This document shows, piece by piece, positions 1-64,000 of a stretch of DNA of 64,000 nucleotides. Below the pieces are notes generated by a model, which did no database searches, was not told the DNA's origin, and was given only the letters and a program-made list of their open reading frames with translations. Each line of letters begins with the position of its first letter. The stretch's first letter is position 1. The position numbers and the translations under genes are program-made. This stretch comes from Diplocarpon mali (taxonomy: Eukaryota; Ascomycota; Leotiomycetes; Helotiales; Drepanopezizaceae): contig JAENRP010000012.1 of assembly GCA_024741835.1 (NCBI GenBank), positions 186,001 through 250,000 of the forward strand. The letters run 5' to 3'.

Positions 1-364
1 TTTAAGTGAGATAGAAATGTTTCTATAGGTGTTGCATAGCTCGCTTACTAATAGACATGATATTCTTGATCGAGCCAGGAGTTACGAATTCAAGCACTCT
101 GCAGTCACGATTCATGCCTTATTGACATTATGCAGCATCCGAGATACAAAGTATTCTCATTAAATCCCGGGACCAGCGTCTGCTGACTGGGTACCCGCCC
201 CTTTTCCTCCAAGCGAGCCGCTAAAGTCAAGGCTGAGCTTCCAGAAGACTCGAGCGGCGATCTGTCAGCGAATCTGAGCGACAGTTTCAGCCTTGCCAGC
301 ACTACGACTTTGCCGTTAACCTGCCACATTTCTTTGCGTGTAACATTGACTAAATACAGTTGTA

Positions 365-1303
365 ATGGCGTCCTCATCACGCTCCGAATCAGATGAAGCA
401 AGCTTCACAAGTATGAACGAGAAAGACCCCACTCTCCTCGGCACTCACTGTCAATACACCTACTGCAATCAACTCGACTTCCTCCCCTTCCGTTGCGAAT
501 CATGCCTCGGCACGTACTGTCTCGATCACAGATCAGAAACCGGGCACAAGTGCCCCAAGGCCGGAGAATGGGCAGAGCGGAGACGGCGAGCGAACTTGTC
601 AACACCCTCCCTTGGTGCGGGCAAAATAATGGCGGAGATCGAAAAGCCCTGTGCCTCACCTGCATGCAAGGCCATAATTGGCACAAGTCTTTCAACCTCG
701 GTACATTGCTCTATGTGCAATAGAGATTACTGTCTCAAGCATCGAATGAAAGAGGACCACAACTGCAAAAACCTCATCCCGATTGGCGCTCGTGTTGGCA
801 GATTTGATGCACCAGCCGACCATGCTAAGACTGCTCTTGAGAGGTTCAGAGCTTGGGGTACAGCACAGAAAGCTAGTATGGCTTCTCGAGTCTTACCAAA
901 ACCAAAACCTACATCCGCGGCAGCCAGAGTAGTCGCTGTAAATAACCTGAAGAAAACAGCAAAAGGCGACGACAAGATACCCCCGGAGAAGCGTATTTAT
1001 CTCTTTGTCGAAGCGGAGGCTGCTACCACTGCCTCGAAGTTTCCAAGTGGCGCTTTCTACTACTCAAAGGACTGGGTGGTGGGACGAGTGTTGGATGCAG
1101 CAGCAAAGAGCTTACAGGTGCAGAATGTCAATAATCAAGGGACGGACGAGAAAGAGAAGCTGAGGATCTTTCATGTGGAGGGTGGGAGGTTACTAGAGTT
1201 TAATGTAAAGGTTGGGAGTGCGTTGGTAAGCGGTAACAAGATTGTGTTGTTAAGAGGAGTTGGACCAGCGGTTCCCGATCTGATTGACTTGGCGAAGGAA
1301 TAA
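365..1303 (+). CDS. AN1-type zinc-finger protein, CUZ1-like
   Basis: An uninterrupted 312-residue frame. Two AN1 zinc fingers are complete: the first uses C29, C34, C44, C47, C52, H55, H61 and C63, the second C96, C101, C115, C118, C123, H126, H132 and C134. The C-terminal third (about 205-305) looks ubiquitin-like and begins near KRIYLFVEAEA. Two AN1 fingers followed by a ubiquitin-like domain is the architecture of yeast Cuz1, a Cdc48- and proteasome-associated factor linked to arsenite and proteotoxic stress. That role is taken from the family, not from this sequence. The ATG at 365 is the first in frame and is followed by a Ser-rich leader. No intron is needed. A stress-associated AN1 protein outside the Cuz1 group is the alternative. 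Confidence 0.9.
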   Translation: MASSSRSESDEASFTSMNEKDPTLLGTHCQYTYCNQLDFLPFRCESCLGTYCLDHRSETGHKCPKAGEWAERRRRANLSTPSLGAGKIMAEIEKPCASPACKAIIGTSLSTSVHCSMCNRDYCLKHRMKEDHNCKNLIPIGARVGRFDAPADHAKTALERFRAWGTAQKASMASRVLPKPKPTSAAARVVAVNNLKKTAKGDDKIPPEKRIYLFVEAEAATTASKFPSGAFYYSKDWVVGRVLDAAAKSLQVQNVNNQGTDEKEKLRIFHVEGGRLLEFNVKVGSALVSGNKIVLLRGVGPAVPDLIDLAKE

Positions 1304-2261
1304 GCGAACTGGCCTCGACGTTGCATCTGCTGAGATAGGATACAGCCTTGCTTTTCCCGAGTTCTTTTACGCACTGGAGAGTGACTGTTTGGGAGCTGGG
1401 TGAATAAAGTGGCGTTGGCTGTTTACGTTTGCAGGATGACGGTGGCGTTGATGATGATACGATGATCCCTGGTATGAAAGCATGCAGTTCCTCATCAATG
1501 TTCTCAAAAGCAGGTCTTGCGAGCTCTCTCTCCAAATAGGCAAACGACCTAGAATCGAAATAATCGCTTGCAAGTATGCCTACCAACGAGTACCGTGCAT
1601 CTCATGGTTGTCAAACTCGGAGGAAATCCCCACGCTAGGACGGCAAGTATGTTTACTTTGAGTGACACCTACTCGTTGCGGCAGGTTGGTAAATTCTCCA
1701 AAAAAGAAAGTCATTACAACCAACGAATACGAGTTTGGCACCTATACGTCTACAGTTTTACATCCATTGACAGAGAGCGCCCAGTTTCACCGAATTGCCA
1801 TTCATCCTGTAGCCAAGTATCGCAGCGTGTACCGCGCCTATTACATGCTCAGCGCTAAGCAGCAGGACGATCAACACACCTCAACTCAACGCACCTCCTG
1901 GCTGCTTCGCTGTCGGTTCACATGCAACCTTGTCAGGCTGTCTGAGAATAGCACAGCCACAATACACGCCCACTGGCAGATGCCATCCACGCGTCATTGG
2001 CCTGAAGGTGGTCCCAGAAGCAGCATAACCGCCGAGTGGGGGTTATCCATCCACCCCTCCTTCTAGAGCAAAACATTTCGAAATCCGCAAGATTGTGGTT
2101 GAGTTTCCCCTTCCTCGGCTCCCTTGTTCTCATTGCCCTTCTCTAATTCCTCTATTTTCTCGTGAACCTCGTGCTTATCCATCAGGTCTGCGCTTTCATT
2201 TGTCCCTCTGCCGTTGCGCGCAGCCCCAACCCCGCTATTGTTCGCTGCAAGGCTCGTTACA
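1304..2261. other. Intergenic region between the CUZ1-like and senescence-domain genes
   Basis: About 960 bases without a recognisable gene. Open frames of 60-134 codons occur on both strands but show no family motif and no splice-consistent continuation. The last 150 bases are pyrimidine-rich (runs of CCT/TTC), as is common in promoters and 5' leaders of filamentous fungi, and lead into the start codon at 2262. Confidence 0.5.
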
Positions 2262-3968
2262 ATGGCTTCAGGACACAATGTATGCTTCAAAGTCTATGAC
2301 TCATCCGTAATCGTACAATTGCTAATATCAGCAGGATCCAAAGCTCCTCTATGCTATCGATGGCATCAAGGCATACCACCTCGAAAATGGCAAGGAAGAG
2401 TGCCTCACTCCCGCCGGCGCGCATACGTTATCTCTGCTGATGGTCCCAACATCCTCTCCATTCTCCGGACTCTCCTCCGCCGACCCTCAATCTGCAGCTC
2501 CACAAGAGGACTTTTACCTCCATCTCCATCTGCCTCCCGAGCTCGACCTCCCTCTCCCTGCGACCACACAAATATACCACCAGCCTCCAAACAGCTACCT
2601 CATCCCGCGATGGGACTTGGGCCCCGAGAGCGGCGCTTTCACCAGGATAGAGTTTCCTGGCGTTGGCCAAGGTAAAGGTAGTCAGGATGATGTCGATACT
2701 TTTGAGACTATACTCGCGCAGTGCACAGCCTTCCTCGAGCGAGCTTCGCCGCCAAATTCTGCACATCACAAGGCCTCGCGAAGCAAGAGCGAGAAAGAAT
2801 TACCAATTGCTCCATATGACCCTTCGGCTTTCAAGCCAGGAGAAGCATATGTGTCGGGGAGTGCAAGCTCTCACGTTGGTGGTCAGATTGTGCTCATTGA
2901 TGAAGAAAACGGAAGCGTGGTTGGGGAGCTAGGGCAGGGATTTCATGTTGTGGAAGATTCTAAGATGAAGTCGGGCTCGAAAGGTTTGTATCGATCTCAC
3001 CCTACGGAGAGTATCGCTAATACATTTAAGACCCTGTTGAAATCACTCTTCCCCAGGATGGATCTCTTAATATTGGCGTTGCTCCTGCTTCTGAGGAGTA
3101 CCTGGAAATGGCTATGCACCCAGCATACAAGAATTCTACATTAGTCTCCAAGGCGGCCATGGCATCCCGCTTTATCGTCACAACCTCATCTAGTGTTTCC
3201 AAAATTCTTACAACTCAAGCCGACAGCTTCACCCAAAAGACGAAACCCAACTCCAAGCCAATGACTTTTGCCCCGGCTACCCACACCCGCATTCGCAAAG
3301 TGCATACCTTTTCCGAAGGCGCTGCTGGATTGAGTGCCAAGACTGTTGGACAGGTCAGCAAGTATGCACAGAACATTGGTGCTACTATCGCAAAACGTGG
3401 TGAAAAGGGCTCTCACAGAGGTATCGGCCCTGACGGCAAGCCTGTTTCTGACTACAAACCTGGTTTGCTGAATAAGAGCTTGATGGCGTTTTCTACGATT
3501 GCAGACGGCATCGACCAAGCTGGGCGTACTCTACTAGCTTCCTCGTCCACAGCTGCAACAACAGTCGTGACCCACAAGTACGGAGCCGAGGCTGGCGAGA
3601 TCTCCAGGGGCATCGGTGGAGGTTTCAAGAATGTCGGTCTGGTCTATATTGATGCTACAGGTGTATCTCGAAGGGCTATTGTGAAGTCTGTTGCCAAGGG
3701 AATGGTAATTGGCAAGATGAAGGGAGGAGGAGACCTTGTCGTTGGCGGCGGAGATGGAGGCGTGATGAATGCACAACCGAACGCCGCGCAAAATTGGAAG
3801 GATAAGGAGTCCGATCCGGGACGTTATAACGATGGCCTTGGCATGAGCGGTGGTAGAAGCACTCCTGATCTGGTTGGGTTTGGAAGAGCAACTCCGCCGT
3901 CTAATAAGACCGGAGTAGGAGAATCGATTGAGAACCAGAAGGCTTATCCTAGCGATTTGAAGCGATGA
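2262..3968 (+). CDS. Senescence/spartin-domain protein
   Basis: Three exons, 2262-2279, 2335-2983 and 3031-3968, join to a 534-residue protein. The first exon codes for only MASGHN. Intron 1 ends in a tandem CAGCAG-type acceptor, intron 2 (47 nt) has a GCTAAT branch-like site. After splicing the N-terminal half has DPKLLYAIDGIKAYH and a beta-rich segment. The C-terminal half (about 250-450) has the repeated small-residue helices of the plant senescence/spartin domain, for example LSAKTVGQVSKYAQNIGATI and a Gly-rich stretch after KGMVIGK. The family (spartin, ERD7) acts at lipid droplets and membranes; in fungi its role is little known. The tail past residue 480 is polar and probably disordered. 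Exon joins were checked by frame and continuity, not by transcripts. Confidence 0.85.
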
Positions 3969-4620
3969 GTTTGAAGGATTTGATATTTGGAGGACTTGCT
4001 GTCTATGCAGGAATTATGTGCAATCAAACGATTTCATGATAGATGATGGGGAGGGGGGGGGGGGGAAAGAAAGTGATGGTAATGGTAGAGAGCAGCTACT
4101 TGCTACACCGCGATACAGACGCTGCTGTAGGAAAAGTTATATTATTCTAACTGATGTAAAGGCGAAGACCAGGAAGTAGGTGTCGCTTATGAGCGCTGAC
4201 AGCCTTCGCTTTGCCGGAATTCAAACCCGGCCAAGACTCGGGACTCTGGCCGGGACTCTGAGCAGGATTCTACGACTTTGAATGCAGTGTGAACCTCAAC
4301 TCCGGAAATAACGGGTTACCCGTACCTGAGAAGAGTAGCAACTGGATGCAGGAAGATAATGCGCTGCTTCTGCTGCGAGGATAAAGTTTGGCCTCAAATT
4401 CCAGTCCTCTTTCCGTCCATGACGTCCCTATCTATCAACCCCTCGCCGAAATTTTGCAATCACCTCAGCCCATTCTATTCAGAAAGCTCCCAATTCCCGA
4501 GCCAGTAGGGCATCTCCTACAGATCCCCCATCGGTGATACTACCGTGAGGAATCCGCGAGCTAGCCCGCCCCAAAGCAACAACTGGTCTGGCTGCGGTCT
4601 AAATCGGACCGCCCCTTGCC
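3969..4620. other. Intergenic region with a poly-G tract
   Basis: No gene seen. A run of 13 G lies at about 4053-4065. Pyrimidine-rich sequence and short direct repeats of GGGACTCTGGCCGGGACTCT type occur at 4240-4262. The last 200 bases probably hold the promoter of the dehydrogenase gene that starts at 4621. Confidence 0.5.
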
Positions 4621-6387
4621 ATGAACACCATCTACAGAACCACAGCTTCTGCCTCACGAACTGCTATCCGCTCACATTTTCAAACCCCCAATTTACCTAC
4701 CGTATGTGCACGTAGAGCTTCCGCCATGTCGCATTCCGTGCCCAAGCTCAGCGATCCGTCGTTGTTAAAAACTGGCGTTGCATATGTCAATGGAGAGTGG
4801 GTGAAGGCGAAATCGGGGAAGACGTTTGAGGTTTTTGGTATCGCACCTTGCTTTTTCTAGAATAAACTTTGAATGGTGGCTAATTGTTTTTTCAACGTAG
4901 ACCCTTCGTCTGGCAAGCTAATTGGCAACGCCCCCGAATTCAACGCCGAGGACACCCAGCGAGCCATTGATGCTGCTGCGGCTGCATTCCCCTCCTTTCG
5001 AGCGAAGACGGGCCGGGAACGCTCGAAGCTTCTGCGGAAGTGGTATGACCTGATGGTACCTTTCACCGACAAAACTCGACAAGGCAACGGGAGACTGATG
5101 TGTATGCAGGTCGAGAATTCAGAGGATCTTGCGAGGCTGATTACTTGGGAGAATGGAAAGCCCCTGGCTGATGCGAAGGGAGAGGCTGCTTATGCGGCTA
5201 GCTTTTTCGAGTGGTTCAGTGAGGAGGCTCCGAGGGTGTACGGCGACACCATCCCAGCGTCGATTGCTGGAAACAGGGTGGTGACGATCAAGGAGCCAGT
5301 TGGTGTTTGTGGTCTTATCACGCCGTGAGTGAAAACTCTTCAGGACTTGGGGAGGGACCCTGATCAGTCTAGGTGGAACTTCCCTGCGGCTATGATCACA
5401 AGAAAGATCGGCCCTGCTCTGGCAGCTGGCTGCACAGTGGTAGCAAAGTCTCCTGGCGAGACGCCCTTCACCTCCCTTGCTCTAGCCGAGCTTGCGCATC
5501 GGGCTGGTATACCCAAAGGAGTCGTGAACGTTGTCAGCGCTCTGAAAAACACCGTAGCCGTGGGCGAGCTTCTCACGACGTCGCCAACCATCAAGAAAGT
5601 ATCATTCACTGGATCTACGGACGTAGGAAAGCTCCTTATGAAGCAATCATCCTCGACTCTCAAGAAACTATCCTTCGAGCTGGGAGGCAACGCCCCATTC
5701 ATCGTCTTCGATGATGCCGATCTCGATGCAGCAGTCGCCGGAGCCATCGCTAGCAAGTTCCGCTCCTCGGGCCAAACTTGCGTCTGCGCGAACAGAATCT
5801 TCGTGCAGTCCAAGATCCACGATTCCTTTGCCCAAGCATTCGCCGCCAAAGTCAAGGAATTCAAGGTCGGCGGGGGCTACAGTGAGGGCGTCACCCACGG
5901 CCCCCTCATCCACGACAGAGCCATCAGCAAAGTCGACGCGCACGTTAGGGATGCCGAGAAGAAGGGCGGGAAGGTCATCCAAGGCGGACAAAAGATGCCG
6001 GAGCTGGGACCGAATTTCTTCCAGCCGACGATCATCACTGGCGTGACGACGGACATGGCTCTCGCGACCGAGGAGACTTTCGGCCCGGTCGCTGGCCTCT
6101 TCAAGTTCGAGACCGAGGAGGAGGTAGTCCAGATCGCCAACTCGGCGGACGTCGGGCTCGCGGGGTACTTCTTCTCGAGAGACATCCATCGCGTGACGCG
6201 GGTCGCCGAGGCGCTGGAGGTAGGCATGGTGGGCGTCAACACGGGACTGATCAGTGATCCTGCGGCGCCGTTTGGCGGTGTCAAGGAGTCTGGGTTTGGG
6301 CGCGAGGGCAGCAAGTATGGTATTGGAGAGTACCAGGTTACAAAGATGATCACGTATGGTGGGATGGGTTCGCCTCTGCCGAAGTAG
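4621..6387 (+). CDS. Succinate-semialdehyde dehydrogenase (NAD(P)+)
   Basis: Exons 4621-4837, 4901-5055, 5110-5324 and 5373-6387 join to 533 residues. The aldehyde dehydrogenase signature [17 protein letters not shown] carries the general-base Glu, and [10 protein letters not shown] carries the catalytic Cys. FTGSTDVGK is the nucleotide-binding turn, and [13 protein letters not shown] with [18 protein letters not shown] is typical of the succinate-semialdehyde branch (yeast Uga2, bacterial GabD). The enzyme oxidises succinate semialdehyde to succinate, the last step of the GABA shunt. The first 40 residues are rich in Arg, Ser and Thr with no acidic residue, so mitochondrial import is likely; an in-frame ATG at codon 36 could give a cytosolic form. 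Intron 2 is 54 nt with no stop, so its retention would add 18 residues without breaking the frame. Confidence 0.93.
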
Positions 6388-7602
6388 GTGGGTACTGTTT
6401 CAGAGGAGATAGATGATAAGGCCTTCGAGAGTGAACTTGGCCTCTGTTCCGAGACGGGAGCTTACGTCTGATGCACTAGGCGAACTGAGCGAGCTCCTCG
6501 CTAAGCCAGAGTAAACAGCGAGAAACGAAGCACTTGACTCTGCGCACAAGCGCCCCTGCGACAATGTGATTTGGTACCTGACATGTCCGGGCTGCACCTC
6601 GTGAGGCCGCACTCGAGGGGTCAGACCAAGCGCAACAAGGCCAAGTCGTCACTCTCCCACATCCCACTGCGAGCTTGACGCTCCAAGTCTATCACCACCA
6701 CCACTAGCAGCATCCACATCCACCATCTACCACCGCTCTTCCCTTCTCCACTCGGCGCCTCTCGACATGGAGAAACCATCTCCCCCTTCCCCTTCCCCTC
6801 TCGCTGGATGGCTCGGCCCCCGAGTCGGATCCGGGTTGCGCGTGCTGCCATCCAGCCTGTCAGCTGGGTGCTCTCCAGACTCACTCGAGTCGAGGAGATA
6901 TGCACCCGAGGATCACCAGTGCCGGGAGGATGGAGAACAGTCGCATTTAGATGCTCACGGCGTGCTTGTGCTAGCGGTAACAGACAGCCTCATCATGATC
7001 ATTCATCCGCATCACATCGTATCTATCACCCCTTCTGCCATACCTCTCCTTCCCCTCGTCCCCTCACAGCCCGCGCCGAAAAGCAAACTCCGTGGCCAGT
7101 GCCCAGCCGGGACCGGCTCCTCCCCTCCAGAACAGAGAAGGAGCGTCATTTGTAAAATACAACAGCGAACGAATCCCAGACCAAAGCAAAGCAAACGACC
7201 GACTTGCATCATGTATGCATTCAAACCCAGCGCAGTCTCGGGGAATAAGGCAGAGAGTCCAACAATTATCCGAGGAGATGGAAAAAGCAAAAAAGGAACC
7301 ATAAAAAAAACCCCCCAAAAAAGGGACCAGCTCGGGCTATCCACCTCAAGATATGCCGCGCGGCGCTGCGCCGATTCGTGTCCACCATATCATATGTGCA
7401 TCTGGGTTTCGTTGGTTCATGAGAGAAGGGGCTTCTCAATTGAGAAGTGGCAAGAAGCGCGTCGTTACTGTGAGGGTTTTCGTGATGTAAGCGTGTACAA
7501 GAATTGAACATCTCCCAAGAGGAGAGCTTCCTCTCGGTAAGAAAACTCATGGCACGTGGGCAAGGTGACATGTGCGCTATCCGGGAGGGGAGAATCTCCG
7601 GG
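6388..7602. other. Intergenic region between convergent genes
   Basis: The dehydrogenase gene (plus) and the J-domain gene (minus) converge here, so this holds both 3' ends. A 246-codon open frame on the plus strand (6767-7507) is rich in Pro, Ser and Arg and lacks any motif; I treat it as a chance frame. A-rich stretches near 7285-7325 could belong to the 3' end of the plus-strand transcript. Confidence 0.45.
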
Positions 7603-9525
7603 TCAACCATACACGGGCCGAGGTTGGTGGTGGTACGACGGATGGTAGTCCCTACCCGATCGCTCGTTGCCTCTCCGGACACTGTCATATATCCCTCCGG
7701 CAGCAGGTGAATAGACCACGTGCTCGGGTTTGTACGATGTCGCGTATTTGACGTTATCGAAATAGGCCCCTTGCGTAGCACCTCTGGAAGTGGATCGATG
7801 GCTGCTGCTGCCCTCACGAGAGGGTTTTGGCCGAGCGGACAATACGATGGGTTCTGATTTCTCGTAGTTGGTTGAGTATGACCGAGTGGACGGGTGAGGC
7901 CGCTCGCTGCTAGGAGAGGCTCGCGTCATGGGAGGCCTCGTTGCTTGAGCGCCACGTAGAGCTTCGCCGTGACAGTATTCCGCGTCGAGGGTGCGCATCT
8001 CAGGGCGGTGTGACCGAGTGACGATCGGGACAGTCCGGCCATTCTCAATGATGTAGCGTGTGGTTGGTTCTGCCGCCCGACGGGATGGGCTGTGGGGTCG
8101 CGGGGAGTGGTGGTACGGCGGAGAATCCGGGTCGGATTCTGACGTGTATTCCTTCCTCAGCTTGCCGCCACTGCCGCGCTCCTTGCCGCGGTCTCCAGAA
8201 TGGAAGGTCTGCCCCCGTGGCAGCGGTGGGATTGACGCTTCAGTTCGCGGATAGTCTTGCGTCTTGGCTCGAGGTGGAGCTGCTTCTCGGGCAAAGACGG
8301 GGGGTGCTGAGGAGTAGGAATGGAGGGCGGGTTTCCTTGTTTCTGCTCTCGAGGCCGAGGGTGGCGAGGGCGGCTCGACGATGATGGGGCCGTTTGGAAG
8401 TGAAGCTGGAGGTGATCTCCGGCGTGAAGATTTCTCTCGCGCTGCCGGGGTCTCCGGAGTTCTCCTGCTGGACTCCTTTCGAGTCGAAGAGCGCTTGGGC
8501 AACTCCTCATCGCTGTACTGGGGCTGAGGGGCCGCATATCGGATGTTGTATGCCGGCGACGAGGCAGCGGAGAACGTCTCAGCTCTCCGCGTCCCTGGAT
8601 GTCCGGGAGAGTCCGTTTCCACGGCACCCTTTCGGCGAGCAGCTTGCATGTACGCCCCGGCATACTCCTTGTGCTGATCCCACTTCTGCGTCATGGGTGC
8701 CTCTTTGATGTTCGCTCGTTGTTCTTGGGCGTGCCGCTCCGCACGGGCGGCCTCAGCATCCGCGCGAGCCGCTGCCTCCCGCATTCTCATCTCGTCCTCC
8801 ATCCTCTGTCTTTGCCTTCGCTCCGCCGAAGCCTTGGCCGCTCGGTACTCGTCCTCGGAAGAATCTTCCTCGACGTAGGTTTGGCGGGAGCGCACCTTCT
8901 CCTCCGTGCCTCTCCTCCTGTCCTTCTCCCGAGATTTCTTCTTCTCGCCGTGGGACCTCTTCGTCTCTCGCTCTCTCTCCTTCTGTCTCAACCTTTCATC
9001 TTCTACTTTCCGCAGAGCAGCTTCCCGCGCTTCGCGGATCCGCTTCGACTCCTCCCTCTCCGCGGCACGTTTCCGTTCCGACGAAGAGTCGCTGCTCGTA
9101 GATTTTCGAGGCACATGTCGCGGATCCTCGTGCGAATCATCGTTCGCTCTCGGCGCGGTCTGGTACGAGTATGCCTTGGGACTGGGCCGTCCGTAAGCAT
9201 TCGGCCGGGGCTCTGCGGTCTTGACCTCGTACTCGAAGGGGTTGCTCCTGGGCGTGGGGTTGCCACGACCCATCTCCTTGCGCAACTCGAACAATTTGAC
9301 CTGCTCATCGTATTGTAGCCGCTTGTTGTCATCGCTGAGGAGCTCGTATGCTTGTTGAACCTTCTGGAACTCGTCTTGCTTGATGGCCTTCAGCGCGGCG
9401 TCCTGCACCTTGTCCGGGTGGCATTTGAGGACCAGCTTCCGGTGCGCGCTCCGGATCTCTGAGAGCTTAGAATCCTTGGTCACCCCGAGCAGCTTGTACG
9501 GATCAGGGGGAAGTGTCGGGTTCAT
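7603..9525 (-). CDS. J-domain (DnaJ-type) co-chaperone with long charged tail
   Basis: An intronless 640-residue frame. Residues about 8-75 form a J domain: DPYKLLGVTKDSKLSEIRSA, then the HPD motif in KLVLKCHPDKVQ, then QQAYELLSDDNKRLQYDEQ. J domains recruit Hsp70 and stimulate its ATPase. No Gly/Phe region or cysteine zinc finger follows, so this is a class C (type III) protein. Residues about 135-300 are dense in Arg, Glu and Lys and likely form a long helix or coiled coil. The remainder is Ser/Pro/Arg-rich and disordered, with RS-like pairs. Client and location cannot be read from the sequence. The ATG at 9525 lies just before the domain and no upstream in-frame exon was found. Confidence 0.85.
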   Translation of the reverse strand: MNPTLPPDPYKLLGVTKDSKLSEIRSAHRKLVLKCHPDKVQDAALKAIKQDEFQKVQQAYELLSDDNKRLQYDEQVKLFELRKEMGRGNPTPRSNPFEYEVKTAEPRPNAYGRPSPKAYSYQTAPRANDDSHEDPRHVPRKSTSSDSSSERKRAAEREESKRIREAREAALRKVEDERLRQKERERETKRSHGEKKKSREKDRRRGTEEKVRSRQTYVEEDSSEDEYRAAKASAERRQRQRMEDEMRMREAAARADAEAARAERHAQEQRANIKEAPMTQKWDQHKEYAGAYMQAARRKGAVETDSPGHPGTRRAETFSAASSPAYNIRYAAPQPQYSDEELPKRSSTRKESSRRTPETPAAREKSSRRRSPPASLPNGPIIVEPPSPPSASRAETRKPALHSYSSAPPVFAREAAPPRAKTQDYPRTEASIPPLPRGQTFHSGDRGKERGSGGKLRKEYTSESDPDSPPYHHSPRPHSPSRRAAEPTTRYIIENGRTVPIVTRSHRPEMRTLDAEYCHGEALRGAQATRPPMTRASPSSERPHPSTRSYSTNYEKSEPIVLSARPKPSREGSSSHRSTSRGATQGAYFDNVKYATSYKPEHVVYSPAAGGIYDSVRRGNERSGRDYHPSYHHQPRPVYG

Positions 9526-12275
9526 GATTACGAAGGAGCTGGCCTCGGCCGAAAATGGCGAAGGACGGTAAAGGCGTGCAGACGTCGTGTGTTGTTCTAG
9601 AAGGCGAAAGCGGAACTTGCTCGAGAGGGCGAGCGGAGAAGTCTATTGCATGACGGAGGTCGACGAGGGGGGGGGGGGTGACTTGGGGAACGATCGTTCG
9701 AAGGTGGGAAGGGCAGACAACTAACTGAGCACGAATTGGGGTATTCCAAGGAGAGAAAGGTACAGGGTCGAGGCGGATGAGGCAGCAGACGTGGAGCCAG
9801 GGGCGGCCTGAATGAGAAGAATGGAATACCGATATGCGGACAGTTCAGCTGCGAGGGTTTCTGGCGGTGCACAGGAGGGATAGATTAGCAGAGGTGGAGG
9901 TACGGGAGCGATGATGGTATGCTCTGTAGGATGGGGACGTGTCCTGGCCTGAGGTTGGCCGCAGTTCAGTTTGACAGGCCCGAGGTACGAGTGGATTTCC
10001 TATTTGCTATTTTATTTCCTATTTCCTGCGGTCGCCGTTGCAATCGATAAGCCGGGGGGTGGGGGGGGGGGGGAGATGGCAACCGTAGCTGCCAGGAAGC
10101 AGGACGGCTGAGCCATCTCGTGAAGGGCCGCAAAATACCAGGGACCTAAGGTCGAGGTCGGGGTCGGGGCCGGGGTCGAGGTACGGGAGACTATTGTGAC
10201 CTGTGACGGCGAGGCAGAAATGGTCAGTCGCGACACGGGCCTCGCCCGCAGTTGCGAGTCAGGTTGACTCAGCACGCTGCGGTCGACGGTCTTCGTCAGC
10301 GCGGTAGCTTCGTACGCGCGCCGTCGTCGGCCTCCGCGTCGCCGGTGGCCATGACGAGTTCTTCGTCCGGGCTTCCTGTCTACGATTTGCCTCGAGCGAG
10401 AAGATGAGTGCAGAGAGAGTTGGGGCGCAGTGGGTGGAGATATTCCCGAGGACGAGCGAGGGAATGGGGCGTCCGGAAAAGCCGCGAATCGATCGAACAC
10501 TGGCGGTACGCAGTGGCCATGGGTGCTTCAGGACCGACTAGAGAGAGGTCTGCGAATGACGACCCGACAACCACCCCTCTTCCCCCCCNAGCGAGGCGGT
10601 GAATGCACAGCTAACATCGGTTTTCTCTTCTTACAGTCACGCATGCCAGTGCTTGACGTTGCCCGTCTCAAGCAGTCCGGTCCTGGGTCGCCAGAGCATG
10701 CGGTCTACCAGGGGCGAGGAGGGGATGAGGCACTCTGGGTCTCAAGAGGTCGGTCTCCTATATGCATGAAACGATGCCCCAGCCTCGAGGCCGCGGGCAA
10801 TGAAGTCTCTCGCTGCTTCACAACAGCGCCGCGCACGAGCTGGGCAAAGCAATACGGGGGACCCAACACGCTGCAGGATCCGAAGGACGCATCATACCGC
10901 GTTGGCTGCCTTCGCGGACTCTCTACTCGGGCAGCGCTGGACCAGCCTCTGCCCAGCCTCCCGTCCCGTCCAGATGGTTCGCCCGGGCGTGAAGCTGTGC
11001 TGCAGCGGCGCAGGATCGCTCCCAGCGATGCCCCGTCTCCCCTTGCGTTGGTGAATACCGGGACGATGGCGTCAGAGTACTTCGGGGCGGTATCAAGGCA
11101 CGAAGTGGGAGGTGCACCCTGGATGGCCCATATTTGGCAGAGTGGATGGCCCAGCTGGGAGAGAGGACATCCGTGGGCCATAATTGGCAGCGTGGCGGCC
11201 CCGCTGGACGTGGTTCTACCGGACATCCATGGGCCAGACGTGGAGATGGGAATGGTGGAAGGGCGGAGAGCAACTCGTCGAAGCATGCGCCAACCACCAG
11301 AAGCCGCCCGCGGATGCCAGCTGCGACGAGTGGGTACGCAGGCCCAAATGCCGTACAGCCAGCTGCTGCTGCGAGCTTGCACGGTCGGCACGCAGAGTGG
11401 ATGCGCACGCAAAGGTCGTCGTCGCATGCTCGAATGCGGGCAGCAAGCAGGCCGGAAGCCATCACTCATCTACCTCGTCCACCGACGTCTGTCGCGTGTC
11501 CTGGGGGAAAACACCGACGATGGAGGGGGAAGGGGGAGGTGGAAGCAGCCAACGGCCACCTGCACCGCGCAAGCAATCTCCAAGCGTGCTCTGCTCTGCT
11601 CTGCTCTGTTGCGCTGCTGCTGTGCTGCTGTGCGGTGCTGGCTCTGAAGCACTCCACGTCTCGAGCCATGGAGCGAGGCCGAGGCAGCCGAGAGAACTCG
11701 CTCGGTGCAGTGCCAGCCGATCAGATCACACTCGACGGTTTGGCACGCGGAGCAACGTCTCCCAACCGGGCTGGGCCAATCCTGTCGAATCAGCAGTGCT
11801 CGACCGCACTGTCCGGCTGGTGAGCGATGATGAGTCTGTTGCTGACCCTCTGTCGGCGCCGTCGGCGCTGTCGCCGGTGCTGCCGGTGTCGGTCGAGGCC
11901 GCGGGACCATCTATATACGATGTGCTATTTACGATTTACTGCCCAATTCATCCAGTGCCTGGGATGTTCGACGCAACGCCCCTGACGGCAGTCTCTGTTC
12001 TGGACTCCCGTGTGGCGGTGCTGCACTGCACTACTGGGCTGGACTGGCTCCCGTACCTACCCCTTCGGGTGCAATTCAACTTTCGCTTCTGGTCTTCCTG
12101 ACCACCCGTACCGCGCTGCACGACGGCACAGTACGGTGTCCGGTCCCTCCTCCCCATCCATCCGAACCGGCCAAAGAGATGCGTCGCCGCTGGTGGAACG
12201 CGTCTCTCTGGACCGCCGTAGCCCTCACGCTTTGCCGATCGAGGGGTAAGCGGGTGATGTGATCTCTCCCGGTCA

Positions 12276-12392
12276 GGTGAGGGGGACGAGAGCAATGGCA
12301 AATCTCAGATCTGCACATAAAGAGAAGAGAGGGGGGTGAAGGGGACGAGAGCAATAGCAAATCTCAGATCTGCAAATAAGACAAGAGAGGGG
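12276..12392. repeat. Imperfect tandem duplication, about 59-nt period
   Basis: Copy one starts at 12276 and copy two at 12335. Both contain GGGGACGAGAGCAAT, then GCAAATCTCAGATCTGCA, then AAGAGAGGGG. They differ by scattered substitutions and a small length change. It lies in non-coding GC-rich DNA, and nothing points to a function. Confidence 0.85.
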
Positions 12393-12540
12393 TAAAGCTG
12401 CACCGGCCGCACTCAAGCCTTCTCCTTGCACACAAACCACCCGCGAGGGGACATAGAGGCATGACTGGCTGCGAGGGGGGAAGTATTCTGCTCTCTTCTC
12501 GCTCGCTTCTCCGACGGATCCCGAGGTGCTGTGCTGATGC

Positions 12541-12630
12541 TCCCGAGTCTCCTCTCTCCTCTCTTCTCTCTCTTCTCTCTTCTCCTCTCTTCTCCTCTCT
12601 TCACCTCTCCTCTTCTCTTCTCTCCTCCGC
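12541..12630. repeat. CT-rich microsatellite-like tract
   Basis: An almost pure pyrimidine stretch built from TCTCCTC and TTCTCTC units of varying length. It is followed at 12795-12880 by CCCATCGCCCATC and CCCACCT repeats. Simple-sequence DNA of this kind is common in fungal promoters and intergenic regions. Confidence 0.8.
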
Positions 12631-13600
12631 CATCATCCCGCCGTCATCCCGCATCTGATCTACACACGGCCGTCCCTGACCAAGCCGACCGGCACGGCTG
12701 ATCCCCCCACCGTCTGTCTCGGCGGTCCAGGCCAGAGGGATCTCACCCGCCGTGGCCCGACGCGTCTGGTCTCTGACGCTCCCCATATCCCATCGCCCAT
12801 CGCCCATCTCTCCCACCTCCCACCTCCCACCTCCCACCTGCTCATCTCCACCTCCCATCTCCACCTCCCATCCCAGAACAATCCACCCACAGAGCCCGCT
12901 CGCGTCAAAGCAAATCCAATACCCCCCTCGTGCAGCCAGATCAGAGTCAGGCCTTACCCCGCCTCGGCTCTCGATCCTTGGCTGCGTCTGCGACGGCGGC
13001 AGAGGGGGCATCGGATCCCTTTCCCTCTCCTGGGCCAGTCAAGCGTCTCCGCGCCCTGCCCTGCTGTCGCTACCCGCGGGAATGCGATTTTCACATCGTG
13101 CTGTGGCCTGTTCTGTACCTCATGCTGTGCCAGGTGGCCACGGTACATGGGAACCTCGTGTCACCGTACCAGCAGACGATTCAGGGACAGATGCCCACCT
13201 CAAACCCCCCCCCCCCCACAGTCAGAAGGTGTCGGTCGGGGAACAGGCCCGCCGAGTCTCGTGCTAACCCAAAACCCTCCCCTCCTCATCACTCCAGATC
13301 CCCCCCCCCCCTCCCGCTTTTGGGCCACTCCGGATCTTCGGATCTTCAGATCTCCAGATCGCCTGGTCTCAAAGCTTCCACGGCAACCCCCTTGGCAAAA
13401 GAAAGAGACGGAGAGAGAGAGAGAACACTATCTTGCACGACTCTTCTACCCACACCCATCTCCGACTCGCGCAGATCAGGACTAGAGAAGACGAAGTAGG
13501 ATCAGGAGAAAGGTTATGCCAAGGTCATTCTCGTTGCTCGCGCCAAAATGCCAGCCCATCATGGCGTGCTAGCTACCAATGTACCAGCATATAACAGTCT

Positions 13601-16600
13601 AGACCCTAAGCTCGTGCCGCGTCTCCGCTTGGGGAGGTGAGGGTCTGCTACAGTTCAGCGTCGACCATGTCACCTTTTCCAGGCACTCTACCTATCTCGC
13701 CTACCCAGATACTCGCGGGAGTCAGGGACAAGGGGAACGCTCGACGGCCGGAGTCGGGCTTGAAAGATCTCGATGCATCACAAAGGATGTACGGAGAGGA
13801 GAAAGGTTCACACAGCTCGCAGAACGAATCGCCCGCCCCCGTCACGCCGCTGCCCCTCGGCCACCTGATCGCCCTGCTACGCCCGTGCACCAGGAAACAA
13901 GGGAAGGAAAATCAAGCGAAACAGCCACATCCCGAGCCCGGTAGAATACCCAGCAACAGCCCCACGATCCAAAAGTCCCAACACTCAAGCAAACAACTCT
14001 GCCTCCAGACCCTGACGCCAGGCTACCCCCAGGTGAGCAACCAGTCCAGAAGATCCACGATGATCCTTGAGTCACGTCTGGCAAGCCCGACTAGGAACTC
14101 GACATCAAGCTTCCGCGGGAACTTGCTGCTCAGTCTCTGCCATCCTGGATTACGCTGGCCCTCTCCGGCGTACTCTTAGCCAGAGTAGCAGGTGCTTCAC
14201 AGGTCCGGCGCCGTTCGTGTGATCTAGAAAAACGATACCGTGACCGCAGTACGCGAGGTAGCAGGTAAGAGGGAGGGCCTTGGGGTTCTGGACGGGGAAG
14301 GATCGAGTTGGTTCAAGTTGTGGGGTGCAGAGGGACAAGCAAAGAAGGGAAATTATCTGGGAGGCATGGTAAACTGACATGAGGACATAACTGGGTGAAG
14401 AGCTTATCGGCATCCCCGTGCATGAAGTCTGTCTGGTTCGGTCCCAACCCCAGTTGTTGGCAAGTTCGCCGTCTCGCTCGATCTCCACTCCCCACAGGTA
14501 CGGCCAAACTGTTGGTCCTTGTTGTGGTGACCCCCGAAATTCTGCTTGCCATTAAACTGCGGCGAGCCTGATGTTGTTGGAGTGGCATGCGGCCGACGTC
14601 GGTGCGGTGACATTCGAGACGAGTTTCTTGTCCAGCGTCAAGATATCTCCCCATGCGTTCCCAGCCGTCTGTGCGAGAGTAGGCTGGGCACTTCCAGGCT
14701 CGTGGTGATGATGCAGAGAATCTCTCGGAACATGCCCTGTTGAGAGAGAATAGGACTGCAAGTTCCCCTTGCCCGTGAGCTCTTTTTCGCGCTTATCAGT
14801 CTTCTGTGTAGCTATGGACTGGACTTGACAGACTGTGTAAGGGTCATCCCCCGGGCAGTATCAGCTATCACTAGAGGCTATCACTATACTTCCATATCAC
14901 GTCGCATGGCTTCTGATGATCGGTCACGCCGGGCCGATGGGCGCACTTCCGATAGCTTCTGCTACTGACCCGAGAAGATGTGATCAGACATCCCTGCAGG
15001 CGTTGGGGAGGGATTCTGTGAGTGGTCAGCGACGACACTCTCAAGTCATGTGGTGTGCATACCTCTCGTATCCCGAATTGCCAGACTCTAAACGCTGTAT
15101 GGCGATGGACACCTCTTCGCGCTCCAGGTACAGGGCTAGACAAGATGAGTTTTCCTTCAGGATGCCGCCCTGGCTCAGTTTCTTCATCAGTCTTCCCAGA
15201 ATCTCTCTCAGGCTGTGGGAGAAAGCGAAGTCAGTACTGCCTCTTGGAGTAATATTCTAAAGCGCTAAACTTGATTCACGAGACGGGATTGGTTCGAGGC
15301 ATAATGGCTGATCCACGAGATGATAATGCAAATCAGGATACCGGAGACATTCACTCCACGAAAGCTCTCGGGACGTGCGCAGAGCCATCTTACTCGGTTG
15401 GCAATTCCGACTAGGCATCTCTCCACCAATCTCGGCGCCAAGGAGACGAGAAGTCAGCCAAAACTCAACGAGCCCCGGGAAATCAGAAGTGATCTGGGGG
15501 GAAGTGGTAGAACACGTGAGACCGATGAAGCCGATGCAGGCGGAGAACTGTCCGCAGCCCTTACACAGTCCACGGAGATATGCTTGCGCCCTGGGAAGGT
15601 AATGTTCGTGACTTGCCGATTGGTAGTGTTTCAAAGGAAAGGACAGGATGTCCTGTAAGCCTCCCAAAGACAGACCTACAATGGAGATACTAAGTCTATA
15701 TGTAAGTTACCCGATAGCCATCATTCTAGCTAGCGTATGAAATCAAAAAGCTCTCCTGCCAGTTCATTTTCGTAACCTCAACCCTTTGCGGCGATATCCT
15801 TTTGACCAGAGACATACTGGTTGTAATCACTTGGTTGTACATTTGGACGTTCTGCAATACCTGGCATCTCACGACCCGTGTGACCGGCACTTTGTCTACT
15901 CTCTCCGGCCGAGCATGTGGATACGGGCGGGGGCGCCGATATCCTCGTCAACGGGCGAGCTTCGAACGGTTCGGAGAGAAAGTCGAGGATCAGAAGAGTC
16001 CGCAGCCGGCCAGTATCCGAAGGGAGAGAATGCATCTCTGCTGACCGATCGAGATACTTCAGCCTGTGGATCTTCCTGCTCGGCGACCAAGAGCGCAGGA
16101 GATGCTCACCAGCGAAGTTGGAGAGTGCACGTGCGGCCAGCAGCCGACTATCGAGAAGGTGTCGCAAGACAGCAGGGAAGGGTTGGCGGGCGAGGTGAGC
16201 GCACAGTTTTTTCCGTGAGCGCAAGCCAGGTGAAGCCGACGAGTCCCACACAACCGAGACTGCTACACCCTTCAGGGAGGTTTCCATAACCCACTCAAGC
16301 GAGGGAGAACGATGATGAGAATTCGAAGGCTAGCTTGGTACCTGCATTACATGAGAAGAAAAAGACGAAGAAACCCACCCATGTAGCTATGGCCAATCTG
16401 CCAACGAAGCATAGGATATCGCTCGCAGCACGAGAATCTCACGTTCTGTTGCCAGATCCACCCCTGTTCCACGGTCCGGGTCGATGTTTTCGTTGCCCGT
16501 GGAGGTTCAGTGATCCACAAGAACCTGTTACCACGCGAAGCCACGGTAATGATAGTTGTCTGATGACATCCGCAGACCACATCTCCATGATCGAGAAAAC

Positions 16601-16648
16601 ACTATACCCGCCCAGGTCGCGAGAGGCGATGACCCATATCAGACAGAC
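13601..16648. other. Region with no resolved gene, possible spliced gene on the minus strand
   Basis: No confident gene model. On the minus strand between about 16290 and 14150 several open segments are bounded by plausible splice sites. One encodes a helical stretch described separately. Another near 15750-15880 would read RVVRCQVLQNVQMYNQVITT. I could not join these into one continuous protein or recognise a family. A 180-codon plus-strand frame (13637-14179) is equally unidentifiable. Base composition is nearer that of coding DNA than in the preceding block. Confidence 0.35.
15063..15212 (-). other. Exon-like segment, helical peptide of unknown family
   Basis: On the minus strand a 150-nt open stretch is flanked by a CTCCCACAG acceptor and a GTATGC donor. 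It reads LREILGRLMKKLSQGGILKE and continues with an amphipathic pattern ending in SGNSGYER. A 47-nt GT-AG intron (15016-15062) could join it to sequence ending in a stop near 14871. I do not recognise the protein. It may be one exon of a diverged transcription factor or a decayed gene. Confidence 0.3.
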
Positions 16649-17883
16649 TCACTCTTCCCACACCGGCAAGTCGATATCGACAACAATAGGCTTATTAAAT
16701 CTCCTCCCTCCAGGATGTGGCCAGCTGGATGCAACAATAGCAGCATTTATTATGCACGTCTCTCGGCGACCTACTCTGCCAGACAAGGCCTGTACATCGC
16801 ATCTTTGCGAAGGAGGCAAACCTCCTTGGCCACGAGTAGCAGGCGGCAAAAGGTCTGGGGAGACGGCAAGTAGACTCGCTGTGACATTTGAGATTCCTAA
16901 TGGTGTCTTGGGCCGCCGCGGTGACGTACCTGATTCCTCGAGCTTGTTTTCCGCTGCAGCGAGTGCTGGCCCCGGGAACTGGACGACATCTCGCATGCCT
17001 GCTGGCAGATCCCCGGGAGCGCCATCGTTATCAAGTGGCTTCCGTCCTCTCACTGTAAGGTCAACCAGTGATATCTTCTTGTTATTCGACCCAGGGTCTT
17101 CCCACCGCTCTACCCGATTCTCCTTGTATTTAATGTTCGACGTTCCCAGATCCCAACGAACGATTTCGACCCCTCTAGCATCGTGAACATGTCCACAGAC
17201 AGCCATCCGTGGCCGGACTCTCCACAAGGCGTGCCGCAAGGCTTCACACCCCGCTGCTCTGCGGTCTTTCCTCTCATCGCAGTGGTACTTTGGAGGGGTG
17301 TGTGTCACAACAATGTCTGAATCCAGTGGTATCCGGTCCCAGATATTTGTGGCCTCTTCTGTGCTGTATCCAAAAGCCCACATGCCGTTCGTAGGAGAGT
17401 ACGGGGACCCAAATATCTTGAAGGTTGTATGTGGGCCGGATGGGGATACTAGACTGACGACCGCGGACTCGTGCTTGAGCCATTGTATAGACGGGGATCG
17501 TTCCAATAGCTCTTGGCACTTTTCTGTATCCTGGGGGTTCTGATTGTGGAAATACAGTCCATATTGTGAGTAAAATTCAGAATCGAGGGTGATGTCGTGG
17601 TTACCTGGGATGTCTGTTAGCTTTGCCTTCGTGATTGTTTGCCCACTCAGAGCCCCTATAGCTCGCACATACCGGCGACAAGTATTTTCGCCTCAAAGTC
17701 TGCTTCCTCCAACCACTCTATAGTTTTCTTCAATTCCGAAAAGGTCCCCTGGTTCGTCATGTCTCCAGCATGTATAAGAACATCTCCCCTGGGAAGTTTG
17801 AAGGCTCCCCCAGGCCCGGCATTATGGGTATCGGAGATACAAACAAACCGGGTCTTGCGCGTGCTATGTAGCTCGTCAGACAT
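16649..17883 (-). CDS. Calcineurin-like metallophosphoesterase
   Basis: Exons on the minus strand are 17883-17673 and 17604-16649, joined across a 68-nt intron. All metal-binding motifs are present: RFVCISDTHN (D-x-H), GDVLIHAGDMTN (GD), LVAGNHD across the splice junction (GNHD) and RMAVCGHVHDARG (GHxH). The C-terminal segment with SSWPHPGGRRFNKPIVVDI is the conserved tail of the fungal MPPED1/2-like group. These are metal-dependent phosphoesterases whose natural substrate is unclear. A second intron at 16879-16929 (51 nt, GTACGT to CAG) is likely; it is a multiple of three without a stop, so the protein is 371 residues if spliced and 388 if not. I chose the ATG at 17883 because the motif starts shortly after. 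An in-frame ATG at 18099 would add a 72-residue hydrophobic leader. Confidence 0.85.
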
Positions 17884-18942
17884 GGCTGGATCTAGTTTAG
17901 ACAGACAGCCCAGAGAGAGTAGATTGTTGACTTGCAAAAGCAGAAAGTAAAGAGAAAGAGCGACAGCAACACCGCAATCACCTACCTGACGCCAATATTT
18001 ATGCCCAAGAGACTGCTGGGAAATGTCCATCTGGTCCTGGTGGCTCAAGACCTCTTCCTCGTAAAAGTATGTATAGTGTACAAACAGTAGATCTGCCACG
18101 GTTTGCCAGATAGCGCCTGGTGTCCTGTCATGTTGCTAAACGTGTCTGGGCTTCATACATCGGCATGCCGCAGCCTGGTAAACTTATTCCTAGGAAGCAG
18201 AGCCGGGTGGTATCGGTATGCGTAGTTCTCGTACGAGAATACATCAGACCTCAACTAAGGTTCCGCGGAACAGCATGGACAGGGAGGCATGGCTGCGTCG
18301 GTTTATTGTCGTTCACCAGGCGTGCGCTACGTAACAAAAGCTGCGATTGTAGCAGTATCGTGGGCCGTTTTTCATGCAAGTTGACTTTCTCGGCTTTCGT
18401 TCCTTATTAGATCGATTTCGCTAAATATTTCCGACGCGGCTCTGGTATCCCCTTTCCAAGACGGGAAATACAAACAACGAACCTTGCTGCTCCTCCGATC
18501 TCTCTGCCCACGCCCACGCCCACGCCCACGCCCACCTTACGAAACAAAGCCGGATTCCTTCGAAGACCACGAAGAGACTCTGCGAACGCCCCGTAGACTT
18601 CACACCGTTCGTGCAATTGTCGCGTCGTCGAGGGAAGGTGTCTACGCACGATCTCCCAAGCACGCTGACCCGCCCTCGTCTCAATCGCCCGCTTCTCGGA
18701 GGAGCCGTGCTTTGTTGCACCGAATCTTCATGGTCCACGGAGACACAGCTGTCATCGATTTCTATGTGACGCTCGCTCGAGTCCTGGTATGCGTCTGCAA
18801 GACATCCTAATACCAGCTGAACGAGCTAGCCAAAGCCACGCAGATCTTCGTTTGCGAACGGTCCTCATTCTCACAACTTCCAAAAGCCTGCTATCAGCAA
18901 CATTGATACTTGCGAGGTTGATCTAGGAAATTCAAAGGCAAG
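17884..18942. other. Divergent promoter region between the phosphoesterase and teaR-like genes
   Basis: The phosphoesterase (minus) and the TeaR-type gene (plus) point away from each other, so this kilobase should hold both promoters. A short hexamer array lies inside it. No convincing gene was found; the plus-strand frame at 18484-18810 is open only because of the repeat. Confidence 0.45.
18506..18535. repeat. Hexamer repeat (GCCCAC)5
   Basis: Five perfect GCCCAC units in a row, in a presumed divergent promoter. On the minus strand the same array gives GTGGGC. Confidence 0.9.
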
Positions 18943-20666
18943 ATGGCTGCGGTCTCTGCGCCGCAAGCCTCCAGTGCCTTGACACCTCCCAGCAGCTCGC
19001 ATGGAGAGCAAAATTCGTGGAACTATTCAGTGCCAGCACAATCAGATGTCAGTATTGAGACTTGGATGATGCAGAGCTCCAGCATCCTCTGCTATGAACA
19101 AGTACTGATCCAGGTCCCACACAGGCAGCCTCACTCCAAGCGGCAGAGCCAAATCGAGCGCCCCTTTCCCCCACAAACGGCCATGGCCTAGGACACGTAA
19201 CATCCAGTACAGAGCTCTCTCAGCGACGGTCCGATCTACCCCATGCTCTCCGGTCTGCAGAAAATGGGTATCTAGCGCCCGCCAGAGTGAACGCGTTGAA
19301 TCGCAAGGACAGTAGTCTCAGCGAGACAGGAAGTGCGGCAGACAGCCTACTGGATCTCTACGGACCAAACAGAAGTGGGATCAACGGTCTCGATTACACT
19401 GGTGGAAATGCGGTCAGATCAGAGTCTCTTGAGGAGGAGGAGGAGGAGGACCAAGAACGTTCACGCTGGATACACCGGGACAAACTCGCACGCATTGAAA
19501 GTCAGGAACTACAAGCTGCAGGTATAATTCTCCCCCAAGCCCGGGCTGCTAGCAAATCTAGCTGGCGAGAACACAGTCGAGACCAGCTGGGGAATGGTAC
19601 ACTGGGTGAGCAAGCACAGAAGCGGCAGCGTGTAGGGTCGCTTGCGACCGAGGAGGGGGAGGAACCTGAGAGCATTGCTTGGGACTTGCGGACAGCAGAA
19701 GAAGCTTCTCAGGATCAAGGGGACTACTACCAGGATATCAGTGGTGGTGTGAAAGGCGTCTCTCGGATCCCAGTCTTGAAGACCAGCCCTCTCCCTATAC
19801 CACTTCAACATTTGGAACGAGATACCCCGATGCGGAGGACCCAAGGCGGTGCGTCCGTAGCAGATGACGATTCGATATCGTATCCTAAACTCCGCGGCCG
19901 TAGCCAAAGCGTCAAGGCCCAAGAGGCAGCAGCGACAGCGACAACACTGACCCCAGCCAAACGAGTACTATCCGAGAACTCTCCAACCAAAAAGGCACCT
20001 GGACGAAAAGGCTCAATGGTAACAAATCGCGCCGCCTCTGCCCAAAGACCTAAAACGAGATCAGGCTCCACTACAATTAACTCGACCGCACGACCACAGA
20101 CCCGATCCGGCGACCTTGGTCCCAGTACCAGCATCAGCAAGCGGCCTGAAGGAGACCCCCCGTGGCTCGCAACGATGTTCAAACCCGACCCTAGACTTCC
20201 ACCCGATCAGCAGCTCCTACCAACGGTAGCCCGGCGGTTACGACAAGAGCAATGGGAGAAGGAAGGGAAATTCGGCAACACCTACGACACCGATTTCCGA
20301 CCTTTAAATGACGAGCAATATCCAAGATCACCCGAGCCTCCCCCCAAATCGCCCGAGCTTCCAGTCCCAAGCGCAGATGCCGAACCAGAGGCAGCTGCAG
20401 AAATAGAGGCAGAAGCAGAGAAGAAGTCCGAATCGGGCCCAGAATCCGAGTGGCCGCTCCGCGTCTCAAAAAATCCAGCACTGAGCCCCGGTCGCCCAGG
20501 CACAGCCGGAACAGGGAGCTACTCCACCATGCCGAGAGTCCACACCGGCGGCACTGCAGCAAACATGGACGCCGGGCCACTCACAAGTCCTCAGCCACCC
20601 ATCCGCACGCCAGACCCAGCCGAGGAGTCCAAAAAAAGCGGCTGTGGATGCTGTATTATTATGTGA
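18943..20666 (+). CDS. teaR: TeaA receptor TeaR homologue, CaaX-box polarity protein
   Basis: Two exons, 18943-19047 and 19125-20666, join in phase to 548 residues; the 77-nt intron ends at ACACAG. The middle is polar and disordered with an acidic run (about 115-130). The conserved core near residue 385 reads PPWLATMFKPDPRLPPDQQL followed by RRLRQEQWEKEGKFG, which I recognise from fungal TeaR proteins. The protein ends KKSGCGCCIIM: the last four residues form a CaaX prenylation box, with further cysteines suited to palmitoylation. In Aspergillus nidulans TeaR sits at the hyphal tip membrane and anchors the kelch protein TeaA, marking the growth site (Mod5 in fission yeast). The start was chosen because frame 19287 has no ATG and exon 1 supplies one. 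Confidence 0.82.
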
Positions 20667-21587
20667 CTGCAGGCTTCCACCAACAGGTTTGGGCCTTTCC
20701 TTTGCTTCCATGTACCAAGCAGCTCGATTCGACAAGTCCATCAATCGTCATTAGCGCTTCCGCGAGCGACATTGTGTGCTTCCCCTATCCGGGCTCATTC
20801 CCCCTTCCCCCGATTCACTTCTGTTCCAGTCAGGTGAGGGACCACACGCATACACTTTTTGCGCCATCCAGTCCCGTATCTCCTTCCTCCCCTTGACGAA
20901 ATCACGACCCTCCTCGGCCGGAGCAACTTCAGTCACTGTGTGACTTGCGCTTTTTCCTTTTGCTGCATTACCATGTTTGGGGGGCTGGCTGCTTTGATTC
21001 CCCGGGAGCTGTAGCCTGCATACGCTGCCAATTTGCTTCCCTTTTACTGTTGACTAAGATGGGTGGGTGGCTGCCAATTGAGGGAAATGTTCATACAGAG
21101 AGCGATAGAAGGAAGGTGAAAATAACAGCTACGGCGGAGACGGAGATAGAGACTCGCACGAGCTGTTGATACTTGGATGTGTCCTTTGTCGATACCATTT
21201 CGAGATCACGGAGTGGAGAGAGAGCTCAGTGGTGGGCGGGAGATCTAAGAGAGGCTTTGTATACATGGTTACTTTGGAATTCTAGTGCGGGTCCTCGTGC
21301 CGATGTTCTCATTACGTCGGGAGCGCATCAGCGAGCGAGAGGGGCGGGGGGCGGGGGGCGGGGGATGGAATCGGCTTCATGTCTCGGAGGGAGAGAAATT
21401 TTGGGCAAGCAGGTGCTGTAGTAAGAATTCAAAATCTTGATACCACTCGGTTCCGTTCTCTCGCCGAGCTCGATGCCCTCATAGTCATCATGGTACGATG
21501 GTGTGATTCCAATCTGGAGAGGATGACTCTGTTCATCCCCTAGCTTTCGTCTGCCTCTTGACGCGCGCGGATGCATCAACGAGTTCG

Positions 21588-21626
21588 TCCTCTCCTCTCC
21601 TCTCCTCTCCTCTCCTCTCCTCTCCC
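21588..21626. repeat. TCTCC pentamer microsatellite
   Basis: About eight near-perfect TCTCC units in a pyrimidine-rich block. No sign of coding use. Confidence 0.9.
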
Positions 21627-22894
21627 ATCCTCCCCGTCTCGAGGTTTCCGAGAGAGGGACCGGGCTCTCTGGGTTTCCTCGTGCGCAGGGTCGATCATGG
21701 CTGTCAGGGTGTGCTGACCGAGCGACCATGCTCGCGGGATCCCCGCGGTGAGGGGATACATACCTTGGGTGCAAGGGACTGGCCTCTTCCTCTGTCTTTG
21801 TGTCTGTCTTTTCTGTCTGTCTCTGTCTCTGTCTCGATCTCTGTCTTGAGAGACACAGCACGAGTGCGGGAGGATGGAGTGCAGTTTATGCTATTCTATG
21901 CTATGCTGCGTCTTGAAACGCAGCTTTCACGTGGGATCTTCATCCTCTTCTTCTGATTCGGACCGAGTGGCGGAGGGCGGGGGGTGGAAAACAGATGGTT
22001 GCTGATCCGCCTGGTTTGTTGACTTGCTTCCCGTCCCCCTCCTCCCCCCCCTCTCTCGGCTGAGATGACGGATGGAGAGATGTTCTTGTCAAAACACAGA
22101 GAGACTGTATTGTAACTATCGAGGGAAGTAGGAAACCCTCGGCACGCGCCATCCTACTCGCCCTGTTGATCGTCTGCAGTAGAATTTCCTGGAGCGCGGG
22201 TTCACGATATCGGAGGACATGGTGAAGCGGCTGGGAAGCACGAACGCGCGGGCTTTGGTTGCTGTCGAGGGGCGAGACTCAACGGGTGACGGAGGGGTTG
22301 TCGCATGTCGGAGTTTCCACTCGTCCACTTTCTTTCGTTCGTTCGTCCCTTCTTTCAGCCGATGCGAAGCGGGTCAACGGCGTCCGTGGAGCGAGGAGAT
22401 GGAGACAGGCTGAGAGGCCGTGCTATTTCCCTCGGCGAGTGAAGATCTTTAACATCGAACTTCCAGCTTCGCGTTGACGTTCAATAAGATCCATGAGGAG
22501 GCCACTGCTATGAAGCCAGCGCTGAGAAACGTCCCTTCAGTTGAAGTATCAAACGGAGGTGAGCAAAGCCTGGCATCAACGTTGCGGAGGTGTGTACAGG
22601 TAGTTCCTGTGCCGCCGAGCAGAGAATCTTTCTCGACGTGACGAGGTGGGTATCTCAGCCTCAAGCCGGACTTGCCCGGAGCACCCAGCATACCATGCAA
22701 CCACCCAGCGCGGGCGCAGAGCTCAACGGGCGACGGCAACCTCGTAGAGAGGATTCTAGGAAGCATAGCTACGACTTACAGATACTTCTCTTTGCACTTC
22801 GCTTCACTTCCCCTCGCGAAGAGCCGAGCGAGATGACGCGCTGTACCATAGGAAGATATGGCCCCTGCGTCCAGGGGCTCACTCGAGCGCTGAA

Positions 22895-22957
22895 GAAAGG
22901 AAAAGGGGAAAAAGAAAAAGGAAAAAAGAAACAAGAAAAAAGAAAACCAAAAAAAAC
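22895..22957. repeat. A/G-rich tract
   Basis: A purine run of GGAAAAGGGGAAAAAGAAAA type with three A-rich segments, in non-coding DNA. Confidence 0.75.
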
Positions 22958-23474
22958 GTCCCGGGTCCCGTACCGCGTGGGGAGCACAGCAAATCACGGC
23001 GACTAATCCCCAGCAAGGAAGGGGACGAACGATCCCAACCGTCCCGGGCTGATCTCCCAGCTCGCGACGCAAGGAGTGGAAACCAATAGCCCTCGCCTCG
23101 CCAGCCAGCGCCCTTCACGGGGAAGGGCTTCAGCTCGTCACAAGAGGCCGAGGCCGAGGCGAGCGAGCCTGGCCTGCCCAGGGGGACCCTGAGGGACCCT
23201 GAGAGATCTCACCTGGGCCCGTGGTCTCGCAAACTTCCGAGACCTGTGGGCGGTGGCTGTGCCACCCGACGGCGCCGGGATGCTAAGGTGCTAAAGGATC
23301 TGCGGTGCTGTAGCTGGACTGACTGTGCGAAGAGAGGAGAGTCGGGGAGAGTCGAGGAGGGTCGAGGAGGGTGGGTGAGTGTTTACGCCTTAGCGAGAGG
23401 CGACGATGCCCAGTGCCGGCGGAGCAACGGGGCGGCAAGTGTCGAGTGAGCGAGTGACGAGTGGGCAGGTGAGC

Positions 23475-23634
23475 AAGCGAGCAAGTGAGTAAACAACACA
23501 GACTGGGCAGAGTAAGGGCCATATCTACCCGACTCGACTCTACTCGGCGCCATCCTGCCCTCCTTCTCTATACCTTGATGTTAAGCGAGCAAGTGAGTAA
23601 ACACAGACTGAGCGGAGTGAGGGCCATATCTACC
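23475..23634. repeat. Duplicated 52-55-nt block
   Basis: Copy A at 23475-23529 and copy B at 23583-23634 share AAGCGAGCAAGTGAGTAAAC, then ACAGACTG, then GGGCCATATCTACC, with a 3-nt length difference and a few substitutions. The 53 bases between them are unrelated. The cause of the duplication is not visible. Confidence 0.85.
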
Positions 23635-24507
23635 TTGATCGACTCGACTCGACCATAACTTGCTAAACTCTACCCCACTCCACCTTACCTAACTCAACGC
23701 TACCCTGCTTTCCTATACCTCGCTCAACTCCACCCTCCCCTCCCCTGTGGATGATTTGCTGTGTACGCCTCACGGTTCTTTGCTGACGGGTAGTGGGAAC
23801 TACCTTTCAGGTAGGCTCAGGTAGGCTCGGGTCGGGGACGGTGTAGATAAGGTAGAGGTGCCTTACAGGTAAGCAGCCATCGAGGTCGCGGCCGCCATCT
23901 TCAGCTCTGGCCCTCGCAGCTCATACGTAGGTCTCACCGTGCCCAGGAGGGCCTGGGCTTGTCTACGGAGGTACCCCCGCCGCCTGCGTCTGGAACAGAG
24001 CCTGGGTACAGCGACCGCGTGGTTGACCTGCGTCGAGACGAGCAGAGCAAGACATAGGGGTGTGTTTGGGGCTTGTGATCGGGCTTGGGGCTGTGTGAGC
24101 AGGGCTTTCTTGACTTGCGAGCTGTCAGGTCACGGGGCCGGGCACGTGCTGGTTTCTGACTTGCGCTCTCCTGTGTGCTAGTAGCGAGGGTCGGTGAGGG
24201 GGCCGGCGGCGGCGGTCGTAGCGCCCGAGCCCTTGTCCTCCACTAGCTTGCCAGCATAGCGCGATCGACAAGTGACTGCTGCTCGGCCCTCACTGTTGCA
24301 ATTTCAAGTTGGTGCTAGAGCAGGGGTATGGCAGGGTGAAGACTGACCGGGCGGAATTCCCTCCTGAACCGCTCTACTCAGACCAGGGGAACAAGATCTC
24401 TCTGGAGGAACTGTTGGGCTGTGGGCTTCTCGGGACGGGTCTAGACCTGGACGAAAGCGAGAGAGGGAAGGGTTCGCTTATCTCGAGATTGCCGAGGCTC
24501 GTCCGGA

Positions 24508-24508
<1 letters not shown>

Positions 24509-24556
<48 letters not shown>
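24509..24556. repeat. (AAC)16 trinucleotide repeat
   Basis: Sixteen uninterrupted AAC units, 48 nt. It lies in two open frames (poly-Thr on plus, poly-Val or poly-Leu on minus), neither of which looks like a real protein. Confidence 0.95.
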
Positions 24557-24557
<1 letters not shown>

Positions 24558-25680
24558 CACGCCAGAACCGCCACACGATGCCCGCAGTCTGGAGCCTGCA
24601 GGCAGAGGGCGTAGATCGAGGTCTGGCTCGAGTAGTTGCGCGAGGAGGGGTTGATCCGCGCTGGGGTTCTCGAATCGTGGCTTGGAGGCGCGCGGGTGGG
24701 CGTGCGTATCTAGCCGCGGCTCGGGCAGGTATGCACGCCAAAGGCTTGATCTTAGGATCTGGCGAGAAGATGCAGAGTGCGGAGGGAGGGGAGGGTGCGG
24801 GCTTAGGGAGGCAGTAGTTGGGAAGAGCGGCCGAGAAGCACGATCGGCGGGGGCAGAGCGGGTGCTGGTCTGAGGCGACGCCGGAGGAGAGGGAGAAGTC
24901 GGGGCGGGGGCGGCTCACCATTGGACCGACGATGGCAGCTCGAGGGGATGGGTCACGACGGACCGTAGCCGGAGGGGCTGCTGCGCCGCCGCAGAGACCA
25001 TGCAACGGCGGGATTCGAGGATCGCGAGCTACTGAAGAGCGAGCAGAGGCCGAGAAGTGTCGTATGATGTGGTGTGAGGGGATGTGATGCAAAGCTGCGA
25101 TAGAACCAGGGGCCAGCGGGCTGGATGGGTCTTCACCCATGTCTTCGTCAGCGTGCTGGTTCGCAGCAGTAGCTGGATGCTGCAGAGGAGACCCGACTAG
25201 CAGGGCATTTGTTGATTTTCCTCCATGACCCCACGGCTGCCCCTCTGGCTGCTGGTCGAGCGGATCGTCCCTCGGCGACGAGATCCCGTGGCCTCGCCTG
25301 GACAGCTTCTGGCTCGCGGATCTGGGCGGGGCTGGGAGTCGAGACTCTCGCCCTCGGGCTCGCGCCCCCTCTCGAGACTCTTAAGGTCAATCCTCCTCCT
25401 CGAGTTCGCGCCCTCTGCCTCCTCCACACCCGGGCGGCCCCCCCATCCAGACCAGATCCAGACGACCGTGGACGAGACTCGCCGTCTCCATCTGCCCCCA
25501 GGCGTGCCGTCGTCGCCGCCGAGAAGAGAGCACCGCGGGCCCCAATCCTGGCCCCACTCCGACGCCAACGTCAACACCCACACCAGCACCACACCAACAT
25601 CAACATCAACACCACACCAACACCGAATACCCCGCTCGCCCGGCCCGCGCGATCATCGAGGTCTGGCTGGGTTCGCCTCA

Positions 25681-25760
25681 CCTCCTTCCACCTCGCCTAC
25701 TTCCTTTCCACCTCGCCTCCCTCCTTTCCACCTCGCCTCCCTCCTTTCCACCTCGCCTCC
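25681..25760. repeat. Four tandem 20-nt units
   Basis: The unit CTCCTTTCCACCTCGCCTCC is repeated four times with small changes, ending 40 bases before the start codon of the next gene. It is probably in the promoter or 5' leader, where pyrimidine-rich tracts are common. Confidence 0.9.
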
Positions 25761-25799
25761 ATCGCGCCGGCGAACCCCAACTCCCAGACAAGCCTTCTC

Positions 25800-26177
25800 A
25801 TGTCACGATTCCTCTCCACCGCCAGCATGCCCTCCCCCTTCCACCAACTCCACAGCGACGTATCTGGCACCCCGGGCGCTGCGGCTCTCTACCGCGCGCC
25901 CACCCGCACATCAACCTCGTCGGACGACGCCTCCTCTTCGGCCTCCTCGTCGGCCTCGAGCTCCTACTCCTCCGGATCCTCCGTCCGGTACTTCATGGAA
26001 GCCTCGCGGCCCCGCGTCGAGCTCATGCGCTGCTCGCGCTGCACCAAGTGCGTCGAGACGGTTGTCAGCGCCGTGAGGCTCGTCAGCACAGATGATGCCG
26101 AGGCATCGGGCATGGTGCGCTTCGGTCACAACCTGTACTACTGCGACCGTTGTGCTCGGATGGTTGGCTACAAGTGA
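25800..26177 (+). CDS. Small conserved-looking protein with two CxxC pairs
   Basis: A 125-residue frame starting MSRFLSTASMPSPF. A Ser-rich linker (about residues 40-63) separates the N-terminus from a C-terminal module. That module has CSRCTKC near residue 80 and YYCDRCARMVGYK at the extreme C-terminus. The two pairs, about 40 residues apart, look like a zinc ribbon. I recall similar short proteins ending in CNRCAKLVGYK in other filamentous ascomycetes, with no assigned function. The frame is open for 197 codons upstream of this ATG, but that part is repeat-derived and Pro/Arg-rich, so I start at 25800. Confidence 0.65.
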   Translation: MSRFLSTASMPSPFHQLHSDVSGTPGAAALYRAPTRTSTSSDDASSSASSSASSSYSSGSSVRYFMEASRPRVELMRCSRCTKCVETVVSAVRLVSTDDAEASGMVRFGHNLYYCDRCARMVGYK

Positions 26178-28133
26178 GGGCTTGCCTGACCCAGGCCGAC
26201 TGCGATCCTGGACCATTCCCGCACCAACCGGCCAAGAGAGAAGATGGCTGGTCGCCCAACCCCGGCCCGGGGGCGAACATTGCGAGGCGATATCCCTCAC
26301 GACAACAACCTCACCATGCCGATGTTCGGTACGCGAGCAGGACAACACACGCGTCCCGAAAGTGTGATGCTGGGCCGCCCCAGCCTCTGCCTGCGCCATC
26401 CCGCCGCTGCAGGATCAGGAGTCGACCTCGCATATTCCTGCCGCCACACCAGGCACCAGCCGGGACTTGGAAAGGAATGCGGGATGTTCATGTCTCATGC
26501 CCTAGTCCCCAGCACCGAGACTCAATCATGTCATTCGATTTCGCCTCGTCCCGCCGATCCGCTCCAGGAGGAGCCTTTTCTCGTCGGGGTGGGGAGCTGC
26601 CGTGGCGGCAGATTCGCGTGAGAGGATTCTATGCGCGCCACTTCACACGGCTTCATGTTGTCGACGGGCATGGACATCCTCCGGCTCTCGCGTAGCTCGC
26701 TCGCGCGGGGAACGCCTCTTGTCTCCAGCCTCGTACACAAACACGGCGACGTATCTGCTGCTTCTTCTTCTTCCTCTTCCTCTCGCTCCCCCCCCCCCTC
26801 CTCCTCTTCTTCCTCTTATCAGCTTAGCAAGCGTTGCATCGGCACTCCGGCGTCTTGTATAGTTGCGTGGGACGGGTAGAAATGTACAATAGCAAGGCGC
26901 GACAAAGCCGTTCCGGCTGGCTGCAACGTGTTTATATTTCCACTGGATATAGGATATACCAATCGAGATCAAGCCCACTCCACCACCCTTTGCGCACCCT
27001 GTGACTGACCTCACCCCCTTACCATGGACGCTCCTCCTCCTCAGACATGGCCGGCAGGGCCGCTCCAAACGGCCTCCGGGATACCTTGATCCCCCGCACA
27101 GTAGCATGCGTGCCTGGGACGCCCAGCACGTGTCGGCAGCGCCAGCCTCCACCGAGAGTCCTGGCTCTGAGTGGCCCCTCCCGCGTGGGAATCGCAGACC
27201 GTTGGACGTTCGCATCCGCCTCCCGACTGCTCTGCCCACCCACCACAACGGCGGGAGAGGGAGCCCGGAAACCAGGGATCCCGCGGGAACCAGAGGCCTT
27301 CCTCTGATCGGCCGCGTGAGCGCAACGCACCCGTCGCGCGAGAAATACGAGGCTCGGTCTGTTTACCTCCCCCACCTCGCTTAATCCGCCGCCGGGGGCG
27401 CCGCCCCCCACACCCCGCGAACATGGATCCCTACGACCGTCCCCTCCCCCCCCCCAAGTTTCATGCATCCGTTAGCATCTGGACACGGAGACAGGAGCGT
27501 AGCTCACGCCCCTCTGCGGCTCGGCGAGAGGAGAACAATTGATTCTGGAGGACCTATAGTCTCGTGGTAAGGCTTGTCCTGGGCACGGGTGCCAGGGACA
27601 TGGAATTCAACTTGAAGGGATTTTTAACCACTGAGAGCCGTTCCAGTCGGAAGCACCCAGGGCAAAGTACCCTGATCACAGACCCTTGATCGCAGGAATT
27701 ATACAGAGAAAGAGTCCATTCTATCCCTCGAACGAATCTCCTCGAGATGTAAAATCAACTAATGAACACGCAAGAATATGACTGGACGCCACTGATCAAA
27801 ACACCACACTAGACAACACACACATACACCTCCATGTACCTCAGTCCTCATTCCAACCAAGACGCATGGTAGTCACATACAAAGAACGCTTCGCATTCAA
27901 CCAAAGACTTCCTAAAGGAACCCNNNNNNNCCCCCACCCATGCAATGCTGTTTCTCGCCTGCCTGCCTCTGCCGATAGAGACAAACCAAACACCAGCCAT
28001 CCCACCACCGATGATACAAAGAGCAAAGAGGCAATCCACAATGCAAGACCGGTTCGCCCATTCACTCATTTCCGTTTCCAAGCAGAGCCCTTCCTTAATG
28101 ACCATGAGAACTCCCCACCTCTATGAACCTGGA
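26178..28133. other. Intergenic region with an assembly gap
   Basis: The 3' side of the small gene and the 3' end of CCR4 meet here. Open frames in 26600-27550 are GC-rich shadows on both strands with no motif. Seven unresolved bases lie at 27924-27930. The stretch 27550-28130 is less GC-rich and probably holds the CCR4 3' untranslated region. Confidence 0.45.
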
Positions 28134-30494
28134 CTAGTTCCTCCGTCGATCGTTGCTCCGACTCGAAGGACCAAAATCAGGCTCTGCAATGACCTTCTTT
28201 GGTTTAGCACCCTTCACAGCAAACTCTGCCATCAGTGACAAGTGGTCACTTGGAAAGTGAAAGTTGGGGAAACCAGGAACCGTTTTCATATACTCGGGAT
28301 CCACTTGACCAAGGAGAGAAATGTTCTCTAGTGCGTTGGTCGAATACCAGATGTGGTCGATGACGCCCTTAAAAGTAGGCACGTAGTTGGTGAACGGAAC
28401 CGCATCCGGAGTATTGTCTAGATTGGTATATGCTGATCGCAGAGAAAAGGGATGCTCCATTCCATCCTTGGAAAAATTTCCATAGCTGCGGCCTCCAAAT
28501 TCAGGGTGGTTAGCTCTCACAGCTCCCTTCGCCAGCAATTCAAACACACTCGAATCTGGCGTTGAGTTTTGATCAGCACAGATCACAAGCGGTATCTGCG
28601 TCTTGCTCATATATTCTTTCGAGGGCTGAGGAGTAGGTTCCGGAGGCATGTCTTGATCCGTATCCTCATATGCCAAGCCGTATGCCTTCTTGTCTCTGCA
28701 CGCAGGCCAGTTTGCGTACTTCTCAGCCAGCTTATTGACCTCGCTAATCAGTATAGCTGTTTGGACCAGTTTGACATCTGCGTAGGCTGGATCCCAAAAA
28801 ATGTGGGTATTGACAAGGATCAAGCGCGTTCCTGTTTGTCGATTCTCGAAGAACGTCACAACTCCAATATGATCTCTCGGCATCACCCGATTGAAAATAT
28901 CATGATGACTCTTCATATCCGGTCGGTTGATGGCGATTGCTGCGAAGTCGATGAGTTGTTTATCCAGGAGTATGTACTTGTTTTTCTTGTAAAAGGTCGC
29001 ACAGCCGTCTACCAATTTGGCTTCCTTCTCACCCATGGTTTTCGAGCGGGACCTTGGCCAGAACGCGCCTTTGTATTCATTGTAGGCAAGCTTCATCCTG
29101 AACGTCTCGTAGGTATCTGTATCAACCTCCTGCAAACACACGAAATCTGCATCGTTACCCTGGATGTCTGTGAGGATCATATCCTTTCGATAGTCCCACT
29201 CCAAAGCCTGTGCCGGGCTGTACCCGTACATCTTCGGCGTACACGCCTGATCGGAGAGGATGTTGAAAGAGTAGACTTTAAACTTCTCCTGACCGGCATT
29301 TGAGTCGCCTTCCTGAAGTTCAATAGTCTCACGCGAGTTCGGAGGCATAGGTGCTGGATTCGAGTCAGCAGTGAGGTGCATTCTGGGAGGGTTTGACTTA
29401 CTAGGTGCTTGATTTTGGAGCAGGGTGACAAGAGATTTTGTCCCCCGTTCCATGATTTCCTGCTTCAAGTCTGGCGCGAGCGGATTGCCTTCGATTCCAA
29501 GCATTTCCAAATGGAACAACGAACCAAGCTCGTTCGGTAATGCTTGGATCGAGTTGTCAAACACTAACAGGTTCTTGAGAAACACACACATGCCCAACTC
29601 TGGGGGCAACTCAGTCAGCTGATTATTCGAAGCATCCAAGTGTTGCAATGAACGTAAATGGCGGATCGATGAGGGAAGCTTCGAGAGCTTATTAGAAGCC
29701 ACGTATAATTGTTTCAAGAAGTCATATTTGAAGACAGGTTCAGCAAGCACTTTGATGCCCTGGCCACTGAGATCCAAGTTGAACCAATCTTGCCGCTGCT
29801 TCGTAGACTGGGCCGACATGCGGCTGAGATCTTTTTCGTCACTATCCTGTGCATCTGGATCTGGTGCAGGGATCGGAGCTATGCCTTTATTCTCTCCAGC
29901 CTTAAGCCTCGCAAAATGGTTAGGAGCCCCATCAATCATATGTGCATGAGCCTTCTCGGATTCCTTGTGTAGCTCTAATTGCTTTGCCCAATGATCGTTG
30001 ATCTGCACTGCTTGCCCTCCGCGTGTTGTCGCCGAGTGACCATTCGGGAGTGCGTTAGGCGTGAAGCTCGGGGTGGCGTTTGATAACACTCCTGAGGAAA
30101 AAGTAGCGTGGTGATTGAGAATCGCTCCATTGGTCGGGTGCGCTGTATGGTCTTGTTGAATGTTCGCATGGGTATGAGTATGAGTATGATGTTGTTGGGG
30201 ATTCTGATGTTGAAAGTTAAACATCATCGGCATCCCTCGCCCAGGCCCTCCATTGACGCGGCCATGCTGCCCTTGTTGGTGCGACTGATTGAACATCCCG
30301 TAGAGATTTGGCCCTGGAGAGTGAGAGTCGGGAGATCGAGAAGGAGATGGACTCTCGGCGTTGTAGAGGGATCTGATGTTATTGGGTGGTGTGCTGTTGC
30401 GGATTATCTGCTGTCTTGGATGCTGCTGCTGCGTGTGTTGTGGGTAAAAGTAACTCCCAGCACTCTGCTGTGGAAACCTGTAAGCATCTGCCAT
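28134..30494 (-). CDS. CCR4: CCR4 deadenylase, catalytic subunit of CCR4-NOT
   Basis: An intronless 786-residue frame. Residues 1-160 are Gln/His/Asn/Pro-rich. Leucine-rich repeats lie at about 238-345 (for example LRSLQHLDASNNQLTELPPEL split over two repeats); in yeast they bind the NOT scaffold through Caf1. The endonuclease/exonuclease/phosphatase domain follows from about 405: N411 in SFNILSD, E456 in CLQEVDTD, D641 and N643 in ICADQNSTPDS, D713 and H714 in VIDHIWYS, and the terminal D750-H751 in FPSDHLSLM. The enzyme shortens mRNA poly(A) tails in the cytoplasm. The usual GDFNS motif reads ADQNS here, but the Asp and Asn are kept. Confidence 0.96.
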   Translation of the reverse strand: MADAYRFPQQSAGSYFYPQHTQQQHPRQQIIRNSTPPNNIRSLYNAESPSPSRSPDSHSPGPNLYGMFNQSHQQGQHGRVNGGPGRGMPMMFNFQHQNPQQHHTHTHTHANIQQDHTAHPTNGAILNHHATFSSGVLSNATPSFTPNALPNGHSATTRGGQAVQINDHWAKQLELHKESEKAHAHMIDGAPNHFARLKAGENKGIAPIPAPDPDAQDSDEKDLSRMSAQSTKQRQDWFNLDLSGQGIKVLAEPVFKYDFLKQLYVASNKLSKLPSSIRHLRSLQHLDASNNQLTELPPELGMCVFLKNLLVFDNSIQALPNELGSLFHLEMLGIEGNPLAPDLKQEIMERGTKSLVTLLQNQAPSKSNPPRMHLTADSNPAPMPPNSRETIELQEGDSNAGQEKFKVYSFNILSDQACTPKMYGYSPAQALEWDYRKDMILTDIQGNDADFVCLQEVDTDTYETFRMKLAYNEYKGAFWPRSRSKTMGEKEAKLVDGCATFYKKNKYILLDKQLIDFAAIAINRPDMKSHHDIFNRVMPRDHIGVVTFFENRQTGTRLILVNTHIFWDPAYADVKLVQTAILISEVNKLAEKYANWPACRDKKAYGLAYEDTDQDMPPEPTPQPSKEYMSKTQIPLVICADQNSTPDSSVFELLAKGAVRANHPEFGGRSYGNFSKDGMEHPFSLRSAYTNLDNTPDAVPFTNYVPTFKGVIDHIWYSTNALENISLLGQVDPEYMKTVPGFPNFHFPSDHLSLMAEFAVKGAKPKKVIAEPDFGPSSRSNDRRRN

Positions 30495-32876
30495 CTAAAT
30501 CCACCGCGGACAGAGCGAACAGCGGCGTCAGCTCCCTATTGCGAGCACAGGCTGTGGAGTATCGTGTAAACCTTGGGCGATTTAGGTAGGGGGTGTGGAG
30601 AGCGGAGATCGGATCTTTCTTCGTTGGCACATAGAGCTGCTGGAAAGGTCTCCCGAGCATCTACCAAGCTTGAGGCTCAGAGTCTTGCGCCAGTCCTACG
30701 TCTATGGGACTCTCAAGAGGAGGTACACAACTTGGACTGGCGTTGGCGGTCCGCGAAAGGTCAAAAATCGAATCGGAAACGAGAGCCGGCGATAAAATAT
30801 GCTTCGTGCTTCGCAGGCTGATGGATATTCGGATTCGTAGAGTATCCTTAGGTAGGTGGGTAGTGAATGTCGACAGCTCGAAGAGGGGGCCAACTGGTTC
30901 AGCAAGGTAAGCAGGTGGTGATGCGCGACGGCCGGAATTGGTCGATAATGGATCAAGCTTGCAAGCAACTTGGGCAGTCTCGTACCTTGAGAAGCGCAAG
31001 CCTAGGAAGAGACCTGTGAACCACTTGTTTACAGAGCAGATAGATTGTCGTGATGCTGCTTTCTCTTGACTCTACCTCGCGTTGTTCACCACATCACCTC
31101 AAAATCGGACAGCGCTCCAGCTATACACGTGACTAAAGCCACTAGCTAATTAGCTCGGTCGTAGTAGTACATGTGGCTGGACGGAGTTGTTCCGATCTCC
31201 AAGATACGGAAATCCATGACACTGCAATGAAAATAATATATCTAGACTGCTGTCTGTTTATCTCCCTCAATCTTTGGCCCAGGTTAATTTGAGAGACGTG
31301 CGAACTATAGCTGTGCTTCGCACAGTATGTTTATATGTTATGTCCTCAGTGTCATCTCATATGATTTTCCAGAAACCTAATCTTGACTGCCGACAGCTCG
31401 CTCAAATTTTAAGAGTGGCTTCAAGGCCTACTTCAAGTCGAGACATGATTATGCTTCGAAGTTACAGCCTCTCTAGATTGGCAGAGGCTAGTTATGTCTC
31501 CAAGTACACCAAGGCCTTTCTTTATCTACTTTTTACGTGTCTTTCTGCATCGGAGTTCTCAAGACAAGCTCACGCATCAATTGTCCGCAGCCCGAGACAG
31601 AGACATACGTGGATTGGACCTATTTCTTTATTATCGAAAGCGGTCCGTGGCTGAGTCCTGGAGCTATAATGAGATGTATCGTAACTTCAAGAATTGAATA
31701 ACCAGAAGAAGCCCAAGTGCAACCCCTCATGTTACAGCTGCCCGTCTCAGGGGAAAACACAGCTTAATCTACCATCCCTGATATAGCTGGCTTCTAGCAC
31801 CAAGAAATTCACAGCAGTCCCCGGGGCAGCGTGTTGTACCGGCCCCTGTCGGCTCCGAAAGCTATACGGGCCTGATTTCGAAAGCAACTAGTATCTGGTG
31901 TTTCCACCATCAGTTCAGGGATGGAGATGTCTTTTCCAAAATGTGGGTGGACCGGTACTGCAATCTGCATTCTCCCCAAAAGCCTCCAACCAGAATTGTG
32001 GCGTCGATATTTGCTTAGCAAGGACAGACCCAGAGGCGGAATCAAGATAGAGATCTGTGTTATCCCGGGAACCCCGAGCGGACTCTTTTACCCATGAACG
32101 GTATCTCGGGGCAAGGTGTTTGAACAAGGCCAGGGCGCAGATAGGTAGATAGTCGGCTTGACGTCGAGATCCTATATATAGGTAAGGCCAGCAGTATTAT
32201 AGTGTGTGTTAACTCGTCGTTTGCTCCAGAGTCTTGTACAGCGTAGGGGACTAGTTATTTATGCTTTCGTCTTGAAGACCAGACTGCCCGTTAGCCTTAA
32301 TTTGGAGCAATCTCACAACCTTCCCAATCGAGTTTCACTTACGGCATCCCTTCGCCTCCTGCCGCTCGCCCATGACGGGATCGCGAGCTTCATGTCAGGT
32401 CAATGCGAGAAATGCGAGCTCGAAGACACGTCACTTTCTGTGCGGGTATTGCCACACCCATCCAGTCTTGTCGTCAGATAGCCTGCACAGACAGACGTGG
32501 TTTGCAGCGTTGCTCCTCCAGATATTCGATTACCGTGGGCAAATATGGCTAGCTACCAGTAGCCAATAGCCAGTAGCCTGTAGTCAGGATCCACTAGTCC
32601 TATTTTGGCCACCCCATGGCACTAGCTGTATAATGCTTTCACGTCTTATAACACCACGCCCCAGCGACAGAACAGAAATATAAATTCTGTTCCGAGTCCG
32701 CGCCCATCCATCCACGCTACCCACGCTGCTGCACACGCTGCGCCATTCAAATTCGCCTGAATATCGCGAATGCGTTCCAGGGATTCCAATCAGATATCTC
32801 CTACTCGAATTTATCATCCGATCAAAGCTCAACGAACAGGGCATACTTGACAAGTTTTAACTCCCGGGACGATTCT
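30495..32876. other. Long intergenic region upstream of CCR4 and the methyltransferase
   Basis: The flanking genes diverge, so this 2.4 kb should hold both promoters and the CCR4 5' leader. It is less GC-rich than the blocks at 9.5-13.6 and 20.7-25.8 kb. A CCTATATATAGG palindromic TATA-like site is at 32171-32182. The plus-strand frame at 31274-31654 has no motif. I see no RNA gene. Confidence 0.45.
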
Positions 32877-34271
32877 ATGCTCTCCACACCTTTTTCTGAC
32901 TACAAACACTCCGCAAATCAGACAAACAAGACCAGAGCTGCCCAGGGTGCGAAAGCCAACCGTTCATCATCATCAACCTCGGGGAGCAGCGCGGAACGAC
33001 GACATGCATTCCAGATCGCGGAAGCGCGTAACGTGAGAGGAGAAATTCTTGGTCGATCCGATAGCCGCTCAAGTAACGCCAATTCAAGTGGTCTGACTAC
33101 GGTATCATCGAGTGATCCTGTCTCAGATGAAGCACTTTTGCAACCCTTTACTCTACGAAATGGACGACGATGTTTACGAGACACTACTCTGCCATATCCC
33201 CTCCCTTATGACCTCGGAGAAATTCAAAGACAAATATTGCGCACAATGCTTCTCTGTCAAGTATTTAATGGCCCTGTCTGCTCTCCCGTATTCCAAGTCA
33301 AACCCCCAAAGCGTGTCCTCGAGGTAGGATGTGGCACAGGTTTCTGGAGCGTAATGTGCCATCGACACTTCGCGCAACGTGGCTTCTCTTCTATTTCATT
33401 CACCGGCATTGATATTGCACCACTGGCACCGGGTATGGATTCTAACGATGACATGAATTGGCGATTTGTGCAGCACGACTTGCGACGGGCTTCGTTGCCT
33501 TTTCGCGATGAGGAGTTCAATTTGATTATGATAAAGGATCTGAGCATGGTTACACCAACAACGGGCATACAGCAGACACTGATGGACGAATATCTAAGGA
33601 TTCTGAAACCGGGGGGGTCGTTAGAGATCTGGGACGGCGATCACTCTTTACGAATGCTATTACCCCACGTTCCACCCTCGACAAAGGATGACGACGATAA
33701 CAATGAAGACGAGGAGCAGATACACACGAACGCCATGGGCATATATACATTGACAAGACAAACGCCTTTGGCGGCGCCTCAAAATCCATTTCTAAATGAC
33801 TTCAACAGCTGGATCTCGAAATCTCTTGAAGCTCGGAAGTTGACACCTATGCCTTGTACCAGCATATTGCCAATGCTTCACCAGGAATCAGAAGTTTTGA
33901 CAGAAGTCGATTGTCGACGTCTGGCAATACCTCTTGGGGAAGTTCGCTGGGAGCGCGAAGGTGTTGGCGGAGCATTGAGTCATGGCTCAAATGAAAATGC
34001 CATCTCAGCCAAAGGTAAAGCTCCAGAATTGGGCCGCAAGACTTTGACGGCGGGTCAGCATGCACTCCGAAGAACAGCACTTATGACTGTGGTTCAGATG
34101 ATTGAAAGCCTCGAGCCACTGTTGAGGGAGGCCAGTGGTAAGGGACAAGACGAATGGGATCGCTGGCAAGGCAATATGATGATTGATCTGCTAAATCAGA
34201 ACGGAACTTCCTGGGGAGAATGTCTCGAGGTTGGCGCCTGGTGGGCGCGAAAAAAAAAGCCACCTGGATAA
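32877..34271 (+). CDS. SAM-dependent methyltransferase (class I)
   Basis: A 464-residue intronless frame from the first ATG (32877). The N-terminal 110 residues are Ser-rich and probably disordered. Motif I is VLEVGCGTGFWS (about 147-158), the acidic end of strand 2 is FTGIDIAP, then FRDEEFNLIMIKDLSMV and the post-motif EYLRILKPGGSLEIWDGD. These bind S-adenosylmethionine in a Rossmann fold. After about residue 330 the C-terminal part is less typical and may cap the substrate site. The substrate is not evident; the family is broad (methyltransferase type 11/25). It is convergent with the LYR gene, whose stop codon is 238 bases away. Confidence 0.85.
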   Translation: MLSTPFSDYKHSANQTNKTRAAQGAKANRSSSSTSGSSAERRHAFQIAEARNVRGEILGRSDSRSSNANSSGLTTVSSSDPVSDEALLQPFTLRNGRRCLRDTTLPYPLPYDLGEIQRQILRTMLLCQVFNGPVCSPVFQVKPPKRVLEVGCGTGFWSVMCHRHFAQRGFSSISFTGIDIAPLAPGMDSNDDMNWRFVQHDLRRASLPFRDEEFNLIMIKDLSMVTPTTGIQQTLMDEYLRILKPGGSLEIWDGDHSLRMLLPHVPPSTKDDDDNNEDEEQIHTNAMGIYTLTRQTPLAAPQNPFLNDFNSWISKSLEARKLTPMPCTSILPMLHQESEVLTEVDCRRLAIPLGEVRWEREGVGGALSHGSNENAISAKGKAPELGRKTLTAGQHALRRTALMTVVQMIESLEPLLREASGKGQDEWDRWQGNMMIDLLNQNGTSWGECLEVGAWWARKKKPPG

Positions 34272-34508
34272 AATCGGCCTGCTTGTCTGCCTTGGAATAT
34301 ATCAAATAGTGCAGACACTTCGAGCAGTCAGAAACCATATAGCCGGAGTCATGCCACACGATGCTGCGAGCATTCGATCCATGAAGTCCCGCTGTTTCGC
34401 ACATACTTGGGAGCTTGGGGAATTCGTCGTTCGGAGGATTGGGAAAACTAGCGGAGCAAGAGAGGTTCAAAAGTAGGGGTTGGATTTGAAAAGTTTCAAA
34501 TTTTTCGG

Positions 34509-34957
34509 TCATCTCTTGTCGTATCTTTGACGAAGTGCTCGGTATCTTTTCAGATAGTACCTACTCATACTCAATTAACTATGAATTCGTGTCATGGTGA
34601 AATGGAAAGTCAAGCTACTCGAGAAACCTAGCTTACAATGCTTCAATTTCTGTGGAAGTCAGATATGTGACAAGTAACGAGAGGCGTAGAATGCAAGAGT
34701 TATACCTTTCTTAACAAAATCGGCTTTTTTTATTCCTTGCCGGATGTCCGCCTCATCAGTCAGCGATGCATGGCTGATGAATGCCTTATGCAGCCTCGGC
34801 CGAAAGTAGGCAAATCCCAAGGGATAGTCCCGTCCGAGGACGAGCAGCTCTGGATTGTCGTCAGCGCTTAACGATGAATGTAGAGGCCTGGAAATTCGCA
34901 AGCACCTTTGTAAACGTTGATGACCTCCTGCCTTAGAGCTGAATTTGCTATTGCCAT
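34509..34957 (-). CDS. LYR-motif mitochondrial protein, ETFRF1/LYRM5-like
   Basis: Four exons on the minus strand, 34957-34906, 34849-34706, 34649-34637 and 34560-34509, give 86 residues with every junction in phase. The start reads MAIANSALRQEVINVYKELL with the LYR-type motif embedded. It is followed by LGRDYPLGFAYFRPRLHKAF, then DEADIRQGIKKADFVKKEIEA and the end YYLKRYRALRQRYDKR. RLHKAF and the KKEIEALYYLKRYR tail match the LYRM5/ETF regulatory factor group. LYR proteins bind mitochondrial acyl-carrier protein; LYRM5 acts on electron-transfer flavoprotein. Exon 3 has only 13 nt, so the gene is easily missed. No membrane segment is seen. The exact LYR subgroup is inferred. Confidence 0.85.
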
Positions 34958-35315
34958 CTTGATCTTCTGTTGGGTGCTTCGTTTACGACCTTGTGGTTGA
35001 TTAACAAAGCAACGTTGCTTGCTTTTATGGCCTGATTCAGGTATATGTATGAAAACGAAGGATAAATCAAACCTGCGTTACAACAACTCAGATACAGACA
35101 AACAAGGCTCAAAATCTCAAACCTGAACGCGATGTGGTTCTATGACGATGCATTGCGAAGATCTCGAACTCTCAGCCGATTTCCCCGTATCAGAAGCGGC
35201 CGCTTCGGCCCGTCGTAAGGCAGGTAAGGTAAGCCAGCGACCCTACCTATATAACTACCTATCTTGACCAACAATAATATTTATTATAGCCACGTCCCAT
35301 TTTTTACCTTACAAA
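34958..35315. promoter_or_regulatory. Shared divergent promoter of the LYR and thioesterase genes
   Basis: 358 bases lie between the divergent start codons of two genes whose products are both probably mitochondrial. The sequence AGCGGCCGCTTCGGCC (about 35196-35212) is GC-rich inside an otherwise AT-leaning stretch. Direct CCTACCTATATAACTACCTAT pyrimidine motifs precede the thioesterase start. Joint regulation is inference from spacing only. Confidence 0.4.
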
Positions 35316-36404
35316 ATGGAACTCCGAGTTCCACCACGAGGGAAGCCTCTCCGTCCCCTCTGCTTAGCCTTTGATCAATTCTACCGCCGCACCATCTCAA
35401 CCTCTATTCCCCAGCTCTCCAACCTACCCTCAAACCGTTTACCAACTACAAACAACGCGAGATGGCTTACAGACATCAAAGCTAGAATAGGGAAATGTAT
35501 TATGTTTGGCATGTCTGCGGAGCAAACAAAACATGCAGGCTCTGTTCTGAAAGCTGTAGGTGAAGAATGGAGGCATCTGGTAGCTGGACGGGAAGGTTTC
35601 TTAGTAGGAAGGAAGAGGGCTGGGCTATTACGACAAAGTGTTGTGTGGGGAGAGATGGATCGCATGGTTGGTCTACTCGTTTCTATACCGAAGACTGGGG
35701 AATAAGCTTTTGAAAGCGAGTTGCGCTAATATGGGTCTATCAGGAGCATGTAAATAATGTGATGTATATCAGATATGCCGAATCGGCAAGAGTTAACTGG
35801 GCATACAATTATGCAGTGTATGTCGATCCGGTGCATCAGAAGGAGTGGATGGAGTCAGTAACGCCCAATGGTATCGGGATGATCCTTAAGTCCATGACAA
35901 CAGATTACAAATTCGTATGGTACTATAACTCTGGCCATTGTCTCTCAATTGACAATTTTTCGCAGCCTATGACTTGGCCAGACCATATATCGGTTTTCCA
36001 CAAGCTCTCTTACCTGCCCTCGGCATCCGAGTCCTCGTTCATTCTCGATGTCATGATTCTTTCAGAGCTGCATCAGAGACCTGCGGCAAGATGTGTGGAG
36101 GATATTGTGGTCTATGACTACAAAAAAGGGAACAAGACAATGATCAGACCATTCATGATGAAGGCTTTTGAGCAAACTTGGGCAGAGCAGCAGGTCAGTA
36201 AATTTTGGATCACGGATTCCCAATAGCATTTTGGTCACAGAGCACCTAGAGACCATGTTAGGCCGAAAATGTGTTAATATTCAATAGGCTGAAACATATA
36301 GGGTAGGAAAGAGGATCCAAGAATTGGAAAGTATAGTGCGAGACATCGAAAAGGGCACTTGGGATAGACAAGATGCCATGGAAGACATGGGGCACGCTCG
36401 GTAG
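35316..36404 (+). CDS. Hotdog-fold acyl-CoA thioesterase-like protein
   Basis: Exons 35316-35666, 35744-35914, 35966-36193 and 36288-36404 join to 288 residues, all in phase. The splice joins create VVWGEMDRMEHVNNVMYIRY, the 4-hydroxybenzoyl-CoA thioesterase type hotdog signature with its Asp and HVNN. YKFPMTWPDHISVFHKL follows across the second junction, then RPAARCVEDIVVYDY, and the last exon adds a charged helix ending EDMGHAR. The N-terminus has many Arg, Ser and Thr residues and few acids, suggesting mitochondrial import. Proteins of this kind hydrolyse or bind acyl-CoA; the fungal members have no firm substrate. Intron 2 (51 nt) lacks an in-frame stop and could be retained without breaking the frame. 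Confidence 0.85.
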
Positions 36405-39400
36405 CTAAGCCAGTGGCCGCGTGTACAAGACATGGAAGTTGGATTCCCCATACCTCCTTACGGTTACGGCATAACGGTCCGCAAAGGCTCTCAAAGCCGC
36501 CCTCGACGTTTTGATACGCCTTTAAACTCCTGCCGGTTCGAATTGGCTTGTTATCCACGGGTAAGCCTATCATTTTGGACGAAATTGTAAGTGATCTCGA
36601 TGAGGACATTAGTCTGTGATTTTGGGACAAGTTCCAGGACAACTATTTGGATTTACAGAGCTCTGGCAGACTCAGGGCATAACTCAACGTACCTGAGCTA
36701 CTAGTCATTTCTTGACTTCCAAAGCGGCTATGATCGTCTGAATCGCGCAGTGACCATTACAGATGATATACACGAGTTCCCTTGGCCCAACATCGCAGGT
36801 GGATGAGGTGGACTCGGTCTTGGTGGAGGTTGCCGATTGTCTGTTCTTTTCGCAAGCGCGCCACTGCCGAAAGCATACTCTGTGAAATTTATGTGCACAC
36901 TGCCTGAATAAAGATACGGAGCAGCTGTCGCAGCTACAGAAGGGATAGAGATTCGAGTGTGCACGTCTTGCTGAGTGCCGTAGGGGGAACGACGAGATTG
37001 AAGATTGTGCAGAAGGCACCTGAGGTGACTACCGGCACTTTGACAGGACCAAAATCTGTGTTAAGAAGATTTCAGAAGGCGGGAACCATCAGAGTTCGTG
37101 GAAACGCTCCTTTGGAACTCTGCCGTCTGCGGAACATTTGGAGGTTCACGAGTTGAGTGTTTGGGAGCCGATCACTTCGGCAAGCAGGCCAACAAGGGAG
37201 AGGCTGCGAAGAACCCATCGTGCAGATACAGATCGCCAAGTCATAAACGGCTCCGGAAAGAATCCGGGAGTGAGGAAAATAGCAATAAATATACGCCGCC
37301 AAAGTTCTGAGATAAACGGGACGCTTGTAAAAAAGTCTAGACTTACAACACTGCGCTTGTGCGAAACAAACTCCGATCAATTCTACGATCAAGAGTAAGT
37401 GACTACGCCCTACTATAGGTCCTGCCTAAGCCCAAATAGTTGCGCCTCGGAGAAGAAAATATAGGATAAGATCGTTAGATTAGCACGAAATACCACCCGA
37501 TTGCCCTAAGAAGTCAACGAGATCGTAGTAAAGGTCGAAGCTAATTAAACACAACCTCTAACTAACGAAAGAGTACACTTGACTTAGGGTTACTGCCCCC
37601 TCAGAAACGCGTCCTATCGACTTTTGATGTACTGAATTCCGAAAAGACAAAAGAAACAGGTTTCGAACTCGCTCGGTACGCTTCCTGAGCGCGCAAAACG
37701 AAGGCACTTCCCCTGGGTAGGCTCTAGGCTGAAAAACAAATCGATAGTTAGTAGCTCTAGACTGACTCGAAGAAATTGCAGAAGAGGGTATACCGAGGTC
37801 GCGGTGACTGCTGTCGGGAGTATAAGAAGGGTACAGACGCTCTTCACTACGTACGCTTTGATGTATTCCCCGTTAAATGCGCCTCGGAGCACGTCAAGAT
37901 ACCGACCTCGTCTTGCTCACTCGACCACAATTTCGCCACAATTACCACATCGAAGATCTCTATCAGAAAACCACTTCCTCTACATCGATCTCTACCATGA
38001 CGCCCAATCTTGGGACCCCTGTGCTCTTGTTTGAAGCCCGTGAAAGGAGAGTATCTCGCGTCGCGACGAAGACTCTGACAGCTGACCATTTCCACGGTTT
38101 CGGAGTGCCATATTTCGCTATTGCGCATGTTTTGAAGCACTACGTACAAATACGATCGAGATCTATCAGACGATCTTCATTCTATCCGACTCTCTCTTTG
38201 GTATGTTCGATTTTTTCAGGTTGAAGTCTCAATAATATACTATTACCGCAATAGCGGGGAAGCGTCTAGTCCAGCTGTCAGGATATCCGAGCTCCACGAC
38301 GTCCTTGAAAGTAAAGAAAGAACGATCCAATACGAGGGAAACCAAGATACTTCTCATAGGGACTGAAAACTTCAGTCTTAGGAAAATATTGAAGTGCGAA
38401 AGATTACCGGTCTCTTACTCGCAGTATTTAATATAATTGTATCCTTCTATTTTCGTTCTGATCTGATGGGCTGAATTGTGATGCAGTGATGTCAAGAATG
38501 TAGGGCCAAACTACACCATTTCCAGGGTCTGGAATATTTAGCTGGCTTAGATGGTATCAGGTTCTGTCCTCGCCATCTACGCAGCTGGAACCAAATACTG
38601 GAAAAGTTCAGAATTCGATCTTCATCCGGAATTTCACGAAACGGTCGTAGAATAATCCGGCTGCTTGGGCTTTATGTTAAGGTCATTGAACGTGCGTATT
38701 TCCTTGGAAGCATGTGGAATATTTTGTTAACTAAACTCAAGGCTGACTCACGCAAGGTATTTAGGAAAGCCTACAATCGAAGCTGGGGTCTGACTCGCTT
38801 AAAAAAGGGGTTACAAACAACAATCGATCGGAACTCTGGATTCTATCCAGATCTAGCAATCGTGTTTGACGGATTACAGATAACTTATGACTATGAAAAT
38901 ATATCGCAACATCAAAACACGACTGTCTGGCTGAAGGCGACGATACATTTTAAAATATGATAAGTCACGCATGAAAATAATCATGCCTATATGCTGCTGC
39001 TGGCAATGCTCCTCTCGCCGGATTACGTCCAGATGACCGTACAGACAGTTAAAAAATTCGTGAAGAGCATCTCCTAATCATTTATAGCTCAATTGTTTGA
39101 TACATTATTTTCACCATCTGACAACTCCTAGGCTCAAAAGGCCCAAATGAACCTATACTTCTTCACGACCCTTCTGGAGTTCCTCTTCCTCTTCAGACCA
39201 CATCAGGTTCCTTCCTAATTCTCAGGATATACATTCTTAAGGATTATGCTAGGTCAAAGGCCCATTTGTGTACAAAAGTAAGGTGATGAAATGAGCCGCG
39301 GCCGACTAGCAAGACGCTCGACATGATCAAATAAATCGCCGCCATCAGCGTGAAGGGATTGTGCTGGAATAGAGAACCTAAGGCGACTCTATTTGTCGAG

Positions 39401-40368
39401 GCACCTTCCGAGGACGTACTCGCCCGAGACCTGGAGGGAACAACTGTCGACTGAGGTACAGATTAGACTCTTGTCTAAGGAATCGGGAACCACGGGTACA
39501 ATGGGTACAATGGGTTGAGTAGTGAATCGCAAGGTGTTTTCCACGCTAGTTTTCTCCTTGTACCCAATCCGAATATAGCTTTTGACGCTCTTACTACATA
39601 GTTTAGAAATAATACAGCACCTTGAAAGGAAAAAAATTATGACTCTTTGCCTCCTCCCGACAATAATCTCCTTCCCGAACTAAGTCACCATCCTCGTATT
39701 CTCACGAATACGGACCCGGTATCATTTGCTCCGAGATAATTCAGCATGGGACAAGCCTTGATAATCCTTATTTTCACACCGCTTTATTGCCACGTCAAAT
39801 TTTGTCAAATCCAGAAACATGTGTTCAGCGTGGCGCCGCCACAAGTAAGGTGGCTGTTTTCAAGAAGCAAAATATTGCAAGGGCCGCGTTGCCTCTCGCG
39901 TGAAATTACAGAGCAAACTTTGCATTTTCAAATCTTGTTCCGAAAGTCCCTTTATGTTCTTTCGTGGCGACCTGCAAGTGGAGTCTCTGTACTACTTTAC
40001 TACGTGTGAGTACCTACGATCGAGCTGCGCTTTCACGCGATAGGATTCTCTGTCCTGGCTCAGGCAGCGAGCTGAACGGAGCTCTCAGTAGAAGAAACGC
40101 CTTGAGCCATAAATTTCTGACTCGTCATCGTACGAACCTCACGATATCGTGCACCATTTTGGCGATACAATACTCACCGAGCGCCGCGACGATGAATCGA
40201 GCCGCGCACTACCTTGTTTATAAAGCGTTGCTTCAGCCGCAAAAGCCACGGCTGGAACATACCAGTCTCCTGTAGAGAAGCACTTGCTCCAGTATAAGAA
40301 GGCATTGAATGTCGCGTGTCCCAGGCCGCCTAACGATTTCTTGCTGTCGCTCCGCAGCTCGTCTCAGA
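36405..40368. other. Gene-poor, decayed region upstream of the protease gene
   Basis: Four kilobases with no supported gene. On the minus strand at 36700-37060 short overlapping segments read VVTSGAFCTIFNLVVPPTAL and CDSCSVSLFRQCAHKFHRVC in different frames, which may be a broken small secreted protein. From about 37400 to 39700 the DNA is richer in TpA and has only short frames, compatible with an old, mutated repeat. The last 350 bases lead into the aspartic protease. Confidence 0.35.
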
Positions 40369-41785
40369 ATGCTATTAAGTCTGTTATACCTTGCTGGAAC
40401 GCTTTCCTGCTACACGGCAGCTTCAATCCCTCGTCCCAAGAATGTCACTGTCGGACTCGGTTACATCTCTTTGCCTGTAATTGCTGTAAACAACACAGGC
40501 GGATCCATTCACAAGAGGCAAAACGACGTTGATATATTCAATACGGATTTGGGAACTGTGTACCTTGTTCATCGTAAAGATCCTGTCTCCCCTGTAGTAT
40601 CTGTTACTCAGGATCCGAGGAAATTTCGAAGAGGTGTTGACAATTCCCAGTCGCTCTAGGCACACCTCCTCAGCCGGTTTATTTGCTTCTTGATACTGGC
40701 TCATCGGAGACATGGGTCGACCCAGATTGCACTAAAGTCAGCTCCGCGCATCAAAAGGCTGAATGTAACGGCTTTCCGAAATATGACCCCTATAGCTCGT
40801 CGACGGCATACGATGTTGGATATCGCTTCGATCTCGCATACGGCAAGGGAACGGCGTCTGGCGAATATTTGCTGGATACCTTCTATGTGTAAGCCACACT
40901 CAGTATCCGTCCCATTTGTCTCTAAGAACTTGTGGCAATGGCTAACTCAACTATGATCCAGTGGTGGTAAGCAGAATACTGGAAGGTGACTCTAAGCTAA
41001 GCATCAAGCGCAGGTGCCACAATCACAAATCTACAGTTCGGGGTGAGAACACTCCGTTGCCGTTTTGGTCGAAAAAAATATATAATTTTCAGTACTTGCG
41101 ACATACCATCATCCATCTTTCGTAGCCCTAGGATTTGCCATGGGGGGTTGCTGACAGAGTCCAGTGGGCCGACACGACCACGTCTGCGTTTGCAGGTATT
41201 ATAGCTACAGGATTCGGCTATGAAATCGCCGGGTATTATGGTCTAGTCGACGAGATGTATGTGCAAGGCATTATCAATTCTCGGGCTTTCAGTCTCGACC
41301 TTGGAAGCATCGACTCGCCCGCAGGCTCAATCCTCTTCGGTGGAATCGATACAAAGAAGTTCACGGGAAGCCTCGAGAAACGCCCGATAATTGCACCAAG
41401 CCGCAGCCCCGACGGAGAATTGCGGTTTGTATATGCTTCCTGCAACCCACTAGAAGGCGCTGACCTTCTCCTTGAGGTATTGGATATATATGACCTCTGT
41501 CGGCATCACAAAGCCAGGAGCTACCACTTCCAAACGGTACACCGTTGCTCCTCCAGCATATCAGCAGCCTGTGTTTCTAGACAGTGGCGGGACTTTGAGC
41601 GCGTTGCCATCCAACCTCGTCGCTGCCATGCTTTCCGATTTTACCGGTGTTGTTGATATAGGGAGCGGTCTATACCTAGTCGATTGCATTCAGACTACCC
41701 AGAGTGGTACTCTCGACTTTGGATTTGGCAATACGATTATCAAAGTTCCATACAACGAATGGATCTGGGAGCCAACACCCGGCGA
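40369..41785 (+). CDS. Secreted pepsin-like aspartic protease, 5' part (split by retrotransposon)
   Basis: Six exons are inferred: 40369-40573, 40660-40888, 40962-40966, 41014-41042, 41165-41424 and 41477-41785. The start MLLSLLYLAGTLSCYTAAS is a signal peptide. PPQPVYLLLDTGSSETWV holds the first catalytic Asp (DTGSS) and VFLDSGGTLSALPSNL the second (DSGG). The microexon of 5 nt restores VGGATITNLQFG; without it the frame fails. The first splice junction gives HRTPPQ where relatives have IGTPPQ. The gene continues at 57656, after a 15.87-kb intron that contains the retroelement. Both parts together give 534 residues in one frame. The family (pepsin A1, candidapepsin/yapsin-like) cleaves proteins at the cell surface or outside. 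Whether the gene is still expressed cannot be told. Confidence 0.75.
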
Positions 41786-41885
41786 GTAAGTCCAAGGGGA
41801 TCCCATGATGCCCACACCTCCTCGTAGCATCTCATAAATGATCGAAAAGGCCTATATGAGCAATGACTGACTCCACCTTACCTAC

Positions 41886-42130
41886 TGTGAAGACCTGAGA
41901 TGGATAGGTCTCGTGATATATATCATATGATCGGCGCAGGACGGTGGGAGGATAAAAGGGCCATCTTTTGTATATAGAGATAGCGCGTGTCGCTATAGTA
42001 CTGAATATACCCTATACTTGGGACTTGTTCCTAATATCTTATTTAAGAGAGCCCGCTTGTGGTGCTTCCTCCTCTTGTTTTTAGGTCTTCCCTTAGGCCT
42101 ATTCTTATGTTGTCTCCCTTTAGTTTTATA
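41886..42130 (+). repeat. 5' LTR, 245 nt
   Basis: Begins TGTGAAGACC and ends TTTTATA. A canonical LTR ends in CA; the TA here is what CA becomes by a C-to-T change. It contains GGATAAAAGGGCC, a possible TATA region. It differs from the 3' LTR at 14 sites, all transitions, with no length change. Confidence 0.93.
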
Positions 42131-42131
42131 T

Positions 42132-42149
42132 TGGTGACTTATGCAGGGA
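42132..42149 (+). other. Probable primer-binding site
   Basis: TGGTGACTTATGCAGGGA begins one base after the 5' LTR with TGG, as expected for pairing with the CCA end of a tRNA. The tRNA identity was not determined. Confidence 0.5.
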
Positions 42150-42802
42150 CTGATTTCTTGAGATTTCCGTCCCTATACGACCTTATCGATCTCTTGATTC
42201 GCAGATAAGAGACCGGCCTTTGAAATACGTCTTCGAAACACTTATAGCATTTTGATCAACTCTAAAACCCTTATCTTCAATCGCTTAGTTACTTGGAACT
42301 GTCGATTTTCGTTTAGCAACTATTAATAACCTTAGATTTTCCCTTTTCGGCTCTGCTTTGAAAACCCTTATTTTCTTCCTTAACTCTGAGATTTTCGGAA
42401 TTTTCGGCTCCCTGGTATGAAAAGTTTGGCGGACCCTATAATGGTAATCTCAAACAGCAGTGGTTTCGAGTACTCGAGTAATACCAAGCGCAAACTTCAA
42501 TCGGAAGTGCCTCTTTAGAATCCTTAGAAATCCGAATCTGATAATTCAGCTGCCTCGGCTCGATAAAACTTTAAAAATTGCCCTGGAATTGTCTCTGGAG
42601 ACCCCTTTATTCTAAAGACTAATAGGAATTAGCCTAGAGGCTAAGAAGAATCTTAGATATAAACCTTATCTTGGAAATTGGTCCTAGATTAGGTAAACCT
42701 TATCTTATTGCGATTAGTCGCGACGCTCCTATTGGCTGTTTGGTACCTACTTGGAATCTCTTGGCAAACTCGGATTAAACTTTTAGCAGAATCCGGAATT
42801 CT

Positions 42803-42825
42803 ACTCCTGGGCCCGGCCTACGAGT
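42803..42825. repeat. Palindrome copy 1
   Basis: ACTCCTGGGCC, C, GGCCTACGAGT. Lies near the start of the gag frame. It is the only copy before gag proper and is out of the gag phase. Confidence 0.85.
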
Positions 42826-43811
42826 GGGAGGATAAAAAGACGTCCTTGAACAACTCGGGACTACCACCTATTTGTTTAATGTCGATACTAGAAAACACTG
42901 AAAACAATAACAATTTTGAACTTTTCACTAACCTTTTATTTGAATCTTTTCAAACTCGTCCTAGTCACTTTGAGATTGACTCGGATTCTGAACGTTCTTT
43001 AAGCCCTTTTGAATTTTAAAGTACTCCTCTTAGTAACTAATCACGCGATATTAAAGCTTCCCATTTGCCCCCTATGGATTCTATTAATCTGGACGGTTAA
43101 TATAAAATGATAATGGCTGCATTTAAGGCCATTATTAGCCACTTTCCCCTCCTTAGTTCCCCTAGTGCTCCTTACTTTATAAGAGCTAATATTACTGATT
43201 TCCTTAAGCAATATAAGGAAACTTGTTATGATTTTAGTATTTTATAAGCGGATATGATTTCTCGGCTCCCTCGCTACTATGACTATATAAGCAAAGATAT
43301 TATCAAATCCCTCCTTAAATAGAAGACGTATAATTTATGGGAACTCCTTGTTAAGGCTCTTAAGTCTGAATTCCGAGAATTTGACAGATAATAGATTTGC
43401 GACACTCTGGCTTTTTTAAAGGAATTTGTTCTGGTCACTCGAACTCCTAAGGAACTTAAGAACTACTATCGGACTTTTACCTATGTGTCGAATACCTTGA
43501 TCAGCTAGAAAATACTTAGCGAAGTTGAAAGAGGTCGCCTTTTCTTGCTCGGATTACCTACTGGCCTCTGAAACAAGATCATTAAGCATTTTAGGATCGA
43601 TAAGTAAGACCTTATAACCTTTGCCTCATTTGAGGAATTCTCGGCCTTTGCTTTGAAATCAGATCTTAGTGAGAGAACTATTGATGCTATGGAGTAGGAA
43701 AAAGCCCCTACTCCCTCCTATACTAAAGACCTTAAGAGCCTGGTCCAAGAATACTCGAAAGCTCTGGAAGTTATAGAAGAGGCAAAGAAGAACCTAGTGG
43801 TTATACCTTTC

Positions 43812-43834
43812 ACTTGCGGGCCCGACCTAGGAGT
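43812..43834. repeat. Palindrome copy 2
   Basis: ACTTGCGGGCC, C, GACCTAGGAGT. Inside gag and in phase, read as TCGPDLGV. Confidence 0.85.
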
Positions 43835-45727
43835 GAGATCTAACCCTAGAATTGAGGAACTTGAGACCCAATTTGTAGAACTCTAAATCCAAAGCTTGGA
43901 AACTAGGATTAATAATCTCTTATAGGAAAAACAGCATGTTTTGCAATTTGGTAATAGGCAAAACTCGGCTACTATAAGCCAACCTAGTGGTTCCTGTTAC
44001 TAGACTCCTGCTTCTCGTCATTCGGAACAACTAGCTAATATAAGAGCGCAATAGCTGGCTGAAGAAGGAGGAATTGATCTCAACTAGCCCTTTGCTAATA
44101 TTAATACTATAGGGTACTAAGGAAACGGTAATAGAAGACGACTAACCTGTAACTTTTGCAATAACGAAGAGCCTAACTGCGCTCTATATGAGTATTGTAA
44201 CGATTGCCCTCTTTTCCTTCGTTTTATTAACACTGGGGTTATATATATTAATAAGTATAGGATGCTTTGCATTAGGGATCCTAGGCTAAAAGCTATCCCT
44301 ATCAAAAAGCACCAGAATCGCTTATAGTTATAGACTGTTTGAATAATGACATATAGTATGAAATAGGACGAGAATTTGGTTGAACGATAGTGTATTATAG
44401 ATATAAATGCTAAAATTCCAACTTATATATATATAGGTCTAACTAGCAATCTACCTAAGGGAGTTCTTAAGGACCTAGCTTCTGATTAAACAGCTACGGA
44501 AGTTAGAGGCATCTCCGTCTTAGGATGGGTTAATAATAATATTTTAGCTGATATTAATGCTGCTTCTATGTTTAGAAATCCTTGGAATACTTAGCATCCT
44601 TTTAGATCTACTACTCCCTTAATACTGATAAAACCAGCTAAAGTCTAGAAATCAACGCGTGCAACTTAGGAATCTTAATATGGAGTCCAAACGCTGAAAG
44701 ATACCTAATAGTCTGGAACTGCAGTGGATAAGGATGAAGCTGATATAGTAGACGAATTGATTAGAGATGTAATGGACGAAGATGGCTTTGAGCTTGAAGA
44801 TTAAGAAGTTGAAGTTATTGCGCGGACCCTTGACCTTAAGCGAAAGAGACAGATGTTAAAACGGGAAAAATTCGTTGATAAATACGCTAGTTCAACTGCA
44901 ATAGAGAAAGCCGTAGAGAATGTCATAGCCTAGCAAATTAACCTTACGTTTAAAGACTTGTTTGGTTTAACTGGACGCTTTGATAAAGTGCTAGGAAAGC
45001 ATATCCTAGTTGCCTTTAAAGATTTGAATAATAATAAGGAAATGGAAATTGTAATGCGAAAGAACTTTGAGAAGCACTTAGCCTTAATCAAATGTCTCTA
45101 GATTGCAGAAGACGAAGGAACCCAGAGGTACTACGACATTATGGCGATGGCTTTAATATCTTAGAATATTAACTGAAATTGTTCAGCAGTTGCGATGAAA
45201 AGCCCTATTGTTATTTGTTCTATAGAAGAATCAGTTAAAGCAAAGGCTTTGATCGATTGTGGTTCAGAAGTTAATGCAATGACTAGAAAAGTGGCGGAAA
45301 TGGCTCGATTGACAATCGTTAGCGATCGACTCCTTATTTATTCGACTGTCTCTAGATCGAAATACAATTTTGATGGATGGGTGAAAAACGTGAAGGTTAG
45401 AGTTGGAGGAATCGTTAATTACACTGACTTTCTAGTAATGGAGAATTCTTCGAACGACATTCTTTTAAGAATGCCCTTTATTTTAGAATCTTAGCTAACA
45501 TTTAACTATCCTAGAGATAGGCTTATAAAAGCTAGCCTTTAGAATACGGATCGATCCTTAGAAGGATAAATGGTTGTCGCAGGAGATGTAGCCGAATTTT
45601 AAAACGAGGTTTTAGGAAACGATTAGCTAGTATAAGGGCTAGGCTTAATGCTAGTAAAGGAAGGCACCTAGCGAGGAGTTATAGTGAAAGAAAGGTGAGT
45701 TTGTCGATTTTGAATAATGGTGATTTG

Positions 45728-45750
45728 ACTCGCGGTCCTAGACCGGGAGT
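45728..45750. repeat. Palindrome copy 3
   Basis: ACTCGCGGTCC, T, AGACCGGGAGT. At the gag-pol junction in the pol phase, read as LTRGPRPGV. It is 162 nt from copy 4. Confidence 0.85.
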
Positions 45751-45889
45751 TAAATCTGGAATTTTGAAAAATGGTGCAATCGGCGTTTTATTGGCTTAAT
45801 AATTAAGAAAAAAGAAAAATAAGGTGGAGAAGAGAGTTCGTTTTATAAATTTCGATAATTCACCAATCATTTTGAAAAACCTAAAAACC

Positions 45890-45912
45890 ACTTACGGGCC
45901 GGACCCGCGAGT
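45890..45912. repeat. Palindrome copy 4
   Basis: ACTTACGGGCC, G, GACCCGCGAGT. In the pol phase, read as TYGPDPRV. Confidence 0.85.
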
Positions 45913-47856
45913 GAAAAACAATAAAATTACTAATAACATTTCCATCTACGCACTTTAAATTAACGACTTAGAAAATCTTTTATTTATTTTTAAAAAGGAA
46001 AATTCGAACCGTTTTATAGGATTTGATAAAAAAGGAAAGAAGCAGAGAAGCATAGTACTAGCTAATATTTGAACTATATATAAAAGTAAGGCTAATAAAG
46101 TACGACCGGTGGATTAGGGAATCTCTGACGGCTTGAAGCCTAGAGGACTGGATGATTGGTTTGAATAAGATAAGAAGCTTCGACCTTCGAAGCCGGGTGG
46201 CAAATTTGATAAGTTCATTATAGGTAGATTTTCTGATAAACCCATTGGATATCGACTAATAAAAGAACGTTTCGATATGCTGAAAATTGGAGAAGACTTG
46301 ATAGAGCAAGAACGCGAACTACTCTATAAAACCTTGATAAATCGAGAGGACGCCTTGGCTTTTGACTAGACGGAACTTGGCTAGATTTAAGAAGAGGTTA
46401 CGCCTTATATTGAGATTAAGATAATACCCTACGAAGCCTGGCAAGAGAAAACATTCGGGGTCCTTAAAGCTCTTTAAGAAAAGGTAATCGAAATGTTGAA
46501 GGATAGGCTAAAGCAAGGTGTTCTCGAGTTCTGTAATAGCCCTTATAAGAACAAATGGTTCCTGGTTGCTAAGAAGGAGAAGGGAACTTATAGACTAATA
46601 ATAGCGGTAGTGGAGATGAACCGAGTAACTGTTAGAGACGCTAACGTTCCTCCGAATGTGGATGAGTTCTCGAATGAATTCGTAGGATTAACCTATAGCT
46701 CTCTTATTGACTTCTTCTCTAGATATAACTAATTTATTCTTGACGTTAAATCGAGAGATATGATAGCAATTCAAACCCCTCTCGGGCTACTTCGGATGAT
46801 AAGATTACCTTAAGGGGCTATAAATTCGATCGCTCAATTTGTCTAAGTAATCTATAAGATACTGGTAGATTGTATACCTAATATTGCGCTCCCTTATATG
46901 GACGATATAGGAGTAAAAGGATCAAGATTATTCTACAATTATAAAGAAGTTCTCCTTAGTATATGGCGATTTATAATAGAATATATTTAGAACCTGGACT
47001 AGGTGCTTATACGATTTGAAAGGGCAGGAGCAACGGTCGGTCCGAAGTTATAATACTGTCTTCCATCGATGGAAATTGTTAGTTTTATTACTGATTCCAA
47101 TGGCCGAAGTCCTTAAAGGGCTAAAGTACTTAAAATCGACGAATGGAAGAGGTGTGACGACGTGGCGGAAGCTCGCGCGTTTATTAGCGTTATAGTATAC
47201 TATTGCATTTGGATTAAGGATTTTGCTAAAAAGGCAGCACCTATTTACTCCTTGTTTCGGAAAGGGGCTGATTTTCAGTAGGAGGAACCTTAAATAGAGG
47301 CTATAAAACAACTGAAGCAAGCGTTGCTTAAGGCGCTATATCTGATTAAAATAGACTATAGAGCCGACGCTAGGCCAATTATACTAACAGTTGACGCAAG
47401 CTTAATCGGATGGGGTGCTATCCTTTAATAAGCTAATAGCTAGTAGAAAAGACATCTAGCTCGCTTTGAAAGTGGTCTTTAGAATCTAGCGGAGATAAAG
47501 TATAATACTATTAAATGGGAATGTAGAGGCGCCCTAAAGGCGATGAAAAAGATGAGAAGCGACCTCTATAGTACTCACTTCATCCTTGAAACCAATACTA
47601 AAGTGCTAGTAGAACAATTGAATAGAGCTGCAAGCGACCTACTAAGAGCTTTGCTAATGAAATGGATTGCTTAGATAAGACTGATAGACTTTAAAGTCAA
47701 ACACATTCTAGGAATGAAAAACACCGCCGCCGACGGCCTTTTAAGAAGAACTCGTCCCTACCCCTCTGATTTGATTGAAGAAGACGAAATAGATATTAAT
47801 GAGTGGGTAGAGAACGAAGTTGGTTGTCTGTCGATATATCGCCTCAAAGGGACTCG

Positions 47857-47879
47857 ACTCGCGAGCCCGGCCTGCGAGT
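47857..47879. repeat. Palindrome copy 5
   Basis: ACTCGCGAGCC, C, GGCCTGCGAGT. Between RNase H and integrase. The only internal copy in another phase, read as TRLASPACES. Confidence 0.9.
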
Positions 47880-49291
47880 CAAATAAGAGAATTTTATCAC
47901 TTGACTACTTAGGTGACTCTGAAGAAATCGCAAAATTTTTAATCACGCTTAGACGACTAAAGATAGTTGCTCTTAAAGATTTTTAGAAATTCAAAGCTAA
48001 AGCTCTGATTTATCTAGTGCGAGAAAGACGATTGTTTAAAAGGAGCGATAACTTATTCCTTATACGACTCTGCTTAGACGACGAAAAACTAAGGGCTAAG
48101 GCTATCCAAGATGTTCATGAGGAAACTGGCCACTAAGGAGCTGAGTCTACCTACTACTGACTCTTAAGGAAATTCTTTTAGAAGGGTTCTTTTAAGGACT
48201 GCAAAGTCTTTGTGAAAAGTTGCGTCCCTTGTCAGAAACGAAAACCTGGTTGTAAAGAGAATCCCCTGTTCCTAACTTGGCTATTAGGCCTTTTCTATAA
48301 AGTCAGTTTTAATATTATATGAGTACTAATAACTGAAAATGGGATTATATATTTTGTTTTAGCAAAGGAAGACCTATTAGGATGGCCTAAAGGACAACCT
48401 TTGAGATCTGCTAACTCTGAATCTATTGCGAAGTTCCTTTAAGAAGACGTGGTCTGTCGCTATGGACTTTTTAGCAGACTAACTGTTAATAGAGGCCTTG
48501 AAAATAAAGGAGTGGTTAAAGCTTTTTTGCGAAAATATAGTATTAAATGGGTTCAAATCTTAGCGTACAACTCGAAAGCTAATGGAGTGATAGAGCGAGG
48601 ATATTGCGACATTCTTAATAGGCTATCTAAAGTTACCTGCGGAGGATTTAAAAATTGGATAAAACACTTTTATAGAATACTCTTTGCTTATCGAACGACA
48701 ATCTATAAACCAACTGGAGTTATACTATTTTTCCTTATCTACGGCAAAGAGGCATAGCTCCCTCTTGAATCCCGATGGCCTGTTTAGAGATTGTTTGACT
48801 ATAGTCAAATTTAGAACCGTTCCGATTTGCTAGCGATGAGATGCCGATAACTTAAGCTCTGAGATATGGATATAAAGGAAATCATTCTGCAAAAGAAACG
48901 ATATAGGGAAAAAGCTAAAGAAGCATAGGCTGCTTTTAAAGTACTTAAAACGCACTCTATTTAGAAAGATGATCTTATCCTAGTCTACGATATTATAAGA
49001 AGCATTGATATATCGGTAGATACTAAACTTGACTATCGATGGCTTGGCCTATTTAAAGTTAAATCTGAGCAGAAAGAAAAAGGATACTATTCTCTTTAAG
49101 AACTTGACGGAGTTGATATTAAAGGAACCTTTGCAGCCAATCGACTGAAGCGCTTTTACCGATGCGATTAGACCTTGTTCCCTTTAGAAGACGAATCAGA
49201 AATTGATACAACCTCCGAATCTTCTGCAGGAACCGACGGCGATATAAGCAATTTTAAACCCTTAGACAAAGACTAAGATTTTTCCAACTTG

Positions 49292-49314
49292 ACCTATAAG
49301 CCGGTCCTGCGAGT
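49292..49314. repeat. Palindrome copy 6
   Basis: ACCTATAAGCC, G, GTCCTGCGAGT. At the C-terminal end of pol in phase, read as TYKPVLRV. The most decayed copy. Confidence 0.75.
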
Positions 49315-50558
49315 GAAGAATGTTAAAATACCCAACTAATCGCGACCCTAAGTTATTATTCTTGAAATATTCGAAGAACGCAGACTGGAATACTGAACGA
49401 TTTCCTAGCCTATCAATTGTCCTACCTTCCTTTAATCCTTATTTTTACATTTTCGGTAAGGACGCCTCTTTTGTTATTTGGGATATAGATCTTTTAGGAT
49501 CACCCTAAATTCTTGCCTGCTCTGACTTATTTTGCATTCTTGATATTGGCCTTTAATTATAGCATTCCTATTACTTTCCTTGAATAACAAACTAAAAAAA
49601 AGTCCAATTTCCTTAATATATATATAGTAAACCTATTGCAGCTTGTATGCCCTTTTAATTCTTGCATCCTATTGAACTCTCTTATTCATACTCCCTATCT
49701 TTCATAAGTAATATGCCTTTAAAGAACTCATAAATGGTTTTGTCTGCTGCGATAGGGGATGAACAAACACTGGTTATAAACTTCTCTTAGGACGGCAGAG
49801 CTATTGCATTGTTGGAAAACTTCAAATCGACCTACGCAGCCTTAGGAGATATAGAGCAATAAAAACTCCTTTCAGCTTATGCGAATGCCATTAATAACCT
49901 TTCAACTCGAGTGGCCCTTGGAATTCTCCAATTTGACGACTTCCTAACCGAAGAATTAAGACTGAAGGGAATCTCTAGAGAGGAATTCTTGGCTGACGCA
50001 GATTAATACATGACCTTGGCCGACACTTTCAGAACGGACTGAGATAAAAGAGAAGAATCTATTCGACGATTGGATAATTTAGCTATTGATAAGAGAGGAC
50101 TCCTGTTTCGTTCGCGCTTCCTGATAAATATTGATTCTAATAATGGAAGACGAGTGTTGTTAAAAATTCTTAAGGAAAACACTCCTACTGCTAGAGCTAT
50201 TCAGATTCTCAATTTCTTTATTATTTAAGAAGGAGTAGTAAAATTCCGAGGCAATCGAATTCGCAGTCGCAGATTTGTGGGCCTATCTAATGCAGTACTT
50301 ATAGCAGCTGATAGGGCTATGAAAAGATCAAATTGGGCTATAGATGTTACCCTACCTAATAGCACTGTTGTTAATATGCTAGGGCTCTGCGCTTCTGCTT
50401 GTGGTTTGCTTGTTTTAAGAGAGAACTGGACTCTTATAATAGGGTTTGGACGAAATTTCTTTAATAATAAAGAAGGGAATTGGTTATTTGTGGTCAAGCC
50501 TGCCTTGAAATTCGCTTCTTAACCTAAAGATACAATAAGTGCTAAACCATATGATTTG

Positions 50559-50581
50559 ACTCGCAGTCCTAGACTAGGAGT
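50559..50581. repeat. Palindrome copy 7
   Basis: ACTCGCAGTCC, T, AGACTAGGAGT. In ORF3, read as LTRSPRLGV, at the position that matches copy 10 in ORF4. Confidence 0.85.
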
Positions 50582-51944
50582 TAGAAATGAGAATTTTAGA
50601 ACTGGACTTAACCTGCCTTTTGCTGAAATGATTCCAGAAACCGCTGCCGAACAAACTGCCCGAACGCTTAGCGCAGCCTCTTTGGAATTTTCGGAATCTT
50701 CAAGGGACTCTCCTCTAGCTGAATGACCCATTTTAGCTCGACCTCTAAGAAGGATAGATCGTTCGATAGCCACCTTAGCTGATTTGCAATTTGAAACTAA
50801 AGGATTGCGCGCTCGCTTAGACTCCTTCCTTAACAACTTGAAGGAGCTAGTTCTTGACTTCTTTGTATCTATATGCAACTGTTTTAGAAACGATAATATA
50901 GGGGAAGACCCTATTCCTACTGCTCTAGAGACGACTGGGAGAGCTATTAGATAGATTCAATGGCTTATCCTAGACGAGTTCGCCTCTACGGATATTGTTC
51001 AATTCTTTAATGATTATAGAAGTCAAGAACCTGGTCTCTCGGATGCCGAGCGAGACTATTTTGTCTTGCGAGAAAGAGAACGCAAAGAGGAATCTGTTAA
51101 TTAGGACATTTGTGATTGTAGCAATATGCCTCAATCGGTCATTCTCAACCTCAAGCTTAGAGAACGATATAACATTCAGGTGTCCTTTGTAATAAAGACT
51201 TGCTTTCGACAGTATCTTCCTAGCGTAGGAATCAAAGGGAGAAGACTTTGCGACCTTTATATTCGCTCTCTTTTGGTTTACTATGGTCTCAATTATAAAG
51301 GATTTGATATTGACGAAACTATTGAACACCTCGAACTTCTCTACGCGGTAGAAGATGTCGATCTTTTTCTAATCTACCCTAATAATTAGTTCTTCGTCTC
51401 TTCAAGGATACGCAAATCCAACCTATTGATAATGGAGGCATCTCTAGGTGCTGCAAAATTCAGGGCTGATCCTAAAGCCTTAAAGGCGTTGGAGCCGATT
51501 GAATGGAACAATTCTTTCTTTTCGATATTGCTAAGCAATGAATAGTAAGAGGAAATAGAGGAAGAAGGGTCAATTGTGATGCCTAAACCCTTCGGATGCC
51601 GCTTCTTAACCGACAATTTTACTACTGATGATAGTGCTTTTATAGGTATATTCCTCTTTATTATGAGATAAGAAGTAGAGATATACCTTTATCACTTCTG
51701 CCCTATGGATAACGCGACCTTTATACCTTCTTATTTTCTCTATAATATGATGTTCAGCCTTACCTAATAAGTCCTTTGAATGCATTATGGACTCTACCTC
51801 TTAGCTATAATAGCGAAAAGTGGAGGAGCCTATCAGCTTATGGCCTACCTTGAACCTCCCTAATTGATTGGCCTTGGTCTTTACAATTAAGTCGTTTTGA
51901 TAAAGAGAGATGCAAGTGCTGCTAATAAAGAAATTCCGATTTTC

Positions 51945-51967
51945 ACTCGCGGTCCCGGCCCGCGAGT
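51945..51967. repeat. Palindrome copy 8
   Basis: ACTCGCGGTCC, C, GGCCCGCGAGT, one mismatch between arms. In ORF3, read as TRGPGPRV, matching copy 12 in ORF4. Confidence 0.93.
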
Positions 51968-52829
51968 CAATTTTATTGGAAAGCAAGTCTTGGATTATTA
52001 GATCCTACCGATCGGATAAGGGCCAGCTTTTAGAAGCCTTAATAGGTGGGTCGGCTCTTAGTCGATTGTGAAACTCACTCTATCCGCGAAGAAGACGAGT
52101 CAATGGACTTCTTAAGCACTCGGTTCAAAATCTTAACTAGCTCGAATGACCGCAAAGTTGAAGCGAAAGGAGATCTTGCGACCTATTACTGATGATAGCA
52201 ATCCAATTATAGTGATGATGAAATAGGGACACCTTCTTGAAATGCTTTCGGATAATTCTTATAGGACTGGTGGTTTTATAGCCTTTTGCAATAATTACAT
52301 AGCTATCTTTAATAAGAATACCTTGGAAAATGAGACTTGAATCTCCGATTTTGTCTTTTCAATCTCTGCTCTAGAGCAACCTCTAGTACCTCGATAGATT
52401 AACGCAAGCAGAACCATTGCACCTTTTAAGGCAGCTTTTCATCTTAAGAACTGCGGTAGCCTCTTTGAAGCTATTATTAGTCGACGCTCTTAGATAGATC
52501 TATTAGTTATGATTGAAGTACGGGAGTTGTTTCTTTTTAATAAAGACGAATTGAAAATCCACTTTGTAGAATATAATTAGAAGCTCTTTAACGCCTTTGT
52601 TAAGGCTTGGACGAACGTTATAAACACTAAGTCGCTTCTTTATAGACTTAAGTCTTAGGGATAGCGCGATAAAGTAAATGCTATCCGAGAGCCTGATGCA
52701 CTGATTGATAAAGGCATTATTGCAAGAAAATTCGGAAAAGAGATAAACCGAGACGCTAGCATAGTGTTAGACCCTGATTTAGGAACCAATCCCCTGTTTT
52801 TACCCTTAAGCTCAGAAACGCTAAGACTG

Positions 52830-52852
52830 ACTCGCGAGCCCGGCCCGCGAGT
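52830..52852. repeat. Palindrome copy 9
   Basis: ACTCGCGAGCC, C, GGCCCGCGAGT, one mismatch between arms. Near the ORF3 C-terminus, read as LTREPGPRV, matching copy 13 in ORF4. Confidence 0.93.
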
Positions 52853-54479
52853 GAGGTTGGACTCGGCTGGCTTAAGCCCACGAGATGGTTCGGATGAACC
52901 TCGGTCACTAAATCTAGGGGTACTAATAGAAGATCCTTTAAGAGAGGTCCCCGAAGCTGAGAAATCGCTGAGAAATGAGAACTAATGCAAGAGAAGAAGA
53001 CTCCGAAGTGACGATAGAATTGACAATTGAGTCAACTTGAGCCTAGAGAATCGAGTCTACTACCTCCCTCTTGAAAACCATTTGGAGAGATTGCGAATTA
53101 GAAGTTGAATTTTTTTAGGGATTATCTACTTTCTATACACCTGCACCTCTTTATTCTCAACCTATTGTTCCATTCTATGCATATTCTTTATTTACTTTAC
53201 TCTTTATATAATTCATTCTTTGATTATTCCCTTTATATGCAACTTTCTAACGCTCACCTTTGAAATGTCTTCCTCACCTTTGACAATTGTCATTCACCAA
53301 TTGTAGGTCCTTGTATACGTCACACCCCACTTTTGTTCCCACTTCCAAGCTCATTATGCCTACTTTTCCTTTGTGTACTAGCGCGATTTCAAACTCTATA
53401 AATAAGCCTCTCCCCGCACTACGATTTTACTTTTTTTACCTTTTCTATAACCCTACCAGACCTATAACACTAGCACCACTACTATTGTCTTTCGTTATCA
53501 ATCTTTTCTAGTATAAGCCTCTTATATTGTTAATCTTTCCTAAATAATTATCTCTTCGTTTAGAGCTACCTCTCCTGCTAAATAATTTATTATAGTACCA
53601 CTAACCATAAGTAAAAAGGCCATACCTAAGAAGAATATATCGGTTGTTGCCTTAGGCAATAAGTCCTTGAGCACTACTAATAATGAACTAATATTAGAGG
53701 GAGGGTTCTTATAGGATGGCAAGTCACTAAGATCATTAGAAGATGTAGTGAGCACTTATAGAACGTTGGGTGAGACCGAACAGCAGGTATTCTTAAATTC
53801 ATCTATTAAGGTGCTTAACTATAGAATTTCTACTGTTAAGGAAGGATTCTTAGGTTTTAATGATTTCTTAGACAAGGAACTCTAAGGCAAAGGTATTGAT
53901 TATGAAAAGTTTTTGCAAGAGTATTAAGGGTATGCCAATTCGATTGATTTGTTTCGGAAGAACTGAGATAAGAAAAATGAGTGTATGAAAAGACTGATAT
54001 AGTTTATAAGCGGAATACGCGGAACGCTCTTTCGGAGCCACTTTATAAATGATATTACTGCGAATAATGCTTTGCGGGGACTCGGCAAGATTTTTGAGAC
54101 ATACTAACTAGTGGCCAAAGCTATACAGGTGTTGAATCATTTCACTATCTAAGAAGGCATAAAGAAGTTGCAGGGAAATAGTGCGCGGAGTAGAAAATTT
54201 GTTAGATTCTTAAGCACCATTGTGCACTCTACTATTCAAACTATAAAGGACAGCCCCGCTTGGTATAATAATCTTGCACTCCTTAACTAAACTGTTCTAG
54301 ATACGCTCGGCCTGCAATAGTCATAATACGGTCTACTTATTGTAAAAGAAAAGATGATATATCTGGTTGAATACACTATGAACTACTTCGATGATGAAAT
54401 GGAGAGATGGGAATTTGTTATGCCTGCCGCCCTGAAGCTACTACTACCCGCGGCAGGATTAATAGACAAGCGCGATTTG

Positions 54480-54502
54480 ACTCGTAGGCCTGGCCCACGG
54501 GT
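54480..54502. repeat. Palindrome copy 10
   Basis: ACTCGTAGGCC, T, GGCCCACGGGT. In ORF4, read as LTRRPGPRV. It is 186 nt from copy 11. Confidence 0.88.
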
Positions 54503-54665
54503 AGAAGTACTACGTGATGAAGATGCCCTTGAGCATAAGGTGCCTGTGATATTGGGAACACAAATGGCTGACTGTTACGACCCTTATTTATTAGACTCAG
54601 ATGAGTTTGAATTGCTGTCCCTAGAAATGCCCTAAATACCCTGAACACCAGTGGCAAAGAAAATG

Positions 54666-54688
54666 ACTTGCGAGCCTGGCCTACGGGT
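54666..54688. repeat. Palindrome copy 11
   Basis: ACTTGCGAGCC, T, GGCCTACGGGT. In ORF4, read as MTCEPGLRV. Confidence 0.88.
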
Positions 54689-55895
54689 TAATATACGTGA
54701 CGCTATAGACTCAGAAGATGATTTATCTAATAAAGAGATTGGTACTGTTACTAATGTGCTAGAAATTTTTAATGATACTAAGAAGGATACTGCTGATGTT
54801 GTGCAATCCTTCCCCGATGACTTGCAAAAATTTGTTCTCAAATTCTACGAGTCAATAATGAAGCGTTTGAGAAAGGAAGGTCGGGAAGAAGTTTTGTTAG
54901 CATAGGAAGGAACGGCAAGAGCTGTTAAACAAATTATGAAACTGCACTAAGACGAATTCTCTATAGACAATATTATATAGTTCTTCATCGACCGCAAGAA
55001 ATTGAACGGTGACTACTATATTCTTAAAGAAAAGTCAGAAGATAGCACGACTATTGTCTCTATGGAATGCTGTCAAGTTCCCCTTAACATTAAGATGATA
55101 CTATAGCATAGCGATAGATTCAAGATTGTAGTAATACTAGAAATGAAAACAAGACTCTCTAAATTTGTAGTAGGAATGTTCGAGGACTTTAATTTTAATA
55201 AATTCTGCGCCCTCTATGAATGACAATACGCGTAGTACTATAGGCTGGCGATAACAGGCCTTAATAATAAAGATATGTCGTCTAACATCTACAAATTCTG
55301 CACTGCTCCTGACCTAAAGTTGTTCTTACTGCACCTAGGGAATTATGCAATTATGGCCACCGGCAATAGAATGGCAAGCTAGGTTAAAAAAGATATGTCG
55401 TTAGGATTTGCTAAGTTTAAGGTAGCGCCCAAAGCTCTGAAATTATTCTATAATATCGCCTGGACCCCCGCCTGGTATAAGTCCATACTGACCTTAGACA
55501 ACTTCATATCACTCTATAGCAAAGGCTTTTTGAATATGCCCAAACTGTTTAGTTGCGCATTCTTAGGCATAGTGCGCACATAAGGCTATGGTATTCGCGG
55601 GAAGAGTTCGTTCGTGACTTTGGCATAGGAAGAGGTAGAAATGTATAGACACCATTTCCGCACCTTAGATAAGAAATCATTACCACCTTCCGCCTTCCTC
55701 TATAATATAACTTATAGCTTAATATAGTAGACCTTAAGGATGTACTATAGTCTGTATCTTAGTGCTCTATTGACTTATTATAATTCTTTATATAAGCTGG
55801 TGGCGTATCCTAAGCCTGCACAGTTTGTAGGCATTGACTACTATTCGCGAATTGTTTCTACTAAGATTAACGCTAATACGAGATTCGTGAGATTG

Positions 55896-55918
55896 ACTCC
55901 TGGGCCCGGCTTGCGGGT
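55896..55918. repeat. Palindrome copy 12
   Basis: ACTCCTGGGCC, C, GGCTTGCGGGT. In ORF4, read as LTPGPGLRV. Confidence 0.88.
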
Positions 55919-56717
55919 TAATCCACCCGACAATAGAACCATTGACTACTACGTGATTCCGGCAGCTAAACAATCGACTGGAGAATTCGCTGTTTGGGAA
56001 AAATCCTATGAATTATCAAATCTCACACCCTAACGCCTTAAGAATGCTTAGTGGATCTTACTGAATTTGGCTCGAAATGCAGTATAACGGAAAGAATTGA
56101 ATATTAGAGAGAAGACACTTCTAGAGGAGTACATCTCCAACGAGACGACTCCGTTCTCTGTGTTTATTAGATAAGGCACGTTCGTTGATATAGAATCTGC
56201 TAGAGAACTAGGAAAAGGTGGCTTCCTCACTATTAGCAACAACTATATAGAAGTTGTTAGCAATAACTCACTAGAGAATGGCATGGACCTAGAAGATTTT
56301 CTTATCGATTCCATTGGCATAAAGAGACCTAGCATTGCAAGATGGAGTGTTGCTAGAGAATCGTTAGCCAAATTTCGTGCAACGCTCGGCATAACAAAAG
56401 GAGGCCTATTGTCAGAAGCTCTTATAAGAAGACGACTATGGAATAACCCATTGGTGGTAATGATTGTAAAGGATTTGTTCGCAAAAGATGTGTCTTAGCT
56501 AATAGCATACTTGAAGAAGCACGAATAAGAACTTTTTAAAGATTTTGCCAGTACTTAGAAGCTGGTTTAACAACTGGAGCTACAGTTGTATAGCGATAAG
56601 TCTTGGACAAAGACCAAGGACATAGATGATAATATCGAAGCTGATAACCTAATTGACGAGACGATACTTCTCGAGAAGTACAGCACTAAGAAGCCTTGTG
56701 CAAAAACCCCTGACACG

Positions 56718-56740
56718 ACTCCTGGGCCCGGCCCGCAACT
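56718..56740. repeat. Palindrome copy 13
   Basis: ACTCCTGGGCC, C, GGCCCGCAACT. Near the ORF4 C-terminus, read as TTPGPGPQL. Confidence 0.85.
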
Positions 56741-57132
56741 TGATTTAGCGAAGGGCAAGGCTAAGGAAGTGGTATCCGTGGAATCTCCCGCCTCCCCCTC
56801 CTCTATTACCGACAATTCCCCTAAGGATGATGACGATGATAATAATAATAACGCCACTACACAAGTCTCTCTCCCTATTAGTAGAAGCCGCCAAAGCACA
56901 CTAGCATCTGCCCGAACCACCGAAGCTCCCGCTACACCGAGACCTGTCTCGTCGGACACTAATAGCGATGCTATAAGAAGAAGTGGTCGTTTGGCGAAGA
57001 GAGTGTTATCTAGTAATAGTTCTCCTTATCCTTTAAAGAGAACTAAGGAAAACTGATACCTAGGTTGGTTCTATTTTAATTGTTTTTGCGATTCTATAGC
57101 TTGTTTGTTTGTTTTGCTAGTTTTGTTTTCTA

Positions 57133-57155
57133 ACTCCCGGGCCCGGCCCGTGGGT
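57133..57155. repeat. Palindrome copy 14
   Basis: ACTCCCGGGCC, C, GGCCCGTGGGT. Outside any ORF, 77 nt after the ORF4 stop and before the 3' LTR. Confidence 0.88.
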
Positions 57156-57178
57156 GAAAAGCGTATAAAAAAATAAAA

Positions 57179-57216
57179 NNNNNNNNNNNNNNNNNNNNNN
57201 NNNNNNNNNNNNNNNN
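57179..57216. other. Assembly gap (38 N) in an A-rich tract
   Basis: Unresolved bases between two A-runs upstream of the 3' LTR. The real length may differ. Any polypurine tract of the element would lie between here and 57404. Confidence 0.95.
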
Positions 57217-57404
57217 AAAAAAAAAAAACTCCTCTTTTTTTTTACCTTTGATAATAATATAGCCCTAGTTTAGGCCTTTTGATATATTAGTTTTCTCGCA
57301 CTTAAGGGTTTGCTAGTGATTGACATGCTATTGCTTTGACTTATATCGTTTTGTATTCTTTGCTAATAGTAGTGGGGGCCACTACTTTTGTTGTTTAGGA
57401 TATA

Positions 57405-57649
57405 TGTGAAGACCTAAGATGGATAGGTCTTGTGATATATATCATATGATCGGCGCAGGACGGTAGGAGGATAAAAGGGCCATCTTCTATACATAGAGAT
57501 AGCGCGTGTCGCTATAGTACTGAATATACCCTATACTTGGGACTTGTTCCTAACATCTTGTCTAAGAGAGCCCGCTTATGGTGCTTCCTCCTCTTGTTTT
57601 TGGGTCTTCCCTTAGGCCTATTCTTGTGTTGTCTCCCCTCAGTTTTATA
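57405..57649 (+). repeat. 3' LTR, 245 nt
   Basis: Begins TGTGAAGACC, ends TTTTATA, and is the same length as the 5' LTR. Fourteen transitions separate the two (about 94% identity). Several lie at CA/TA or TG/TA pairs, the RIP context, and both LTRs hold mutated forms. Confidence 0.93.
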
Positions 57650-57655
57650 CTACAG

Positions 57656-58320
57656 ATGCTATTTCGGTGCAAGGGCCGGAGATCCTGCGGTGACGAGCTC
57701 ATGGATATTAGGAGGTGAGGTCAACTCGCGAAGCCAGCTTGTATGCTCGCTGATTTGATGCAGACACTTTCCTGAGATCTTGCTATAGTGAGTCTATTGC
57801 CCATCTATGGACTCGAATACTCACAATTCCAATAGCTGTCTTCGATCAGGACAACGGCAACCTACTCCTGGCGCAATATCAGGACTGCGGCTCTAACATC
57901 ATTCCGATCGGCTCAGGGGTCAATGCCGTCCCTTCCGTCACGGGAGCTTGCAGGCCAACACGCACTGCTGCCTCTATCACCTCGAAATCTTCCACCCGTC
58001 CATCCAAGTCCCCGAGTACCGGCAGTCCCAAGGTTACGGTCTCTTCGTCGAAAGCGGCATCTAGTTCCGTCAAGTCGTCCTCGTCAAAAAAACCCTCAAG
58101 CCTCAGCTCCTCCAAAGGTCCATCCTCCACGAAACCACGCTCAACCCAGCCCGCGAAAAGTACGGCTAGTTCAGCGTCAAAAAAATCGAGTTTGTCCCCC
58201 TCAAAATCAGGTCCCGGTTCCAAGCTTTCCACGGCATCCACCACAGCAAAGCCCACAACCCTGTCTAGCTCAAAATCCTCATCGGCATCAAAGAAGAGAA
58301 CTTCGACTCAGAAGCCGTAA
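57656..58320 (+). CDS. Secreted pepsin-like aspartic protease, 3' part
   Basis: Exons 57656-57714, 57764-57787 and 57836-58320 continue the protease begun at 40369. The joins give CYFGARAGDP, then SSWILGDTFLRSCYTVFDQD, the conserved C-terminal lobe motif (ILGD-FLRS-Y-VFD). QYQDCGSNIIPIGSGV follows. The remaining 125 residues or so are a Ser/Lys/Thr/Pro stalk, like the linker of cell-wall or GPI-type yapsins. No hydrophobic GPI tail is seen before the stop, so the protein may be secreted free or wall-bound by its basic stalk. Exon lengths of both parts sum to 1,605 nt, a multiple of three. Confidence 0.78.
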
Positions 58321-58689
58321 GAGCGAAGTAGGTAGGGGGAGTGAATATGGCTAAAGGGTGGGAGAATGAGGAAGCCTGCCCCCGACGAGAACTAGCGCTT
58401 GTTGCTTGCTAGTTCTGGCAACGACAGAGAGATGGGTCTTCTGATAGCTTTAGGGATCATGGAGAATTACCACAGCCTTGAAGGCTATCTACTGTTGATA
58501 AGCAGCTTGCACACCCTGTGATACCAACAGAAGCCATCTTCCATCACCTCGGTCACCGGTCCGCACCAAGACACTACGCAGCTCGTATGCTGGGTGCCTC
58601 AAAGAGTCTGATCCGAAGTCAGCGAGCAAGGTTCTCGCAGACGAAGCTGTGGCCGTGAGAGCGCGCTTGTGCGTGGAGAAGGCAGCGGT

Positions 58690-58850
58690 ACGGCCATATC
58701 CCTATGCTGGCTCGGAGTCTTCGAGGCAGCGCTGGGCGGCATCGACGCGTCCTGCAGCGGCTACGCCGACAGGTGGTGCTGGAGCAGGTACCAAGACCTG
58801 CGCTGGGACACCAAGGGAGACCTGTGGTGGCTCTGCAAACAACATCCAAT
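58690..58850 (+). pseudogene. Possible WSC-domain remnant
   Basis: Two overlapping frames carry pieces of a WSC-like carbohydrate-binding domain: ALGGIDASCSGYA in one, and CAGTPRETCGGSANNIQ in the other. A frameshift must lie between them. The spacing and the CGG ending fit WSC domains of fungal wall sensors and oxidases. The evidence is two short motifs only. Confidence 0.3.
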
Positions 58851-60280
58851 CTGCACTACTCGGCCACGCCGGCTCCATGGATGACATTATCAGACGTGAG
58901 ATTTTGCCAAGGGAGGTGGTCAGGTGCGAAGCTCTCGCGCAGCGGGGCTGAAACGTAAGTAGGGGAACTTTCAACACATCAATCATGAGTATGAACAAGG
59001 AATAAAGCTGTACTGCGTATCCCAACGTGCTACAACTTCACCACATCATCGACAGGCTATTTTGACAGCTTTGGCTTGGCGAGCACCTCTGAAACCGAAC
59101 CAAGATCTATCTCGAATATTGTTTACATTACGAAGAGCGCCTTAGCTGTCCTGTCCGCAGCCGGTGTTGAGGTCGAGAGGTCAAACTATCGAGCTTGTGT
59201 ATAGGGACATACTCAAGTCCCATGCTAGGCTGCATATCGAGCCTGAATCGATTAAGCGAGGCTGATTGGGATCCTCGTACAACTCGAATGGCTCTGAGTG
59301 AAGACAAGCACAGCGCATTATTAATCTCTTGATTTCGAAATTAGACTGCAAGCTTCTGGACTAAGCGGAGAAAAGTTTGTACAATGGTGATAAGATCAAG
59401 TACCGCATCTTTGAACAACGAGAATCAAACTAGCTATATCTGCTCTCACAAGGTGAGAAAATCAACACCTACAAGACGTGCATAGCTGGTCGGTAAACAA
59501 ATTAAGTCCAAGAAAAATTAGATTCAGGATGCATACACTTTAACAGAAAATACCAGAATAATCTGAGGGGTTGGGACCCCTACCGGATCCATTGATAGAC
59601 CGGACAATACTTTATTGAGACGTGGTGGCAGCCTCCACCGCATTGACTCTGCCAAACTACACGAGAGGATGGAAATACAGAGGAGCAGGCGGAGTGAGAC
59701 GAGAAGAAATCGAACTCCTACTCCGGACTCCAAATCGCAATCCATCATAGTACGCAGCGTAGAAGAAGTGCTTCGCTGTGTTTCTCTTTAAACATGCATC
59801 GAGATGTCAATGGAGTCGTGACTCGGTAGATATACTCTCGCCGCTCGGGGGGAGGCTCATGTTGCAGTGCGAAAAGATGTACGTATCCCCGTAAGCTACA
59901 TTTCCAGGCCCAACGGGATCCTGTGCTGATGCAGAACCGCTAGAGTGACATGAAATTCAAGCCCTGTATCTACCTGACACTTAACCGGTAATCCTCCTGC
60001 TTGAAATCGAACCCGAGAGTATCGAGCTCCTCACCCTCCGGTGCTTCGACGGGTGATTGTGATGGATATTCCACCCGCCATTCTCTTCCTGCAATCGATC
60101 GTTGAAATTCAGAGAAGATGATGTCGTTCTTCGCCAACTTATTATCAGGGTAGGCTCTCATGAGCCGTAGCTTAAGCTATTTTACCAATCCTCATAGCAT
60201 ACAATGGAGGATGGACATGCTATCAGACGGCGCCCGGGCCTACATATCTCCCATTTGTTGGAAACAGGCTTCTAGCTTTA
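58851..60280. other. Intergenic region without a recognisable gene
   Basis: Short frames on both strands only. The minus-strand frames at 59524-59748 and 59970-60161 have no motif. The region lies between the protease/WSC remnant and the P450 pseudogene and may hold further decayed gene pieces. Confidence 0.4.
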
Positions 60281-61507
60281 ATGCCAAGGATCGAATTGCT
60301 TCTCAGAATGTCCCCAGAATGGTTAAAAGCGTCCAGACCCATCTTCAAAATCTGGGTCAGAAGACCGAACCTGGCCACCCCAGACCCTCAGATCGCCGCC
60401 GACTTCATGGAGGAGCGCGGCACGAAGAACTCGTCTCAGCCGCAATCCGTTGTGATGGGAGAGATTTATGCTTCCGGCTTCGTCCTGTGACCGTGTGTGT
60501 GTGGCGAGGAATGGCCCACCCCTTGCATCGAGCTCGCACGCCAGCTGTTCTCCGAGCATACAGAGCGAGACCGGAAGCCGAAAGGCTTTGATTTATTCGA
60601 GTCTTACGTGCTATTCTCCGTCCCCTATGCACGCCGAACTGACTTCGTGGATTGTGAATGCAGAAGGCAAAGACTTGAAATCATACAGTTCATGGCCTCC
60701 CTAGGTGTTAGAGGCGCCTATAGAGCGGAGTCTTTCCCTGCCTTAAAGTATTTACCGTTATTCCTAGCACAGTGGAAGCGCGAAATTGAGCATGCAAGGT
60801 CGGAGGCAGATGCGAATATGGCGCTTATCGACGACGTAAAAAGATCTATGGTGACTGCGAATGAAAAAGGCCAAGCGGCGGCTCCTTCGGTTGTTCCAAC
60901 CCTCCCGGCGATTCAGGAAGAGGAGGCAAACCCACCGCGCGGTTAGTATTTTGCTCCTATTCCAGCTATTCCCTTCGGAGCAGGGCGCACTACCATTGTA
61001 TCAGCGCTGCGTTCGGGCATCCTGGTCTTGATAACAGCTCTAGTCGAGTGCTAGATGGCGCAGAGCTGGCTGCTGTCATCGGGTCTGGCCGACTCCTGAT
61101 ATCCGAAGACGAGGCAAATCGGCCGTAGATTCGAGCTTTGGTGAAGGCGATCCCCAGAATCAGAGCCGTTGCGGTCTGCAGGTGGGACAGCGTATCCTTC
61201 TCCCAAGGACGATTGTATGGAGAATTACCACCTTCTTTCTGGTACAAGTATCCTCGGAAATTCATGGCCTATAAACCTGAATGAGGAGTACAATGCAAGG
61301 CCTCACCCCTCCATCCCAGTATGTTTTCTTGACGAGAAAAATCACAGACACGCGCCCAGACTAAGAGGAGCCCAGACCCATCCAGCCAGACCAGCTCACT
61401 TGAGTTCCGGCTGGGTTCGACGAGCTTGCCCTGGATCAGGCTTAGCATTCAATCCGCTCTTCAATCGCCGTTTCGAAGCTCGTATGGGCATTCGTGATTT
61501 TGCGTAG
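60281..61507 (+). pseudogene. Cytochrome P450 pseudogene
   Basis: P450 landmarks appear in order but in broken frames. DPQIAADFMEERGTKNSS is the N-terminal region. QLFSEHTERDRKP and LKYLPLFLAQWKREIE belong to the middle. SEDEANRP, stop, IRALVKAIPRIRAV corresponds to the K helix, where the usual ExxR reads AIPR, so the Glu is lost. ILGNSWPINLNEEY precedes FLDEKNH. The heme site reads RRACPGSGLAFN, with the Cys kept. Stops at 60488 and 60944 and at least two frame changes break it. The family resembles fungal O-methylsterigmatocystin-oxidoreductase-like P450s. The start is not defined. Confidence 0.8.
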
Positions 61508-61810
61508 TGGCGACTATGACACTTTCGGCTGCAGAGATGGCTTCAAGATCCCGCCTAAGCCTCTCCAATGCATGATCAGAATCCGGGGCGCGGAACACCG
61601 AGCGGTGCTGGAGAAGACAATGATTGAGGCTGAAGAGGAGATGGAGTAATATCCAGGTAGCTAGCATTCTTTCACATGCAGAGATTGCGCAGCGTGCTGG
61701 TCGACAAGCATTCCCTGTTGTTCAGAACCTTACGTTGTCATGCCTACGAGATAAAATCCAATGTTCTGAAACAACCTGCGACCTGGACTATTGGAAACAG
61801 ACGGTCATTG

Positions 61811-61813
<3 letters not shown>

Positions 61814-61846
<33 letters not shown>
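61814..61846. repeat. (GA)n dinucleotide repeat
   Basis: About sixteen GA units without interruption, in non-coding DNA between the P450 pseudogene and the LysM gene. Confidence 0.92.
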
Positions 61847-61850
<4 letters not shown>

Positions 61851-62177
61851 GAAAAGAATCGAGTTTCCCAGTCTGCTAAGCTGTCTGTTCTGTGAAGGCA
61901 CAGGAGCATATAATCAGATCGTCGTTTGTCGTTGTCTCTCACTCGCCCCCCGGACCCGTCAATACAAATTAACCTGGTAACCCCGCCCACACACGTGCCT
62001 TGCGATAAGACCCGGATAAGCATCATCGACTCCAGCCCTCTCCAGTCTCCAACATTAGCAGCGGCTGCTTTCTCTTCCTACTAGTTATATCTATCTAGCC
62101 CACATGCTCCTATCCAAGCCCCGGCCCTTCTACACCATACCTAATACTGAAGTGCCAAAACCCGGGAGCCAGCAAAG

Positions 62178-63192
62178 ATGGAAGAAAGCTGCTGCACATG
62201 CGCAACGCTCCTTGAGAACCTTGGGCTCGTTTACCAAGAGAAGAGTGAGAAGCCGAAAGCCGTTGAGCGGCGACTGGAATGCTGCGGGCGAGTGATTTGC
62301 GGGACTTGCATAGCTGTACGTAACCTTGATCTCGTATCGACAGCTGCTGGGAAGAAATATGACGCTGATATGGATTTTGGTTTAGAATAACCAGCGGTTC
62401 GCAACGTATTGTAAGTCTCTCTTGAGCACCAAGTCCTTTGTTGCGTAGTAACCCGAAAAAGGTCCCTACTGCCAGGTGACTACGATACCATCTCCTTTAC
62501 CACAAGGTCTCCGCGACCCGCCAAGCTACAAAGTAGCTTCCGCGTCCAAACCTCTACCACAACACTCTGTTGAACCCCCGCCATACTCTGATGTTCTCCC
62601 AACCTACTCCTCCCTCACCGAGCAGCGACTAGCAACCCCAGAGAAGGCTTTCTCGAGCGCAGTCCCAGCAGATGTCCTGCACTTTCTCGATCACGAAAAT
62701 GATTCCTTCACTTCCCTCTCTTTCCGCTACGGCGTCCCCATATCCGCGCTGAGGAAAGCGAACAACGTCACCTCGGATCATCTGCTGCTAGCCAGACGGA
62801 CGATCGTGATACCAGCAGAGTTCTATAAAGGAGGCGTGAGTCTGAGTCCGCGGCCGCTTGAAGGCGAAGAGGAAGAGAGGAGGAAAGGATTGGTCAGGAG
62901 ATGGATGGTTGCGTGTAAAGTGCCTGAGTACGTACTATGTTTCACCTTACCATTGGTATATATAAGTGTGGGATGATGGGACAGAGGAGACTGACGTTGT
63001 AGTGTTACGCTGAATTGCAGATATGATATAGCGATTCTGTATCTTAATCAAGCCGATTATGACTTGAATGTTGCCATAGAAGCGTATAAGAAGGACGAGA
63101 GGTGGGGGAAGGAACACCCGATAGAAGCCAGCGTGAAAGGGAAAGGGAGGAGGCCTGATATAGGCCGAAGGCGGTTTACAGGCCAAAGATAG
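62178..63192 (+). CDS. RING-like zinc and LysM domain protein
   Basis: Exons 62178-62315, 62386-62410, 62462-62927 and 63021-63192 join to 266 residues in phase. The first 60 residues hold cysteine pairs: CCTCATLL, then LECCGRVICGTCIA, and after splicing FATYCPYCQV, a RING/zinc-ribbon-like set. A Pro-rich linker (about 62-105) follows. Residues about 120-170 form a LysM motif, NDSFTSLSFRYGVPISALRK and NNVTSDHLLLARRTIVIP. The end has a CUE/UBA-like helix, YDIAILYLNQADYDLNVAIE. No signal peptide is present, so this is probably an intracellular LysM protein, unlike secreted chitin-binding LysM effectors. Exon 2 has only 25 nt. The biochemical role is unknown. Confidence 0.8.
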
Positions 63193-63339
63193 AGACATGA
63201 AAGAGAGCGACGATAGGCCACTTGCTTTCAATGTTTTGTATTTTGCATCGTAGCATCGTGATGGTTGGTCATGATTGATCACATGACGCATGCCCCATCG
63301 TATTGTACATTTATCAAGTCCAACCGTTCCATGCGCCAA

Positions 63340-64000
63340 TTAGTATGCCGAACGAGTTCGAATGTCCTGCTCTCTTGTTAGCGGCTACTGGAACCCATGG
63401 CCTGAAGACGGTGCTTACTGAAATTTTTCGCTCAATCTCCCTGACTGACCGGTCCAATTCCCCTGCAATCATTTGTTTTTTGTCCGTAGGCAAGAGGGTA
63501 TATCTTTCACACAAGTCTCCATCAATGACCCCCTTGACAGGAACGTAATAGCTTCGGTAGATAAGGTGATCTCTTCCAGCCAACGGAGCATCCTCTGATC
63601 GAAGATGCTGCTCAAGAGTCTGGAAGAAATCGACATCTTCGCGACTGACAAAAGGAATTAGGATGCCGAGTGTTCCCTGAATCCCACCCCACAATATGCA
63701 TTCACGCCCTCCCGCAACCAGATTGGTCTTTTGTATGCTCATTGGAATATCTTGACTGAAGAAGTGGGCCATCAGCGTCAGCCGATGGGGAGAGCCTTGG
63801 AGGTATGATCGCTCGTGCACAAGGTGGGCCCCGGAGCCTTCCTCATCGGCTTCCTCGCTTGCTTTGGGAGGACATCTGAGAAGCCACAGGTTGCCGAACT
63901 TATCACCACCTGCGACTGTTTCGTAGTCGACCATTGTTGTACATGAGGTCCAACGAGCGATAGTATCATCCACGAACGGAATAATCCTGTTCTCCTGAAA
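63340..64000 (-). CDS. RSE1: Splicing factor RSE1 (SF3b subunit 3), 3' end, partial
   Basis: The minus-strand exon 64000-63419 and a last exon 63366-63340 are joined by a 52-nt intron. It reads [20 protein letters not shown] and [14 protein letters not shown], then [13 protein letters not shown], then [20 protein letters not shown], and ends [11 protein letters not shown] after the splice. These are hallmark segments of the SF3b130/RSE1 C-terminal beta-propeller, part of the U2 snRNP that selects branch points. The N-terminal three quarters lie beyond the window. A TTTCAG just at the window edge could be a 3' splice site, so the visible large exon may begin near 63994. Confidence 0.92.

Follow-up and report, generated by a model that had tools for sequence, protein, structure and literature searches.

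A palindromic motif family with a shared reading frame in gypsy and copia LTR retrotransposons of a Diplocarpon genome

Fourteen GC-rich palindromes dispersed through one retrotransposon of Diplocarpon mali, in the 64,000-nt stretch of DNA analysed here (the window), belong to a motif family that recurs in several LTR retrotransposon families of the same genome. We put at about even the chance that the palindromes are copies of one frame-compatible palindromic mini-element that spread among unrelated LTR retrotransposons of this lineage. This reading is based on several observations: the copies share a core and tips, lie in several families and in either orientation, keep to a single frame at almost every coding site, form tandem arrays in places, and are missing from the homologues retrieved from outside Diplocarpon; mobility is what these sequence comparisons suggest.

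The carrier element and its palindromes

The carrier is a Ty3/gypsy LTR retrotransposon, as is evident from its LTRs, its target-site duplication, and the order PR-RT-RNase H-IN, in which the RT match itself falls below the curated cut-off (Table 1). The duplication is the 4-bp sequence CTAC, at 41882-41885 and 57650-57653, and the element lies between flanks of 50% GC. Its two LTRs are unlike at 14 of 245 positions, every one a transition, and RIP has changed C to T in 55% of CpA cells compared with 6% of CpC cells. A Pfam search of the extra ORF2 and ORF3 returned no family.

Table 1. The carrier retrotransposon and its palindromes, in window coordinates
Feature	Position	Strand	Remarks
Ty3/gypsy-type LTR retrotransposon	41886..57649	+	15,764 nt; RIP-decayed; two extra ORFs
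5' LTR	41886..42130	+	245 nt
Aspartyl protease region (PF13650)	45093..45560	+	Pfam E 1.6e-6
Reverse transcriptase region (RVT_1)	46442..47200	+	weak; Pfam E 0.014, below curated cut-off
RNase H (PF17917)	47300..47755	+	Pfam E 5.6e-14
Integrase; H2C2 zinc-binding domain (PF17921)	48002..49240	+	Pfam E 5.3e-14
Extra ORF2	49701..52988	+	stop-broken
Extra ORF3	53601..57058	+	stop-broken; paralogue of ORF2 (30% identity, E 1.7e-120)
3' LTR	57405..57649	+	245 nt
Palindrome 1	42803..42825		5' leader, apparently non-coding
Palindrome 2	43812..43834		gag, phase 0 (TCGPDLGV)
Palindrome 3	45728..45750		PR-RT linker, phase 0 (TRGPRPGV)
Palindrome 4	45890..45912		PR-RT linker, phase 0 (TYGPDPRV)
Palindrome 5	47852..47884 (core 47857-47879)		RNase H-integrase linker; core phase 2, outer ACT phase 0
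Palindrome 6	49292..49314		decayed; near pol C-terminal end, phase 0 (TYKPVLRV)
Palindrome 7	50559..50581		ORF2, phase 0; aligned with palindrome 10
Palindrome 8	51945..51967		ORF2, phase 0; aligned with palindrome 12
Palindrome 9	52830..52852		ORF2 C-terminal part, phase 0 (TREPGPRV)
Palindrome 10	54480..54502		ORF3, phase 0 (TRRPGPRV)
Palindrome 11	54666..54688		ORF3, phase 0 (TCEPGLRV)
Palindrome 12	55896..55918		ORF3, phase 0 (TPGPGLRV)
Palindrome 13	56718..56740		ORF3 C-terminal part, phase 0 (TPGPGPQL)
Palindrome 14	57133..57155		3' UTR, non-coding

All 14 palindromes of the original prediction were confirmed at their positions, with lengths of 23 nt and intervals of 162 to 1,967 nt. Their symmetry is imperfect: window copies form 5-10 of 11 arm pairs and none is perfect, and "palindrome" accordingly describes the motif family and not every copy. 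The ideal 23-mer is absent from the window, where the best copies (51945 and 52830) carry one mismatch, and shuffled sequence, in which similar counts were to have been grounds for refutation, gave none. A RIP-tolerant consensus recovers 13 of the 14 copies, 49292 being too decayed, and has no further match in the 64 kb; reversed, the same consensus has none there at all. The description of the copies as GC islands in AT-rich DNA also holds, but RIP, which has struck CpA far more often than CpC, accounts for part of the contrast. The site of palindrome 2 is also occupied in a short related element (L042/L048/L053/L061), and the arms of palindrome 5 are lengthened by ACTCG / CGAGT in some copies (L011, L015, L026).

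Consensus and distribution across the genome

The aligned copies give a consensus of about 35 nt, RATTYS-ACTCSYGGKCC-N-GGMCCRSGAGT-SRAWTY, in which short AT-rich tips continue the dyad of the GC-rich 23-nt core and conservation reaches about +/-6. Across 26 sites, some of them non-independent, tip conservation is significant (p < 0.005) at -6 to -1 and +2 to +4, and the tip pattern TYN...NRA also fits 82 strict copies, with about 2-3 expected by an estimate from base composition. A search for the core with a 2-nt centre found none. Covariation was not found in the arms, where 231 of the 308 possible pairs at 28 sites form, compared with 228.5 after arms were shuffled between copies (p = 0.34), or in the tip pairs that we tested; core positions 9 and 15, among the 50 strict places listed, read G-C in 20, T-A in 10, T-C in 10, and G-A in 10, barely above chance pairing. 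RNA folding of 13 copies gave z-scores below -2.5 in four, below -2 in five, and positive in two. Tandem arrays with 45-nt steps occur at three unrelated sites.

In the 49.4-Mb genome we counted 123 strict motif copies and none with the reversed control, while a looser pattern gave 331 and 328 matches against 0 and 1 for its controls. Motif-bearing families comprise the gypsy family of the window element (F1), a short relative of it (F1b), a Ty1/copia family (F2), and a second gypsy family (F3). At least 21 strict places lie in these families: among the 50 listed of the 123, all 21 that were examined fall in LTR elements, a further 14 sit at distances matching family hits, and the remaining 15 are unplaced. 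The original prediction had confined the motif to one element, which is correct within the window but fails genome-wide, where it is also present in copia, the second gypsy, and F1b; likewise, its occurrence in unrelated parts of the genome, named earlier as grounds for refutation, was found for unrelated LTR elements, with no copy shown in ordinary host DNA. All the copies examined lie in LTR retrotransposons. Contigs with motif-bearing LTR elements reach 560 kb, and the location is not mitochondrial. A narrower pattern had no match in a prokaryote genome collection, and three matches in viral contigs were set aside as lone hits in GC-rich contigs that look like chance.

Reading frame, homologues, and persistence

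Phase 0 holds at 15 of 16 coding sites (p = 8e-7), the exception being the core at 47857; merging three ORF2/ORF3 pairs leaves 12 of 13 (p = 2e-5). If two phases are open, the fixed phase still exceeds what tolerance predicts (12/13, p = 0.002). The shared frame reads T-[PR]-GPGP-[RG]-V, an 8-residue Gly-Pro peptide, and since the palindromes occur in both orientations, which yield different peptides, two such peptides are encoded. Many coding copies lie between domains (PR-RT, RNase H-IN, Gag-PR, IN-RT); others lie inside ORF2 and ORF3, or in the 5' and 3' UTRs with the same consensus. One copia palindrome near the 3' end, first taken as coding, is positioned past the stop codon. At 20 coding sites, 30 of 32 transversion differences fall at core positions 5, 9, 12, 15, and 19, three of which (9, 12, and 15) are third positions of codons; the patterns that supplied the F2 and F3 sites for this count left some of these five positions free to vary. 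Third codon positions 3 and 21 show transitions only, and 9 and 15 are restricted to G/T and C/A, respectively. The fixed frame, the conserved tips, and the tandem arrays had all been overlooked earlier.

An intact copia polyprotein of Diplocarpon coronariae (P0007, 1,491 aa) carries five motif copies. The other 86 homologues that were retrieved, often incomplete or only distantly related, carry none, and the proteins behind this absence outside Diplocarpon are almost all copia relatives, F3 having supplied one relative. A Rhynchosporium homologue has a 27-residue gap spanning both Gag-PR motifs, the IN-RT linker is too variable to display a clean insertion, and no clean empty site was seen within any family examined. 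At three sites in the RT region of the window element, 30 F1 copies retain the palindrome in 28, 29, and 29 cases, except for a deletion of 113 nt and two rows in which homology is lost; at one site of F3, 40 scored copies of 176 candidates showed no motif-sized gap. Two apparent losses were rejected: that of palindrome 45728 in L011 as an excision, the deletion being 113 nt with unrelated ends, and an ORF3 stretch of the diverged copy L048 as an empty site for 54666, where the palindrome is in fact present. Looked at beside a MITE-type DNA transposon, which has terminal inverted repeats and a target-site duplication, the palindromes show dyad symmetry, and no target-site duplication of theirs was recognisable by eye in the flanks.

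ORF2 and ORF3 have only 30% protein identity, yet two of their palindromes pair up at corresponding places, in an alignment that the motif itself may help to pull together. A neutral passenger should have decayed between these paralogues, which, with the fixed phase and the lack of empty sites and target-site duplications, speaks against a mini-element. Arm alleles at 47857 are clade-linked, with three changes on the tree, and there is therefore no sign of current movement; an interpretation of three left-arm alleles as ongoing conversion between palindromes was dropped on the same grounds. Transversions are in excess at this site, with only 1.3% of background windows as high.

Competing explanations and known systems

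The apparent persistence across ORF2 and ORF3 makes a functional peptide or a nucleic-acid signal a serious rival to the mini-element. A functional peptide, which we think unlikely but by no means negligible, would act as a flexible hinge or processing site between polyprotein modules, read by a common protease or host factor, with the DNA palindrome arising partly from Gly-Pro codons. The single phase and the inter-domain positions are as this predicts, as is the concentration of transversions at five core positions, three of them third codon positions; however, the UTR copies share the consensus, the core at 47857 is in another phase, the two orientations give two peptides, and the restrictions at positions 3, 9, 15, and 21 are not required by the peptide. 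Another rival is a signal in the nucleic acid, either a binding site with dyad symmetry or an RNA element, which several LTR families of this lineage would need for packaging, dimerisation, transcription, or chromatin, and which would lie in frame since the element is mostly coding: the dyad runs on into the AT-rich tips, conservation of the outer positions extends to third positions of codons, copies occur at both transcript ends and throughout, and the 2-nt-centre core was not found. We nevertheless regard such a signal as rather improbable, as neither arms nor tips covary, folding z-scores are modest, 14 copies per element exceed the need for packaging, and a frame-neutral signal should not keep one phase. 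The genomic RNA hairpins of the original prediction gain weak support, with arms no better paired than when shuffled and mixed folding scores.

We consider it very doubtful that the palindromes are in-frame recombination joints, that is, module borders at which LTR elements swap or duplicate domains by template switching and so also spread the palindrome. The inter-domain positions, the ORF2/ORF3 duplication with its matching palindromes, and F1b, which joins gag to the 3' end of the element, are in keeping with this, but the gag homology of F1b stops between palindromes and not on one, and no swapped modules were noticed in passing. An artefact of RIP or chance, in which islands were spared in an AT-rich element for want of CpA, is refuted: RIP is strong and does spare CpC-rich stretches, but shuffles and reversed controls are essentially empty, the motif is present in a GC-richer gypsy copy (L045, GC 0.50), and its peptide occurs in the intact Diplocarpon protein. 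Of the three options first proposed, parasitic mini-elements fare best, albeit as mini-elements of several LTR families and not of one. The mini-element would have arrived as an insert in its carriers, would have been copied, with no need for an enzyme of its own, when elements expressed together underwent reverse transcription or repair, and would be kept where carriers tolerate it, in inter-domain linkers of polyproteins and at untranslated ends. More tentatively, and at clearly less than even chance, it may be a hyperparasite that lives on retrotransposons, a palindrome of about 35 nt that spreads by itself and would be a very small protein-coding mobile element of the eukaryotic nucleus. 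It would copy itself between unrelated LTR elements during reverse transcription and survive inside their proteins because both of its orientations read as an innocuous Gly-Pro linker.

The likeness to Rickettsia palindromic elements and mitochondrial GC clusters noted in the original prediction is apt. The former are described as bacterial elements of 105-146 bp in frame in cellular genes and outside genes (PMC2229807), and palindromic repeats of Wolbachia and Methanocaldococcus likewise as in frame in protein-coding genes and outside them (PMC2996958). The present family is also in frame within protein-coding genes, but its core measures 23 nt, or about 35 nt when the tips are counted, and it resides in a fungal genome and among the copies examined lies in LTR elements and in no cellular gene. 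Yeast mitochondrial GC clusters are reported as short, scattered GC-rich palindromes, thought to be mobile and to merge and shuffle units, with presence/absence polymorphism and AG target sites (PMC4478555); ours are similarly dispersed in AT-rich DNA, but in LTR elements, in frame, and with no clean empty sites. PARCEL, as outlined in its published description, is coding sequence with dyad symmetry, tandem arrays, and mobile-element association in some taxa (PMC2996958), but its 75-nt repeats encode a 25-residue amphipathic helix, unlike the Gly-Pro octapeptide. The Conserved Hairpin Site of GalEa copia elements, according to the account of it, is likewise palindromic and carried by fungal copia elements, but consists of one 9-nt pair just past the 5' LTR, replacing the primer binding site (PMC5445492), whereas here many dispersed copies occupy linkers and UTRs, in gypsy elements too, and the first begins 672 nt past the 5' LTR end. 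Nematomorph mitochondria are said to carry perfect inverted repeats of up to 284 bp in coding sequence, with arms encoding conserved protein regions (PMC6649704), and not, as here, one dispersed family. Set against a retrotransposon protease cleavage site, a peptide at the domain borders of polyproteins, many copies lie between domains, but others are in UTRs, inside ORF2 and ORF3, or in another phase.

Titles and abstract openings returned by a literature search contained no description of a motif of this kind from LTR elements of fungi. For bacteria and archaea, palindromic inserts that keep the frame have been considered a source of new protein segments (PMC2996958). A eukaryotic case on copia and gypsy elements alike offers a countable system, with 123 strict and about 330 looser matches, whose carriers can be dated with the help of LTRs and RIP and for which several strains and species of the lineage have been sequenced. 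The occurrence of one sequence in one frame across unrelated polyproteins needs explaining, be it by mobility, by a common peptide, or by a common signal.

The palindromes and their carrier in the window

All 14 palindromes of the original prediction were recovered at the positions claimed for them (14/14). The predicted dyad type is likewise present at every site, but none of the copies is a perfect palindrome, with Watson-Crick arm pairs numbering 5 to 10 of 11. The ideal 23-mer is absent from the window, where the closest copies carry one mismatch, and in the shuffled-sequence check the expected number of matches to it was none. A consensus tolerant of RIP recovered 13 of the 14 copies and zero further sites in the 64 kb; across 303 kb of examined DNA, a set that includes overlaps and consists of loci picked for matching the motif or the element, it gave 174 matches (157 distinct), and the reversed consensus gave 0.

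Flank information in a set of 26 sites, some of them related, was strongly above background (p < 0.005) at positions -6 to -1 and +2 to +4, and nominally so (p 0.01 to 0.03) at +1, +5, +8, and +12. The tips RATTYS and SRAWTY carry the dyad on to about 35 nt, and 82 strict copies also match TYN...NRA. A search for cores with a two-base centre found none. We found neither arm covariation within copies (231/308 pairs compared to 228.5 in shuffles, p 0.34) nor tip-pair covariation, and RNA folding of 13 copies gave mixed results (z < -2.5 in four, < -2 in five, and positive in two); thus the symmetry is a property of the family consensus rather than of copy-by-copy repair.

The assembly containing the window comprises 49.4 Mb in 676 contigs, and the window corresponds to contig 12, 186001-250000. 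The LTRs of the carrier are 245 nt each and differ at 14 positions, all of which are transitions (14/14). We classified the carrier as Ty3/gypsy-type because its protease (PR), RNase H, and integrase (IN) domains were detected in the order PR-RT-RNase H-IN; its reverse transcriptase (RT) domain scored under the Pfam cut-off. The RIP pattern is strong among family copies, with C-to-T change affecting 55% of cells when the next base is A, 28% when it is G, 17% when it is T, and 6% when it is C. ORF2 and ORF3 are mutual paralogues (30% identity, E 1.7e-120), neither of which matched a Pfam family; located 3' of pol and about 1,100 residues each, they are unusual accessory genes in a gypsy element of 15.8 kb. 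Open frames lie near both element ends, and the element may therefore sit in or beside a host gene. The assembly gap near palindrome 14 is a run of 38 N, out of 46 N in the window.

Carrier element, neighbouring features, and motif-bearing families
Feature	Type	Window position	Details
Carrier	LTR retrotransposon (AT-rich stretch)	41886-57649	target duplication CTAC, 4 bp
ORF2	accessory frame	49701-52988	+ strand, broken by stops
ORF3	accessory frame	53601-57058	+ strand, broken by stops
Open frame	near element end	41454-41789	
Open frame	near element end	57754-58320	
N run	assembly gap	57179-57216	element 3' UTR
F1	window gypsy		RT copies: 40 scored among 263 candidates
F1b	short relative of F1		gag joined to 3' end
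F2	Ty1/copia		RVT_2 E 1.5e-17; 40 scored among 198 candidates
F3	second gypsy family		GC up to 0.50 in loci examined

Distribution across element families

The motif had been thought to lie inside one retrotransposon, which did not hold genome-wide, as motif loci fall into four families. The strict pattern occurs at 123 places across the genome (reversed control 0), and a related pattern allowing up to three mismatches gave 331 matches in the forward and 328 in the reverse direction, against 0 and 1 for the reversed control. Among 50 matches listed of the 123, all 21 places for which DNA was examined lie inside the four families, two of them (L064 and L072) having been put in F3 via their distance from an F3 match; 14 further places stand at the expected distance from family matches, and the remaining 15 are unplaced. 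F1b (loci L042, L048, L053, and L061) has palindromes of its own; its 3' end and LTR follow within about 1 kb after gag in L042 and L048, and it is perhaps a non-autonomous derivative.

Reading frame, placement, and tandem arrays

With each tandem array counted once, there are 12 coding sites in the window, two in F2, and two in F3; at 15 of these 16 the motif is read with ACT as a codon, for which chance at one third gives 8e-7. Merging the three ORF2/ORF3 pairs leaves 12 of 13 sites in frame (2e-5, or 0.002 if only two phases are open). In-frame sites encode T-[PR]-GPGP-[RG]-V plus decayed forms, the two orientations seen yielding TPGPGPRV or TRGPGPGV. At the sole out-of-phase site, palindrome 47857 in the RNase H-IN linker, the arms are lengthened by ACTCG/CGAGT in some copies, and the outer ACT is in phase 0.

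In coding sequence, the motif occupies the PR-RT and RNase H-IN linkers of both F1 and F3 and the Gag-PR and IN-RT linkers of F2, and it also occurs in gag, at the end of pol, and within ORF2 and ORF3. For F3, the RNase H-IN placement comes from position and reading, without a Pfam match. Outside coding sequence, copies are found in the F1 5' leader, the F1 3' UTR, and the F2 3' UTR past the stop codon. A short tandem repeat of A-tract and TCACC units (+ strand) adjoins the palindrome in one copia 3' UTR (L058:419-560).

In the loci examined, the PR-RT site of F3 has 2-3 units spaced 45 nt apart and its RNase H-IN site has 1 or 4 units, and F2 units are spaced by 45, 48, 54, 66, 72, or 78 nt; every array spacing in both families is a multiple of three. 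The PR-RT site was spanned in 40/40 scored F3 copies, four of which have ~45 nt extra. Given that adjacent units have common flanks, the arrays look like local tandem duplications and not new arrivals.

Age and likely origin of the motif

Motif sites are old within families: at three window sites the palindrome is present in 28, 29, and 29 of 30 family copies, the gag site is common to F1 and F1b, and two ORF2/ORF3 palindrome pairs align in proteins that are 30% identical, an alignment that the motif itself may aid. The third pair lies just past the alignment end. The left arm of 47857 has three alleles, whose distribution follows the tree with 3 changes.

An intact copia polyprotein labelled Diplocarpon coronariae (1,491 aa; 91% identity over 501 queried residues) contains five motif copies; assemblies of this species are put at about 50-54 Mb and roughly 20% copia (PMC11527701). 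The motif occurred in 0 of 86 other retrieved proteins, many of which are incomplete, only distantly related, or leave at least one of the two linkers uncovered. A Rhynchosporium homologue, with 55% identity over nearly its whole length, has a 27-residue gap spanning both Gag-PR motifs, and its IN-RT linker is variable. A separate peptide, N[KQR]DVE, recurs in 7 of 89 scanned proteins, two times in P0003. It lies in the same copia IN-RT linker in P0003, P0004, P0008, P0009, and P0022, is also carried by P0020 and P0028, and may represent a further short coding repeat.

Rickettsia palindromic elements are the closest in working (PMC2229807) and mitochondrial GC clusters resemble the motif (PMC4478555); the motif departs from each in size, genome, or site, and we therefore classed it as neither. 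A search by title and abstract start, mostly outside subscription journals, found no published description of it.

A neutral passenger is contradicted most strongly by the fixed phase and the apparent ORF2-ORF3 persistence. Both favour a function of the motif, either through the encoded peptide, which we consider unlikely, or as nucleic acid, which is if anything less probable. The most likely explanation is that a mini-element entered Diplocarpon LTR elements and was then copied between them. This reading accords with a core and tips shared by copies in either orientation, at coding as well as non-coding sites and in unrelated carriers, and with the lack of the motif in the relatives retrieved. 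Such a palindromic mini-element would have passed between the LTR elements of Diplocarpon by a mode of copying that we infer, and would have survived in UTRs and, in frame, in linkers. Template switching between co-packaged RNAs would account for a restriction to LTR elements.
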